Shown: piece by piece, positions 1 through 64,000 of the stretch
Position numbering within the stretch: the stretch's first letter is position 1
Layout: every line of letters begins with the position of its first letter
Assembly: GCA_013334485.1 (NCBI GenBank)
Contig: JAAXXL010000001.1
Location: forward strand, 1-64,000
Origin: Chlorobiaceae bacterium
GTDB taxonomy: Bacteria > Bacteroidota > Chlorobiia > Chlorobiales > Chlorobiaceae
Reading direction: 5' to 3'
DNA length: 64,000 bases
Made by a program: the position numbers and the translations under genes
The notes under the pieces: generated by a model
Database searches by the model: none
Told to the model about the DNA's origin: nothing
What the model saw: the letters and a program-made list of their open reading frames with translations, nothing else

Positions 1-98
1 ATAATGCCCGCATACTGAACCGGCATCAGATAGCCGCCAAAATCGATAATTTTTGCTCCGGCCTTTTCATGCCAGTCGTACAATGCGGTTTTTTTCAT
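1..98 (-). CDS. gcvT: Aminomethyltransferase (glycine cleavage T protein), N-terminal end only, runs off the window
   Basis: Reverse strand reads [32 protein letters not shown]..., typical GcvT N-terminus; start codon at 98. Confidence 0.85.
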
Positions 99-506
99 AA
101 CTACCCTATACTAAAGTTGTTGAGCGGATTTACCGCTAAGCGTAAAAAAAACATCCTTGAAGAGAAAAATACGTTTTTTCCCGTGATACCGGAGAAACTG
201 TTCATGGTAAAACAAGGTAAACCATGCAAGTAAAGCCAATATACGAATCCTGATTTCCTGCAAAACAGAGCGGGGAAATATTTTTCAGCGGTCAAGCTAC
301 CTGACGAGGAGAATACAGTGCGGATGCGGTGGTTAGATGATGCACCGACATTATTCGATCAACTTAAAAAACGAGCAATTATGGCCTTACCTGCAGCTTC
401 TTCGGCATCATGGGAGCCTGAACGAAATATTAAATTGACAAGCAATTAGCGCTTCACAGCAAAAAAGGCGAGAATTATGCTTTTGTGCATTGATCCACCA
501 ATTACT

Positions 507-1376
507 CTATCCTCCATATTGATATTTTGGCGCCATTCTTTTTAAATGATAATGAGCCCCTAACAAGTCAGATTCGATTTCATGAAGCTGGTGTGGCAAA
601 ATTTTCAAGTCAAGAATAGAAACATGAACCTCGTAATGCTCAAAATCCGATTTTATCTTCATAAGAACTGAATGGTTGTTGAATCTGCTTCGACAATTTG
701 ATGTTTGACCGATATAAACAACATCGTTAACTTTCTTATCCACCATTTTATAAACACAGGGGAGGTTACTCAATTTTTGCAAAGATAATCCAGAACCTAA
801 CGCGGTAGACCAATCAAGCCCCATCCAGTCCATGTCAGTTGGATTACTGAACAATACGAGTGGCTTCGCAGAAGGCCCTGCAGCAGGATTTTGCATCTCG
901 TTTGGTAACTTTAATCCCCTAATTCCCCGACTCTTCAAACTTGACTTTGAATATGCCTGATGAAAACGACCATAATTACATTGCGTCGAAACACCTGTAC
1001 TTATCCTGTGTCTCCATAACAAGTAATCTTCACAGCCCATGCGATCTCTTTTAGCATGACTGGTAGATGCCACTGAGCATTCATATTCGTGACCATATTC
1101 TCTCAAATATACCCATAGATTTGGAGCCGCAGTATGAGGGTCATCAAATGGCATTTCTGTTGCATAGGCATGTGTTGATAGGGCCGCTAATCGACCTCTC
1201 AAAGAGACTCCAGTTTGACCAATGTAAAACAAATGTTTAATTCCTTTGGCTCTAACCCGGTAAACCCCAGGTCGATTTGGTATCTTTCGAAAGTCAATAC
1301 CTCTATCCTTCAGAGGGACCCATTCACTCCATTCCAGCTCCGCCCAATTCGGAGATAACACATCTGCAGAATACAT
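507..1376 (-). CDS. Protein with two tandem GIY-YIG-like domains
   Basis: Two motif pairs: PGVYRV...LFYIGQTG...LRGRL and PCVYKM...VVYIGQTSNCRSRF, with downstream conserved Glu-type segments. Confidence 0.7.
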   Translation of the reverse strand: MYSADVLSPNWAELEWSEWVPLKDRGIDFRKIPNRPGVYRVRAKGIKHLFYIGQTGVSLRGRLAALSTHAYATEMPFDDPHTAAPNLWVYLREYGHEYECSVASTSHAKRDRMGCEDYLLWRHRISTGVSTQCNYGRFHQAYSKSSLKSRGIRGLKLPNEMQNPAAGPSAKPLVLFSNPTDMDWMGLDWSTALGSGLSLQKLSNLPCVYKMVDKKVNDVVYIGQTSNCRSRFNNHSVLMKIKSDFEHYEVHVSILDLKILPHQLHEIESDLLGAHYHLKRMAPKYQYGG

Positions 1377-1387
1377 AACGACTCCAA

Positions 1388-2053
1388 CTACAATGTTATA
1401 CTGCCATCAATTAAAGCTTGCGCGCATGAGTATTGCCAGTTTGTCTTTTGAGTGGTATTAAATCTTTCAGAGCTAAATCCATTTCCTATTTCCGGAGATG
1501 CATCAGAATTGAAAAACACTTTTTTCTGCCCTTTCAACTCTTTTGTGAGCTTACAGAAAAGAGGCAAATAATCTTTCCCACCTATAAAAACAATAGTATC
1601 GCCATCATCAGGTATTTGACAAAAATCATCGTAGTGATCTGATTTACGTCGATAACTGTAGGGCGGGACATTTCTGGCGTTGCTAAACGTTATATCATAA
1701 TCAGGTGTCAGAAAATCTGAAGCGATTAGCCCCCAACCTGCTGAAAGGATATAGACCTGTTTTACTCCAAATTTATTCACCAAATTCTCATATACTTTAG
1801 GCTTATAGAGTCGAAATGCCGGTAACAAACGCAATGGATTTGATTCGGCATCTTTATTGAATTCCATGAGGCGTTCACGCCAGGAATATTGCCCATCCGA
1901 AAGATCATCTGGCCTCGCATAAATATACTGATCGTTTATAGGCACACCGCCCAGATTGGCTATAAATTTCACTAACCTTCCATCAGTTGTGCGAAACCCT
2001 GACCCAGCCAGTTGTGGATTTTTCCTTCCAGCGCATTGAAGCACAATTTTCAT
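1388..2053 (-). CDS. YaaA/DUF6884-like protein
   Basis: Starts MKIVLQCAGRKN; contains VKQVYILSAGWGLIASDFLTPDYDITF, resembling the 'LSA.yGL....PYd' motif of YaaA/DUF6884 proteins. Confidence 0.5.
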   Translation of the reverse strand: MKIVLQCAGRKNPQLAGSGFRTTDGRLVKFIANLGGVPINDQYIYARPDDLSDGQYSWRERLMEFNKDAESNPLRLLPAFRLYKPKVYENLVNKFGVKQVYILSAGWGLIASDFLTPDYDITFSNARNVPPYSYRRKSDHYDDFCQIPDDGDTIVFIGGKDYLPLFCKLTKELKGQKKVFFNSDASPEIGNGFSSERFNTTQKTNWQYSCAQALIDGSITL

Positions 2054-2748
2054 AACAAGCTTCCGGTTTTTTGGATGAACATGTCGAATGTATCTAAGAA
2101 CGAAGGGTTATAAGTCTCATCAACGTGGTTTTGATTCCACAATCCGGATAACCGAACTTTTTCACGATTGCATTTATAACCCCGCCATTCATGAGACTGG
2201 GGATCTAATGGAGGTTTTTTGTAGTTACTCAGTAATGCAATAGCATTTCTTTCGATAACCCCTCGCAAGCTCTCAGGTGACGGAGCATCATCAACATCCA
2301 AATAGAGGAAAGGCATTTTTGTTATTATTGAGCTTACTTCTTTCTCAAGCAACTCTTCGCCACAACGGATATCAGCGCCTGCTGATGATCCTTGGCCCCA
2401 TGTTGAACATCCAGTGTATTTATCGAAAAGGGTTGTGCCAACGAGCAACCTGAATATTGAGCCTCGATGGTTACCGCCCCCTGTTTTTATCGCACCCTTA
2501 TGTTGGGAAAGTCGTTGAGCTAAAGTTGATTTTGAGTCCTGCTTTAGTCCATGAGTCCCAACTCTGACAATTCTATGACCAGTACCACTATCAGTTCTTA
2601 ACTCCCCATGCTCCATAAAGAAATAAACCCCTCTTCTGGGTAAACTTTTTGAGTTACTATCGGACAGATAAAATGGGCCTCCGGTATTTTGTTCCAGCAT
2701 CTTCAATAACTGGTAAAACATTTTTAGATCATCTTTTCTATTGTCCAT
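2050..2748 (-). CDS. GIY-YIG-like family protein (uncharacterised)
   Basis: RRGVYFFMEHGE...GHRIVRVGTHGL...LAQRLSQHKG resembles a divergent GIY-YIG core; start MDNRKDD chosen at 2748 because the longer ORF start (2847) overlaps the HTH relic. Confidence 0.55.
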   Translation of the reverse strand: MDNRKDDLKMFYQLLKMLEQNTGGPFYLSDSNSKSLPRRGVYFFMEHGELRTDSGTGHRIVRVGTHGLKQDSKSTLAQRLSQHKGAIKTGGGNHRGSIFRLLVGTTLFDKYTGCSTWGQGSSAGADIRCGEELLEKEVSSIITKMPFLYLDVDDAPSPESLRGVIERNAIALLSNYKKPPLDPQSHEWRGYKCNREKVRLSGLWNQNHVDETYNPSFLDTFDMFIQKTGSLL

Positions 2749-2824
2749 TGTCAACAATATCCTGTTGTGATTTGCTGCGCTATTTTGGTAGTAACAATTC
2801 GTTGAACCTGCAGTGAGAAAGGCA

Positions 2825-3054
2825 TTAGAAGCTACTCTCGGAAACAACGGTCAATTTAACGCCAAGGGCATGAAGAACTGCCTGGACGGTTTCAAAACGC
2901 GGATGAGAGCCGACACGTAGCGCTTTGTATAGGCTTTCCCTTCCCAATCCGGAATTTTTGGCTATTTGTGACATCCCCCTCGCTTTTGCAACATCGCCGA
3001 TAGCAGCGATAAATATGGCGTGTCTTCAGCCGCATCAAAACTCAAGGAAAGCAG
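2825..3054 (-). pseudogene. Frameshifted HTH addiction-module antidote protein (HigA-like) relic
   Basis: Reverse strand gives ...IFIAAIGDVAKARGMSQIAKNSGLGRESLYKALRVGSHPRFETVQAVLHALGVKLTVVSESSF*, but the upstream part is interrupted by in-frame stops and continues in another frame. Confidence 0.6.
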
Positions 3055-3270
3055 TTATTCCTGATCTACTTGAGCCTTTTGGCTTTCAGCTTCACGTCTT
3101 TTGATGATCTCGTCAGCCGTAAGACGAACAACTTTGCCATCTATCATGGTAATAATCGCGGTATTGGTACGAATGGCAAGATCTTCGGCAGCTTTGCCCG
3201 CTCGCTGCATTGCTGCATAAGAGCCTGCCATATCAGGATCAGGAGAAAGTCGAATATCTTTTGTTGTCAT
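3055..3270 (-). CDS. Small protein immediately downstream of zeta-type toxin
   Basis: ORF MTTKDIRLSPDPDMAGSYAAMQRAGKAAEDLAIRTNTAIITMIDGKVVRLTADEI; start at 3270, 4 bp from upstream gene end. Confidence 0.65.
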   Translation of the reverse strand: MTTKDIRLSPDPDMAGSYAAMQRAGKAAEDLAIRTNTAIITMIDGKVVRLTADEIIKRREAESQKAQVDQE

Positions 3271-3274
3271 AGTG

Positions 3275-3781
3275 TCAGCTCCATTCAATGAGTTTTGGAG
3301 GGGTAAACGTACCATCGTAGAGTGCCCATGAGTCTACAACTTCTTTGTATTTTCTGTTAAAATTGTCAAGACCAGAAGCAAAGCGACGGCGAATGACATC
3401 TTCAGATATGTTATGGCCGCCTTGTCGAACACGTTCTGCTACACGAGAAACAGCAATATCCGGGGAGTGAAGAGAGATGAACCAGATTTTCACTGCATAT
3501 CCTTTAGCTTTCCAATCCGAGATACGTTGCAGGTAAGCCAAACCGGAAAGAGTTGTTTCAAAAGAAAAGCTTTCACCATTCAATGCGCAATCATCAATCT
3601 CCGTCAGCATAATTCGTGCTGCTTTGATAGCAGCTACTTCCGGGTTAAACGGAGAGAGACCGGCAGCAATCAAATCCGCATTCACAAAACGGAGCATCTG
3701 AGCCTCTTGCGGAAGAAAATCTCTTGCAAATGTCGTTTTGCCTGCGCCGTTGGGGCCTGCGATAATAATAATTTTTTTCAA
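3275..3781 (-). CDS. Zeta toxin family P-loop protein
   Basis: [24 protein letters not shown] Walker A, VNADLIAAGLSPF, FETTLSG motifs typical of zeta-toxin/AAA kinases. Confidence 0.8.
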   Translation of the reverse strand: MKKIIIIAGPNGAGKTTFARDFLPQEAQMLRFVNADLIAAGLSPFNPEVAAIKAARIMLTEIDDCALNGESFSFETTLSGLAYLQRISDWKAKGYAVKIWFISLHSPDIAVSRVAERVRQGGHNISEDVIRRRFASGLDNFNRKYKEVVDSWALYDGTFTPPKLIEWS

Positions 3782-3920
3782 TTCACCTACTTGCCGCTGC
3801 GCTGTTTACTTTACAGTAGTCTTTTAGAAAAGGTAATATTTATCTCACTCTCTCGCATACAAGATCATGACAATTCGTTTTCTTACCCTGCTACAGAAGC
3901 ACTCACTGAGCAGCGAAGTA

Positions 3921-4433
3921 TCAGGACGAAATGCGGATTATAGCCTTGCGAACATCCTTGAGCAACAGAAGAAGATGATACGGGTCGGTCGGAGAGAGGA
4001 TAAAATCAAAGTGTGCGTAAAACTGCCGGGCTCCGTCGTCTTTTGCATGGGCAGCGATTGCCCGGATACCCACAATATCGGCAGCCTGTAGAGTTCGCTT
4101 CATGGCATCTTTCAAAAGTCCGGATCCGATCCCCCGATTTTGCCACTGCTTGCTCACGGCCAAACGCGCCAGTAACATTATAGGGAGAGGGTGGCGTGCC
4201 AAACCCTTTTTCAGGCGATCCGGGGCATCTTCGTAATGCACCTGTCCGACGGTAAGGGTATAGAAACCAATGACCGTGCTGCCTGCCAATCCGACATAGG
4301 TTACCGATGAATCAGCCTGTTGGCTCGCAAGCGCATAGCGCACAAGAAACTTGTTGAGCTGTTCACTGCCGCAGTCAAAATCATTTACCGTATGCGAGCT
4401 CTTGAGCTTTTCGATGGAGAAACAGGTTGACAT
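3921..4433 (-). CDS. GNAT acetyltransferase, TacT-type toxin
   Basis: FDCGSEQLNKFL, LLARLAVSKQWQNRGIGSGLLKDAM, paired with upstream DUF1778-type ORF. Confidence 0.8.
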   Translation of the reverse strand: MSTCFSIEKLKSSHTVNDFDCGSEQLNKFLVRYALASQQADSSVTYVGLAGSTVIGFYTLTVGQVHYEDAPDRLKKGLARHPLPIMLLARLAVSKQWQNRGIGSGLLKDAMKRTLQAADIVGIRAIAAHAKDDGARQFYAHFDFILSPTDPYHLLLLLKDVRKAIIRISS

Positions 4434-4439
4434 GAAACA

Positions 4440-4721
4440 TTACCTCTTTTCGAAAACACTTTGTTTCCGGAAAAGTTTTTCCACTTGTGGCAACTCACGA
4501 TCAGGAGCGTCAAGCGCTTCCATAAATGCCTCCCATTGCCGGGCATCCAGATTAAACGAACGACGATCAGCAAGCATCTCTTCTGCTCGTGACATGGCAC
4601 TTTCAAGCACAAATTGACTTAGTGAGCTATGTGCAGCAACTGCCGCACGATTCAATGCCTCCTTGGCCTCCATCGAGAGGCGGATATCGAGCTTTGCAGT
4701 TTTTGCTGTCTCTATAGCCAT
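4440..4721 (-). CDS. DUF1778 family antitoxin (TacA-type)
   Basis: KTAKLDIRLSMEAKEALNRAAVAAHSSLSQFVLESAMSRAEEMLADRRSFNLDARQWEAFMEALD. Confidence 0.85.
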   Translation of the reverse strand: MAIETAKTAKLDIRLSMEAKEALNRAAVAAHSSLSQFVLESAMSRAEEMLADRRSFNLDARQWEAFMEALDAPDRELPQVEKLFRKQSVFEKR

Positions 4722-4975
4722 AACATGTACTGTTCAGTTGATCTCTGTGCAGTAATATACAAGAAATGCCGGACATTGTCACGACAAAAAAAACGGTCGA
4801 ATGCGCCCGATAAGGTTCAACAAGTTGTGATGGGCAAATTAATTGTCGTAAGCAGTTTAAGTTTTAAGCCCCGGAGAGGCGAAACATCGTTAGCGCAGAC
4901 CCGATGCAGTCGGGGACGTGAAAGGATTTTGAGCACCGCCCAACGAAGTAATCATACTGCGGAACAGATTAATAG

Positions 4976-5296
4976 TCAGGCCCGTTGATGCCCGCACTTC
5001 CAACATGAAGAGAACTGCCCTTCAATCGCTTCGCCGCAATCCGGGCAAACCCATTGGGGATGGGTTTCAAGCAGTGAACTCCGCCATGCCGCCTTCAACT
5101 CGCAGGCCCGGGGATAGTCCTCGTCCTGCATAATCCAGAGTGCAGGGAGGCACTCCTGTGGCGCAAGCTCACCCGACGCAATAGAGAGATGCTCGTTGCG
5201 GATGGTGCAGGCTATCCCTTCGTTGTCGAGAAGCTCCTTGAGCAGGTAGACCTCGCTCGACTGATTCATGGTGTTGGGTGTAAACAAATGCTTCAT
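4976..5296 (-). CDS. DUF2007-type protein with C-terminal zinc ribbon
   Basis: VYLLKELLDNEGIACTIRNEHLSIASGELAPQECLPALWIMQDEDYPRA and WVCPDCGEAIEGQFSSCWKCGHQ. Confidence 0.7.
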   Translation of the reverse strand: MKHLFTPNTMNQSSEVYLLKELLDNEGIACTIRNEHLSIASGELAPQECLPALWIMQDEDYPRACELKAAWRSSLLETHPQWVCPDCGEAIEGQFSSCWKCGHQRA

Positions 5297-5345
5297 CAGG
5301 GCACCTCCATTAATTTATTGCGCGTTTTTATAGCGTAGCGGCGCC

Positions 5346-6002
5346 CTATTTGCCTGTGCCAATGATAACCTCATTCGAAAGCTCATTGCGATCACCGGCT
5401 TTCAGAGGGAAATGGATGGAGAGAATATCTGCACAACGGTCAACCGCTGCTGCAATTGCCGATGCCTGTGTTTTGGCGTGTATACCGCCAACAATGGTTG
5501 TAACGATCTCCTGCCAGGCATCTTTGTGCACCTTGTCGTTAATGCCTTTGTCGGCAATAACACGCACGTGGTGCTCGAAAAGGGAGATATAGATGAGAAT
5601 ACCGGTATGATCAACCGTCTGGTTGAGATCCCTGTAATAAAAGGTTTGAATGGCCGCCTCATCAACCTCCTCCTGCATATCGGAACGGGTAACAAAAAAG
5701 CGTTTAAGAAGAGGTATTCGCTTGATCACTTCGTTAAAAAGGATGAAAACAATGCTGAAGAGAGAAGGAAAGAACCACATACTCTCCTTGCCGATAAATT
5801 GCTCGTAGAGAAAGGTTACGGCAATAGAGACAAGCATCGCCGTCAGGAGACTGCCGAGCATGGATGCAAGCGGATAGTGGTAACTGGAGGGAACCACCAT
5901 AACCACAATTTCGCCCGAGGTGCGTTTTTCAGCCTCAGCTACCCGCCCCTCAATGTGGAGCCGCTCTGAGGCTGTAAGAAATTTTTCCGCCGGATCTTTC
6001 AT
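5346..6002 (-). CDS. TPM-domain membrane protein
   Basis: RVAEAEKRTSGEIVVMVVPSS, TM segments, GILIYISLFEHHVRVIADKGI. Confidence 0.75.
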   Translation of the reverse strand: MKDPAEKFLTASERLHIEGRVAEAEKRTSGEIVVMVVPSSYHYPLASMLGSLLTAMLVSIAVTFLYEQFIGKESMWFFPSLFSIVFILFNEVIKRIPLLKRFFVTRSDMQEEVDEAAIQTFYYRDLNQTVDHTGILIYISLFEHHVRVIADKGINDKVHKDAWQEIVTTIVGGIHAKTQASAIAAAVDRCADILSIHFPLKAGDRNELSNEVIIGTGK

Positions 6003-6029
6003 AATCTAACCTCTCTGTGTTTTCTTTGT

Positions 6030-6164
6030 ACCGCTATAAATCGTCGTGAGCGATTTGAGTGCGAGGCGGGCGGAGCGCAGAAACCGGAATGTACAACCGG
6101 TACATGAGGATTTCGAGCACCGACCAACGAAACAATCAGATAGCGGAACAGATTTATAGCGGTG
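6030..6164. repeat. Copy of dispersed intergenic element with terminal inverted repeats (B copy)
   Basis: Ends ACCGCTATAAATC / GATTTATAGCGGT; core GGCGGAGCGCAGAAACCGGAATGTACAACCGGTACATGAGGATTTCGAGCACC shared with 15392-15533. Confidence 0.75.
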
Positions 6165-6168
6165 CAGG

Positions 6169-6918
6169 CTACCAGTCCCCTGACGCTCCTCCCCCACCAA
6201 AACCACCGCCGCCACCGCCGAAGCCGCCACCACCACCGCCAAAGCTCCCGCCGCCGCCATAGAATCCGCCTCCCAGACCACCATGAACCATAGGCCCTCC
6301 GCCTCTGTGGCCCTTGAAAATCTGGCTGATAAAATAGATCACCAGCAAAATAATGGTAAGCAGTGGAAATGAGGGCTTCCCTCCCCTCTTCTCTGATTTT
6401 GGTTTGGCTTTGTATTCACCGTTAACCGCCGCAATAATTGAGGTGACTCCGGCAGCAAAACCGGCATCAATCCTGCCCGCCTTGAATGCAGGAACAATCT
6501 CGTCATTAATAATCCGACCGGACTGAAGATCGGTCAGCCGCCCCTCAAGACCAAATCCCACTTCAATACGCACCTTGCGCTCAGCCTTTGAGACGATGAG
6601 CAGCACCCCGTTATCACTCCCTTTATGCCCTATTTTCCAGGCCTCGGCAACCCGAATTGAAAAATCCTCAATCGGGTCGCCTTCAAGCGAAGGAACCGTA
6701 AGAATGACTATCTGCGTTGACTCCGCAGCCTCAAACTGTGCAAGTTTCGACTCAAGTTCAGCCCTGGCTGAAGGCGAAATCATGGCTGCATAATCGTTGA
6801 TCCGACCTGAAAGAGCCGGTACATTGAGAGCAGAAAGGGTCCTGAATGGTATAAACAGGAGCAGTGCCGTCAAGAAAAAAAGAGCTGCCCTTACAGCCGG
6901 CCTTGTCAGTCGTGTCAT
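6169..6918 (-). CDS. TPM-domain (YgcG-like) secreted/membrane protein with Gly-rich tail
   Basis: LSGRINDYAAMISPSARAELESKLAQFEAAESTQIVILTVPSLEGDPIEDFSIRVAEAWKIG; C-terminus GGGGGFGGGGGGFGGGG. Confidence 0.85.
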   Translation of the reverse strand: MTRLTRPAVRAALFFLTALLLFIPFRTLSALNVPALSGRINDYAAMISPSARAELESKLAQFEAAESTQIVILTVPSLEGDPIEDFSIRVAEAWKIGHKGSDNGVLLIVSKAERKVRIEVGFGLEGRLTDLQSGRIINDEIVPAFKAGRIDAGFAAGVTSIIAAVNGEYKAKPKSEKRGGKPSFPLLTIILLVIYFISQIFKGHRGGGPMVHGGLGGGFYGGGGSFGGGGGGFGGGGGGFGGGGASGDW

Positions 6919-6932
6919 ATCGTAATGCTGTA

Positions 6933-7520
6933 TCAGAATTTTACCGCCGGAACAGCCTTGGCTGCCTCATCCGCCTTGAAATAGGCCTTTGCCTGAAGCT
7001 TCAAAAGAAGGCTGTTGGTGAGAGAGTTCGGGAACTTCCGGATTGAGAAATTAAAAATCTCAACAGCCCCGTTATAGCGCTGACGGGCAACACTGATACG
7101 GTTTTCAGTGCCTTCAAGCTGAATCTGCAGGTCCCGGAAATTCTGATTGGCCTTGAGTTCAGGATAGCGCTCTACGGCTATAAGCAAGCGTGAAAGGGAT
7201 GATGAGAGATTTCCCTGGGCACTCTGGAATTTGGCCATAGCAGCAGGGTCACTGAGCATGGCGGGTGTGAGCTGAATAGAGGTTGCTTTAGCTCTCGCTT
7301 CAATAACAGCGGTAAGGGTCTCCTTTTCAAAATTGGCCGCGCCCTTGACGGTGGCAACAAGATTCGGTACCAGATCCGCCCTGCGCTGAAGCTGCGACTC
7401 AAGGTCTCCCCATGAGCGGTTCACACCCTCTTCATTCTGCTGGATGCTGTTGTAGCCGCATCCGGAAAGGGTGCTGAAAAACAGAAAAAAAGCAAAAAGC
7501 TTGACCATAGACCATTTCAT
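6933..7520 (-). CDS. LemA family lipoprotein
   Basis: [36 protein letters not shown]; lipobox LSGC; start at 7520 preceded by AGGAGAGAG. Confidence 0.85.
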
Positions 7521-7655
7521 ATCTCTCTCCTGAATGTTAATGTTGTTCATTGAATTATAAATATCGCTGCCATAATACTGCTCCACTCAAGCAAAAAACT
7601 CTTCATCTTCCATCCGTCCTTGCTGTCCCTGAAGTCCTTTACGTCCTTGCCCGCT

Positions 7656-9881
7656 TTAACTGATCAGACGCTCAACCGTAAAGATTCCCTGCACTTTTTT
7701 CAGTTTGTCCATAAGGGTATTGAGCTTTTCCGCATTACGGACATAGATCATAAGAGTGCCGATAAACATCCCGTCACGGGCATGAAGTGACATACTTCGG
7801 ATATTGGTATCAAATTTCGAGATCACGCTTGTAAGCTGGTTTGAGATGCCGAGACGGTCTTCACCCACAATCCTGATTCCGGCAAGAAAGTCGGTCTCCA
7901 CCTTGCGGTTCCATGAAACCGAAACAACCCGTTCGCTTTTCAGCAAGTTCTCGTTGCTGACGTTAAGACAGTTCTTGCGATGAATCTTCACCACCCCCTC
8001 GCTGGTAACAAACCCGAGTACATCATCACCGGGTACAGGCTGACAGCACTTTGCATAGGAGTAGGCAATATTGCTCATACCGGCAATCGTCACCTCATCC
8101 TTTTTCGAAGACGGACGATCAAGATCCTGATCATGCCGTGCAATCTGCAGGTAATCCTCAACCTGACGGGAATCATCGGCGACATTTTTTGCGGTCGGCT
8201 CATCCTTGCGGGGGTTGGTCACCCGCTCCATCACCTCTTCACCGTTAATCTGCTGGGTAGCCAGGGCACTGAAAAAATCGGAAGGGGTTTTGATGCCGTA
8301 CCGTTTGGCCTGGGTAACAATATCGCTATCCGTAAAGAGTTTTTTGGTGCCGCTCAGCATCTTCTCCCACATGCCACGCCCCTTCTCAATCTGCAGGCGC
8401 CGCTCCTCATTGATGGCAGAGCGTATTTTCAGCTTGGCACGCTGGGTCACCACAATTTTCAGCCAGTCAGCCTTGGGCTTCTGGTTTTTTGAGGTGATAA
8501 TCTCAAGGCGGTCACCGGACTTCAACTCCGCGTTCAGGCGGACAATCTTGCCGTTGACCTTCGCCCCGATACAGCCGTTACCAATTTCGGTGTGGATGGC
8601 ATAGGCGAAATCTATCGGTGTGGCACCGGCAGGCATGGTTTTCATATCTCCTTTCGGAGTAAAGACATAGATCTCGTCATGATAGAGATTGAGCTTGAAT
8701 CCCTCCATAAATGCCGCCGCAGAGTCAGCATCCTTGATCAGCTCCCTTGCCCAGCGCAAAAATGAGTCGATATGGGCATCATCCCTTGATATTTTCTCCT
8801 TGTATCGCCAGTGGGCCGCAACACCGAGTTCGGCAAATTCATGCATCCGCTTGGTGCGAATCTGAAGCTCGATCATGTTACCTTTCGGGCCGATGATGGC
8901 CGAATGCAGGGACTGATAGCCGTTATGCTTGGGTATGGAGATGTAGTCCTTGAAGTGCTGCGGTATCGGAGGGTACTTCTGCGTAATGAAACCGTAGACC
9001 GCAAAACAGTCGGCAATCCGCTCTGTATCAACAATCACCCTGAGGCCGTAGAGATCGTGAATATCCTCAAAGTCCTTGTTCTTGTTTCGCATCTTGTTGT
9101 AGATGGAGAAGAGATGCTTGGCGCGTCCCTGTACCTCCACCTTGAACCCCTGCTTTTCAAGATCAGCCGTGATCGGATCAATCATCTTGTTCAGATAGTT
9201 GATTCTCTCGGTCCTGCTCAGTCGAACCTTCTGCTGCAAAAACTCATGCATCTCCGGATCAATGTACTTGAGCGCAAGGTTTTCGAACTCAACCTTCATC
9301 TTTCCAAGACCGAACCGGTGAGCAAGTGGCGCATAGATATCCCTGGTCTCAAGCGCGATCTTCAGGCGGCGATGTTCCGGAAGCGATTCAAGGGTTCTCA
9401 TGTTGTGCAACCGGTCGCAAAACTTGATCAGAATCACCCTGATATCCTTGACCATCGAGAGCAGCATCTTGCGAAACCCTTCCGCCTGAGTGGTCTCCCG
9501 GTTGATCATGATGCCGGAAATCTTGGTCAGACCTTCAACAATATCGGCTACTTCAACACCAAGTTCGGCAACAATGTCCTCATAGGTATATCCACTGTCC
9601 TCAATGACATCATGCAAGAGAGCTGCCGCTACGGAGACTCCATCAAGAGGAAGCTCATTGAGCAGAATGGTGGCAACCTCAACCGGGTGATAAAAGTAGG
9701 GCTCACCTGAAGCTCTTTTTTCACCTTCATGCGCCCGATAGCACATAAAAAAGGCCCGCTGAATCAGCGATTCATCAAAATTTTTAAGATTCCGGCGTGA
9801 AAGGCGGAGAATCTCGTTGAGTTTATTGTAATGGTTTTTCTCTATCTGGGCTAACATCGCAACATCAACTCCGGTGAACAA
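7656..9881 (-). CDS. Bifunctional (p)ppGpp synthetase/hydrolase, RelA/SpoT homologue
   Basis: HD domain (LLHDVIEDSGYTYEDI), synthetase domain (DLYGLRVIVD), TGS and ACT regions. Confidence 0.95.
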   Translation of the reverse strand: MFTGVDVAMLAQIEKNHYNKLNEILRLSRRNLKNFDESLIQRAFFMCYRAHEGEKRASGEPYFYHPVEVATILLNELPLDGVSVAAALLHDVIEDSGYTYEDIVAELGVEVADIVEGLTKISGIMINRETTQAEGFRKMLLSMVKDIRVILIKFCDRLHNMRTLESLPEHRRLKIALETRDIYAPLAHRFGLGKMKVEFENLALKYIDPEMHEFLQQKVRLSRTERINYLNKMIDPITADLEKQGFKVEVQGRAKHLFSIYNKMRNKNKDFEDIHDLYGLRVIVDTERIADCFAVYGFITQKYPPIPQHFKDYISIPKHNGYQSLHSAIIGPKGNMIELQIRTKRMHEFAELGVAAHWRYKEKISRDDAHIDSFLRWARELIKDADSAAAFMEGFKLNLYHDEIYVFTPKGDMKTMPAGATPIDFAYAIHTEIGNGCIGAKVNGKIVRLNAELKSGDRLEIITSKNQKPKADWLKIVVTQRAKLKIRSAINEERRLQIEKGRGMWEKMLSGTKKLFTDSDIVTQAKRYGIKTPSDFFSALATQQINGEEVMERVTNPRKDEPTAKNVADDSRQVEDYLQIARHDQDLDRPSSKKDEVTIAGMSNIAYSYAKCCQPVPGDDVLGFVTSEGVVKIHRKNCLNVSNENLLKSERVVSVSWNRKVETDFLAGIRIVGEDRLGISNQLTSVISKFDTNIRSMSLHARDGMFIGTLMIYVRNAEKLNTLMDKLKKVQGIFTVERLIS

Positions 9882-10032
9882 CGCATTAAAATGGACAGAA
9901 AAGGGAAAAGAGAGTATACCCCCTCTTATTATATAACGTTAATTCCATACAAGAAAACAAACAGCAGAAAAAAATCACCCGTTAACGCGCATCAAATTTA
10001 TTGTTACACGCCCGGAACAAAGTCCTTTTCTG

Positions 10033-10066
10033 AGCACCGCTATACATCGTCGTGAGCCCCCGGTAA
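10033..10066. repeat. Fragment of dispersed TIR element (left end, B-type)
   Basis: GCACCGCTATACATCGTCGTGAGC matches left end of 6030 copy. Confidence 0.5.
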
Positions 10067-10067
10067 A

Positions 10068-12116
10068 TCACTCCGAGGGCTGACGGGCTGTCATAACCTG
10101 CTCCAGTTTCGTAATCTCATCGCGCAGATAAGCCGCTTTTTCATACTCCATACGCACCGCCGCCTCCTGCATTTCAAGGCGAAGTTCAGCCGCCATGGCA
10201 TACCCTTCCGCCGGCGTCATGGACTCAAGCAGACCGGCAAGCATCCGTTCCGGTTTGGGCTCAAGGCCGAACCGCTTTCTGCGGTACCGCTCCTCCGCGT
10301 CAGCAACTCCGGTTGTATCGAGAATCTGGTCAACCGACTTGATGATTGAACGGGGCACAATGCCGTGCTCTTCGTTGTAAAGCTGCTGGATTTTGCGGCG
10401 ACGGGCAGTTTCATCAAGCACCTCTCGGATTGACCGGGTCACGACATCAGCATAGAGCACAACAAATCCATCAACATTACGGGCCGCCCTGCCTGCGATC
10501 TGCATAAGCGAACGGGTATTGCGCAAAAAGCCCTCCTTGTCGGCGTCAAGAATCGCCACAAGGGAGACCTCCGGCAAATCAAGCCCTTCCCTTAGAAGGT
10601 TGACGCCGACAAGCACATCAATATCGCCAACCCTGAGCTCCCGGAGAATCTGAATGCGCTCAAGGCTCTTGATCTCCGAATGCAGATATCGCGACTTGAT
10701 ACCGGTTTTTCTGAAAAAATCGTGCAGATCCTCGGCCATTCTTTTCGTCAGGGTCATAACAAGTGCCTTGTTCCCATTGGCGGTGTGCAGGCGAATCTCG
10801 GCAAGAAGGTTGTCAATCTGCCCCTGGACCGGGCGAACTTCCACCGGAGGATCAAGCAGACCGGTCGGGCGCACAAGCTGCTCAACCACCACGCCACCGG
10901 AACGATTCAGCTCATGCTCACTCGGCGTTGCGCTCACACAGATAACCTGCGGCGCCATCTCCTCAAACTCCTCAAATCGGAGCGGACGGTTGTCGAGAGC
11001 TGAAGGGAGCCTGAAGCCGTGTTCAACAAGAATTGTTTTCCGTGAACGGTCGCCTCCGTACATACCCCGAATCTGCGGCAGGGTCACATGCGACTCGTCA
11101 ATAACAACAAGATAATTTTCAGGGAAATAGTCGAGCAGGCAGTATGGCCTTTCTCCTGAATTGCGGCCCGAAAGATGACGGGAGTAGTTTTCGATGCCGG
11201 AACAGTAGCCAAGCTCCTTCATCATTTCAAGATCATAACGGGTGCGCTCCTCAAGGCGGCGGGCCTCAACCAGCCGGTTTTCCGCGCGAAACCAGTTGAG
11301 CTGTCCGGCCAGCTCATTTTCAATAGCGAGCATGGCCTCCTTGAGCTTCGCCTCTTCGGCAACAAACTGCCGGGCCGGATAGATAAAGGCATAATCATCC
11401 ACACCAAGCACCTCTCCGCTGTGAATATCAAAGGTCTGCAAGCTCTCTATCTGGTTGCCAAAAAACTCGACCCTGAGCGCCAGCTCCTCATGTGCCGGAA
11501 CCAGATCGATAATATCCCCCCTGACGCGGAACTTTCCCGGTGAGGGATCAATATCATCACGAATGTAGTGCAGGGCGATCAGCTCCTTGAGAAAGAGATC
11601 CCGATCCTTCTCCATTCCCGAACGCAGCTCCAGAATCTGGGCTTTCCAGTCTTCCGGAGATCCGAGACCGTAGATACAACTGACCGAACTGACCACAATC
11701 ACATCCTTGCGTCCGCTGAGCAGAGAGCTGGTAGCACGAAGCCGGAGCCGCTCAATCTCGTCGTTTATTCGCAGGTCTTTGGCGATATATTTATCAAGCG
11801 CGGGAAGGTATGCCTCCGGCTGATAAAAATCATAGTAGCTGATAAAATACTCGACCGCATTATCAGGAAAAAACTGTTTGAGCTCCCCGTAAAGCTGGGC
11901 GGCAAGGGTCTTGTTGTGACTCATCACCAGAACCGGCTTGTTGACCTGGGCAATAACATTGGAGATGGTAAAGGTTTTTCCCGAACCGGTCACGCCGAGC
12001 AGCGTCTGGTAAGGGTTTCCCGATACAACGCCCTCAGCCAAAGCCTCGATGGCTTTCGGCTGGTCTCCTGTTGGACTGTATGGACTGACAAGCCTGTATA
12101 GATCACTCCCCTGCAT
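10068..12116 (-). CDS. uvrB: Excinuclease ABC subunit B
   Basis: [33 protein letters not shown]-terminal UVR domain. Confidence 0.97.
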
Positions 12117-12383
12117 AAAAACTGACTCCCTTGATATTGTTTCCCGCGCTTTTGCTTACGGTGAGTACAAGAACTATTAATGGCGTTTGTTAGTTCTTCA
12201 AGAATCTTGTATAACAGAGTAATGAAAGCGATTGCTTTTGCAGAACTCCGCATGTAAAACGGCCCTTTCGAAAAGGAACGCCCGCTATCCGGAAAAAAGC
12301 TTCATCGGCATGGTTATTTTCTGTCAAGCTCATTGAATACGGTTGCAATTATGCACATTTAATCCCATTATTATAGTCTTTTC

Positions 12384-15329
12384 ATGCCGGTAAATTTTCA
12401 AACGTTCATGAACAGTCGAATACCGATGCTCGCCATCGGAGTACTCTTTTTGCATTTAATTTCCTGTAAACCCATGATAAAAGAAACAAGTCACTATTCA
12501 TACAAAACCGTTCAGGGCGACTCCCTCCATACCAGAATCTATACACTGAAAAACGGCTTGACAGTCTTCATGAGCCCCTACAGGGATGAGCCGAGAATCT
12601 ACACCTCCATTGCCGTGCGTGCCGGAAGCAAGAACGACCCTGCCGAGACAACCGGACTTGCACACTATCTCGAACATATGCTCTTCAAGGGTACCGATGC
12701 CATCGGCTCACTTGACTATGAAAAAGAGCGCTCCGAGCTCGATAAAATCACTGCGCTCTACGAAGAGTACCGCTCAACCTCCGACCTCGACAAACGGGCG
12801 GCAATCTACCGCGATATCGACAGCATATCAAATGTAGCTGCCAGCTTCACCGTACCCAACGAGTATGACAAGCTGCTCAACTCCATCGGTGCCCAGGGCA
12901 CCAACGCCTACACCTGGGTAGAACAGACCGTCTATGTCAACGATATCCCTTCAAACAAGTTTGACCAGTGGCTGACGATTGAAGCCGAGCGGTTCCGCAA
13001 TCCGGTCATGAGGCTCTTTCATACCGAGCTTGAAACCGTCTATGAAGAGAAAAACATGACCATGGACAGCGACAGCCGCAAAATATGGGAAAATCTCTTT
13101 GCCGGACTCTTCAAAAAACACACCTACGGAACCCAGACCACCATCGGCAAGGCGGAGCATCTGAAAAATCCATCGATAAAAAATGTTATCGACTACTACC
13201 GCACCTACTACGTTCCAAACAATATGGCGCTCTGTATCGCCGGTGATTTCGATCCGGACGAAACAATAAAGCTCATTGACCGGAAGTTCTCGGTGCTGGA
13301 GCCGAAAGAGATCCCCCATTTCACGCCCGCTGTTGAGGAGGCGATCAATAAACCGACCGTCATCAAGGCCAAAGGCCCTGAATCCGAAGAGCTGGTTATC
13401 GGATACCGCTTCAACGGCATCAACAGCAGTGACGCCGATTATCTGACACTGATCGACAAGATACTCTACAACCAGACCGCAGGCCTTATCGACCTCAATC
13501 TTAACCAGCAGCAGAAGACACTTGATGCCGGTTCAATGCTCGTGATGATGAAAGATTACTCCGTCCACATCCTGAGCGGCAAACCAAGGGAGGAGCAGAG
13601 CCTTGACCAGGTACGGGCACTGCTGCTTGATCAGCTTGAACAGCTCAAGGAGGGAAAATTTCCCGACTGGATGCTTGAGGCTGCCATCAACGACCTGAAA
13701 CTTGAAAATCTTAAACTCTACGAAAGCAACAGGGGCAGAGTTGAGGCCTATGTTGACTCCTTCATCTGGGGCATGCCGTGGGAAGAACACACCGGCCACA
13801 TTGCCCGTCTCGAAAAAATCACCAAGGCTGATCTTGTAGCGTTTGCCCGTGAACACTACGGCCAAAATTATGTCACGGTCTATAAAGAGCACGGCAAGGC
13901 AAAAAGCGAAAAGAAGATCCAGAAACCGCCGATTACTCCGCTCAAGGTAAATCGCGACACCTCATCAAAATTTGCCGAAAAACTTCTGGCAGAGAAATCA
14001 GCAAAGACCGAACCGGTGTTTCTCGACTACCGGAAGGATATCACCTTTGAGGATCTCAATCCGGAGATAAAGCTGCACTACCTGCAAAACCATGAGAACG
14101 AGCTCTTTTCGCTCTATTATGTGTTCGATGTTGGTAAAAACCACAGCCGCAAAATTAATCTTGCACTCGACTACCTCTCCTATCTCGGAACCTCGAGCCT
14201 CACCCCGAAAGAGTTCAGCCAGGAACTCTATAAAATCGGTGCAAGCTTTTCCGCCTTCACGGCCGATAACTATGTTTACCTGAAACTCTCGGGACTCGGA
14301 AAGAACGCCCCTGCAGCCATCCGACTGCTTGAAACACTGCTTGTAGATGCAAAGCCTGACGAAGAGGCGCTTGAGAAGCTCAAAGCCGGTGAATTGAAAG
14401 AGCGGGCTGACGACAAACTGTCGAAGAAAAAAATCCTCTTCGAAGCCATGACCAACTATGGCAAATATGGTGCAACATCTCCATTCACCAATGTACTCAG
14501 TGATGAGGAGCTTGGAAAGGTTACATCCAGTGAGCTGCTCTCTGAACTTCAGGATCTCCAGCAGTACCGTCACCGTGTACTCTACTACGGCCCGGCCACA
14601 GCGCAGGATGTGCTTTGCGAACTTCGTTCAGTACGCCACTATCCGGCTACATTCAAAACCCCACCGGTATCTGACCCCTATCAGGAACTCGAACAGAAGG
14701 ATAACCAGGTCTATGTGGTCGATTACGATATGACCCAGGCAGAGGTGATCATGCTGACACGCGATGAGCTCTACGATCCATTGCAAGTCCCACTGGCAAC
14801 CTTCTTCAACGAGTACTACGGCGGAGGAATGTCGTCAGTGGTCTTCCAGGAGCTTCGTGAAGCCAAAGCCCTTGCCTACTCTGTTTTTTCAGTCTACAAG
14901 GCGCCAAAACAGAAAGAGAAACACAACTACATGGTGAGCTATATCGGAACCCAGGCCGACAAGCTGCCGGAAGCGCTCGAAGGGATCAATCACCTCATGA
15001 ACGATCTGCCGAAATCACCCGAGCTCTTTGCTTCAGCCCAGAACGGCATTCTGCAGAAAATCTCCACCGAACGGCTCACCAGAACCGAGGTGCTCTTTAA
15101 CTATGAAGATGCTGTCAGAATGGGCCACAACCATGATATCAGAAAAGATATCTATCGTGAGGCGGCAACCATCAGCCTGAATGATATCGAAGCCTTCCAT
15201 AAAAAGCATTTGCGAAACAGAAACCATGTCATGCTGGTGCTCGGCAAAAAAGGGAACCTCGATATGGAAACCCTGAAAAAGTACGGAACGGTTAAAGAGC
15301 TGACTTTGAAGGATATTTTCGGTTATTAG
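12384..15329 (+). CDS. M16 family zinc metallopeptidase, lipoprotein
   Basis: [11 protein letters not shown] (HxxEH inverted zinc motif), lipobox LISC, tandem M16 architecture. Confidence 0.9.
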
Positions 15330-15391
15330 ATGGCAGCGCTCATGACGATTTATAGCGGCACAGAGGGAGAGTTAGTTCATTTTCGATATAA

Positions 15392-15533
15392 GGGCGCCTC
15401 TATTTATTGTCGTGAGAAGCCCGAGGACAAGGCGGATGGAGCACAGAAACCGGAGTGTACAAGTAGTACATGAGGATTTCGAGCACCACCCAACGCCGTA
15501 ATCGGGTTTCGGAATAAATAAATAGAGGTGCCC
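15392..15533. repeat. Full-length copy of dispersed intergenic element with 17-bp terminal inverted repeats (C copy)
   Basis: GGGCGCCTCTATTTATT at 15392-15408 and AATAAATAGAGGTGCCC at 15517-15533 pair 16/17. Confidence 0.85.
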
Positions 15534-15540
15534 ATAACGC

Positions 15541-16620
15541 ATGAAAATTCTTGACCGCTACATATTCAGGCAATTTGCAAAGGCGTTTATCTTTACCTCA
15601 ACCACCTTTGTTTTCCTGTTCATCCTCATCACCATGGTAGAACACCTTGATGATATGCTGGGCAGGAATCTCTCCATCTTCCAGATAGTCGGCTACTACC
15701 TGCTCTCAATACCCTCAACCATTCTGGTCACCGCTCCGGTCAGCTCCCTGCTTGCATCAATACTGGTGGCAGGCAGGCTATCGGCATCAAGCGAACTCTC
15801 TGCAATCCGTTCGGCGGGGGTCAGCATGCGCCAGATCCTCTACCCTTTTCTGGCCGGAGCATCACTCATCTGTATGGTAAACCTTGTCAATGCCTGCTGG
15901 ATAGCCCCGGCGGCCTTTGGCGGCATAGCACGTTTTGAGCGGGAGCATTGGTCCAAAAACCCCGGACAGCAGCGTGATAACCGGAACATGCACCTTATCG
16001 AGAAGGGGAACCGGATTGTCACCATCGGAAGTGTGGCAAATGATGACTCAACAGCGAAGTCGGTCTCAATCGAAGAGTTCAGCGGTGCGCACCTCAACTC
16101 ACGCATTGATGCACCTTCAATGAGCTACAATTCGAAGAGCGGAGAGTGGATCTTGCAGAACGCTGCAATCCGTTCATTCACTCCCGGAAAAGAGCTGTTC
16201 AGCTCTATGAGCCTCATGCCGGTCAAACTCTCGATCTCACCCCGTTCGCTGCAGGAGTTCAATCTGCAACCCGATGAGATGAACGTCAACCGCCACTACC
16301 GCTACCTGACAGAAAAACGGCAGGCAGGAATTGCAGGTCTAGACCGCTCGGCAGTCAAGTTCTACACCAAGCTCTCACTCCCTTTTGCCTCGCTCATCGT
16401 CATGCTGATCGGCGTACCGCTCTCGGCCAAAAAAAAACGGGGTGGGCTTGCCTCTGAAATCACCGTTGCCCTTTTCTTCGGTTTTCTCTTTATCGGATTG
16501 CAAAAAACCATATCCATAGCCGGATACCAGGGCGCAATCAATCCCATGCTCGCTGCATGGCTGCCGAACATCATCTTTCTCATTGTCGGATACGTGATCT
16601 ATAAAACCGCAATCGACTGA
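15541..16620 (+). CDS. LptF/LptG family permease (YjgP/YjgQ)
   Basis: MKILDRYIFRQFAKAFIFTSTTFVFLFILITMVEHLDDML; C-terminal TM helices. Confidence 0.88.
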   Translation: MKILDRYIFRQFAKAFIFTSTTFVFLFILITMVEHLDDMLGRNLSIFQIVGYYLLSIPSTILVTAPVSSLLASILVAGRLSASSELSAIRSAGVSMRQILYPFLAGASLICMVNLVNACWIAPAAFGGIARFEREHWSKNPGQQRDNRNMHLIEKGNRIVTIGSVANDDSTAKSVSIEEFSGAHLNSRIDAPSMSYNSKSGEWILQNAAIRSFTPGKELFSSMSLMPVKLSISPRSLQEFNLQPDEMNVNRHYRYLTEKRQAGIAGLDRSAVKFYTKLSLPFASLIVMLIGVPLSAKKKRGGLASEITVALFFGFLFIGLQKTISIAGYQGAINPMLAAWLPNIIFLIVGYVIYKTAID

Positions 16621-16625
16621 GCCAC

Positions 16626-17426
16626 ATGCCTGCACTTAATCCTCCCGTTATCGTGCTGATGACCGATTTTGGTCTCAGAGACAGCTATGTCGGGCAGATG
16701 AAAGGGGTCATTCTCTCCATCGCTCCCGATGCGAGAATCATTGACCTCACGCACGAAATTTCACCCCAGAACATTGCTCACGGAGCCTTCATCCTCGAAA
16801 AATCATCCGGTTATTTCCCCGCAGGCTCCATATTTGTTTCGGTGGTTGACCCCGGTGTAGGCACCTCACGAAACGCCATTGCCATCCAGACAGAGAGCGC
16901 AATCTGGCTCGCCCCTGACAACGGCCTGCTCAGCTCGATTCTTCAAACCAGAAGAGTCACCGTGGCTGTCTCCATCACCGAGAGCAAATACCTGCTTCCG
17001 GTACGCAGCTCAACCTTTCACGGCAGGGATGTTTTTTCTCCCGCCGCAGCGCACCTTGCATCCGGCGTTCCGATACAGAATCTGGGCAAATCTATCGATC
17101 CGGCAACGTGCATAAAAATCCCGATGCCGGAGTGCCATACCCTCGATAACGGCAAAACCTGGGAAGGAAGCATCATCTACACCGACCACTTCGGCAATCT
17201 GGTCACCTCACTCGACACCCAGCTCCTTGACAGGTCAAAAAAGTGGCATGTTCATGCCGGAAACCACCGCCATCCACTTGCCCGCACCTACGGCGATGCC
17301 GCCGACCAGCAGCCGCTCGCCTACACCGGCAGCTTCGGCACCATTGAGATCGCCATCAGAAACGGTAACGCCCGCGAGACTTTGGGACTAAAGGATGGAG
17401 ACCCGGTCAAAGCCGAGAGCACCTGA
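16626..17426 (+). CDS. SAM hydrolase/halogenase family (DUF62) protein
   Basis: VLMTDFGLRDSYVGQMKGVI, DLTHEISPQNIAHGAF, VVDPGVGTSRNAI, APDNGLL. Confidence 0.9.
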   Translation: MPALNPPVIVLMTDFGLRDSYVGQMKGVILSIAPDARIIDLTHEISPQNIAHGAFILEKSSGYFPAGSIFVSVVDPGVGTSRNAIAIQTESAIWLAPDNGLLSSILQTRRVTVAVSITESKYLLPVRSSTFHGRDVFSPAAAHLASGVPIQNLGKSIDPATCIKIPMPECHTLDNGKTWEGSIIYTDHFGNLVTSLDTQLLDRSKKWHVHAGNHRHPLARTYGDAADQQPLAYTGSFGTIEIAIRNGNARETLGLKDGDPVKAEST

Positions 17427-17591
17427 CTCAGCCCGGAAGAGTCCGAATACATAGAGAGCAGAGCTAATGATCGTCTTAAGGGTTCCGGGAACGCGGCTGA
17501 TGATGACTATTCTGAGGGAAACCCGGAGAATTCGACATTTCTGCGCAAGGGCAATCACCCATCAAAGGAATAAACACTCCTGAAACCCTTT

Positions 17592-18257
17592 TCAGTTTTC
17601 CGAATTGATAAGCACAGCCTCCCCCATCTTTCCGACACGTTCGTATGAGGTCTTGTTGGGTGAAAGAGGTGAACGGAGTACACGGACGGGACGGGCTTTG
17701 GCACTGATGGTGGCATCCATGTCGGAATCGGCATCACCGTAATAGATCGTCACCTGTTTTGCCGATATGAATGCTGTTTTAGGCTTATCACAGGTAAAAA
17801 CAACATCCGGCTTTGCTATCCGGAAACTCTGCATCAGAATCTTGGGCACAATGGAAACCTTCGAGCTGTCGCGGGCGGTTATGAACACGATTTTATCTCC
17901 TCTGCGGGAATGCATGGCAATCAACTCGTAGCCGGATCTCTTGGGCAGGCTGAAGTTGTCGAACTGGCCGTTCATGTCGCTCCAGAACAGCGGGGAGGTC
18001 AACGGACTCACTCCGTATTTGTTCGTACCATTCGGCCCATCCTTGTTGGTCATGCCGTAGTAAAAGCCGGGGCTGGAAAATAGAACAGTGTCGTCAATAT
18101 CGAATCCTGCGACCACCGGAGTTGCGGGAAGGGATGCCTGAATCTCGGCAACGGTCACATATTTGATTGATTCCTTGCTCGTGCAAGCCGTTCCGGCCGT
18201 GAGGAAGAGCAGGATAAACGCTGCTCTGAAGTGTCTGGTCATAATGTGCATCTCCAT
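17592..18257 (-). CDS. HAD family class B acid phosphatase
   Basis: VAGFDIDDTVLFSSPGFYYGM, YYGDADSDMDATISAKARPVRVLRS; lipoprotein signal. Confidence 0.85.
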   Translation of the reverse strand: MEMHIMTRHFRAAFILLFLTAGTACTSKESIKYVTVAEIQASLPATPVVAGFDIDDTVLFSSPGFYYGMTNKDGPNGTNKYGVSPLTSPLFWSDMNGQFDNFSLPKRSGYELIAMHSRRGDKIVFITARDSSKVSIVPKILMQSFRIAKPDVVFTCDKPKTAFISAKQVTIYYGDADSDMDATISAKARPVRVLRSPLSPNKTSYERVGKMGEAVLINSEN

Positions 18258-18385
18258 GTTTTAGCCTCCCCGTTGTTCCTGAAAGGGAGCGATATGAGAG
18301 CCGTTCTTTTCTACTGCTATTTATCGATTCTACGCCGGTTTTACAAGATCAACAAAATCGTTGCCACAGGGTTTTATCGAAGGCT

Positions 18386-18895
18386 TCAGGGCCAGGAGGG
18401 GGCGGGTTTGCGGGCCCAGACCCAGGCGATGAAGTCGGTCATCGGCGGATCAATACCAAGTTCACAGAGGCGGGAGTTAACCTGACCTCGGTGGTATGAG
18501 CTGTGGGCGGTTACCTGCATGAGGGTTTGACCGAGCGTCGGATTGGCAACCTCGAACCCAAGCGAGCGGCTTATCATACCTGCCCAAGGCAGAAGAGTGA
18601 TCCGGTCAAGATCATCCTGCGAAAGTGTGTTTTGAAACTCCTGAATCTCCCTGTGCAGTGACTTGGCAAAAGCTGCCAAGTCGGAAGCGTTCATCAAGTC
18701 GGTTGCATGCGGGTTGACAGGCTGATTCTTCCAGACATCAAAAAAAGCCTTCTGAACCAGATGAATATGCCGGAGCCTCTTCAACAACACCTCATCCTCT
18801 TCCGCCTCTACTCTCCCCACAATCGCCGAAAACACAACACTGTCTGCCCACTCCATATGCTGCGTCAGCTCGGATATGATTGCTTTTGCGTCCAT
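18386..18895 (-). CDS. DinB family protein
   Basis: MDAKAIISELTQHMEWADSVVFSAI ... QVTAHSSYHRGQVNSRLCELG. Confidence 0.8.
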   Translation of the reverse strand: MDAKAIISELTQHMEWADSVVFSAIVGRVEAEEDEVLLKRLRHIHLVQKAFFDVWKNQPVNPHATDLMNASDLAAFAKSLHREIQEFQNTLSQDDLDRITLLPWAGMISRSLGFEVANPTLGQTLMQVTAHSSYHRGQVNSRLCELGIDPPMTDFIAWVWARKPAPSWP

Positions 18896-18974
18896 GATAA
18901 ATCTATTACAAGTGAGTACAAGGCGATACAGCCAATGTTCAACGTATGGCAGCGAAAGAACAAACGCTCCAAGG

Positions 18975-19781
18975 TTATTCTTTTCCAAACCAAATCTCTA
19001 AAGTACCTGGCTTTGCGGAAAGACCTGGCTTCACAACATAGACGTTCAGCTTAGTTGCTTGGGTGACAATAGCGGCAAGATCTTCGGCACGAGATAAATC
19101 GGAGTCATGAAAATACCGAATTTGATTCCGCTTTGGCATAGTACTCATAGCCATCTTCTCAATGTCTGGAGTAAGTATTGATTTACTAAGAAGAAAATCC
19201 CTTAAAGTATCGGCAACCCCCTGTTGATAGCGGTTACTGCTGTCAACCTGTATATAGACAACGGTATCTTTAAAAGAAGTATAAGACACTACACCCCCTG
19301 ACCTAGCTAGCTTTGCATCCACTGCACTGTTATCGATCTGTTGAATAACTTCCGCGGTGAGCTCCCCTTTGTCCGTTGGAGGCCTTATTTGCACTGCGAC
19401 AGCCTCAACCGCCTTATTCACAGCTTTGAATATTGGTCTATCGCCACTCTTGTCAGTGCGTTGAGATACCTCTTCGAGTGCCTTGAGTGCAGCCCGAGAT
19501 GCTTCGAACTTTCCGGGTTCACTCGCACTGAGATTTGCAATAAAAGGTGCAAGCAATATGGCATCTTCCCGAGCTTGTGCCTGCCTGTGTTGAAACTCAA
19601 GTTCACTCTCTGGCGTAAAGAAAGCCTGAATTGTGGGGTAAATTGTTGCGAAGCTTGCTCCAAACACAAATACGAAGAGGGGCGATTTCACTATTTCGTT
19701 CGCAATTGTGAATACTCGCTTGCTCGGAGAAGTCGGCTCCAGTTTTTCTTGCTTCAAAACATCTGTTGTCTCCTTTTTCAT
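18975..19781 (-). CDS. Hypothetical membrane-anchored protein
   Basis: Single TM (PLFVFVFGASFATIYPTIQAFF); C-terminal VYIQVDSSNRYQQGVADTLRDFL segment. Confidence 0.65.
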   Translation of the reverse strand: MKKETTDVLKQEKLEPTSPSKRVFTIANEIVKSPLFVFVFGASFATIYPTIQAFFTPESELEFQHRQAQAREDAILLAPFIANLSASEPGKFEASRAALKALEEVSQRTDKSGDRPIFKAVNKAVEAVAVQIRPPTDKGELTAEVIQQIDNSAVDAKLARSGGVVSYTSFKDTVVYIQVDSSNRYQQGVADTLRDFLLSKSILTPDIEKMAMSTMPKRNQIRYFHDSDLSRAEDLAAIVTQATKLNVYVVKPGLSAKPGTLEIWFGKE

Positions 19782-20010
19782 TCAGAAACCTCTCTCATTT
19801 ACATTCAGGTATAAGAATAACAAACAGCAGTTAATTATAAACTCGACTGGACGGCTGATCAAACCCTTTGACAAAGTCATTAGGAAAATGACTGTTTGCG
19901 TCAGAAAATGAAACTCTCAGCCTTTCACATTCAGGTTCTCCTCAATCACAGAAATAAAAAAAGCGAGGGCCTCTGTTGACCATAGAGTGAATGATTCCTT
20001 GTGTATCCTG

Positions 20011-20430
20011 TTACCCCAGCGATGCTAACTGGAAATGCATACCATCCTGCTTGCCCCATTCTCCACCCCAGTCAAAACCTGCATCCTTGAAACAGTCAAC
20101 CAGAGCAGAGGACATTGTCGGCTGCTTCCCAAATCCATTCCAGGCGGCATTGACATCAATCGCAACACCCCAGGAATGGATTGATGCTGTTGATGCACCA
20201 CGCTTTTTCCGCAAGTTAAAACAGCCATCCCAAGTCTTCAACTCATTGATCAGATTCCGGGTAATGACATTCGTAAAAGCATCTCGTAGCGGAGAAACCA
20301 AATCTCTATTGCAATAGATTTTCTTCGGAATGACCCCTATCTCAAGCTCCGCAGGAACATCCCACAACGTCATACTTTTTTCCAATTCCGGCGCTCCATA
20401 TTTTGCTAAACAATCGCGGTGAGTAATCAT
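20011..20430 (-). CDS. M15-type peptidase
   Basis: SIHSWGVAIDVNAAWNGFG and GFDWGGEWGKQDGMHFQLA (Zn-binding His/Asp motifs). Confidence 0.8.
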   Translation of the reverse strand: MITHRDCLAKYGAPELEKSMTLWDVPAELEIGVIPKKIYCNRDLVSPLRDAFTNVITRNLINELKTWDGCFNLRKKRGASTASIHSWGVAIDVNAAWNGFGKQPTMSSALVDCFKDAGFDWGGEWGKQDGMHFQLASLG

Positions 20431-20474
20431 GATCAGCTCCTCTATGGTAAAGGTTGAAAGGATTCTCTTTATTT

Positions 20475-20591
20475 ACCAGACATTTAAAAAAAGGCCGGCT
20501 GAACCAGATGAATATGCCGTAGCTTCTTCAATAACACCTCATCCCCTTCCGCCTACACATTCCCCAAAATCGCCGAAAACACAACACTATC
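20475..20591 (-). pseudogene. Degenerate duplicate of internal dinB fragment
   Basis: Aligns with 18730-18843 (CTGAACCAGATGAATATGCCG...ACACCTCATCC..TTCCGCC...AATCGCCGAAAACACAACACT) with scattered substitutions. Confidence 0.75.
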
Positions 20592-20873
20592 CGAAGTGAT
20601 ACAGAAAAAAGCAACCTCATCTGTTTATTATAAAAACACATTGAATCGTCTGTTGGCAAGTCAATAGTGCTATTCCCTGCATTCAGATGTTGCGCTGAAG
20701 GTCAACCGTCGTAAAAATACAGAAAATCCGAGTAAAAAGAACGAAAAGCTTATTTACCAAGCCTGCAACACATAATTCGAACGCCATTTCCGGAATTTGA
20801 CGTCAGGAGGGAGTTTTGTAGATTTCGGGAGTTTTGTTTTTAACTCTTCATTCGGGCAAATCAGGGATGGATT

Positions 20874-21614
20874 ATGATGACAAAGGGCTTTTTTCGGGCA
20901 AAGCGACACTCGCTTTTTCTGCTTGTATCAGTTCTCTTTTCTGTCAACGCGGTAGCGAAGCCTTCGATCTCGCAGGCGGATTTGCAGAAGAGGTATCAGA
21001 TTGCCGTGGTTGATGCTGCAACCGCTGAGCCATCCGAGATTTCGAAAAACCTTGTAGCGGTTGTTCCCTCAAACCCGAAACTGATCTGGAAGAACAAGGG
21101 TGATGCAGAGAACGCACGCATACTTGTTGTCACCTGGACAAGCTATAACGGTTATGACGACAAAATCGGCCAGCCTGTGCCGCTTTCAAGAGAGGTGTGG
21201 GTAACAACCGCGCCGGAGATCAAAAACTTCTGCAAAACCCTGAAGAAAGATCGATCACTACGCCTTGAGCAGCTTCTCGGGCTGCCGCCGAATGCAGGAA
21301 AAACCAAGTTTGTGGAGATGTGGGTCAGACCCGCCGATCTCTTCAGACCGAGCGCCGACCCGGAGATCAGCGATGGCGAGGCCGAAACAGCGTTCCGGAC
21401 AGCGAACCGCTTTGTAACGGTGAGCGCCGAATATATCAAGTGGTACAACGACCTGCAGCAGCAGTCCTACGGATCAGGCGGATATCCCTGGACCCGCCTC
21501 GGCTACACCTACGACTGGGGCAACACCCGCCGCCACATCGGCCTCAGCGAATTCGTCATCATCCCCGGCTCCACCGTCGAAATTAACTCCATCTCCCCCA
21601 CCGCCAACTACTAA
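20874..21614 (+). CDS. Hypothetical secreted protein
   Basis: Signal peptide LFLLVSVLFSVNAVAKP; no family recognised. Confidence 0.65.
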   Translation: MMTKGFFRAKRHSLFLLVSVLFSVNAVAKPSISQADLQKRYQIAVVDAATAEPSEISKNLVAVVPSNPKLIWKNKGDAENARILVVTWTSYNGYDDKIGQPVPLSREVWVTTAPEIKNFCKTLKKDRSLRLEQLLGLPPNAGKTKFVEMWVRPADLFRPSADPEISDGEAETAFRTANRFVTVSAEYIKWYNDLQQQSYGSGGYPWTRLGYTYDWGNTRRHIGLSEFVIIPGSTVEINSISPTANY

Positions 21615-21647
21615 CCCCATCCCCCACACACAGCGTCCCCACACAAC

Positions 21648-21680
21648 TCGGGGACGCTCTCGACAAACTCTACTTACCCA
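21648..21680. repeat. Extra direct copy of RAYT-associated repeat
   Basis: CTCGGGGACGCTCTCGACAAACTCTACTTACCC, 31/33 identical to 21748-21780, exactly 100 bp away. Confidence 0.85.
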
Positions 21681-21750
21681 TCAAAACCACCAGTAAATCA
21701 CCTCTCCACCCCCAACATAAAACCCATCTCATCAACCACAACCCCGATTC

Positions 21751-22843
21751 GGGGACGCTCTCGACTAACTCTACTTACCCGTAACCCGCTTCACAATCTT
21801 CTCCACAGCTCCCCCTGATATCCCAAGCAAACGCGCCGCTCCGGCATAGCTCATCCCAAGCTCACACACATAATCCACGGCAAGCTTTTTCCGCAACAAT
21901 GCACACTCCCGCGTTCGACTCCCTCCCTGCAATGCCTGCACCTTTATCCCTGACTCCTCACAAGCCTGCTGCAACCTTTCTGCGGCATCAACTTCCATGG
22001 AAACCGCCGGAAGTCGTTCTTTTACGGAATCTTCAGCTTCATCAAGAATCTCACGAACAAAATCTCCACTGCCCAAAATCCGCTCATCACTGAACTGCTT
22101 CTCTCCCCGTTGCCTCAATGACTTAACCTCCGACCATCCGCCTATCGAACGGATCAGCCCGCCCCCGGTCAGTTCCGGCTGACTGCCAACGCCACTCTCG
22201 GTTGTAACAAACTCCAGGTATGCTTTCCGAGCTGATGATTCTCGTTCTCCGAAATACCCGAGCACATACTCTCTATCCTGCCACTCATACCGGATCCTGC
22301 TCATCACTGCTGCATGACCGCTCCACCGATAACGCTCAAGCTCTTCAACAGAGCCTACAAGTCCGGCTCGCAGCGGATTGAGATGAATGTAACTGACCAA
22401 CCTTAGAAAGTAGGGCTCTTCTTCGCAGACAATCGATTTATACCTGTTCTGGAAAAGATGACCATGCCTATTGTGCGTGCGGTTGAAGCCTGCTGCATAA
22501 CAAGTTAACAGCTTGCGCATGAAGGTTGACAAACCTGCCGCTCCGCTTCTCAGAAGGATATGCGCATGGTTGGTCATCAGCGCCCAGGCGTATATTTTCG
22601 TTGCGGTTGCTGTAGCTATTTTCCCCATCCGGGAAACAAAAAAGGCTCGATCAGCATCATCGAAAACAATGCTGTTCCCTTCAATTCCTCGCACCATAAC
22701 ATGATGCAGTGTCCCCGGTGCATCCAGTCTCGCTCCTCTCGGCATGGCAGTACCTTATCTGAATTTATAAAGATTCAGTATCAAAATATTACATCATAAA
22801 TACAAATTAAAATTATAAAGTAGAGTTAGTCGAGAACGTCCCC
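21751..22843. mobile_element. RAYT gene with flanking 25-bp inverted repeats
   Basis: GGGGACGCTCTCGACTAACTCTACT (21751-21775) and AGTAGAGTTAGTCGAGAACGTCCCC (22819-22843) pair 24/25. Confidence 0.75.
21771..22745 (-). CDS. REP-associated tyrosine transposase (RAYT / Y1 transposase)
   Basis: MPRGARLDAPGTLHHVMVRGIEG, WALMTNHAHILLRSG, FQNRYKSIVCEEEPYFLRLVSYIHLNPLRAGLV. Confidence 0.92.
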   Translation of the reverse strand: MPRGARLDAPGTLHHVMVRGIEGNSIVFDDADRAFFVSRMGKIATATATKIYAWALMTNHAHILLRSGAAGLSTFMRKLLTCYAAGFNRTHNRHGHLFQNRYKSIVCEEEPYFLRLVSYIHLNPLRAGLVGSVEELERYRWSGHAAVMSRIRYEWQDREYVLGYFGERESSARKAYLEFVTTESGVGSQPELTGGGLIRSIGGWSEVKSLRQRGEKQFSDERILGSGDFVREILDEAEDSVKERLPAVSMEVDAAERLQQACEESGIKVQALQGGSRTRECALLRKKLAVDYVCELGMSYAGAARLLGISGGAVEKIVKRVTGK

Positions 22844-22859
22844 TCACTTTGAGGAGGAT

Positions 22860-22896
22860 AAAAAAAAAGGCACCGGGGTTGATTCCGATGCCTTTA
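22860..22896 (-). terminator. Intrinsic terminator of FKBP gene
   Basis: AAGGCACCGG-loop-CCGATGCCTT followed on the minus strand by a T-run. Confidence 0.75.
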
Positions 22897-22932
22897 AATT
22901 ATTGTCAACTTTCAGTTCGAAGGGTGTGGAAT

Positions 22933-23361
22933 TCATACAATCTCAACCAGTTCGATCTCGAAGGTGAGTGTCTGGCCGGCAAGTGGATGATTGGCATCAA
23001 GCGTAACGGAGGTATCGCTGATATCAACCACCATCACAATGGCCTGCTGTCCATCTGTAAGCCCGACCTGAAGCTGCTGACCGATTTCAAGCTCCATATC
23101 GGCAGGAAAGCGTTCACGGTCAACATCGGTGACCAACTCTTTACTGTGAACACCATAAGCATCTTCGGCAGCGATAACAGAAACCCTGACCTCTCCGGGA
23201 GCCATATCCATCACGGCGATATCGAAGCCGCGAATGACCTGGCCACCGCCGATGGTAAACTCAAGCGGTTCACGATCAGCCGATGTGTCGAACATCGTGC
23301 CATCATCAAGCGTTCCTGTATAATGTACTTTTACGATATCTCCCTGTTTGGCTTGAGCCAT
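22933..23361 (-). CDS. FKBP-type peptidyl-prolyl isomerase (SlyD-like)
   Basis: [47 protein letters not shown]. Confidence 0.92.
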
Positions 23362-23534
23362 GCGTTCCTCCTTTTTAGACTGATCAAAACATTTATCTGA
23401 TTGCAAAACCCGGATCTCTGCCGGCAGGCGCTCAACTTTCCCGCAAAGGAGAAACAGATAACCCGGCGCAGGCAACGATCAAAATAGTCTGCGAAGCTAA
23501 GGGAAAAAAACAAAAAATCCACATTTTTTTATAG

Positions 23535-24614
23535 TCAACCCGGCGGCATATTCCTCTCCATCTCCATCCTCAGTTTCGGCAATCCTTCGGGGAAATTGGT
23601 TCGAAGAAACTCGATAAGCGCTTCCCGCACAAAGCAGCGAAGCTCCCAGAGATCCGATGAGTTGGCTGCACTGACGAGCGCACGCATCTGAACCGACTTA
23701 TCGGTGGTATTGGTCACGTGCAACTTGACAACCCGCTTGTCCCAGAGCGGCGTCAATGTGACAATGCGCTCAAGCTCTTTTCGGATTGTTTCAGGGGGAA
23801 TGAGGTAATCCATTGAAAAAAGAACCGTTCCGAGAAGCTCCGGCGAGGTTCGGGTCCAGTTCTGAAAGGGACGATCGATAAACCAGGTTATAGGAACAAT
23901 CAGCCGCCGCTGGTCCCAAAGCTGAACCACAACATAGGTAAGGGTAATCTCATCAATCCTCCCCCACTCATTTTCAACAACAACAACATCACCGATGCTG
24001 ATCGGCTGGGTTATGGCGATCTGGATCCCCGCCACAAGGGTAGCCAGACTCTTCTGTGCGGCAAAACCGAGTATGACACCGGCAATACCAGCCGAAGCCA
24101 GAATGCTCAGACCCACCTGACGAACCGTATCAAAAGTCATCAGTACCGATGACACAGCAAGAAGAACAATAAGGACATTGAGAATCTTGCGCGCAAGGCT
24201 GACATGGGTTGATATTTTTCGGGCTGCCTCATTTTCCCTGACTTTGCCTGAATAATATTGCAGAACAAAGTGCTCAAAAACCCTGAACAGTCGCATCATA
24301 AACCATGCGATCCCGATAACTGCGATAATAAGCAGTGTATGACGGAGAATTTCATGCAACTCCGCTGAGAGCGAAATGGAGTGCAGCAGTGCGGAAAGAG
24401 CGATGAGGCTGACGAGCAGCCGGAAGGGCCAGGCCATCAACTCATAGGGAATAGTGATCCCTTTGAGGGAAGAGCGGACAGCGGCAATGAGTTTGCGAAA
24501 AAGCGTGTTCGCCGCCAGATAAAAAATGATAAAGGCAAGCAGAAAAATAACTGCCGGAATAATGTATGGGCTCTGAAACGAGTTCCATAATTCCGCTACA
24601 CTGTCCATAAGCAT
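23535..24614 (-). CDS. MscS family mechanosensitive channel
   Basis: LASAGIAGVILGFAAQKSLATLVAGIQIAITQPISIGDVVVVENEWG. Confidence 0.92.
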   Translation of the reverse strand: MLMDSVAELWNSFQSPYIIPAVIFLLAFIIFYLAANTLFRKLIAAVRSSLKGITIPYELMAWPFRLLVSLIALSALLHSISLSAELHEILRHTLLIIAVIGIAWFMMRLFRVFEHFVLQYYSGKVRENEAARKISTHVSLARKILNVLIVLLAVSSVLMTFDTVRQVGLSILASAGIAGVILGFAAQKSLATLVAGIQIAITQPISIGDVVVVENEWGRIDEITLTYVVVQLWDQRRLIVPITWFIDRPFQNWTRTSPELLGTVLFSMDYLIPPETIRKELERIVTLTPLWDKRVVKLHVTNTTDKSVQMRALVSAANSSDLWELRCFVREALIEFLRTNFPEGLPKLRMEMERNMPPG

Positions 24615-24662
24615 GCAACTATTGGCTGATACTGGGCCAGGCGGCCCGGATATTCTGATTTC

Positions 24663-25865
24663 TTATCCCTTCAGCCTTGCAAATTCACTCTTTGAACGGC
24701 TGACACAATCCTCAATAGCCATACCGCCAAAATAGTTACCGGTCAGGAGCAGGTTCTTTTTGCCGGTAAGCATGGTATCCATCCTCTCCAGCCACTGATG
24801 ATGCCCGAGACGGAGGGTCGGTACCGTATTGATCTTAGACTCAGTATGCTCAATTTTGGACATGCTGACTCCGAGTACATCGGTAATCCGGGCTCTTTTG
24901 GTCTTGTCGTCAAGCCCCGGTTTGAAATGAAAGGTAAAACCGCGAAAATTTTCGTCAGAAACCGTGTCGCGCGATACAACCGAATAGAAGATGTCATTCG
25001 GAGAGATAAGCGCAGCAACCGGTTTAAGTGAGATATGCTCCTTCTTGACAATGACGCCTATAGAATCAACCTCGGCAGCTTTGAGCTGACCAAGATGGTT
25101 GGCAATATCCGGGTTGATATCACGCAACAACGAGGAGGAGACTGCTGATGGAGTGGCAAGGACAAGCGTTTTTGCTGAATAAGCACCATCATCATCAGCC
25201 CTGATGATATAGCGGCCATCGACATACTCAATCGAATTTACATCACGGCTTGTAAAGATGTTCAGACCGTTTGTGGCAGCAATCACCTTTGCCACGCTCT
25301 GGAGACCGTGATTAAAGGTATAATTTTTAAGCATATCCTTTCGCTTCTCCCTGCTTTTGAACATCATGTCGGCAGGAAAATCGTCTGTGGGCTGTGAAGG
25401 TACTGCATTAAAAAAGTGGCTGACCACATCCTTGTAGTTCTTCTCCCCGACAATCCTTGAATAGTAGGACTTAACGCTTTCGCCGGTTTTCTTGAGCTTG
25501 AAGAGGTTCGGTGCGGCAAAAAGCAGTTCCGGGATATTGAGCTGGGAGACAATCGACTTGACTTTGCCGTCAATAAAGAGAGAGAAAGGAACCTTTTCGC
25601 GGGGAATAATCGTATTGGTGATTCCGCTCTCTTCAACAATATCAAGCAGATTCTGATAAGAGCTGTAACAGGTGTGTGCACCCAGTTCCAGCCAGAATTT
25701 CTTCCCGTTTGCATTGTACTGGTGGGAAGAGAAAGAACCTCCGGTAGTGTCGTTTTTTTCAAGCAGCGTCGTTTTCAAGCCAGCTTTTACACAATAGTAA
25801 GCAAGACTAAGGCCACTTATACCGCCGCCGACAACAACGACATCGTTTTGCATCATAAATGCCAA
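24663..25865 (-). CDS. Protoporphyrinogen oxidase-like FAD oxidoreductase
   Basis: VVVVGGGISGLSLAYYCVKAGLKTTLLEKND; C-terminal LLLTGNYFGGMAIEDCVSRS. Confidence 0.8.
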   Translation of the reverse strand: MAFMMQNDVVVVGGGISGLSLAYYCVKAGLKTTLLEKNDTTGGSFSSHQYNANGKKFWLELGAHTCYSSYQNLLDIVEESGITNTIIPREKVPFSLFIDGKVKSIVSQLNIPELLFAAPNLFKLKKTGESVKSYYSRIVGEKNYKDVVSHFFNAVPSQPTDDFPADMMFKSREKRKDMLKNYTFNHGLQSVAKVIAATNGLNIFTSRDVNSIEYVDGRYIIRADDDGAYSAKTLVLATPSAVSSSLLRDINPDIANHLGQLKAAEVDSIGVIVKKEHISLKPVAALISPNDIFYSVVSRDTVSDENFRGFTFHFKPGLDDKTKRARITDVLGVSMSKIEHTESKINTVPTLRLGHHQWLERMDTMLTGKKNLLLTGNYFGGMAIEDCVSRSKSEFARLKG

Positions 25866-26008
25866 GGTATTTCAGAGTAAAGGAGTTAACAAAACAGGAG
25901 AGGCCTGATAAAAAAACCTTCCACCTCTATATAAGGCACTATACAAAATTTTAGGGATCAATTTAGCGAAATCAGTAAAGAACACCGATGAAAAAATGAG
26001 CATTTCCC

Positions 26009-26548
26009 TTAAGCCTGCTTTTCGTCGTCACGATAGTTCTGCGAGTAGCGCACATAATTTTCCGGTGACTCCTCGATATTTCGCCGTTCTGCTTCTGTTA
26101 CAGGCCTCATAACCTTGGCAGGAACTCCGGCAACCAGCATTCCGGAAGGCACGGTAAAACCCTGCCTGACGAGCGAACCTGCTGCAACAATTGACCAGGG
26201 CTCAACAATGCAATCATCAAGCAAAACTGCACCCATACCGATCAGCACATAATCCTTGACCGTACAGGCATGCAGTACAGCACCATGACCGATCGTCACA
26301 CAGTTACCTATGTTCAACGGGCCGGTATCGTGCGTCACATGAAGGGTTGCATTATCCTGCACGCTGGTTTTTTCTCCTATGCGGATCGGGCAGACATCCC
26401 CCCGCACCACGGTATTGAACCAGATACTTGAATGTGCACCAATCTCGACATCACCAATAACAAATGAACCTTCGGTCATAAAAACCGTTTCATGCAACTT
26501 CGGCCATACCCCCTTGTAAGGCATTACTTTTCCCATACAGCAGATCAT
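26009..26548 (-). CDS. Gamma carbonic anhydrase-like hexapeptide transferase family protein
   Basis: IGAHSSIWFNTVVRGDVCPIRIGEKTSVQDNATLHVT, ITIGHGAVLHACTV-type hexapeptide repeats. Confidence 0.9.
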   Translation of the reverse strand: MICCMGKVMPYKGVWPKLHETVFMTEGSFVIGDVEIGAHSSIWFNTVVRGDVCPIRIGEKTSVQDNATLHVTHDTGPLNIGNCVTIGHGAVLHACTVKDYVLIGMGAVLLDDCIVEPWSIVAAGSLVRQGFTVPSGMLVAGVPAKVMRPVTEAERRNIEESPENYVRYSQNYRDDEKQA

Positions 26549-26934
26549 TAATCTTGAAAAAAACGGTTACGACTCCCGAGTACATCCATAAGTAGTAGCA
26601 AAAAAAGGCGTTGTCCCACATGAAAACCCTGAACAGCAAAAAAACAGGTTCAAAGTACCGGTCAAACAGAATTTTCGGGCAACCGTACCTTTTGGTAATA
26701 TGAAAAAGTTTGATCAATTTAAAGTGTTATGGTTTTTCCTCCATGCAGGAATTTTTCATACCACATCAGTTCCCGTTATTCTTTTTGTAGGGTCCCGTTT
26801 CTTCATGAGAGGTCAGCTCAAAGTTCTTCAGAGGAACTAAAATCAACAGATTTGTATTTATTAAACATCCGATACCCGTCCGCAGGCTCTTTGAGCTTGC
26901 ATGAATGGCTATGCGTCGAAACCTGTTTAATGCG

Positions 26935-27025
26935 TTGGCACTGACCTTGAAGGGATACACTCCGGTTTCTGTGCTCCGTTCGCTTTGTTATCGGGCTTCT
27001 ATTCTAAAAGGAAATAGAGGCGCCC
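26935..27025. repeat. Degenerate, inverted copy of dispersed TIR element (D copy)
   Basis: Reverse strand GGGCGCCTCTATTTCC...AGAAGCCCGATAACAAAGCGAACGGAGCACAGAAACCGGAGTGTA. Confidence 0.65.
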
Positions 27026-27086
27026 TTGTAAGACCTGCGAACGTTACAATTGTGATGACCGAGATAAACAAATTCAACTCCTGACA

Positions 27087-28844
27087 GTGCGCCTGAACAC
27101 CAGACTATATTTATTGCCTGCCGGTTCCCCTGGCAACTGCATCTCTTTGCGGAGCTTGGGCTGTTCACTTTTTTTTGCCCTGCTCATCATCACCTTGTCA
27201 GAACAATCGCTTCATGCCAATCCGGGGAATCGGGCTGTGGCCAGAACAAGATCTCAGCATGGAGCGGATACTCCGACGTATGGAGCAGTCAAAACCGCTG
27301 TTGAAGTGTTCCGGCAAGCATCAAAAAGCGTTGTAGCCATCTATAACTATGGTGACAGTGGTACCCTGCAAAGTCTGGGCAGTGGTATTGTACTGCCATC
27401 AGGCGATGTTGCAACCAATTATCATGTGATAGAAAAAGCCGGCAGGCTGACGGTAATCTATCAGGGAAAAGAGTATCCGGCTAAACCGCGATATATCGAC
27501 CGATTCAGGGACGTATGCTCCCTTGACGCTCCCGGGCTGCAAGCGTTGCATGTCAGATTGGGCAGTACAAAGATTCTCAATGTCGGTGCAAAAGTCTATG
27601 CCATCGGCTCCCCGAAGGGGCTGGAACTCACCTTTTCTGACGGACTGATTTCCCGTTTGCGTGAAGTGGATAAAGGATACTATATCCAGACAACGGCCCC
27701 GATCTCGGTTGGATCAAGCGGAGGTGGACTCTTTGATGAAAATGGCCGGCTGATAGGCTTGCCAACCTATTTTCTCAATCAGGGTCAGCAACTGAATTTT
27801 GCGCTCCCGGTAGAGTGGATTACCGATCTGCCAAACCGTCATGCCATTCAAGCCAAAGCAAATGGAGTTGAAACCGAATGGTTGAATAAAGTGAATACCG
27901 AAGAGGAACAACAGGATTGGGGATCTCTTCTTGATATCTGCAAACGCTGGTCAGCAGCACTTCCTCAAAACTGTTCAGCCTGGAGATATTTAGGGTTTGC
28001 CTATATCCAGAACGGGGACTTGCCAATGGCTATCGCTGCTTATCAGGAAGCTGTACGGATAAATCCGGGTGATGCTCACTATTGGTCTGATCTTGGCGCT
28101 GCCTACGGGCGTGCAGGTCAGCAGGCAAATAAGATTGCTGCCTACGAGCAGGCCGTCACCATTGACCCTGATTCAGAAAACAGTTGGATCAATCTTGGAG
28201 TAGCCTATCTCGATAATGGCAATAGCGAGAAATCCATCAGCGCCTATCAGCAGGCCGTTCGAATAGCTCCGGATAATGTCGGATCATGGACTCAACTTGG
28301 TATTATCTATGGCAGAAATGACCAAAAAGAGAAACAGATAGATGCATTCCGTAAAGCCGTACGGATAAATCCGGACTACAGCAATGCATGGCTCAATCTG
28401 GGATCAGCCTTTCAAAACACCGGTCAGTTTGCCAAGGCAATTGAGGCCTACCAGCAGGCTGTTCGCATCAATCCGGAAAATTCTGACGCCTGGATCAAAC
28501 TTGGCTTTTCCTATCGCGATGCTACTCAGCTCTCAAAAGCACTTGAATCATATCAGCAAGCGGTAAAAATCAATCCTCAAAACTCAAATGCATGGGTCTG
28601 CCTGGGTGTTGCCCATGGTATGGCATATAATGAAACTGAAGAACTTGCTGCCTATCAGGAAGCTCTCCGCGTCAATCCGGAAAACAATATCGCCCTCTTT
28701 AACCTTGGGCATGATTATCTGGAGCACGGCAATCAAAATAAAAGCCTGGAGGTATACTACCGACTTAAACTGGTAAAGCCAGAGCTTGCAACTATTTTTT
28801 TTAATGATTTCAACCATCTTTTTTATCCGAATATCCCGCATTAA
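27087..28844 (+). CDS. Trypsin-like serine protease domain fused to TPR repeats
   Basis: SLGSGIVLPSGDVATNYHVIE, SPKGLELTFSDGLIS, PISVGSSGGGLFDENG; then repeated AI.AYQQAV.INP...W..LG TPR units. Confidence 0.85.
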   Translation: MRLNTRLYLLPAGSPGNCISLRSLGCSLFFALLIITLSEQSLHANPGNRAVARTRSQHGADTPTYGAVKTAVEVFRQASKSVVAIYNYGDSGTLQSLGSGIVLPSGDVATNYHVIEKAGRLTVIYQGKEYPAKPRYIDRFRDVCSLDAPGLQALHVRLGSTKILNVGAKVYAIGSPKGLELTFSDGLISRLREVDKGYYIQTTAPISVGSSGGGLFDENGRLIGLPTYFLNQGQQLNFALPVEWITDLPNRHAIQAKANGVETEWLNKVNTEEEQQDWGSLLDICKRWSAALPQNCSAWRYLGFAYIQNGDLPMAIAAYQEAVRINPGDAHYWSDLGAAYGRAGQQANKIAAYEQAVTIDPDSENSWINLGVAYLDNGNSEKSISAYQQAVRIAPDNVGSWTQLGIIYGRNDQKEKQIDAFRKAVRINPDYSNAWLNLGSAFQNTGQFAKAIEAYQQAVRINPENSDAWIKLGFSYRDATQLSKALESYQQAVKINPQNSNAWVCLGVAHGMAYNETEELAAYQEALRVNPENNIALFNLGHDYLEHGNQNKSLEVYYRLKLVKPELATIFFNDFNHLFYPNIPH

Positions 28845-28980
28845 ACTTGCCTGACGAAGTGATAATCAATGCGATCAAGGTATCACGGAGACCTTTTGAC
28901 GGTATAAAATATTTTTTTATGACCCGGCTATTACTTAAATTGGTCTCAATAGCGGAGACAAACATCAAAAGCAATCAGGT

Positions 28981-29232
28981 ATGAGCAATATAGCAGGAGT
29001 TTTCACCAACGGAGCCGAAGCTTACGGACGCCTCCTTGAAGTATTCATTGACGGGCATTGGTGGGTTGTCGGAGATGCTCTTGAAAATGTAGGCAAAGCA
29101 ACCAAAAGGCTTGGAGCCAATGCTTATCCCCAGCTTTATGGCGGCTCGGCGTCCTCAGGTTTGAGAGGATCCTCCCCGGAGAAAGCCGGTTTTGCAAAGC
29201 CTTGCAAGGAGATCACAAGTCGCTTTGATTAA
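28981..29232 (+). CDS. csmE: Chlorosome envelope protein E (CsmA paralogue)
   Basis: MSNIAGVFTNGAEAYGRLLEVFIDGHWWVVGDALENVGKATKRLGANAY...LRGSSPEKAG parallels CsmA. Confidence 0.75.
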   Translation: MSNIAGVFTNGAEAYGRLLEVFIDGHWWVVGDALENVGKATKRLGANAYPQLYGGSASSGLRGSSPEKAGFAKPCKEITSRFD

Positions 29233-29263
29233 GCTTCCAGCCTGATCAAATTCACAGTATTTT

Positions 29264-29291
29264 AAAAACGGAGCTCCGGCTCCGTTTTTTT
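29264..29291 (+). terminator. Intrinsic terminator after csmE
   Basis: AACGGAG CTCCGG CTCCGTTTTTTT. Confidence 0.8.
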
Positions 29292-29425
29292 GTTTCCCCT
29301 CTTTTCTGGCAACATTACACATACCAGTGCACCTCTCATATCTTTTCATCTGATTTTTCCTGTACATTGTACATTATAGCGACAGGAGCGCGAAAGCAAC
29401 CGGATATCACTATTTCTGTACAGGC

Positions 29426-30160
29426 ATGAAAGCAACACTGAGCTGCAGCGGATTAAAAAAGATCTACAATAAGCGGGAAGTAGTCAAAAGCTCATCCATT
29501 GAGGTAAAACAGGGGCAGATTGTCGGCCTGCTCGGACCAAACGGTGCAGGAAAAACCACAACATTCTATATGATTGTCGGGCTGGTACGCCCGGACGGTG
29601 GCGATGTTTTTCTTGATGCCGTAAATATTACCCGCATACCGATGTACAAGCGCGCCCGTCTCGGTATCGGCTATCTACCCCAGGAAGCCTCGGTATTTCG
29701 CAATCTGACAGTCGAAGAGAATATCCTGAGCGTACTTGAATTCACACCCCTTTCAAAACCGGAACGACAGGAAAAAACCGACAGGATGCTTGAGGATCTC
29801 AACATTGCCTCTATCCGCAAAAACATGGGCTACACTCTTTCTGGAGGTGAGCGCCGACGGACGGAAATAGCGAGGGCACTGGCACTTGACCCTAAATTCA
29901 TTCTGCTTGATGAACCATTTGCCGGAGTGGATCCTATTTCCGTAGAGGATATCCAGCAAATTGTTGAAGGACTGGTCAAGCGAGATATCGGCGTTCTCAT
30001 CACCGATCATAATGTGCATGAAACGCTCTCCATAACCAGCCATGCATACCTGCTCTTTGAAGGAAGCATCTTCATGCATGGAACCCCGGAAGAGATCGCT
30101 GACAACCCGGAAGTCAGAAAAATGTATCTCGGCGAAAAATTCAGCCTTGACCGCTACTGA
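29426..30160 (+). CDS. lptB: LPS export ABC transporter ATP-binding protein
   Basis: [57 protein letters not shown]. Confidence 0.9.
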
Positions 30161-30427
30161 GCTCGCCCGCTATAACTGATCTCTCTGTTTTGCATAACAA
30201 CATGAGGTGCCTGTGATTCAATGGCAAAGAGAGAAGAGCCTCCAACATAAATATCTCAATGCATCATGAAACTTTAAGAGGTAAAGTTCTGGTTTCAAAA
30301 AGAAAAGAAGGCTTTGTTGATTGTCGTGATGAAGAGATAGAGCGTACCTCCTTAAGATTCACGATGCTCCTTCCGTTTTTTTTTCGAAAGAGAAATCGTT
30401 AAACGATTCACCGGAGGCTATAGCGCA

Positions 30428-31930
30428 ATGCACATTCTTTTGATCTATCCGGAATTCCCCGATACCTTCTGGAGCTTCAAGCATGCCCTGAAATTTGTCA
30501 ATAAAAAAGCCTCGCTTCCACCACTCGGCCTCCTCACGGTTGCCGCAATGCTGCCTGAAAGCTGGAAAAAGAAGCTGGTAGACCTTAATACTGATACGCT
30601 CCGTGCTGATGATGTTGCATGGGCTGACATGGCATTTATCAGCGCTATGGCTGTACAGCAGGAATCAGCGCGCAAGATTATCGAACTCTGCAACAATGCC
30701 GGATTGACTGTAGTTGCCGGGGGGCCGCTCTTTACATCAGAACATGAAGCTTTTCCGGATGTTGATCATTTTGTGCTGAACGAAGCCGAGCTTACCCTCC
30801 CCCCCTTTCTTGAAGATCTGACAAACGGATCACTAAAAAAATTTTACACAACGACCCACTTTCCGGATATCACACAAACCCCGGCTCCCCTGTGGGAGCT
30901 GCTCGACATGAATAAATATGCATCGATGGCCTTGCAGTTTTCGCGAGGATGCCCATACCAGTGCGACTTCTGCAATGTCACAGCTCTGCTTGGCCACAAA
31001 ATCCGCTCCAAAACAAGCGACCAGATCATTACTGAGCTTGATGGCCTTCGCAGGCTTGGATGGCAGGACAGCATCTTCTTTGTCGATGACAACTTCATTG
31101 CGCACAAAACGTACCTGAAAAAAGAGCTGCTGCCCCGGCTAATCGAATGGCAAAAAGAGAGCAATAGTACAACCCGGTTCTATACCGAATGTTCAATCAA
31201 CCTGGCGGATGACCACGAACTGATGTCGCTCATGGCGGATGCCGGATTTACAATGGTCTTTGTCGGCATTGAAACTCCGGATGATGCCGCACTCCATGCC
31301 TGCGGCAAACAGCACAACACCTCAAGGGACATGCTCGCAAACATTAAAAAAATCCAGCAGGCAGGAATGGAGGTACAGGGGGGCTTTATAGTCGGTTTTG
31401 ACACCGATACCCCTTCCATATTCCAAAAACAGATTGAATTCATCCAGAAGAGCGGTATCGTTACCGCCATGGTTGGAATACTCCAGGCCCTACCCGGAAC
31501 CAGGCTTTACGACCGCATGCAGAAGGAGGGGCGACTGCTGCACAACTCAAGCGGTGACAATGCCGACAGCAACACTAATATTGTGCCAATCATGGAGCTT
31601 GAGCTGCTGAGAAAAGGCTATACCGACATGATGAACCAGCTCTACTCTCCACAATATTACTACAGACGGATCCGGACACTCCTCAGTGAATACCGGCCTC
31701 CTCGCTTTAAAAGAAGAGTCCGGTTCAATGACATCATGACCTTTGCACGCACAACGCTGCTGCTCGGTGTGGTAGGGCGTGAACGGTTCCACTACTGGAA
31801 GATGCTTATCTGGACATTTTTTAACCGGCAGCATGCTCTGCCGCTCGCTGTAACGCTTGCCATATACGGCCACCATTTCCGCAAGGTTTGTCAGTTGCAC
31901 CTTAAGGAGAGAAGAAGAGAAACAGCATAA
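30428..31930 (+). CDS. B12-binding radical SAM protein of BchQ/BchR/HpnP type (DUF4070-like)
   Basis: SRGCPYQCDFCNVTALLGHKIRSKT (CxxxCxxC), N-terminal MHILLIYPEFPDTFWSFKHALKF typical of these methyltransferases. Confidence 0.75.
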   Translation: MHILLIYPEFPDTFWSFKHALKFVNKKASLPPLGLLTVAAMLPESWKKKLVDLNTDTLRADDVAWADMAFISAMAVQQESARKIIELCNNAGLTVVAGGPLFTSEHEAFPDVDHFVLNEAELTLPPFLEDLTNGSLKKFYTTTHFPDITQTPAPLWELLDMNKYASMALQFSRGCPYQCDFCNVTALLGHKIRSKTSDQIITELDGLRRLGWQDSIFFVDDNFIAHKTYLKKELLPRLIEWQKESNSTTRFYTECSINLADDHELMSLMADAGFTMVFVGIETPDDAALHACGKQHNTSRDMLANIKKIQQAGMEVQGGFIVGFDTDTPSIFQKQIEFIQKSGIVTAMVGILQALPGTRLYDRMQKEGRLLHNSSGDNADSNTNIVPIMELELLRKGYTDMMNQLYSPQYYYRRIRTLLSEYRPPRFKRRVRFNDIMTFARTTLLLGVVGRERFHYWKMLIWTFFNRQHALPLAVTLAIYGHHFRKVCQLHLKERRRETA

Positions 31931-31931
31931 A

Positions 31932-31990
31932 AGCACCTCTATTCATTTGTTACGCGATTCGATTGCGTCGTTGGGCGGTGCCCGTGAGCA
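31932..31990. repeat. Partial inverted copy of dispersed TIR element (E copy)
   Basis: GCACCTCTATTCATTTGTTACGCGATTCGATTGCGTCGTTGGGCGGTGC matches reverse complement of the right end of 15392-15533. Confidence 0.65.
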
Positions 31991-32080
31991 GGATGAAATA
32001 TGTCGTATATAGAGTGCATCTATATAATCTTTTTAATTTCTCTTGCTTCTTGAAATAATAAAGTGTACAATATGGAGCAT

Positions 32081-32095
32081 GGCCAACGGTTGGCC
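32081..32095. promoter_or_regulatory. Perfect palindrome upstream of the RRM gene
   Basis: GGCCAACGGTTGGCC. Confidence 0.5.
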
Positions 32096-32175
32096 TGAAA
32101 ACTTTCAAGTGATTTGTGCTTTTGGTTATTTGATAGTCTTTCTCTCTTGATAAAAGCACAAACTATTATAAGAAT

Positions 32176-32448
32176 ATGAATATTTACATTGGCAATCTTG
32201 ATTACAGCGTAACCGAAGCTGATCTTCGTGAGACTTTCGGCGAATTCGGTGAAGTTGCAAGCGCAAGTGTCATCAACGACAAATTCACAGGCCGCTCAAA
32301 GGGTTTTGGTTTTGTTGAAATGCCTAACGATGCAGATGCTACTTCAGCAATCGCTGACCTCAACGACAGTGATCTGAACGGCAGAACCATCAAGGTTAAC
32401 GAGGCTAAGCCCCGTGAAGAGCGTCCAGCTTCCCGCTCACGGTATTAA
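32176..32448 (+). CDS. RRM-type RNA-binding protein
   Basis: MNIYIGNLDYSVTEADLRETFGEFGEV...GRSKGFGFVEMP (RNP-1/RNP-2). Confidence 0.95.
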   Translation: MNIYIGNLDYSVTEADLRETFGEFGEVASASVINDKFTGRSKGFGFVEMPNDADATSAIADLNDSDLNGRTIKVNEAKPREERPASRSRY

Positions 32449-32467
32449 GCTTACCACTACGGATACT

Positions 32468-32503
32468 AAAAAGCTGCTGTTGCGAAACAGCAGCTTTTTT
32501 TTT
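32468..32503 (+). terminator. Intrinsic terminator after the RRM gene
   Basis: AAAAGCTGCTGTT GCGA AACAGCAGCTTTTTTTTT. Confidence 0.9.
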
Positions 32504-32660
32504 GCCCCTCACTTTCGGTGCATACCGTTATCTTTCCAGGATTTCTGAATCCGGAAGTACCGGCAGTTGCTTCTCATCTCTTTCGACTCTCAGTTTGCCG
32601 GCCACTGTTTGTTGCGTATCTTGACAGGAAAGCCTTTACCCCTCGAACCTGATACCCTTC

Positions 32661-34100
32661 ATGACAGCCCGACACCTGCTTTTCGAGTCCGACGGCGGAT
32701 TTATCCGCATCCCGATATGGGGCCACATTCCCCTCAGCGGACCGATGAAAAAAATCCTCTCTCACCCTTCGTTCCTTCGGCTTAAAGGGATCCGCCAGCT
32801 CTCATTCTCCCAGCAGGTCTACCCTGGAGCAACGCATACCCGCTTTGAGCACTCCATAGGGGTCTATCATCTCATGAAGCTGATTCTGCAGCGGATGCTG
32901 ACAAGCAAACTTGCGCTCACTCTTCAGGATGAGAACTTCAAATTTGATGACCATAACTGCCGGGTACTGCTCTCGGCAAGCCTGCTGCACGATATCGGCC
33001 ACTTTCCCCATGCCCATATCATTGAGGAGCAGATTCCGGTAATAGGAGGTGAACCGGTATTTTCACATCACGAGGATCTCTGCAGCTACTTCATTTACGA
33101 GGAGCATCCCGGTATCGCAACAATAGCTGAAATTCTGAAAGAGGAGTGGAAGGTCAATCCCGAAGAGGTGATCGCGCTTATCAAGGGAGGCTCTGAAACC
33201 CGATTCGGAAAACTGATCAGTGGAACACTTGATCCCGACAAGATGGACTATCTGATGCGTGACGCGCATCACTGCAACATTCCTTATGGAAGCATTGATA
33301 TTGAACGACTGATCGAGTCTTTTGTACCTGATCCGGAGCGGGAGCGGTTCGCCATTACCGAAAAAGGAATTGCACCGCTTGAAAGCCTGCTCTTTGCCAA
33401 ATACATGATGATGCGCAACGTCTACTGGCATCATACCAGCAGGGCACTTTCGGCAATGCTTCGCAGACTTTTGCAGGATATTTCCGGTGAAGGGCTGCTC
33501 TCAGCCACTGCCATGCGGAATCTCTTCTACGGCAATGCGGACGACAGGGTCCTGCATGAACTGAAACAGCTTATGCAGGATAAAACACACCCGCTCATGG
33601 CACTCCTTGATGACATCATCATGCGAAGGGTTTACAAGAGGGCAATCACTGTTCAGCCCTACATCAAAAACTCTTCACAGGCTGATGAGCGATGGTTTAT
33701 CTATAACAGCGATAACAAAATGCGCCGACAGAAAGAGCTGGAGATCTGTGACTTCCTGAATAAACGCTTTCATCTTGACCTGAACGGCCACGAGGTTTTG
33801 ATTGATCCACCGTCGAAAAAAGACATTTTTGACTATGCCGACCTTAAAGAGCTGAGAGTGTTACCAACCCGAACTGAACATATCCACTACTCCCTGCAAC
33901 TTGATTCAGAATATGTTCGATTTGATGACTTGAATGAATCAGTTTTCCAGTCGGACTTTATTCTCTCGTTTGAACGTTATACAAAAAAATTCAGGCTGCT
34001 CTGCCGCCCTGATCTGACTGATCATATTGTAGCTGCCCGCGAAGAGATTATGTGTCTGCTTGCGAATGATCTTGACCTGTTTCGTCAAGGGCACCTCTAA
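32661..34100 (+). CDS. HD-domain phosphohydrolase (dNTPase-like)
   Basis: THTRFEHSIGVYHLMKLI, ASLLHDIGHFPHAHIIE, LDPDKMDYLMRDAHHCNI. Confidence 0.88.
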   Translation: MTARHLLFESDGGFIRIPIWGHIPLSGPMKKILSHPSFLRLKGIRQLSFSQQVYPGATHTRFEHSIGVYHLMKLILQRMLTSKLALTLQDENFKFDDHNCRVLLSASLLHDIGHFPHAHIIEEQIPVIGGEPVFSHHEDLCSYFIYEEHPGIATIAEILKEEWKVNPEEVIALIKGGSETRFGKLISGTLDPDKMDYLMRDAHHCNIPYGSIDIERLIESFVPDPERERFAITEKGIAPLESLLFAKYMMMRNVYWHHTSRALSAMLRRLLQDISGEGLLSATAMRNLFYGNADDRVLHELKQLMQDKTHPLMALLDDIIMRRVYKRAITVQPYIKNSSQADERWFIYNSDNKMRRQKELEICDFLNKRFHLDLNGHEVLIDPPSKKDIFDYADLKELRVLPTRTEHIHYSLQLDSEYVRFDDLNESVFQSDFILSFERYTKKFRLLCRPDLTDHIVAAREEIMCLLANDLDLFRQGHL

Positions 34101-34136
34101 AAATCTATTCTGCGCTTTGATTGCATCGCTGGGCAA
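34089..34136. repeat. Partial copy of dispersed TIR element overlapping the HD gene 3' end (F copy)
   Basis: GGGCACCTCTAAAAATCTATTCTGCGCTTTGATTGCATCGCTGGGC, similar to the E copy. Confidence 0.55.
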
Positions 34137-34159
34137 ACCCCGGTCAACTTAAGTGCGGA

Positions 34160-34351
34160 TTAACTGAACTGCTTCCAGTTAATGACGGTATGAAAAAGAA
34201 CCGCGATAACAAGCAGAGCGCTCAACCACACCTGGAGAGACTGGAACAGGCCGGTAACAACCGTCAATAAAAAGAGAAGACCGGTAATAACCGAAAGAAT
34301 AAATGCCCCGATAGCAAAAAGGCTCACAGAGAATCTGGTGTTTATGTTCAT
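34160..34351 (-). CDS. Small two-TM membrane protein
   Basis: 63-aa hydrophobic ORF MNINTRFSVSLFAIGAFILSVITGLLFLLTVV. Confidence 0.5.
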   Translation of the reverse strand: MNINTRFSVSLFAIGAFILSVITGLLFLLTVVTGLFQSLQVWLSALLVIAVLFHTVINWKQFS

Positions 34352-34474
34352 CGTATCGTAAGTAATAATGAGTTAATACTCTTCCATCAACAGTTAATAA
34401 AGTACACCCGCGATTCCTAACAGAGTATAAATGAACCCTTAAATGTTGCTTAAAAACGCAGCATTACCGTTACA

Positions 34475-34559
34475 GGGCGCATCTGTTTATGGTTGTGAGA
34501 AGCTCGAGAAGAAGGCGGACGGAGCGCAGAAGCCGGGTTTCGGAACAAATAGATAGAGG
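34475..34559. repeat. Internally deleted copy of dispersed TIR element (G copy)
   Basis: GGGCGCATCTGTTTATGGTTGTGAGAAGCTCGAGAAGAAGGCGGACGGAGCGCAGAAGCCGGGTTTCGGAACAAATAGATAGAGG; the middle of the element is missing. Confidence 0.75.
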
Positions 34560-34617
34560 AAAACACCAATCTGTACTTTATCTTTACACTACAGGAAAAA
34601 ACAAAACATCACCAACT

Positions 34618-34941
34618 ATGGAACAGCAGGACAAGTTTTATAAAGGTCTTTTTTTCGGCGCAATGCTTGGTGCTGCTGCCGGAACGATTATGGGACTGCT
34701 TTTCGCTCCGCACAAAGGGACGGAGACACAGCAAATAATTTCAGGCAAGGTAAAACATGCAATTGACAAGGCTTCCGAATTATACGAAAGCAGTGAACAT
34801 GATGTTGCATACAATAACGATGCAAAAAAACGTTCACAGGAGATCATCGATACGGCAAGAGATGAGGCAAAAATCATACTAAACGAAGCCAACAGCATTA
34901 TCCGAGAAATCAAAGGATATCCAAAAACCCAGGAAAACTGA
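34618..34941 (+). CDS. YtxH-domain protein
   Basis: MEQQDKFYKGLFFGAMLGAAAGTIMGLLFAPHKGTETQQ. Confidence 0.8.
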   Translation: MEQQDKFYKGLFFGAMLGAAAGTIMGLLFAPHKGTETQQIISGKVKHAIDKASELYESSEHDVAYNNDAKKRSQEIIDTARDEAKIILNEANSIIREIKGYPKTQEN

Positions 34942-34944
34942 GCA

Positions 34945-35739
34945 ATGCTTACCTACCGCAGTGCAAACACTGCTGAAGGAAGCAGAAGTCGCCATGCAGT
35001 GCTTCTCCTGCACGCATTCCCGCTCTCGGCAGCCATGTGGCAGCCGCAGATCGAGGCGCTCGCTAATACAGGCTTTACCGTCATTGCGCCTAACGCTTAT
35101 GGCATAGATGGATCGGAGGAGAAAGAGAGCTGGAACTTTACCGGTTACGCCCACGAACTTGCAGCACTTCTCGATTCACTCGGTATTGAGCAGGTAACGG
35201 TTGCAGGTCTTTCGATGGGAGGGTATCAGGCTTTTGAATTCTACCGGCTCTACCCTGATAAAACCGCATCTCTGATACTGTGCGACACAAGAGCTGAAAA
35301 CGATGCTCCTGAGGCAAGAGCGGGACGAGAGGAGTTTATCCGGGCGGTTGAACAAAGGGGGGCAAATGAGGCCGCAGAAAGGATGATACCCAACTTTTTC
35401 TCTCCCTCCACCTACACCGAAAAACCGGAACTGGTCAGCGAGGCCAGGGCGATGATTGAAAATCAGTCTGCGCCGGTGGTCAATGCCACCATGCGAGCTA
35501 TCATGACAAGAAAGGATGCAACACCGCTTCTGGCTTCGATCAACTGCCCGGTGCTGGTGATAGTCGGCTCTGATGATAAAGTGACCACAAAAGAGACCGC
35601 AGCCACAATCAGCGATAGAATTACCGGCTCCCGGCTTCTGGTGCTTCAGGATGCAGGACACCTTTCAAACCTCGAACAGCCCGAACAGTTCACGCACGCA
35701 CTGCTTGAGCACATTGAAAACCTCATAGCATTGATGTAA
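34945..35739 (+). CDS. Alpha/beta hydrolase
   Basis: LLLHAFPLSAAMWQPQIEAL, VAGLSMGGYQAFEFYRLYPDKT, DAGHLSNLEQP. Confidence 0.9.
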   Translation: MLTYRSANTAEGSRSRHAVLLLHAFPLSAAMWQPQIEALANTGFTVIAPNAYGIDGSEEKESWNFTGYAHELAALLDSLGIEQVTVAGLSMGGYQAFEFYRLYPDKTASLILCDTRAENDAPEARAGREEFIRAVEQRGANEAAERMIPNFFSPSTYTEKPELVSEARAMIENQSAPVVNATMRAIMTRKDATPLLASINCPVLVIVGSDDKVTTKETAATISDRITGSRLLVLQDAGHLSNLEQPEQFTHALLEHIENLIALM

Positions 35740-35850
35740 ATCCTTTCTGATTAATACAAGGACCACAAGGACTTCAAGGACAACAACGACGAAGAGAATC
35801 GGGATAGGGGCGATCACGCAGGATCGCCCCTACACCAATCCAAAATCTCT

Positions 35851-37152
35851 TCAGACTTCCAGAGAGTCCAGTAGTTCGAAAAAGTTCGGAAATGAGACAC
35901 CAACCACTTCGATATCGGTAATGTCGAAGTCACTTTCGGTCGCTCTGCCTGCAATAGCAAAGCTCATGGCAATACGGTGATCATCGAAACTCTCAAGCTC
36001 AACCGTTTCTGAAGGCACTCTCGTACGACCTTTTACAACAAAGCCGTCGGGATACTGCTCGCAAGAAAATCCAAGCCGTTCAAGGTTGACCACAAGAGCA
36101 TCAATCCGGTCACTCTCCTTGGTTCGAAGCTCTTTGGCGTTATGCAGCTCAAAATGCCCTGTCGCAAAAGCAGAGAGTACGGCAAGCATGGGAATTTCAT
36201 CAATAGCAATCGCGATAACCTGGGGATCACTGATAAAAAGCGGATCGATATCCGAACTGCTTTTCACAAGAATGTCACCGATCCTCTCTCCCCCGATGAT
36301 GCGCTCGTTTTCAATACGTAAACCCGCACCGGCAGCTATCAGTATATCAAGAAAAGCCGCCCTTGTCGGGTTGAGACAGACATCCCTGATCATGAGTTCT
36401 GATCCTCTGGCAAGCAGACCGAGGGCAACAATAAAACAGGCTGCCGAAGGATCTGCAGGAATATAGAATGGTTTGGCTGAAATCTGTTTTCTGCCCGGAA
36501 CAACAATGATCCGCTGGCCAGCCTCTTCAACACTCTCAAGACCAAGCATCACTTCAGTATGGTCACGGGAAAGAACCGATTCAATAATTCGCGATTCACC
36601 ATCAGCATGAAGTGCGGCAAAAGCCACCAGTGACTTCACCTGCGCAGAGGGAACCGGCAGAGTGTAGGTGATTGGCTTGAGATCCCGCATCCCGTTGATA
36701 CGAACCGGTGCCGTTCCTGCTTCAGAAAGCTCAATATCAGCGCCCATCAGGCGCAATGGATCAGCAACCCTTTTCATCGGTCGCTTCATCAGCGAACTGT
36801 CACCGATCAACTCACTCCTGAATGGCTGCGCAGCCAGTATGCCGGCAAACATGCGCATGGTGCTCCCTGAATTATTGCACATCAGCGCAACCTCAGGCGG
36901 CCTGAAACTCCACAACCCTTGTGAGTCAATAACTACGCGGCGAAATGGCCGACCATGTGGCCCCGCTATCTCCTCCTGATGAATCGCTATTCCGGCATGT
37001 TGAAGCACGCTGAGGGTTGACTGGTTGTCAAAACCTCCCGAAAAGTTCGTAATCTCCGTCGTTCCCTCAGAGAGTGCTCCAATAAGGGCTGCACGGTGAG
37101 AGATCGACTTGTCTGGCGGTAAAGTGGTAACTTCCCCTTTAAAAACTCTCAT
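35851..37152 (-). CDS. aroA: 3-phosphoshikimate 1-carboxyvinyltransferase
   Basis: [62 protein letters not shown]. Confidence 0.96.
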
Positions 37153-37173
37153 GAGTCAATGGATTGACATTCA

Positions 37174-37210
37174 CAAAAAAAAAGCAACTCCCGTAAAGGA
37201 GCTGCTTTGC
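37174..37210 (-). terminator. Intrinsic terminator after rpsU
   Basis: AGCAACTCC CGTAAA GGAGCTGCT with minus-strand T-run. Confidence 0.75.
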
Positions 37211-37232
37211 ATAACTACTCTGATCACCATGA

Positions 37233-37430
37233 TCATGAATTGCGTTCTTCGTTTGCCCTCTGCGCTCTGCGCCTGCTTCTGGAACGTTTCAAGCGACCAT
37301 CAATCGAAGGTTTTACGAAGTATGCGTTTTTACGAAACTCCTTTAAAATACCTGCACGCTCGTACTTCTTCTTGAAGCGCTTCAGCATTTTATCGATTGA
37401 TTCGTTATCATTTATCTGCACACTAACCAA
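37233..37430 (-). CDS. rpsU: 30S ribosomal protein S21
   Basis: [60 protein letters not shown]. Confidence 0.93.
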
Positions 37431-37454
37431 TGAAATTCACCCCCTTTTAAAAGA

Positions 37455-38174
37455 TCAACGTCTTAATTTTAGTTTAATAATATCTGTAATACTCTCGGTA
37501 CTCTTCTCCTTTGCAGGAGTTACACGAACATTTTCGAGAAGCTGCTTTCTGCCACTTTTAGAAAACTCAACAATAATAACGTAGGCTCCGCTGCCTGTTG
37601 ACTGCTTTTCTCTGACAACGCCAACTTCATTCAGCGCCTGATGATAGAGTGCATCACCTTTGGCATAAATGCCATGCGGAGAGTAAACCTGGCACTCCTC
37701 TGGATTCAATTCATCAGGACTGATATCCCGGTCAATCTGTATCTGCCACTCCTTGAGAAGGTGTACCTGATTACAGGCGGCACAACGAATCCAGTACTGA
37801 TTTTCAGCAGCCGGAGAGAGAGCTGCCGCACCGTTCTTGCTCTCCTTGCTTTTTTTAACAGGTGCAGTCGATAAAAACTCCACGTCCTTCGGCTTGTTAC
37901 TTGGCATCCACTCACCAACAAACATCTTGTCAGTAACCTGACCGCATCCTTCACAGAAGCAGGCCTTGATTTTACCTTCCAAAATGAACTGTCTTTTTCT
38001 GGACTCTACCTTCATAGTATGTTGCTGGTTGTTCACCCGCTCGTCTGCCGTCGGGATCTTCACGCTGTTATCCAATTGAAATGTAACGGTCCACTGAGGT
38101 GGTTTACCGATATTTTTTCCTGCTCCAAGCGCAATATAGTCTACTGCACTTAATAAAAAAGAGGAATGTTTCAA
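37455..38174 (-). CDS. Hypothetical protein with paired Cys motifs
   Basis: CFCEGCGQVTD and CAACNQVHLLKEW; ends in charged KLKLRR tail. Confidence 0.65.
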   Translation of the reverse strand: MKHSSFLLSAVDYIALGAGKNIGKPPQWTVTFQLDNSVKIPTADERVNNQQHTMKVESRKRQFILEGKIKACFCEGCGQVTDKMFVGEWMPSNKPKDVEFLSTAPVKKSKESKNGAAALSPAAENQYWIRCAACNQVHLLKEWQIQIDRDISPDELNPEECQVYSPHGIYAKGDALYHQALNEVGVVREKQSTGSGAYVIIVEFSKSGRKQLLENVRVTPAKEKSTESITDIIKLKLRR

Positions 38175-38229
38175 GGTGCTTAGTTAAGAAAATCCCCCTG
38201 AAAAAACAACCAGATAATTTCGAAGGGGC

Positions 38230-39606
38230 TCACTTATGGGTCAAAGCATCAATAAGATCCGATTTGGTAAGCAGTTGCAGCCGACCATCGGAAAGGCTTA
38301 TCAACACACCAGACGCACTTTGTTGTAATTTTTCCGATAATTCTGAAATGGTGGCATCCGGCGGGCAAACCGGAAAAGGCTGCTCCATGAACCCGACAAC
38401 CTTGGCATTCATCGCCTCATCGTTCTCTATGAGTATGGAAAGAATCTTGTTTTCACTGATACTGCCGATCGGAGCGTTGTAGGAAACAATCGGCAACTGT
38501 GAAACATCATTCTGCTTCATCATCTCAAAAACTTCGGCAAGCGTACTTTCAGGATAAGCGAAAATCAGATCCCTGCGTGCTTTCAACTGCAAGATATCCT
38601 CGGCTGTAATCTGATCAAGTGCCGATTTCTGTTTTCGGTAAAAGCCACGCTTCCGCATCCACTCGTCACGATACATCTTGCTGAGATAGTAACCACCGAA
38701 ATCATTCATCATGACAACAATGCAGTCACTCTCTGTATAGCCTGCACCGCACTGAAGCGCTGCTGCCATAACCGCACCCGATGCACCACCGGCAAAAACA
38801 GCTTCCATCCTGAGCAGCTCCCTGCCACAGTTAAACGCAGCATAATCACTTACCTGAATAACATCATCAATCACTGAAGGATCCCAATAGGCTGAAGGGT
38901 GCTGGGAACCGATCTCCTCAAGCTCTGAAAACAGAGGCTCACCCGGCTTTGCATTTCTGAAAAGAGCGGCATAGATCGAACCCTGAGGCTCCACACCAAT
39001 CACTTTAATTTCAGGGTTTTTCGCTTTAAGATAACGACCAAGTCCGAAAACCATCGCTCCGGAAATCATCGGAACAAAAACATGAGTGACCTTCCCATCA
39101 GTTTGACGAAAAATCTCACTACCGGTGGCTTCGAAGTGAACCTTGAGACTGACAGGGTTCTCATACATACCGGCAAAAAAAGCATTGGGCATATTATTTA
39201 CCAGGCTCTCTGCAACATTTTTGCAGCTCCGGGGAGCACCGGGCAAAGCATCCGAAGGGGTAATAACCAGTTCCGCACCGACAGCCTTGATCATATCACG
39301 TTTCTCCCTCGATATCTTGTCAGGGGCGGCCAGCAGCAGCTTGTAACCACGGCTGACACCGGCCATGGCAAGTGCAATGCCGCTGTTCCCGTAGGTCCAG
39401 TCGACAAGGGTCATTCCCGGATGAATCAGGTCCCGCTCTTCTGCATCCCTGACGATGGCTGAGGCAACCCTGTAGTAGTGAGAACAGGCCGGGTTCATAT
39501 ATTCGAGTTTGGCCATAACCTTCGGTCGGATATGGCGCGCCATCTGCTTGACAAGAATGAGCGGCGTTTCTGCTGCAAGCCCGAATATATCGTTGTTCGG
39601 CATCAT
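38230..39606 (-). CDS. Cystathionine beta-synthase/cysteine synthase-like PLP enzyme with C-terminal CBS domains
   Basis: VKQMARHIRPKVMAKLEYMNP, DWTYGNSGIALAMAGVSRGYK, GGASGAVMAAALQ; CBS pair in C-terminus. Confidence 0.88.
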   Translation of the reverse strand: MMPNNDIFGLAAETPLILVKQMARHIRPKVMAKLEYMNPACSHYYRVASAIVRDAEERDLIHPGMTLVDWTYGNSGIALAMAGVSRGYKLLLAAPDKISREKRDMIKAVGAELVITPSDALPGAPRSCKNVAESLVNNMPNAFFAGMYENPVSLKVHFEATGSEIFRQTDGKVTHVFVPMISGAMVFGLGRYLKAKNPEIKVIGVEPQGSIYAALFRNAKPGEPLFSELEEIGSQHPSAYWDPSVIDDVIQVSDYAAFNCGRELLRMEAVFAGGASGAVMAAALQCGAGYTESDCIVVMMNDFGGYYLSKMYRDEWMRKRGFYRKQKSALDQITAEDILQLKARRDLIFAYPESTLAEVFEMMKQNDVSQLPIVSYNAPIGSISENKILSILIENDEAMNAKVVGFMEQPFPVCPPDATISELSEKLQQSASGVLISLSDGRLQLLTKSDLIDALTHK

Positions 39607-39859
39607 ATATGCTCAAATGGTTTAACGTGACGAGGGCACAGGATCACCTTTCAACGGAAAATATACATTAATTGATCAATTCACGATAGCGGAACAATAA
39701 GAGTAATCAACGGCTTGATTATCATGATCAAAATACGTTCTTTAACTGAATGGTACCTGTTGATTAGTTCTCCCTGGCATGTCGGCAGAAACCCGACAAT
39801 TGCATTGTGAAATGGATTGTATTGCTGTACCCCTGTAACGTTAAAATTGATCCCCCGTT

Positions 39860-41011
39860 ATGGCTGAAAACATGCCAGACTCGCGTGCCAACTATTCCCC
39901 CGCAGAAAACATGGCGGAGGCCCTTGTTTCCATAGATCATCTGTTGTGGAACACCAGCCTCATTCGCCAACGAGTAGGAGCCACTTCCCGTATCATGGGA
40001 ATCGTCAAGGCAAATGCATATGGCCATGGAGTCCACAGAGTTTCGGCAGCACTTGAAACTGCGGGAATAGAAGATTTCGGTGTAGCCAACATCCATGAAG
40101 CTATTGAGCTGAGAACCGGTGGTGCGCTGAAAAAACCGGCATCGATTCTTGCTTTCTCCTCACCACTCAACACCCAGATCGAGCAGTTCCTGCAACACAG
40201 TATCGACATGACGCTCTGTGACAGCGAGACCCTGCATACGGCTGAAAAAATCGCTTCTGCACACGGCAAAACCCTCAATGTACAACTCAAGGTCGATACG
40301 GGAATGGGCCGGCTCGGTACTCATCCGTCAATGGCCATAGAGCTGTTACGCCAGATTGACCAATCAGAGCACCTGCAGCTCAAAGGAGTCTACACTCATT
40401 TTGCCGACAGTGCTTCACCCGAAGGGTTTACTGCACAACAGCTTGCGGAGTTCAAAAAGCTTACCGCTGAATACGAACATGCATCATCACGCACGCTCTG
40501 CAAACATGCGGCTAACAGCGGCGCAATCCTTACAGCCCCTGACTCCTGGCTCGACATGGTGCGACCGGGCATTCTGCTCTATGGTTACCATCCGGCAAAA
40601 CAGACACCCTTGCGACTCGACGTCAAACCGGTCATGCAGGTTGAGGCAAAAGTGATCTTTATCAAAAAGGTAGCCACAGGCACAACCATCAGCTACAACC
40701 GGACATGGAGCGCTCCTTCGGCCCGCCATATCGCTACCATAGCCGCCGGTTATGCTGACGGCTATGCAAGAGTACTCTCCGGCAAGACGACAGTGAGAAT
40801 CAACGGCAAGCACTACCCGCAGGTAGGGATAGTCACCATGGATCAGATTATGGTTGATCTCGGCACTGAGCATGATGTTAAAAAAGGTGACAGAGCCACA
40901 CTGTTCGGGTGGGATGGTCCTTCGGCTGAAGAGCTTGCCGAAATAGCAGGAACCATCAGCTATGAAACGCTCTGTTCGGTTTCGTCAAGAGTAAAGCGTA
41001 TTTTCGTGTAA
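39860..41011 (+). CDS. alr: Alanine racemase
   Basis: IMGIVKANAYGHGVHRVSAAL, LKVDTGMGRLGTHP, GYADGYARVLS. Confidence 0.95.
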   Translation: MAENMPDSRANYSPAENMAEALVSIDHLLWNTSLIRQRVGATSRIMGIVKANAYGHGVHRVSAALETAGIEDFGVANIHEAIELRTGGALKKPASILAFSSPLNTQIEQFLQHSIDMTLCDSETLHTAEKIASAHGKTLNVQLKVDTGMGRLGTHPSMAIELLRQIDQSEHLQLKGVYTHFADSASPEGFTAQQLAEFKKLTAEYEHASSRTLCKHAANSGAILTAPDSWLDMVRPGILLYGYHPAKQTPLRLDVKPVMQVEAKVIFIKKVATGTTISYNRTWSAPSARHIATIAAGYADGYARVLSGKTTVRINGKHYPQVGIVTMDQIMVDLGTEHDVKKGDRATLFGWDGPSAEELAEIAGTISYETLCSVSSRVKRIFV

Positions 41012-41040
41012 AGCACCCTATAAACAGCAAAACAGTTATC

Positions 41041-41556
41041 ATGAAGCATCTGGACAATCTTGCACAGAAGCTCAGCCTGACCAAAGCGGAGATCTCACTG
41101 ATCACCATGCTTCTCGGGTTTCTGGTGCTTGGTGGTATACTGAAAACATTTCGTTCAGTAGAGGAAACCGATCAGCTTGTAAAAAAAGCTGAAGCGGCCC
41201 GACTGCGTGAAGCGGAAGTTGACAGCCTTATCCGGCTTGCAGCAGCAGATCAGTCAACAGTCAGGGAAGATGCAGTTCAGGATGTTACGGCCACTGAGAG
41301 TGAAGAGACTACTGATAAACCTGCTGCTCACCGCTCAGCAGCAAAAAAAACATTCAGCGGCACTATCGCCTTCAATAAAGCAGGCAAAGCAGAGTTGCAG
41401 AAAATCTCCGGAATCGGCCCGGTGATGGCCGGGCGACTGATAGCTTTCAGAGCCTCAAAAGGGGGGAGAGTTACGCAATTTCAGGAGTTTCTTGACGTCA
41501 AGGGGATAGGCAAAAAGAAACTGGAAGTTCTGAAAAAACATTTTACCCTCGAGTGA
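41041..41556 (+). CDS. ComEA-like helix-hairpin-helix protein
   Basis: FNKAGKAELQKISGIGPVMAGRLIAFRASKGG...FLDVKGIGKKKLEVLKKHF; N-terminal TM. Confidence 0.88.
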   Translation: MKHLDNLAQKLSLTKAEISLITMLLGFLVLGGILKTFRSVEETDQLVKKAEAARLREAEVDSLIRLAAADQSTVREDAVQDVTATESEETTDKPAAHRSAAKKTFSGTIAFNKAGKAELQKISGIGPVMAGRLIAFRASKGGRVTQFQEFLDVKGIGKKKLEVLKKHFTLE

Positions 41557-42425
41557 TGAGCAAAAGTCAGATAGCTTGCAATATTGATCAAAGAGAGTGC
41601 TCCGTTGTTCGCATGAAAACCTCAGGGAGTGATGGTTACAGCCTGAGCAGTTCGAAAACGTTTCCGTTCGGCACCGATACACTTGCCTCACCGAAAAGCG
41701 AGCGGCACTGGAAAAAGCTGATAGCAGAGATCGGCCGGTGGCCGGGTGAAAATCTCGCACTCTCTGTTGAACCGCTAAGCTGTCACCCACTTCCAGCAAC
41801 CTTTTCTGCCAATGTAACCCATGAAGCGGCAAGGGAGTATTGCCGGATTGAGGCGGCATACTTTTTACACCGTCCCGAAGAGTATCTCTCTGATATTACC
41901 GGTTGCACCAGCGACTCATTTGCGGGTGACCGGCTTGAAAAAAAGCTGCTCATCTTCTACCCTGCAGAACCTTGTCTAACGGCAAAAGCCTGTTTTGCAG
42001 CAACACACCCGGTCAACTTCTCCGGTTCATCCATTCCCTCCACTCTCTACCTCTCAAAGCTTACCGCCAGAGCGCAGGTACTCCTTGAACTTGAAGAGAA
42101 GCATATGCTCCTCGCTGTGACAAAAAATGGACAAATGGAAAAATTTGTGTACAGGAAGGTAAAAAACCGGGAGGAAGCAAGATACTTTACAATCAAAGAG
42201 CTTCTTGATAACCCGGTATGCCTTGAAACTGATGTTCAGGTTACAGGGAAACTGGCCGACCGGGCCATGACAAAAATGATCCAGAAAGAGACCTCGGTGA
42301 ACCTCGTCCCCTTCTCCATTCCCTCATCAATCGCCATCAGCAACCCGAATAAATTCCGCATCACTTCACCCTCAACAGTAAGAGCCATCAGCACTGCACT
42401 GATGGCTCTCGATGGGAAAAGGTGA
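41556..42425 (+). CDS. Hypothetical protein (possible actin-like fold)
   Basis: ORF overlapping stop of the ComEA-like gene (start MSKSQIACNIDQRECSVVRMKTSGS); no family recognised. Confidence 0.6.
   Translation: MSKSQIACNIDQRECSVVRMKTSGSDGYSLSSSKTFPFGTDTLASPKSERHWKKLIAEIGRWPGENLALSVEPLSCHPLPATFSANVTHEAAREYCRIEAAYFLHRPEEYLSDITGCTSDSFAGDRLEKKLLIFYPAEPCLTAKACFAATHPVNFSGSSIPSTLYLSKLTARAQVLLELEEKHMLLAVTKNGQMEKFVYRKVKNREEARYFTIKELLDNPVCLETDVQVTGKLADRAMTKMIQKETSVNLVPFSIPSSIAISNPNKFRITSPSTVRAISTALMALDGKR
42381..42409. terminator. Perfect 11-bp-stem hairpin at the junction of convergent genes
   Basis: AGAGCCATCAG CACTGCA CTGATGGCTCT. Confidence 0.5.
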
Positions 42426-42426
42426 C

Positions 42427-43446
42427 CTACCCTTTCTTGGCGATAACCACTTCTGCTATCTGCACGGCATTGGTAGCCGCGCCTTTGCGGAGGTTGTCTG
42501 CTACAATCCACATATTGAGTGTACGGGGGTGCCAGTAGTCACGGCGGAGCCGGCCAACAAAAACCTCATCACGCTCGTATGAGGTAAGTGGCATGGGGTA
42601 GAGGTTCGCCGAAGGATCGTCCTGCAAAATAATACCGGGAGAGGTGCGAAGAAGCTCCCGCACCTCATCAATCTCAAAGTCACCGTCAAGCTCGATGTTC
42701 AGCGATTCGCCGTGCCCTCCATAAACTGGAATACGTACCGTGGTCGGAGAGACGCTGATGGTGTCGTCACCCATGATCTTGCGGGTTTCGTTAACCATCT
42801 TCATCTCCTCCTTGGTGTAGCCGTTATCGGTAAAAACATCGATCTGCGGCACGGCATTGAAGGCTATCTGGTGAAAATGGGTAAACTTCTCCTGTTTCTC
42901 TCCTGCAAGCTCACTTTCAAGCGCGTCACGCCCGGCCTTTCCTTTACCGGTTACCGACTGGTAGGTTGATACCACAACGCGCTTGAGGCCAAACCGGTCA
43001 TGAAGCGGTTTAAGCACAACCACCATCTGAATGGTTGAACAGTTTGGATTGGCAATAATGGATTCAGGAGTGCCATCAGCTTTGAAAATAGCTTCAGGAT
43101 TAACCTCGGGCACCACGAGTGGCACATCGGGGTCCATACGGAATGCTGAAGAGTTATCGATAACAATAGCACCCTCTTCAGCGGCTATTGCCGCCCACTC
43201 CTTGCTTGCGGTTGCTCCGGCAGAGAAAAGCGCAATATCGACACCTTTGAACACCTCTCTTGAGGGTACCTGCGTAATGAACTCCCTGCCATTGAACTTG
43301 ACTGGCTGACCGGCACTCCGGGATGAGGCAAGGGGAATAATCTCTGTGGCGGGGAAATTCCGCTCTTCCAGAACCTGAATCATTGTGCGGCCGACAAGGC
43401 CGGTTGCACCCAGTACTGCTACCCTGCAGCGGGAAATACTACTCAT
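42427..43446 (-). CDS. asd: Aspartate-semialdehyde dehydrogenase
   Basis: VAVLGATGLVGRTMIQVLEERNFPATEIIPLASSRSAGQ, ANPNCSTIQMVVVLKPLHD. Confidence 0.96.
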   Translation of the reverse strand: MSSISRCRVAVLGATGLVGRTMIQVLEERNFPATEIIPLASSRSAGQPVKFNGREFITQVPSREVFKGVDIALFSAGATASKEWAAIAAEEGAIVIDNSSAFRMDPDVPLVVPEVNPEAIFKADGTPESIIANPNCSTIQMVVVLKPLHDRFGLKRVVVSTYQSVTGKGKAGRDALESELAGEKQEKFTHFHQIAFNAVPQIDVFTDNGYTKEEMKMVNETRKIMGDDTISVSPTTVRIPVYGGHGESLNIELDGDFEIDEVRELLRTSPGIILQDDPSANLYPMPLTSYERDEVFVGRLRRDYWHPRTLNMWIVADNLRKGAATNAVQIAEVVIAKKG

Positions 43447-43467
43447 ATCTTGTTGTGTATCGTTAGT

Positions 43468-44511
43468 TTAATAATTTAAAATCAATTTATCTGAATGGTC
43501 GTTAAGAAACTCCGCATGGTCGCGGATCTTCCCCTCTCTTGCATATCCTTCGCACTCTTCACTGTAGGAGAAGAGAATATCAATAATCAGATTCCAGTTA
43601 TCCTCACGAACCAGTTTATTGCGTACCTGTGAAACCATCGGCAACCCTTTCAGGTAGGTTGAGTAGTGACGGCGCATCTCAAGCACCCCGTACTTTTCAC
43701 CCTTGAACTCAACGGATAGTTTCAGGTGCTCCACAGCAGCATTGATCCTCTGGCGAAAGTCCGGCGGCGAGAGAGGGGTTCCGGTTTCAAGCCGATGCTT
43801 CGCCGCAGCGAAAATAAATGGGTTACCGATGGATCCGCGTCCGATCATCACACCGTCCGCACCGGTTTCAGCAAACATCCTGACGGCATCTTCATCCGAC
43901 CAGATATCACCATTTGCAATGATTGGTATACTTGCATGCGCTTTCACCTCCCGAATCCAGTTCCAGTCGGCTCTGCCTTTATACATCTCGCTCCTGGTTC
44001 GACCATGCACGGCCAGAGCCTGAATGCCTGCGCCTTCAAGACGGTGCAGCACATCAATAATATTGATTGATTCCCGGTCCCAACCGATCCTTGTTTTGGC
44101 TGTCACAGGAATGCTGACCGCCTTCACAACAGCTTCAGCAATGAGGGTCATCTTTTCCGGCTCCCTGAGCAGAGCTGCACCGGCACCCTTGCCAGCAACC
44201 TTTTTGGTAGGGCATCCGAAATTGATATCGAGATAGTCGGGCTTGAACTCTTCGGCAATAACAGCAGCCTCAATCATCGACTCCACAGTACTGCCAAAAA
44301 TCTGCACAGCAATCGGGCGCTCAATTGGATCGGCCTTGAGTTTGCGTACAGTCTTTTCCGCTCCCCTGCGCAAAGCTTCAGCACTGATAAACTCCGTATA
44401 GACAATGTCCGCACCGTGCAGCTTGCAAAGCTGGCGAAAAGCCCTGTCGGTCACATCTTCCATCGGGGCAAGAATAACAGGACGGTCAATATCTATCGAA
44501 CCGATCTTCAT
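43468..44511 (-). CDS. dusB: tRNA-dihydrouridine synthase
   Basis: VILAPMEDVTDRAFRQLCKLHGADIVYTEFISAEAL, DINFGCPTKKVAGKGAGAALL, IGRGSIGNPFIF. Confidence 0.92.
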   Translation of the reverse strand: MKIGSIDIDRPVILAPMEDVTDRAFRQLCKLHGADIVYTEFISAEALRRGAEKTVRKLKADPIERPIAVQIFGSTVESMIEAAVIAEEFKPDYLDINFGCPTKKVAGKGAGAALLREPEKMTLIAEAVVKAVSIPVTAKTRIGWDRESINIIDVLHRLEGAGIQALAVHGRTRSEMYKGRADWNWIREVKAHASIPIIANGDIWSDEDAVRMFAETGADGVMIGRGSIGNPFIFAAAKHRLETGTPLSPPDFRQRINAAVEHLKLSVEFKGEKYGVLEMRRHYSTYLKGLPMVSQVRNKLVREDNWNLIIDILFSYSEECEGYAREGKIRDHAEFLNDHSDKLILNY

Positions 44512-44513
44512 AC

Positions 44514-45566
44514 CTACTCTTTATCTTTAACGATCTCCGCAGGCACCTTCATCAACTCTTTGACCTGTGCATGAATTTTTTTGAACAGTGCCGGATCCTC
44601 ACGAAGCGCCTTCTTGACGGTTTCGCGACCCTGGCCAAGCTTGTCCGCACCGTAACTGAACCATGATCCGGATTTTTTAACCACTCCGAACTCAACAGCC
44701 AAATCAATCAGTTCACCGATAACCGAGATCCCCTCACCATAAAGAATATCAAACTCGGCAATCCTGAAGGGAGGAGCTACCTTGTTTTTAACCACCTTGA
44801 CTTTGGTGCGGTTACCGATAATCTCCTCACCATCCTTGAGCTGTGCAATCCGGCGGATATCGAGACGAATGGAGGAGTAGAACTTCAAGGCCTTGCCGCC
44901 GGTCGTTGTTTCCGGGCTGCCGTACATGACGCCTATTTTATCTCGAAGCTGATTGATAAAAATACAGACGCAGCTTGATTTTGAAATGGCACCAGTCAGT
45001 TTCCTCAGAGCCTGGCTCATAAGCCTGGCCTGCAGGCCGACAACACTGTCACCCATTTCACCTTCAAGTTCAGCCTGGGGAACAAGCGCCGCAACAGAAT
45101 CAACAACAACCACATCAACCGCACCGCTTCTGACAAGTGTTTCAACAATAGAGAGCGCCTGTTCACCTGACTCCGGCTGACTGATCAGCATGGCGTTGAT
45201 ATCAACACCGAGCCTGCGGGCATAGGAGGGATCAAAAGCATGTTCAGCATCAACAAGAGCGGCAATACCGCCCTCTTTCTGGGCCTCGGCAATCACATGA
45301 AGGGCGAGAGTGGTTTTGCCCGAAGATTCAGGTCCATATATTTCGGTTACTCTGCCACGGGGAAGGCCGCCGACACCAAGAGCAAAATCAAGTGTCATTG
45401 ACCCGGTTGAAATAGAGAGCACCTGCATGACCGCAGAGCTGTCACCAAGACGCATGATCGAGCCTTTACCGAACTGTTTTTCAAGGGCTTCAACGGCAAG
45501 ATTGAGTTGTTTCAGTTTTGCCGGATCGACAACCGGTACACTCTGTTCTATTTTTGGGGTATCCAT
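44514..45566 (-). CDS. recA: Recombinase A
   Basis: [66 protein letters not shown]. Confidence 0.99.
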
Positions 45567-45604
45567 TGCACAAGCATTAAATAATTGGAAAAAAAGCGGC
45601 TCCT

Positions 45605-46594
45605 TCAGCCGACAATGGTCTGGAGCGTTTCCGAAAGTTCCCGGTAACGCAGGTTCAACTCCTGCACTGAACGGCTGTTGTTGTATGAGAGAGATCGTGA
45701 TGAAATACGGATGCTTTCCAGACTGATAAATGAGGGTGAGTTGGTAAGAATCGACCAGATCTCCCCTCCGAACCCGGCCATAAATCCAAAAAGTTCCGGT
45801 AGTATCATAACCGGTCCGACGCTGTTTCCGGCAATACTTCCGATGCGGTCGAACAGCTCCCGAAAGAGGAGGTTATGACCGACAACCAGATATCGCTCGC
45901 CGGTTTTCCCCTGCTGCCATGCAGCAATATGACTGTCAGCCACATCGCGAACATCAACAAAACCGGTACCACCCGAAGGAGATATCGGAATACGGCCCTG
46001 GTAAATCAAACGAAGCACCTCGTTCGAAGAGCTGAGAGATGCCGGATTTGAGCTATCCACACCGATAACAACTCCGGGATTAACCATGACGACATCAAGA
46101 CCCTCGGCCACTCCGCGAAGTCCCTCAAGTTCTGCCAGATGTTTGGCCTCCATGTACCCGTTCCTGCGCTGCCACTCCTGAAACGTTGTCGATTCAGAAG
46201 CAGGAGAACCATCCTCAGTAGAGCCGACAGCGGCTATGGAACTCGTCAGCACAAGTCTCCGGACACTATTGAAAAGGCAGGCATTAACCACATTCCGGGT
46301 TCCAACCACATTGGTTTCATAGAGTGCGTTGCGGAAATTAACGGTGTAGGAGATCAGTCCCGCGCAATGGAAAACTGCGCTTGCCCCCCTGAACGCTTCA
46401 TTGAGCGCCAATGGATCAAGAATATCCGCCCTGACAACTTCAACCGGAAGTGCTTCCAGAAAAGAACAGTCCGAGCTTTGACGGGCAATCACCCTGAAGC
46501 TGAACTGCCCGGAAAACCGGGAGAGAAGCGCAAGAAGAATCTGGGAGCCGATATAGCCGGTAGCCCCGGTTATGACAATTAATGAGTTGGGCAT
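45605..46594 (-). CDS. NAD-dependent epimerase/dehydratase (extended SDR)
   Basis: [42 protein letters not shown]. Confidence 0.85.
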
Positions 46595-46946
46595 GAAACG
46601 TTGAAAATGAAAATAGAAGCCAAGCTATAGTATAAAACATCAGCATGACCTTCACTGTTCGCAAAAATAAGAATTTCGCGGCTATTGTTTTCGCCTATTT
46701 TTCAGCGCTTCATGAATAGTCATGGAAGCCTGCTGCATATACGGCAAAGAACCTTGCCATGTGAATAATCATGATAGAGCGAAAAAAAACAGCCCGGCCT
46801 GCGTTACCGAAAAATATACGTATTAATGCGGCCGTATCGGAAATATTAATTCACCCGCCAAAACCTTTAGACTTTCTTTATCTTGACTTCAACGCAAAAA
46901 GCAACAAGCTGCATGCTGCCATTTCATAAAACAGAACTTTCAGGTA

Positions 46947-48227
46947 ATGAAGCAAGTAACCTCCCACTCCAGGCAATCCCCGGTTCCGGAAGATTCAGTT
47001 CAGCAGGAGCTTCTGGTAAACGGGTTACGGGTTGTTACTGACAGTGTCTCCCATGTTGAAAGCATTACCCTCGGCATACAAATCAATTCCGGTTCGCGCG
47101 ATGATCCCGAAAGCGCACCGGGACTCGCCCACTTTATTGAACACGCACTCTTTAAAGGGACAAAAAAACGCAGCTACATTGATATCGCAAAAAATATTGA
47201 AAAGCTCGGCGGATACCTTGATGCCTTCACCACCAAAGAGCAGACCTGCATCTACCTGCGCTGCCTGAGCAATCACCTTGAACCCTCCTTTGAGCTGTTG
47301 GCAGATCTGGTCTGTGACCCGACATTCCCCCAGGAAGAGATGGAGAAGGAAAAAGAGGTTGTCATTGAGGAGATCAGCAGCGTCAATGATAACCCCGAAG
47401 AGTTAATTTTTGAAGAGTTTGACCTCCGTTCTTTTCCTCTCCATCCACTCGGCAGACCGATTCTTGGCAGTGAAAAGAGTGTGGAGGAATTTACGGAAAG
47501 CGACCTGAAGCAGTTCATGCGGGAGCATTATATACCCCGAAATATGATGCTCACCGCAACTGGGAAAATGGATCATGATAATATTGTGCGACTCTCCGAA
47601 CGATTTCTCGGTACTCTCGGAGAAGAGGGCAGCAATCACTACAATCGCCAGCCTTTCCTTGCCGAGCACTATACCCCGTTTGAAGTAACCCTGAAAAAAC
47701 AGCTCTTTCAGGCACAAATCGTACTCGGCACCGCTACTGCCCGACACGACCCGCTCTTCTCCAGCCTCATGGTGCTTAACTCCATGCTTGGCAACGGTAT
47801 GAGTTCCCTGCTCAACCTTGAGCTTCGTGAAAAACGCGGACTTGCCTATACTATCTATTCATCGCTCACCTGGTACGATGACATGACCGCACTGAACATC
47901 TATGCTGGTACGGACAGTAACAAAACAAAACTCACCATTGAACTAATCAGGGAGCTTTTGCTGAGCGATGCGCTCAAAAACCCTGATCCGGTAGAGGTCG
48001 AGGCTGCAAAAACGAAGCTGCTCGGTGCCCATATCATGGGTATGGAAAAGATGACACGAAGAATGTCACAGACAGCATCGGATATCGCCTATTTTGGACG
48101 ATATATTGATTCTTCAGAAAAAACGGCTGCGCTTGAAGCCGTCACACCTGATGACATAGCCAATGCTGCTGCCATCATGCTGCGCGATGCCCCGTTCTCG
48201 ACACTGGTCTATATACCAAAACGGTAG
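46947..48227 (+). CDS. M16 family processing peptidase
   Basis: GLAHFIEHALFKGTKKRSYIDIAKNIEKLGGYLDAFTTKEQTC. Confidence 0.93.
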   Translation: MKQVTSHSRQSPVPEDSVQQELLVNGLRVVTDSVSHVESITLGIQINSGSRDDPESAPGLAHFIEHALFKGTKKRSYIDIAKNIEKLGGYLDAFTTKEQTCIYLRCLSNHLEPSFELLADLVCDPTFPQEEMEKEKEVVIEEISSVNDNPEELIFEEFDLRSFPLHPLGRPILGSEKSVEEFTESDLKQFMREHYIPRNMMLTATGKMDHDNIVRLSERFLGTLGEEGSNHYNRQPFLAEHYTPFEVTLKKQLFQAQIVLGTATARHDPLFSSLMVLNSMLGNGMSSLLNLELREKRGLAYTIYSSLTWYDDMTALNIYAGTDSNKTKLTIELIRELLLSDALKNPDPVEVEAAKTKLLGAHIMGMEKMTRRMSQTASDIAYFGRYIDSSEKTAALEAVTPDDIANAAAIMLRDAPFSTLVYIPKR

Positions 48228-48324
48228 GCCGGTCACCAAAGGGGCCTGCCTTTTATAAAAGAGGATTTATTCGTATCTTCTGAACCTTACATTTTGCACA
48301 ATTACTAATTAACCAGAGAGAGCC

Positions 48325-49608
48325 TTGCAAAAGAATATCAAGAACGTCAGCGAAACCGAACAGGAAGTGGAAATCATCCTTTCCACTGAAGAATTCGGTG
48401 CCGATTATAACCAGGAACTGGAAGAGGCAAAAAGAACCATTCAGATCAAGGGATTCAGAAAAGGACATGCTCCGGCAAGCCTGATCAAAAAACTTGCAGG
48501 CCCCTCGATTGAGGCAAATATTGCTGAAAAACTGGCTTCAAAACATTTCGGAGATATTGTCGAAACCGAAAAGATCAAACCGGCAAGCCGAGCCCAGTTG
48601 ATAGATTTCATTTTCACCCCCGAGCTTCTGACTATCCGCCTCTCCTATGAGATCCATCCTGAGTTTGAAATCAAGGATTACAGCGGCTACACCTTCACAC
48701 AAACCAGCTACACCATCGGTGATGAAGATGTGCAACGCGAAATAAATCTTATTCTCAAGGGTCATGGCACCATGATTACGGTCAATGAACCCGCAGCGGC
48801 AACAGACACCGTGGTTGGCGATGTGATCCACATCAATGCAGAGGGCGAGCCTGACGAAGAGCAGAAAACCGATAACCACCACTTCAACCTCGAGTACCTT
48901 CCCGAGGAGAACCCTTTCCGTAAAGAGCTTACAGGGAAAAAAGCGGGTGATGTGGTTGATGTGACAGCAGAACAGAAGGATGCCGATGTCGAACCGACAC
49001 GCTTCCGGGTTACCATCAGCGAAGTCAAGCGCCTCGAACTGCCTGAACTGACTGATGATCTGGTCAAGGAGATCACTGGCGGACGCTTTGAATCAGTCAC
49101 CGACTTTACCAGCGATGTCCATATTCAGCTCACCCAGCACTTCAGCGCAAAATCAGAAGAGGAGCTGCTTGAATCGATCTCTGCTAAACTGATTGAAGAG
49201 AATCCTGTCCCCACACCTAAAACCATGGTGGAGTCCTTCTCGAATATGCTGGTAGAGAATGCCAAACGGCAGATGGGCGGCAACTTCCCGAAATCGTTTG
49301 ACGAAAGCCAGTTCCGTCTGGCCATGAAGCCTAATGCAGAAAAACACGCACAATGGCTTCTTATCAGCCAGAAAATCGCCGAACTCGCAGAGCTTACCGT
49401 AACGGATGATGACATCAAGGCCTATGCAGAAAAAGAGGCCGGTAAAAATGCTTCGGCAAATGCTGAAGATCTCTTGAGCACCTACCTCTCGGCAGAGTTC
49501 AGGGATTACATCACCGACACCATTCTTAAAGACAAGATCTACGAGATCATCAAGTCGAAAGTCACGATCACCGAGGAAGCTACGCCGATCCCGGTTCACC
49601 ACGCCTGA
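48325..49608 (+). CDS. tig: Trigger factor
   Basis: TTG start; [21 protein letters not shown] plus PPIase-like and C-terminal domains. Confidence 0.92.
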
Positions 49609-49623
49609 TCACCATCATTTCAT

Positions 49624-49667
49624 AAAAAAAGGCAGAAGTTTCCACATAAACTTCTGCCTTTTTTTAT
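49624..49667. terminator. Bidirectional intrinsic terminator between convergent tig and acpS
   Basis: AAAAAAAGGCAGAAGTTT-CCACAT-AAACTTCTGCCTTTTTTT. Confidence 0.92.
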
Positions 49668-49687
49668 TTATCACTCTCTCCTTCCCG

Positions 49688-50050
49688 TTACTCCATGTAT
49701 ATCAGCGCGGTGGCGACCGCAGCATGACGGTCATGGGCAATAGAGATTTTAATAGCGCTCCCTGAAGGAAAACAACCGGTATCAACCGTCCGCACAAAGG
49801 GACGGCCACGACCATCATTGAGAACTTCAAAGCTCTTCCAGTGCACTTTTGCGGAAAAACCTGTACCAAGCGCTTTAACTACAGCCTCTTTGGCCGCAAA
49901 TCTTCCAGCAATACTCGCAATGACCTGGGGTTTGTGCAGGCATATATCGATCTCCTCCTGGGAGAGAAACCTCTTGAGAAACTTCATTCCATAGCGGCTG
50001 TATACCTTTTCGATCCGGTCCAGATCGACGATGTCAACTCCAATTTCCAC
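49688..50050 (-). CDS. acpS: Holo-[acyl-carrier-protein] synthase
   Basis: GVDIVDLDRIEKVYSRYG, AGRFAAKEAVVKALGTGF, SIAHDRHAAVATALI. Confidence 0.95.
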   Translation of the reverse strand: MEIGVDIVDLDRIEKVYSRYGMKFLKRFLSQEEIDICLHKPQVIASIAGRFAAKEAVVKALGTGFSAKVHWKSFEVLNDGRGRPFVRTVDTGCFPSGSAIKISIAHDRHAAVATALIYME

Positions 50051-50062
50051 GTGCAGCGCCGT

Positions 50063-50947
50063 TCAGGCCAGATTAATTGTCAGTGAAAGATCAAGAGCCC
50101 TGACGCTGTGTGTCAGTTCACCAATTGAAATAAAATCAACCCCGGTTTCGGCAACCTCAAGCACATTGTTCAGGCTGATATTGCCCGACGCTTCAAGGAG
50201 AACCTTGCTGCATGCGCTCCGGACATACTCAACGGCCTCTTTCATCAGCTCGGGAGTAAAATTATCGAGCAGGATAATATCCGGCAGGCATACCAGCGCA
50301 CGGCTCAACTCATCCATACTGCGCACCTCTGTTTCAATCTTGACATCAAGATTATGTTTTTCCCGGTACTTCCGGGCTCTTCGGATTGCCTGCGCAACCC
50401 CGCCTGAAGCGTCAATATGGTTATCCTTGATAAGAATCATGTCAAACAGGCCGAAACGGTGGTTGACTCCACCGCCTATGCGTACCGCCTCCTTGTCAAA
50501 ATAACGCAACCCCGGAGCGGTTTTTCGTGTGTCAAGAATTTTTGCTGCCGTATGGCTGATTCGATCAACATAGGTTCTCGTTCTGGTCGCAATACCCGAC
50601 ATCCGCTGCATAAAATTGAGTGCTGTCCTTTCTCCAACCATCAAGGGAGCAACCCTGCCGCTAATTTCAAGAATCAGCTCTCCACTCCGAACCGTTTCAC
50701 CATCTTTTCGCAGCGGTCGAACCGACAGTTCCGGATCACAGGCTGCAAATATCTGAACGGCAACATCAACGCCACCTGCAACACCATCCTCCTTAGCCTT
50801 TACCAGTGCACTACCCTCCTGATGGGGATCAATGGTTGCAAGTGTTGTAATATCTCCTGTATAGCGATCTTCCTCGAGAGCAAGCATAATGGCCCTTGAG
50901 CGGCACCCTTCATAAAAATCACTTCGCGCCTTCATCATAGTTACCAC
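50063..50947 (-). CDS. nadC: Nicotinate-nucleotide pyrophosphorylase
   Basis: ALEEDRYTGDITTLATI, ERTALNFMQRMSGIATRTRTYVD, DTRKTAPGLRYFDKEAVRIGGGVNHRFGLFDMILIKDNH. Confidence 0.97.
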   Translation of the reverse strand: MVTMMKARSDFYEGCRSRAIMLALEEDRYTGDITTLATIDPHQEGSALVKAKEDGVAGGVDVAVQIFAACDPELSVRPLRKDGETVRSGELILEISGRVAPLMVGERTALNFMQRMSGIATRTRTYVDRISHTAAKILDTRKTAPGLRYFDKEAVRIGGGVNHRFGLFDMILIKDNHIDASGGVAQAIRRARKYREKHNLDVKIETEVRSMDELSRALVCLPDIILLDNFTPELMKEAVEYVRSACSKVLLEASGNISLNNVLEVAETGVDFISIGELTHSVRALDLSLTINLA

Positions 50948-51211
50948 TCTTGAAACATTAACAAATAATTGTTCTGCAGGTTCGGCTTTCCAAACGCTCT
51001 TAAAACAAAAGGTAATATATTTTTACCATTCAGACCACCTCCACATCAACCCTCCGCAAGTCATCTCATGGCCGTTCTCCACCACGCAGAAGCACGGTAT
51101 CCAGGATGGGCAGAGAATTTACATTTTTCAGTTTTGATTTAAGAGTTTTGTCCCTAACATTGTTAGCTTTAACCGGAACGGTGCCTATAACTGATCAGAT
51201 GATTTTTCTTT

Positions 51212-51589
51212 ATGACACAGCACTCCCTTTCATGCGTCCGGCTGGTTAACATGGTCTTCTATGCGCACCACGGGGTTCTCCGCGAAGAGCATACAGTCGG
51301 GGCCAAATATGAAGTTGATGCGGAACTCTGTTTCGACTATACCGATGCTGCCCGGCATGATGATATCACAAAAACCATCGATTACGGTGCGGTCTACCGC
51401 AAAATACGGGAAGCGCTGACCCTCAGAAAATTTTTTCTTATTGAGGCTGTTGCCTATGAGATAGCCAACGATCTTCTTGCTGACTTTCCGGTGATTGAAC
51501 GTCTCTCCATAAGGGTACGCAAGCGAAACCCCCCTGTTGACGGCATCTGCGACTATGCGGAAGCCGATTACACCGCGTCCCGTCGCTGA
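51212..51589 (+). CDS. folB: Dihydroneopterin aldolase
   Basis: VRLVNMVFYAHHGVLREEHTVGAKYEVDAEL, IDYGAVYRKIREAL. Confidence 0.92.
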   Translation: MTQHSLSCVRLVNMVFYAHHGVLREEHTVGAKYEVDAELCFDYTDAARHDDITKTIDYGAVYRKIREALTLRKFFLIEAVAYEIANDLLADFPVIERLSIRVRKRNPPVDGICDYAEADYTASRR

Positions 51590-51594
51590 AAAAT

Positions 51595-52101
51595 ATGACT
51601 CAGCACAAAGCATTTATTGGTATCGGATCCAATATCGGAGACCGGCTCCACCATCTGCAGGAAGCAGTCAACCGGCTTGCTCTCCTTGAAGAGACGGCGC
51701 TCCTCTCTCTCTCCTCCGTTTATATGACTGAACCTGTAGGCGAGGCGGGCCAGAACCGTTTTTACAACGGCGTTGTTCTTGTTGAAACCGCCCTGGAACC
51801 TGAAGAGCTTCGCCGGCAGTGCAAAATCATAGAGCTGGAGCTTGGAAGACCACTTGATTACCCCCGATGGAGCCCAAGGGTCATTGACCTTGATATTCTG
51901 CTCTATGACGACAGGATAATCACTACTCCAACCCTCACCATACCACACCCTGAACTGCATTGCAGGAAGTTTGTCCTGCTGCCCATGCTTGATATCACCA
52001 ACCCGCTCCATCCCTCCTCAGGAGAGAGCGCCCTGCAGCTTCTTGAGCAGTGCAGTGATCCATCTGTTCTGATAAAAATAAAAGAGCGGCTCCTGCCATA
52101 A
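51595..52101 (+). CDS. folK: Hydroxymethyldihydropterin pyrophosphokinase
   Basis: AFIGIGSNIGDRLHHLQEAVNRL, YMTEPVGEAGQNRFYNGVVLVET, PRVIDLDILLYDDR. Confidence 0.95.
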   Translation: MTQHKAFIGIGSNIGDRLHHLQEAVNRLALLEETALLSLSSVYMTEPVGEAGQNRFYNGVVLVETALEPEELRRQCKIIELELGRPLDYPRWSPRVIDLDILLYDDRIITTPTLTIPHPELHCRKFVLLPMLDITNPLHPSSGESALQLLEQCSDPSVLIKIKERLLP

Positions 52102-52174
52102 AAAAAGGACGGGCCACCTTGAAGCAGCGCGTCCTTTGTCAATAATTCCCTCAAAAACAGAGGAGCAACTGCCC

Positions 52175-53329
52175 TCAGTTGGCAAAAGTGATGTTGAGAT
52201 TTCCTTCGGCAAAATCAGCCCCTTCAGTCTTGCGCCCAACAAGAACATTCGGAAGAATAATACTTTTACGGAAGTTGTTGATGTCAACCAGCAGTTCATC
52301 ACCCTTGATATTAACATTGAGCTTCTTTACCTCCACGTTGGGCAGATAAAGACTCAGTACATATTTCCCATTAACTTTCTCCAACACCTGGGTCTTCTCA
52401 TTGTTGTAAAGAATAGCTGCAGGATTTTGGTCGCCGAACATCTCCTTACTTAAATCATGCAGGCGGTCAGTATTGATAATCTCAGCTGTGGACTGCTTCA
52501 CCTTGAAAATCGGCACCGGATAGAAGCAGTTATCAATCACGCCAAGATATTTCGTCTGGATGTCAATAAGGCTCTGCAGATAGGAATCTGTAGAACTTGA
52601 AGGGAGAATTTTATTGACTACAGCAGCATCAAGCTTGTAGCCGAAAAGATTGAGATAGGTCTGAACCCGCAAAGCCTCTTTGATAACCATATTTTCCGGG
52701 TTGAGAACAACCCTGAAGGTAGTTATGGACTTATCCTGAAGCATTGCATGCAGCTCTTTCATATGCTCATTTACCTCAGGCATGAGCTTGAAGATATTTT
52801 TCTTCGGCATGAACTTGCTCAAAAGCGGAGCAGCAAAGCCAATTGCCTTTGAGTGCCAGCCGCCAATCTTGTCGGAATACCAGCCATAAGATTCCGGCAT
52901 ACCAAGCAACCGCATGGTCTCGCCTGTCGGAGCAGCATCAACAACAACAACATCATAATCACCTGACTTGGCAGCCTTCCAGATATAACGAAGGCTGATC
53001 ATCTCCTCCATTCCCGGCATGATTGCAAGCTCTTCGGCAACAACCTCATTGGCGCCGTCATGCATTAATATCGATGAGAAATAGGAGTAGAGTTCGTTCC
53101 AGTTCTCACGAATTTCAGCAAGAACATTAACCTCCATCGCAAAGAGGTTTTTTTCAACTTCAAGTGGAGTAGAAGAGAGTTCAACACTGAAAGCATCAGC
53201 AAGACTGTGAGCAACATCGGTACTCATAATCAAAACCCGTTGTCCTCTCCGGGCAATGGCTGTTGCGGTTGAGGCTGAAACGGTGGTTTTTCCTACCCCT
53301 CCTTTACCCAAGTAAAGAATAATTCTCAT
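52175..53329 (-). CDS. ArsA/Get3-family ATPase (Get3d-like, with C-terminal alpha-crystallin/HSP20-like domain)
   Basis: [56 protein letters not shown]; one Cys, no CxxC. Confidence 0.88.
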
Positions 53330-53376
53330 GTTGGTAATAAAACTATTGAGTGGAGTTGATCTTGATTGAAAGCCTT

Positions 53377-54945
53377 TTATTGACCCGACAACTTTTTCTC
53401 TTCATCTCCTCCGCCTTCGAGGCGAATGGCGGCAAAAGCTGCGGCGATATCATCCGGATCCGGGAGATTTTCCTCACCCGAATGTTCAGCAGGTTCAAGC
53501 ACTTTTTCTTCTTCCTGCACAATCATTATTTTTTTTCTTGCCGTTCCGGCACCGTTCTCAACGGAAACTTTTGGCAAAGCACTCTCAGGAGCACTTTTTT
53601 GCCAGGAAGAGTCATCCGAATGCAGCATATGCTTGACAATGGCAGGTTGACTCTCGTCAAGCGTCGTTATCGAAATACTCTTGCGCCTGGGTGTATCATC
53701 GTCGTCATCAAGATCTGCAAATGATCGAGCGCTCTTGATTGATGATGCGGAAGAGACTGTAGTCACCTTACCAGGCAAGGGCTCTCTGCCAAAACAGTCA
53801 TCGTTTCGCGTAGCATCATCATCACTGCTGATGTTGATCTTTTTGCGTTGAGTGCCAAAATCATCATCATCAAAAGGGTCCCGGCGATCACTACGAGAGG
53901 AGTCTCTCGCTGATCCTGAATTAGAGGTGCTCTTTGGTGAATTTTTCTTTGGCGAACCGCCAAAACTGGAAGAGAGCTTCATAAGCTTGCTGACAGAACC
54001 GATCATACCGTCATTGCGGACCGCAGTCTTGACGATATTCATAATGAAACGCTCAGCCTGGGGGTTGTCCGAAATGCTGGTCAGCAGCTCAGTGAGGGCA
54101 GAAATCATGCCTGGAACATGCTGCAAATCACTGCGAACCTGATCACGAAGTTTAAACGGTGCATCGCCAACAATACCCTTCAGTGAATCAACAACTTTTT
54201 TCAGTGAAGCCGGATCTGTTGGAAGAATATTCTCAAGCCCCTTGAGTGCATCAGCAGGTGAAAAACCACCAGCGCCATGCTCACCGCCATGAGATGCTCC
54301 GGAAGAGTGCATTGGGGGCTGCTGAGCGTGTTCAGATGGAGGGTAACCCATGTTTGCCTTGTACTGTTCAAGCAAATCCTGACCATAGCCAATGTGGCTT
54401 TCCTGCTGCGCAGGGTCAGGTGCAGCTAATCTAAGAGTAATGATCTGGGGGGTACAAACTCCCCTCGCGCCCCTGAGAACAGCATCAGCTACTTCGTCGG
54501 GCAGATTTGAACGAAAATTAAGGCCCAGACGCTCTTCTATGATTGACTCAATAACAGTGTGGAGTTTTAAAATTTGATCTGCTTCACGCAGTTCAACCAT
54601 ATCAAAAATCACATAGACAGGATCTTTCTCCTCCCTGCGAATTTTCAGATTGAGCGTTGCAAAATCATGATCTTTATTGCGGCTGTTGACGGAAACCGTA
54701 CCAAGATCAAATCGGTCAAGAAAGTCTTTTGTGGAACCTCTCGCCCAGAGATAAACCGCCTTGTCGGTGTAGATCAGGTAGTCCTGAAATGCAATATTAC
54801 CGACACGCTCCTGATGTGATTCATAAAAGACCCCGTCAAAAAATGCAATCGGGTTCTCCCCTGCACTCATGAGCCCTTTCTGAAAAAACTCGCTTATATC
54901 AGCCTGATCGGTCTGTCCTGAAACATACAAAGATATATTTGCCAT
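53377..54945 (-). CDS. Uncharacterised protein: N-terminal PH-like region, helical middle, acidic/Ser-Arg low-complexity tail
   Basis: [40 protein letters not shown] resembles bacterial PH-like domains; C-terminal [25 protein letters not shown]. Confidence 0.65.
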
Positions 54946-55161
54946 TACCACTACCCGTTCACTTAACTCTTAATGGGACGTTGAAGCGAAATCTATTAAA
55001 ATTTTAGAATAAACAGAAATTAGTCGATCAACAGCACCAATACGCATTCTTGATCAGAAAAGGGAGATGAAAAAGAGTTGCGGAGAATCAACCATCGAAT
55101 ACAAATCATGAAGAAACCTTACCGAACATTCAGTAACTGTTCCGGCTTGACACAAATAAAA

Positions 55162-55196
55162 AAAGGCAGTGAAACATGAAACTTTTCACTGCCTTA
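55162..55196 (-). terminator. Intrinsic terminator downstream of csmA
   Basis: AAGGCAGTGAAA-loop-TTTCACTGCCTT with minus-strand T-run. Confidence 0.85.
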
Positions 55197-55217
55197 TCAA
55201 AGATGATCTCTATCTGC

Positions 55218-55460
55218 TTACTTCGCAAACTTTGAAGCAACTTCTTTTGAAGGAACAGCATAACCGGTAACTTCAGGTGATCCACCACGAAGGCTTGTGC
55301 CTCCGCCCATGCTGCCGTATGCATTGCGGTTGATTCTCATGGTACCTTTGCCCAGTGAATCAAACAGCATACCAACGGTTTCCCAATGGCCTTCAACCAT
55401 TACTTCAAAAATGCGACCGGCTGCAGCCAGGATATCAGTAAAAACGCCACCACCACTCAT
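55218..55460 (-). CDS. csmA: Chlorosome envelope (baseplate) protein A precursor
   Basis: [54 protein letters not shown]. Confidence 0.97.
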
Positions 55461-55603
55461 AATTCCTCCTTGGAATTAAATTATTGGAAAGTTATCTGAG
55501 ATTTAAAACAGTATTCTGCAATCAATTTACAGTAATAAACGAAAAAACACAAAAAAAATAACCGGGGCCGTAACCTGAAGGGCCGCGGAAAGAACAAAAC
55601 AAA

Positions 55604-56023
55604 CTATTTTCTTATCGGTCCTTTCTGAAATGAGCCGGTAAAATTCTTGACTGCAGTTGAAGCTGAAACCCCTACATCACCGACAGCAGTTGCCGCATTG
55701 GTTGTTGCATTTTCAACGGTTTCAACAGCGTTGGCATAAAGCTCGTTTGCAGTTCTTGATGCATCCTTGACAGTAATGGCTACACGGTCAATAGTCTCAC
55801 CGACCACTCCTCCGGTATTGCCAAGCAGATTACCAATACCTGAAGCATCAATAACAGCTCCAACGGTACCGGTGACGGTATCAAAAAGGCTACCGGCAAT
55901 ATTCAGGCTTCCTACAACAGCACTCTGACCGGTCAAGAGAACACTTTCAGCAAGAAAGGTGAGGCGATCTGTAAATTCAAGCTCCTTGAAATCCTTGCGC
56001 AGTTTCTGGTACGATTCCGACAT
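55604..56023 (-). CDS. csmC: Chlorosome envelope protein C
   Basis: [54 protein letters not shown]; immediately upstream of csmA. Confidence 0.88.
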
Positions 56024-56147
56024 ATTTTCCTCCCTGGAAATGAGGCTGCAAAACAGAGCCCCGGTTATGATATATAGTTAACGAGATTATATGCAAATAA
56101 GTTAAACATAAAATCTATGCGAAGCAAACACTCTTCCTCCACCCAAG

Positions 56148-57380
56148 TCAAGCTCTCTGGTGGTGATGGCTTTTCTGTTCTTTCAACAGGCGGTTCTGCT
56201 CATTCTGGTCAAGGTCAAAGGGTATGTGAAGCCATTTGTCCTTGAAGACCGCGTTACCCGGCTCAAGCCCGGTAAGACTGATCGGAAGAGTAATGATTTT
56301 CCGCTGGTTTCCTATCTGAACATAAAGCTCGTCACCGGTAACCCAGACATCAATATCAACAGGATTGGCAAACATCAGCTTCAACTGCACCTCATAAACA
56401 TCCTTGATTCTGACAAATTTTATCGGTGGTTCATCATACATCAAGTCCGACGGGTCCGTGTCACCGTACATATCCTTTGCAAACTGATCAAGAGCGGCAA
56501 GACCTACAATTTCCTGCTCATACATCCTGAGTTTTTTAACCGGAAGCGGAGCAAAACCCTCTTCAATTTCTCCAAGATACTTCTGCTGGATGGTTTTCCA
56601 CTTTTCAAGGTAACCACTGTCCTCATTGGTGTCAAGCAGCCTGTTGACAAGCACCATATCCACCTTGAAACCGTAAAGATTCAGATAGGTCAAAGCCCGC
56701 ATGGTCTCCTTTATAGACATCTTCTCCGCATTCATGACCAGACGTACCGTTGACTTCACATTATCCGTCAGAATTTCACGGATATCCTCAAGCTCTTCAA
56801 AAACCTGGTCAACCGACTCAATCGCATCTTCAGGAGGAACAAAATGGGCAATCTTGTCAGACATTTTCGAAAGCGGCTTGCTGAGCGGGCGGATTATATA
56901 TTTATTGACATTTTTTATAGCTTTCATTCCCCATGCAAGCGTATCGGGAAGAGAGAGCAGCCGGAGGGTCTCTCCGGTCGGGGCAGTATCGAGCACCAGC
57001 ACATCATAAAGTCCGGAGGTTTTATACCGCTTTATTCGCAAGAGTGAAAAAAGCTCTTCCATTCCGGGAAGAATAGTCATCTCATCAGTCATCACCCCGG
57101 AAACACCCTGGGCCATGAACACCTTTGCATAGTATTTCTGAACAGACTGCCAGTTCTGCTTGAGATCTACATAAGGGTTAACCTCAATGGCATGAAGGTT
57201 CTCCCTGATTTTTGTAGGTTCAGCACCAAGAGGAAGGTTGAATGAATCCGACAGACTGTGAGCAGGATCGGTTGAAAGAATAAGGGTACGATAACCCATA
57301 CCTGACAAACGGACTGCTGTAGCTGCTGATACACTGGTTTTGCCTACCCCGCCTTTACCAGTAAATGTTAAAATACGCAT
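56148..57380 (-). CDS. ArsA/Get3-family ATPase (Get3d-like, with C-terminal alpha-crystallin/HSP20-like domain)
   Basis: [39 protein letters not shown]-terminal VYEVQLKLMFANPVDIDVWVTGDELYVQIGNQRKIITLP; no Cys seen. Confidence 0.9.
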   Translation of the reverse strand: MRILTFTGKGGVGKTSVSAATAVRLSGMGYRTLILSTDPAHSLSDSFNLPLGAEPTKIRENLHAIEVNPYVDLKQNWQSVQKYYAKVFMAQGVSGVMTDEMTILPGMEELFSLLRIKRYKTSGLYDVLVLDTAPTGETLRLLSLPDTLAWGMKAIKNVNKYIIRPLSKPLSKMSDKIAHFVPPEDAIESVDQVFEELEDIREILTDNVKSTVRLVMNAEKMSIKETMRALTYLNLYGFKVDMVLVNRLLDTNEDSGYLEKWKTIQQKYLGEIEEGFAPLPVKKLRMYEQEIVGLAALDQFAKDMYGDTDPSDLMYDEPPIKFVRIKDVYEVQLKLMFANPVDIDVWVTGDELYVQIGNQRKIITLPISLTGLEPGNAVFKDKWLHIPFDLDQNEQNRLLKEQKSHHHQRA

Positions 57381-57655
57381 GAACCGAAGTTTGGAATATT
57401 AAATGACTACGGACAAAGAGTTCAAGATATAACTCTGAACTATTTCTGCAAGAGTTCAAACATACACAGTTCGAACAATGTTAAAAAATTATTATTCAGA
57501 CACTCTTCTCCCCTTTTTTTTCGGAATGGAAAAAAAGGGATATTTCATAAGTACACAAGAAAAAAAGATGCACAACGCAAACAGCTTGCAAATGAGAGGA
57601 CAACTCTATTAATTGACCTCAACGTTTATCATCCTTTCACCCTCATTTATTTGAA

Positions 57656-58462
57656 ATGAGCCCAGATATGATCGAAACAAATGCTCTTGCCGATGTCAGG
57701 GCAACCATTACAGAAAACCGCCGTATCAGCAGCGATATCACCATCATTACACTGGAGTGCCCGGAAATTGCCATTGCAGCAAAACCGGGAAACTTTGTCA
57801 ATGTCAAGGTCAGCAACACAACACAACCACTGCTCAGACGACCCTTTTCCATCCACAATGTCAGAGACAACTCAATTGACATCATGGTCAAATCTGTCGG
57901 GTGCGGAACCGCTATCTTTTGCGACAGCGCTGAAGGCACTCCCATGATGGTACTTGGTCCGCTGGGTAACAGTTTTAATACCTCCAGCCGGAACTTCGAC
58001 ACCGCTCTTCTTCTCTCCGGAGGAATAGGCACAGCACCAATGTACTTTCTGGAACAGACACTTGCCCACGAAGAGAAAAAGGTAATCAACCTCGTCGGGG
58101 GCAGAACCGAAGCAGACCTGATCGCACCGGGACTTACCAATGTGCAGTTTGCTACCGATGACGGTTCAGCAGGCTTCAGGGGAAATGTAGTGGCGCTGCT
58201 TGAGAGTGTACTGCCCTCCATTGACCGGAAAGGAGGTGTGAAAGTATTTGCCTGCGGCCCCAATCCCATGCTCAAAGCACTGGCAGGATGCTGCAGAAAA
58301 CATCACCTCCCGTGTGAGCTATCACTCGAATCGGTTATGGGCTGCGGCATCGGCATCTGCTACGGCTGCAGTGTTGAAATCAACGATCCTGACGGAGGGA
58401 TCCGCTCCATTCTGCTCTGCCGGGAAGGTCCGGTCATCGACGCCGAACTTTTTGTACTATAG
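57656..58462 (+). CDS. pyrK: Dihydroorotate dehydrogenase electron transfer subunit (PyrK-like)
   Basis: LLRRPFSIHNV, LLSGGIGTAPMYFLEQ, C-terminal MGCGIGICYGCSVE..LLCREGPVID 2Fe-2S ligands. Confidence 0.88.
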   Translation: MSPDMIETNALADVRATITENRRISSDITIITLECPEIAIAAKPGNFVNVKVSNTTQPLLRRPFSIHNVRDNSIDIMVKSVGCGTAIFCDSAEGTPMMVLGPLGNSFNTSSRNFDTALLLSGGIGTAPMYFLEQTLAHEEKKVINLVGGRTEADLIAPGLTNVQFATDDGSAGFRGNVVALLESVLPSIDRKGGVKVFACGPNPMLKALAGCCRKHHLPCELSLESVMGCGIGICYGCSVEINDPDGGIRSILLCREGPVIDAELFVL

Positions 58463-58535
58463 AACACTGAGATATATCTTCAAAAACATGGGAAAGGCAT
58501 TCCCGAAAGCTTTTTTCAATGAACCCTGATACACT

Positions 58536-59042
58536 ATGGCAAAAGGACTCAATAAAGTAATGCTGATAGGTCGCCTCGGCAAAGATCCGGTAACCCGTCA
58601 GGCCGGCAGCAGCACAGTATGCAACTTCACCATCGCCACAAGCGAAACATTCAAGGATGCACAGGGCTCGAAGCAGGAAAGAACCGAGTGGCACAACATT
58701 GCCGTATGGGGACGACTTGGCGAGATATGCCAGCAGTACCTTACAAAAGGTCGCGAAGTCTATATCGAAGGTAAGCTGCAAACCCGAAGCTGGGACGACC
58801 CGAAAAGCGGCGAAAAGAAATATGCCACTGACATTGTCTGCACAGACATGCAGATGCTTGGCAGTCAGAGAGATTCCGGTGCCGGCAGTGGAGGATACAG
58901 TGATGGCGGCGCATCGAATTACGAACGTCAGGCAGACAAAACTCAGCCACGCGACTATCAGGGGGACTCCGGCTATCCTGCACCATCTGCTCCTCCTTCA
59001 GCGCCCATGCTTGAAAGCGACAAGGATGACCTTCCGTTTTAA
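58536..59042 (+). CDS. ssb: Single-stranded DNA-binding protein
   Basis: [33 protein letters not shown]; acidic tail DKDDLPF. Confidence 0.96.
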
Positions 59043-59048
59043 TGAGAC

Positions 59049-59099
59049 GCTGAGCGCCGGGTTCTCAACGCCCGGCACTCAGCACTTAGCACTTTTTTA
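59049..59099 (+). terminator. Probable terminator between ssb and holA
   Basis: CTGAGCGCCGGG-loop-CCCGGCACTCAG followed at distance by T-run. Confidence 0.5.
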
Positions 59100-59103
59100 A
59101 TCA

Positions 59104-60144
59104 ATGGATGCATTGAAGAAAACCCCTCTTGCCGGTACCGTTTCACCGGTTTATTTTCTCTACGGCCCCGAAAGCCACCTCAAGGAAGAGATGACCGATA
59201 TGATAAAATCGGCTCTATTTCCTTCAGAGAGCGATGCAGCAGCTAATACGCACATACTCTACGGCCCGGAGCTCACGTTGGGAGAACTGGTTTCCAAAGC
59301 TTCAGAGTACCCGATGTTTACCCCGAAACAGCTTATTATTGTCCGGCAGTTTGAAAAAATCAAAAAGCCCGCGACAAAGGAGCTGCTAAAACAGCATGAA
59401 GAGAAATTCAGCCGCTACATGCAGAATCCGGCAGAGTTCACCATTCTTGTGCTTGATGCCGACCAGATTGAGAAAAAAGAGCAGGAAAAAACGCCATACA
59501 GTACACTGAAAATGTACCGCAAAGAGTTCCCGGTTATCAAAAGTCCGGATCTCTTTGCTTCCGAACGGGCAAAAGCCTCCGGATGGGAGTTCGAACCTGA
59601 TGCACTCAAAGCATTTTCCGCCTATATTCAGCCATCTTCGCGGGAGATATGCCACGAAATCGAAAAAATCATCATGTACGTCTCCGCGCGGGCCGGAGTA
59701 AAGCGTATCACAGCCGCCGATGTTCTTGACTGCGTAGGTATATCCAGAACCTATAATGTCTTTGAGCTGGAAAAAGCACTTGCAGCACGAAACCTCCGCC
59801 TCTGCAGCGGCATCTCGCTCATGATCATGGATCAGGAGGGTCAAAAAGAGGGGCTCGGCAACATCGTCCGTTACCTCACCACTTTTTATATCCGGCTTTG
59901 GAAACTCTCACTGCCCGAAGTACGACAGCTTCCGCAGGCTGAAATCGCTAAAATTCTCGGCATGTACGGCAAGCAGGAGTACTTTATAAAAAACTACCTT
60001 ACCTACACCCGGTCATTTTCGATCTCCGACACCGAGCAGGCAATTATCGCCCTGAAAGAGACCGATGCCGCACTCAAAGGACTTCTCCCCTACCCCGACG
60101 AGAAATTTCTGCTTCTTAAACTCATGCAAAAACTGCTGGGGTGA
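59104..60144 (+). CDS. holA: DNA polymerase III subunit delta
   Basis: [55 protein letters not shown]. Confidence 0.88.
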
Positions 60145-60198
60145 AAACCGAAGTAAAATAACCAGTACCTTGCATTAAACCTTCTCGAAGCACTCTTT

Positions 60199-60252
60199 AA
60201 TCTTTTATAGGTACTATAGGTCTCATGGGACTTATAGTACCTATAAAAGATT
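60199..60252. repeat. 54-nt near-perfect palindrome between convergent genes
   Basis: AATCTTTTATAGGTACTATAGGTCTCATGGGACTTATAGTACCTATAAAAGATT; one G/A asymmetry in 24-nt arms. Confidence 0.9.
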
Positions 60253-60272
60253 TCAAGAAATTTTACCAAACC

Positions 60273-61265
60273 TCACATCCACCCTTTTCGTCGGTACCAG
60301 TCGATGGTGGTTGCAACACCTTTTTCAAGGGGAGTTCCGGCTATAAAACCAAGATCGCGTTCTGCCTTTTCCGGCGAGCAGACCCAGTAATCCTGAACCA
60401 GTTCATTGGCTTTATCACGGTTGATAAGCGCCGGCTTGCCGGTCAATGCGCCTGCAGCACCAACGAGAGTACCAACAAAAAACACAAGAGGCACCGGAAG
60501 AGAAATGGTATAAAACCGTCGAAAACCAAACACTGGACGCGCAGCAGCAACAACTTCCGCCCAAGAGAGCGCGTGATGAGAGGTTATATAATAACACTGG
60601 CCAACACCCTTTTCAGAACGGACGGCAAGCATGATACCTCTGAGAAGATCATCAACATAAATCATGCTGAAACGCTGCTTTCCGGGTCTGCCCGCCGATA
60701 TCAGCACCCCTTTTGCAAGCATCTGAAAAACCTGCAGAACATCTCGATCACCCGGCCCGTAAACGGCAGGTGGACGAACAATGGTAACCGGAATATCCTG
60801 TGCATACTCCATGCAAACAGTTTCCGCCCTTGACTTGCTTCGACCGTAAGCACTCACAGGCTTGCATAGATCAGATTCGCTGACACCCGACACTCCATCC
60901 GAAGCCGGACCTGCAGCAGCAAGAGAAGAGATCAGTAAAAAACGTTTCAGCGAAGGATTATGCGCCCTGACTGCATCAAGAATGTTCCTGACCGGCATAA
61001 CATTACCGGCATCAAAACCTGCTTCGTCAACCGCTTTGGTGACCCCGGCAAGATGCACAATACGGTCAACCCGCTGAACCGCCCGGCCAAGAGCCTCGCG
61101 ATCACTAAAACTCCCTCTGACAATCTCTATCTTGCCGGATAAGGGCAATCCTGCACTTTCGGGACGTAAAAAAACTCTTATCTGCACTCCCTCTTTCTCA
61201 AGTAGATTCAGCAGCCTCGACCCAATAAAACCGGTCGACCCCGTCACTAAAATTGTTTCACCCAT
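60273..61265 (-). CDS. NAD-dependent epimerase/dehydratase (extended SDR)
   Basis: ILVTGSTGFIGSRLLNLLEKEGVQIRVFLRPES, VHLAGVTKAVDE, AYGRSKSRAE. Confidence 0.88.
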   Translation of the reverse strand: MGETILVTGSTGFIGSRLLNLLEKEGVQIRVFLRPESAGLPLSGKIEIVRGSFSDREALGRAVQRVDRIVHLAGVTKAVDEAGFDAGNVMPVRNILDAVRAHNPSLKRFLLISSLAAAGPASDGVSGVSESDLCKPVSAYGRSKSRAETVCMEYAQDIPVTIVRPPAVYGPGDRDVLQVFQMLAKGVLISAGRPGKQRFSMIYVDDLLRGIMLAVRSEKGVGQCYYITSHHALSWAEVVAAARPVFGFRRFYTISLPVPLVFFVGTLVGAAGALTGKPALINRDKANELVQDYWVCSPEKAERDLGFIAGTPLEKGVATTIDWYRRKGWM

Positions 61266-61504
61266 AGACACTTTTGTTCATTTATTTAATCTATTTACTT
61301 TTATTACGCCACAAAAGCATTTCTGGCAGCAAAAAAACCGGCACGGGTATTATCAAAAAAAATAAAAAAATTGATACATTTCGGTTTCAGGGCAAAACCG
61401 TCCTGCTGAAACCCGGTCACCGAAAGAAATAAGAGAACAAAACGACCGTAAGAACGAGAAATTCACGCTTTTTGCTATTAAAGCTGAGATAAATTTGCAT
61501 TCCT

Positions 61505-62707
61505 GTGGATAAAACAAAAGATTTATTTAAAAAATGCCTTGATTTTACCCTTGCCGATGAAGTAAAGGCACAGGGTGTATATCCATTTTTTCATCCGATA
61601 GACGAAAATGAAGGTCCGGTTGTCACCTTTGCCGGACGAAAACTCGTGATGGCCGGCTCCAACAACTATCTCGGTCTGACTGCCGACCCCAGGGTAAAAG
61701 CCGCATCAATCAATGCAATCAACAAATACGGCACAAGCTGCAGCGGCTCAAGATACATGACCGGCACGGTCAATCTTCACATTGAGCTTGAAGAGAAGCT
61801 TGCCAACTTTTTCCAGAAAGAGCGCTGCCTGCTCTTCAGTACCGGCTACCAGACAGGTCAGGGCATCATCCCCACTGTTGTACAGCGCGGTGAATATATA
61901 GTCTCTGATCGCGACAACCACGCAAGCCTGGTCGCAGCATCCATAATGGCACAGGGAGCAGGAGCAAACCTTGTCCGATACAACCACAACAATATGGAGG
62001 ATCTGGAGCGCGTGCTTCAGAAAATCCCTGAGTCAGCCGGACGCCTGATCGTTTCTGATGGAGTCTTTTCAGTTTCAGGTGAAATCGTCGATCTTCCTGA
62101 ACTGGTAAAACTCGCCAAAAAATATAATGCACGAATTCTTATTGATGACGCACATGCCGTAGGCGTTATTGGCAAAGGTGGCCGGGGTACCCCGTCGGAG
62201 TTTGATCTGGTTGACGAGGTGGACCTCATCATGGGCACCTTCTCAAAAACCTTTGGCTCACTTGGCGGATATGTAGCAGGTGACCGCAGTGTCATCAACT
62301 ATATCAAGCACAACGCATCATCCCTCATCTTTAGCGCCTCACCTACACCGGCCAGTGTTGCGGCAGTGCTTGCCACCCTCGAAATAATCAGCAACGAACC
62401 CGAACTTACTGAACGGCTGATCTCCAATACCGACTATGTTCGTCAGGGACTGCTTAAAGCCGGATTTACACTCATGCCATCACGAACAGCCATTGTCACT
62501 GTTCTGATCAGCGACCAAATGAAAACTCTGCTCTTCTGGAAAAAGCTCTTCGATGCAGGCGTTTATGTGAATGCCTTTATCCGTCCTGGCGTTATGCCGG
62601 GTCATGAAGCACTTCGAACAAGCTTCATGGCAACTCACCTCAAAGAGCATCTCGACAAGGTCATCACCGAATTCTCCACTATAGGAAAAGAGCTCGGAGT
62701 AATCTGA
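61505..62707 (+). CDS. Alpha-oxoamine synthase family PLP enzyme (serine palmitoyltransferase / KBL / BioF-like)
   Basis: GTG start; [57 protein letters not shown]. Confidence 0.88.
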
Positions 62708-62741
62708 GCTTGGAGGCTTGGAGCAAATAATTTATTTCCAT

Positions 62742-62769
62742 GTTATCCCCGGTACGAACCGGGGATAAC
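62742..62769. terminator. Perfect 11-bp inverted repeat downstream of oxoamine synthase
   Basis: GTTATCCCCGG TACGAA CCGGGGATAAC. Confidence 0.4.
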
Positions 62770-62870
62770 TATTTCCGGCAGCACAAGTATACCGTTGCAG
62801 GAAAGTAAAAAGGACAACAACGGACAAAGAGAAATCTCAGGCAACCACAGGGTATTGCCCCTGCACACCA

Positions 62871-62952
62871 GTGTCATCCCGAACGCATGTGAGGGATCTC
62901 TCTTTCGACAAGCAGATCCCTCACCATCCTTCGTCAGGATTCGGGATGACAC
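62871..62952. repeat. Compound palindromic dispersed-type repeat
   Basis: GTGTCATCCCGAA...TTCGGGATGACAC (13 bp) enclosing GTGAGGGATCT...AGATCCCTCAC (11 bp). Confidence 0.8.
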
Positions 62953-63273
62953 CACTCCCCCCTCCTGTCCACATCGTCTTCCTTTCGTGAACTTTCGTGT
63001 CTTTCGTGGCAACAAATCTTTTCTCATCTCCCAGCACTCAGCACTTTTCTCCTCCACCCCTGATTCACGATACTATTACCTTATCATTTGCACAATTTGC
63101 TTTTTTTTTTATAACTTTGGAGTTACGATGGCTATTCATTGCGTGATGAGATAAAGATTATTTTAATACCGATAGCTGATATGAGGTGTTGATGATGAGG
63201 TGATGACGGAGAATTCCAGAATGAGTAACCCGGTTTTTTTGTTCGTATCATTGCAACCAGACAACACACAACC

Positions 63274-64000
63274 ATGAAAACAAAACATACGCAGTCGTAT
63301 CGCGTTTCCCGTTTTGTTCTGTCGGCATTTTGCCTGACGGCTACACTCTTGCCGCTCCCGGCTCTCGGAGCTGACTACGGCATAGTAAAAGGTAAAATCA
63401 CCGACAAAGCTGACGGTGAAGGCGTTTACGGAGCTTCAGTCAGTATTGCCGGAACGACTATCGGCACCACAACTGACATGAACGGCAACTTTACACTCCC
63501 CAATGTTCCGGCAAAACAGCAGAAAATATCCATCTCCATCGTAGGCTACGCCCCGGCAAGCCAAGTTGTTACCGTCGCTAACGGACAAACATACCAGGTT
63601 AACCTGCAGCTCGGTCAGACCACCATTATGGCATCCGAAGTCGTAGTCGGTGCCTCGCTCTACAAGCAGGACCGCCTTGATGTTCCTGTGACCGCCAACG
63701 TGGTCTCACAGGAAAAGATCAAGCAGCAGGCCAACCCGACACTCGACAGAATAATTGAGGATGTTCCTGGTGTTGTGGTCACACGTGCAGGCGGCCAGAC
63801 CTCATCAGGTGTTCAGATTCGAGGTTCAAACACCTACCAGGGTGGAGGTATCGGTACCCGTGTTAGCGCACTTTACGACGGCTTCCCTATCAATGCTCCG
63901 GAGTCAGGTGAAGTGGCATGGTCCTCCGTCAACATGAATGCTGCTGACAAGGTTGAAATCCTCAAAGGTGCCGCAGCTACCCTCTACGGTTCAGGTGCCA
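63274..64000 (+). CDS. TonB-dependent receptor with N-terminal carboxypeptidase-regulatory-like domain (truncated by window end)
   Basis: MKTKHTQSYRVSRFVLSAFCLTATLLPLPALGADYGIVKGKITDKADGEGVYGASVSIAGTTIGTTTDMNGNFTLPNV...DRIIEDVPGVVVTRAGGQTSSGVQIRGSNTYQ. Confidence 0.9.
   Translation, partial: MKTKHTQSYRVSRFVLSAFCLTATLLPLPALGADYGIVKGKITDKADGEGVYGASVSIAGTTIGTTTDMNGNFTLPNVPAKQQKISISIVGYAPASQVVTVANGQTYQVNLQLGQTTIMASEVVVGASLYKQDRLDVPVTANVVSQEKIKQQANPTLDRIIEDVPGVVVTRAGGQTSSGVQIRGSNTYQGGGIGTRVSALYDGFPINAPESGEVAWSSVNMNAADKVEILKGAAATLYGSGA

Follow-up and report, generated by a model that had tools for sequence, protein, structure and literature searches.

A candidate defence module in a Chlorobiaceae genome that joins a YaaA/DUF6884-like protein to GIY-YIG-like proteins

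RESULTS

Layout of the locus and its accessory insert

The window, i.e. the whole stretch of 64,000 nucleotides that was analysed, carries near its start three minus-strand genes in tandem (M57B 2748..2050, M57A 2053..1388 and G1 1376..507 in the ORF listing), which lie with several toxin–antitoxin genes in an accessory insert. The features are as follows.

285–4989, no strand: accessory insert of 4.7 kb with the trio and toxin–antitoxin genes; empty site in relatives G015 and G007
507–1376, minus: G1, 289-aa tandem GIY-YIG protein; PF01541 in domain 2 (E 8.2e-7), internal duplication (E 5e-8)
1388–2053, minus: M57A, 221-aa YaaA/DUF6884-like protein; weak profile matches, motifs, fold match to YaaA (5caj)
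2050–2748, minus: M57B, divergent GIY-YIG-like protein of 232 aa that opens the operon; PADLOC PDC-M57B model PDLC04714 (E 1.9e-77)
2825–2974, minus: HI1420-type antitoxin remnant, N-terminally truncated (PF21716 positions 46–89 of 90, E 7.5e-18); flanks the module and is no part of it
3055–3781, minus: zeta-toxin-like kinase (3275–3781; PF06414, E 4e-9) and 86-aa partner ORF (3055–3315); flanking
3921–4721, minus: TacA-like antitoxin (PF08681, E 2.7e-23) and GNAT toxin (PF13508, E 3.4e-8); flanking

M57B and M57A share a 4-bp ATGA overlap at 2050–2053, whereas M57A and G1 are separated by an 11-bp gap, and M57A (GGAAG) and G1 (GGAG) each have a plausible Shine-Dalgarno-like sequence upstream. 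Coordinates, strand, order and spacing are thus those given in the initial annotation. As relatives of the proteins occur across phyla, and dN/dS against the nearest relative locus is 0.15 for M57B, 0.11 for M57A and 0.13 for G1, indicative of purifying selection, all three are taken to be real genes. The GC content of the trio is 41% versus 49% in the window outside the insert. In the close relatives G015 and G007, ∼70 bp replaces window positions 285–4989, with a left flank that is 96% identical; this empty site lies between genes that we take to be DUF2007/TPM and gcvT, names assigned by reading the sequences. The presumed gcvT begins at about window position 98 and runs off the contig, which starts inside it, and is intact beside the empty site of the relatives. 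The toxin–antitoxin neighbours reported initially are real. No convincing pair of terminal repeats was found for the insert, and neither a DNA methyltransferase nor DpdB nor a TGT-like DpdA is present among its genes. A classical type II restriction–modification (R-M) system was rejected on the absence of a methyltransferase from the 4.7 kb.

M57A has the motifs and predicted fold of the YaaA/DUF6884 superfamily

M57A is characterized by weak profile matches to DUF6884 (E 0.0025), to the PADLOC PDC-M57A model (138 positions; E 1.9e-4 over residues 92–165) and to DpdC (E 7.1e-5), and its score against Pfam PF21818 (DUF6884), 18.4 bits, is below the curated gathering cut-off of 30. The M57A profile matches a bona fide DUF6884 protein with an E-value of 6e-6 and gives chance-level matches only against PDB sequences. 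Both DUF6884 motifs are found, CxxxK as CAGRK and LSAxxG as LSAGWG, and C7, K11 and LSA(G/S)WG are kept in 20 relatives, the sole change being G/S at one x position. The structural model (pLDDT 93.2) has E. coli YaaA (5caj) as its top PDB match, with a Foldseek probability of 0.97 and a TM-score of only 0.41. Motif, profile and fold evidence agree, and M57A probably belongs to the YaaA/DUF6884 superfamily, with a predicted cantaloupe fold.

DUF6884 proteins and YaaA have a positively charged DNA-binding cleft in common, and a published AlphaFold3 model places a flipped base in the conserved pocket; YfjM was identified as a protein that interacts with abasic and RNA-base lesions, and YaaA is tied to oxidative stress (PMC11701544). 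DpdC, whose assigned domain is DUF6884 (PMC11888242), converts dPreQ0 to dADG in DNA by hydrolysis (PMC12839542).

M57B is GIY-YIG-like and diverges at the YIG tyrosine

The PDC-M57B model covers residues 4–228 of the 232 in M57B. Across an alignment of 23 members G40/Y42, R62-V63-G64, R79, H83, E166 and N175 are invariant, and the first half-motif reads GVY with Tyr42, whereas YIG is replaced by RVG (Tyr to Arg62); R79, E166 and N175 follow in order. In the confident AlphaFold2 model (pLDDT 89.6), strands and helices run in GIY-YIG order, and the invariant residues fall, in turn, on strands 1 and 2, helix 1, the helix that follows strand 3 and the loop after it. A Pfam search with M57B gave no match (best E-value in a relative, 0.065), Foldseek returned unrelated matches only, comparison with the G1 profile (hhalign) was not significant, and matches of the M57B profile to PDB sequences were at chance level. 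Because neither Foldseek nor profile comparison confirms superfamily membership, and arginine replaces the tyrosine of YIG, the protein is labelled GIY-YIG-like, a placement suggested, and not proven, by ordered invariant residues and predicted topology. For the same reasons, the role of M57B may be that of a binding subunit and not of a nuclease. R.Hpy188I provides a precedent for a basic residue, lysine, at the YIG tyrosine position (PMC2630997).

G1 is a tandem GIY-YIG protein

The halves of G1 match each other (E 5e-8) and represent a genuine tandem duplication, with domain 1 at about residues 10–140 and domain 2 at about residues 180–289; the PF01541 match to the second half is above the cut-off, and weak PDB sequence matches include UvrC and T4 endonuclease II. 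Domain 1 has a complete catalytic set (Y39, Y51-I-G, R62, E116 and N134), and domain 2 has Y209, Y221-I-G, R231 and E266/E268, with Gln286 in place of the asparagine. Both active sites are conserved in 11 relatives. The PADLOC family PDC-S14 was rejected as the G1 family, its match spanning 38 residues only. In G051, the G1 gene contains an in-frame TAA at the codon of the domain 2 GIY tyrosine (L055/L003:2712–2714), with an ATG shortly after, which is either a true nonsense mutation or a MAG assembly error. Of the identities proposed at the outset, those of G1 as a tandem GIY-YIG protein and M57A as YaaA/DUF6884-like thus stand, whereas GIY-YIG membership of M57B is without significant Pfam or Foldseek support.

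The YaaA-like protein pairs with different nuclease-like partners

A genome scan gave 24 usable M57B loci from Proteobacteria, Thermaceae, Chthoniobacter, Hydrogenedentota, Latescibacterota and other lineages. M57A lies downstream of M57B in 21 of the 24, across many phyla and mostly with the 4-bp overlap; in one of the 21 (L014) an extra ORF separates the two. In a 22nd locus (L009) the place of M57A is taken by an HTH-fused YaaA-like gene, as read by eye, and L020, L022, L036 and L037 have M57B with no adjacent YaaA-like gene. At L015:7182–9706, M57A-like genes occur on both sides of M57B.

On viral contigs a short DUF6884 gene overlaps M57B from directly upstream in six of nine cases, among head genes, and in one more contig, at L065:5467–6879, DUF6884 and M57B are fused in one ORF (PDC-M57A 2e-43, PDC-M57B 1.4e-67). 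This fusion has an additional C-terminal ∼120 aa with no Pfam or PADLOC match. At L059:5439–6687 and L061:5580–6696, the DUF6884-M57B pair sits amid phage head genes, past a large protease-like ORF and before a small head-like gene. No G1 was found in the viral contigs, and neither M57B nor long M57A in annotated phages.

Relatives of G1 adjoin DUF6884 on three haloarchaeal plasmids (Halalkalicoccus, Natrialbaceae and Natrinema) and on a plasmid of the cyanobacterium Tolypothrix. Among 60 same-genus genomes, M57A and G1 occur in the identical five, at no fewer than three different sites, and M57B in only two of these, so that the full trio was seen in two genomes only; in a 396-genome phylum sample the distribution is likewise patchy (1 of 172 genera). 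The three same-genus genomes without M57B have a small ORF between M57A and G1, and their sites differ. In G037 and G055 the intervening ORF is a different one of 123 aa; a 109/118-aa family (L054:1826–2155; L055:3026–3382) lies between M57A and G1 in G057 and downstream of G1 in G051, and the 109-aa form of this moving family has no Pfam match.

The conserved units are consequently the pairs M57B+M57A and DUF6884/M57A+G1 and not the trio: co-occurrence in other genomes, whose absence the initial annotation named as a refuting result, was found, but in the form of two pairs that overlap in the YaaA-like protein at their centre and not as a widespread trio. G1 is missing from the 15 searched M57B-carrying genomes outside the window's genus and M57B from three genomes with M57A and G1, so neither GIY-YIG partner is obligatory. 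As the YaaA-like protein pairs with different GIY-YIG proteins (M57B, G1 and a Deinococcus pair), it is regarded as the hub. At the Deinococcus peraridilitoris locus (L096:2647–4599), DUF6884 precedes two separate proteins that are GIY-YIG-like and unmatched by the M57B and G1 profiles. On a Burkholderia plasmid (L095:3001–4628), DUF6884 is followed by an HNH endonuclease, which suggests partners outside the GIY-YIG group. DUF6884 adjoins DpdB in Variovorax, and in Halorubrum tailed virus 29 (HRTV-29; L101:2486–3611) it adjoins DpdA downstream of the portal gene, a neighbourhood that would connect the fold with 7-deazaguanine modification of DNA in viruses of archaea.

The pairs lie in defence-rich settings

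Known defence genes near the relatives include Argonaute, QatA, a CBASS cyclase, type I R-M, GmrSD and Hachiman, and L018 and L025 adjoin genes read by eye as AbiE. In both G037 and G055, a type III Mod unit and an SNF2 helicase/DUF4391 unit flank the inserted M57A-ORF-G1 cassette. On the haloarchaeal plasmids, DUF6884-G1 has either DUF1837 and a DEAD/DEAH helicase, a pair that we take to be Hachiman, directly downstream or a DUF262-HNH gene upstream. Sixty ORFs around M57 loci match 202 PADLOC families (E≤1e-15), with pAgo, QatA, type I methyltransferase and CBASS cyclase foremost, whereas 60 control ORFs from the same genomes match 28, mostly UvrD-like helicase models, at the same threshold; this contrast counts families and not proteins, compares sets trimmed by hand from longer lists and carries no formal statistic. 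The defence setting of the module is well supported, and the original suggestion of an accessory island with a DNA-processing or defence module finds good support in the empty site, the scattered distribution and these neighbourhoods.

DISCUSSION

Relation to known systems

The M57B+M57A pair corresponds, by sequence, to the PADLOC candidate system PDC-M57, which is already catalogued, as a candidate only. The likeness consists of the full-length M57B match, the adjacent YaaA/DUF6884-like gene, the single strand and the 4-bp overlap. Three traits are new with respect to PDC-M57: M57A is long (221 aa) and only weakly matched by the corresponding model, the order is M57B-M57A instead of the DUF6884-M57B of viral copies, and the tandem GIY-YIG gene G1 is added. 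The early statement that the combination is not a named system accordingly holds for G1, which is outside PDC-M57, and not for the other two genes. In the literature searched, with subscription papers and outside preprints beyond its scope, no experimental report on PDC-M57 was found, nor any description of DUF6884 with GIY-YIG or of YaaA-like proteins combined with varying GIY-YIG partners, YaaA with GIY-YIG leading only to a plant review on another subject; as far as this literature shows, the term ‘uncharacterised’ was apt.

M57A resembles E. coli YaaA (DUF328) in fold and B. subtilis YfjM (DUF6884) in its CxxxK/LSAxxG motifs and differs from both in that its partners are nuclease-like genes located on mobile islands. 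It is also a remote homologue of DpdC (E 7e-5) of the Dpd 7-deazaguanine DNA modification/restriction system; unlike Dpd, the locus is without DpdA, DpdB or the restriction operon. Each of the five host genomes has one TGT only, presumably the ordinary tRNA enzyme, and Dpd membership was therefore rejected. Among GIY-YIG restriction enzymes, R.Hpy188I shows similar departures from the canonical motif, a basic residue for the YIG tyrosine (Arg62 in M57B) and glutamine for the asparagine (Q169; Q286 in G1 domain 2) (PMC2630997), whereas such enzymes differ from the present proteins in the cognate methyltransferase, which is absent here, and in the tandem domains of G1 and the YaaA-like partner.

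A proposed mechanism and its alternatives

We propose, with a probability of about 0.5, that the trio is a compact defence module, spread horizontally and directed against DNA, in which the GIY-YIG proteins cut where M57A has read an abnormal base. M57A, with its predicted cantaloupe fold and conserved Cys/Lys pocket, would bind DNA and flip the base out, recognise and possibly chemically process a base that is abnormal or modified in the DNA of an invader, and hand the site over for cutting to M57B, the putative divergent single-domain cutter, and to G1, which, with two sites in one chain, could cut both strands; protection from phage would be the outcome. This reading builds on the repeated pairing, the fusion, the mobile insert, the defence-rich settings and the catalytic residues conserved in both G1 domains, and, as regards the base, on the findings for YfjM and DpdC together with the single TGT. 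As a counterpoint, the pair, where it lies in operons of phage head genes, could benefit the phage itself.

The conserved Cys/Lys pocket would also suit a system of the base-excision type, in which M57A is a toxic glycosylase, lyase or hydrolase that makes abasic or altered sites in invading DNA, at which the GIY-YIG proteins cut. The related DpdC acts chemically on a base in DNA (PMC12839542), YfjM interacts with abasic sites (PMC11701544), and defence glycosylases exist, namely Brig1 (PMC11078745) and the PabI family (PMC10273834). However, Brig1 is UDG-like and Brig3 AAG-like, and both were rejected as relatives of M57A on these different folds; glycosylase activity of the YaaA/DUF6884 fold was not found in the literature searched, and we consider this type rather unlikely. 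The ties of YaaA to oxidative stress and of YfjM to lesions (PMC11701544), and the presence of UvrC among GIY-YIG proteins, would fit a repair or lesion-processing module that travels on mobile islands and has no defence role. Such a role is improbable in view of the patchy distribution, the empty site in relatives and the embedding in R-M and other defence loci.

The remaining alternatives are more improbable still. In an R-M-like arrangement as in Dpd, M57A would mark host DNA and the GIY-YIG proteins would cut what is unmarked, in line with the part of DUF6884/DpdC in the Dpd marking pathway (PMC12839542, PMC11888242) and with the DpdB and DpdA neighbours in Variovorax and HRTV-29, but the absence of a TGT-type DpdA and, from the insert, of DpdB and a methyltransferase speaks against it, and as the host genomes carry a single TGT each, self-marking by 7-deazaguanine through M57A is unlikely. 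Equally doubtful is a selfish homing or phage-competition element in which the GIY-YIG protein would cut alleles that do not have the cassette: homing enzymes are a typical setting of GIY-YIG domains and the pair is inserted among phage head genes, whereas chromosomal copies occupy different sites with defence genes and the insert has no convincing terminal repeats.

Beyond recognition of a foreign base by M57A followed by GIY-YIG cutting, which we continue to prefer, a wider scheme may tentatively be envisaged, a two-tier restriction of modified bases in which the YaaA-fold base-flipper would be a general recognition module, combined repeatedly with unrelated GIY-YIG families (single, tandem, split or fused) and here driving two nucleases against modified-base DNA.

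The YaaA/DUF6884 fold is widespread, and its chemistry is poorly known apart from DpdC. It pairs repeatedly with nucleases in defence islands and, in other places, with DpdA or DpdB, which suggests that the fold reads or edits DNA bases in the conflict between phage and host. The PDC-M57 catalogue entry may now be viewed as a defined candidate module that has a hub, residues predicted to be catalytic and the extra nuclease-like protein G1, and a family of long-standing obscure function becomes directly testable.
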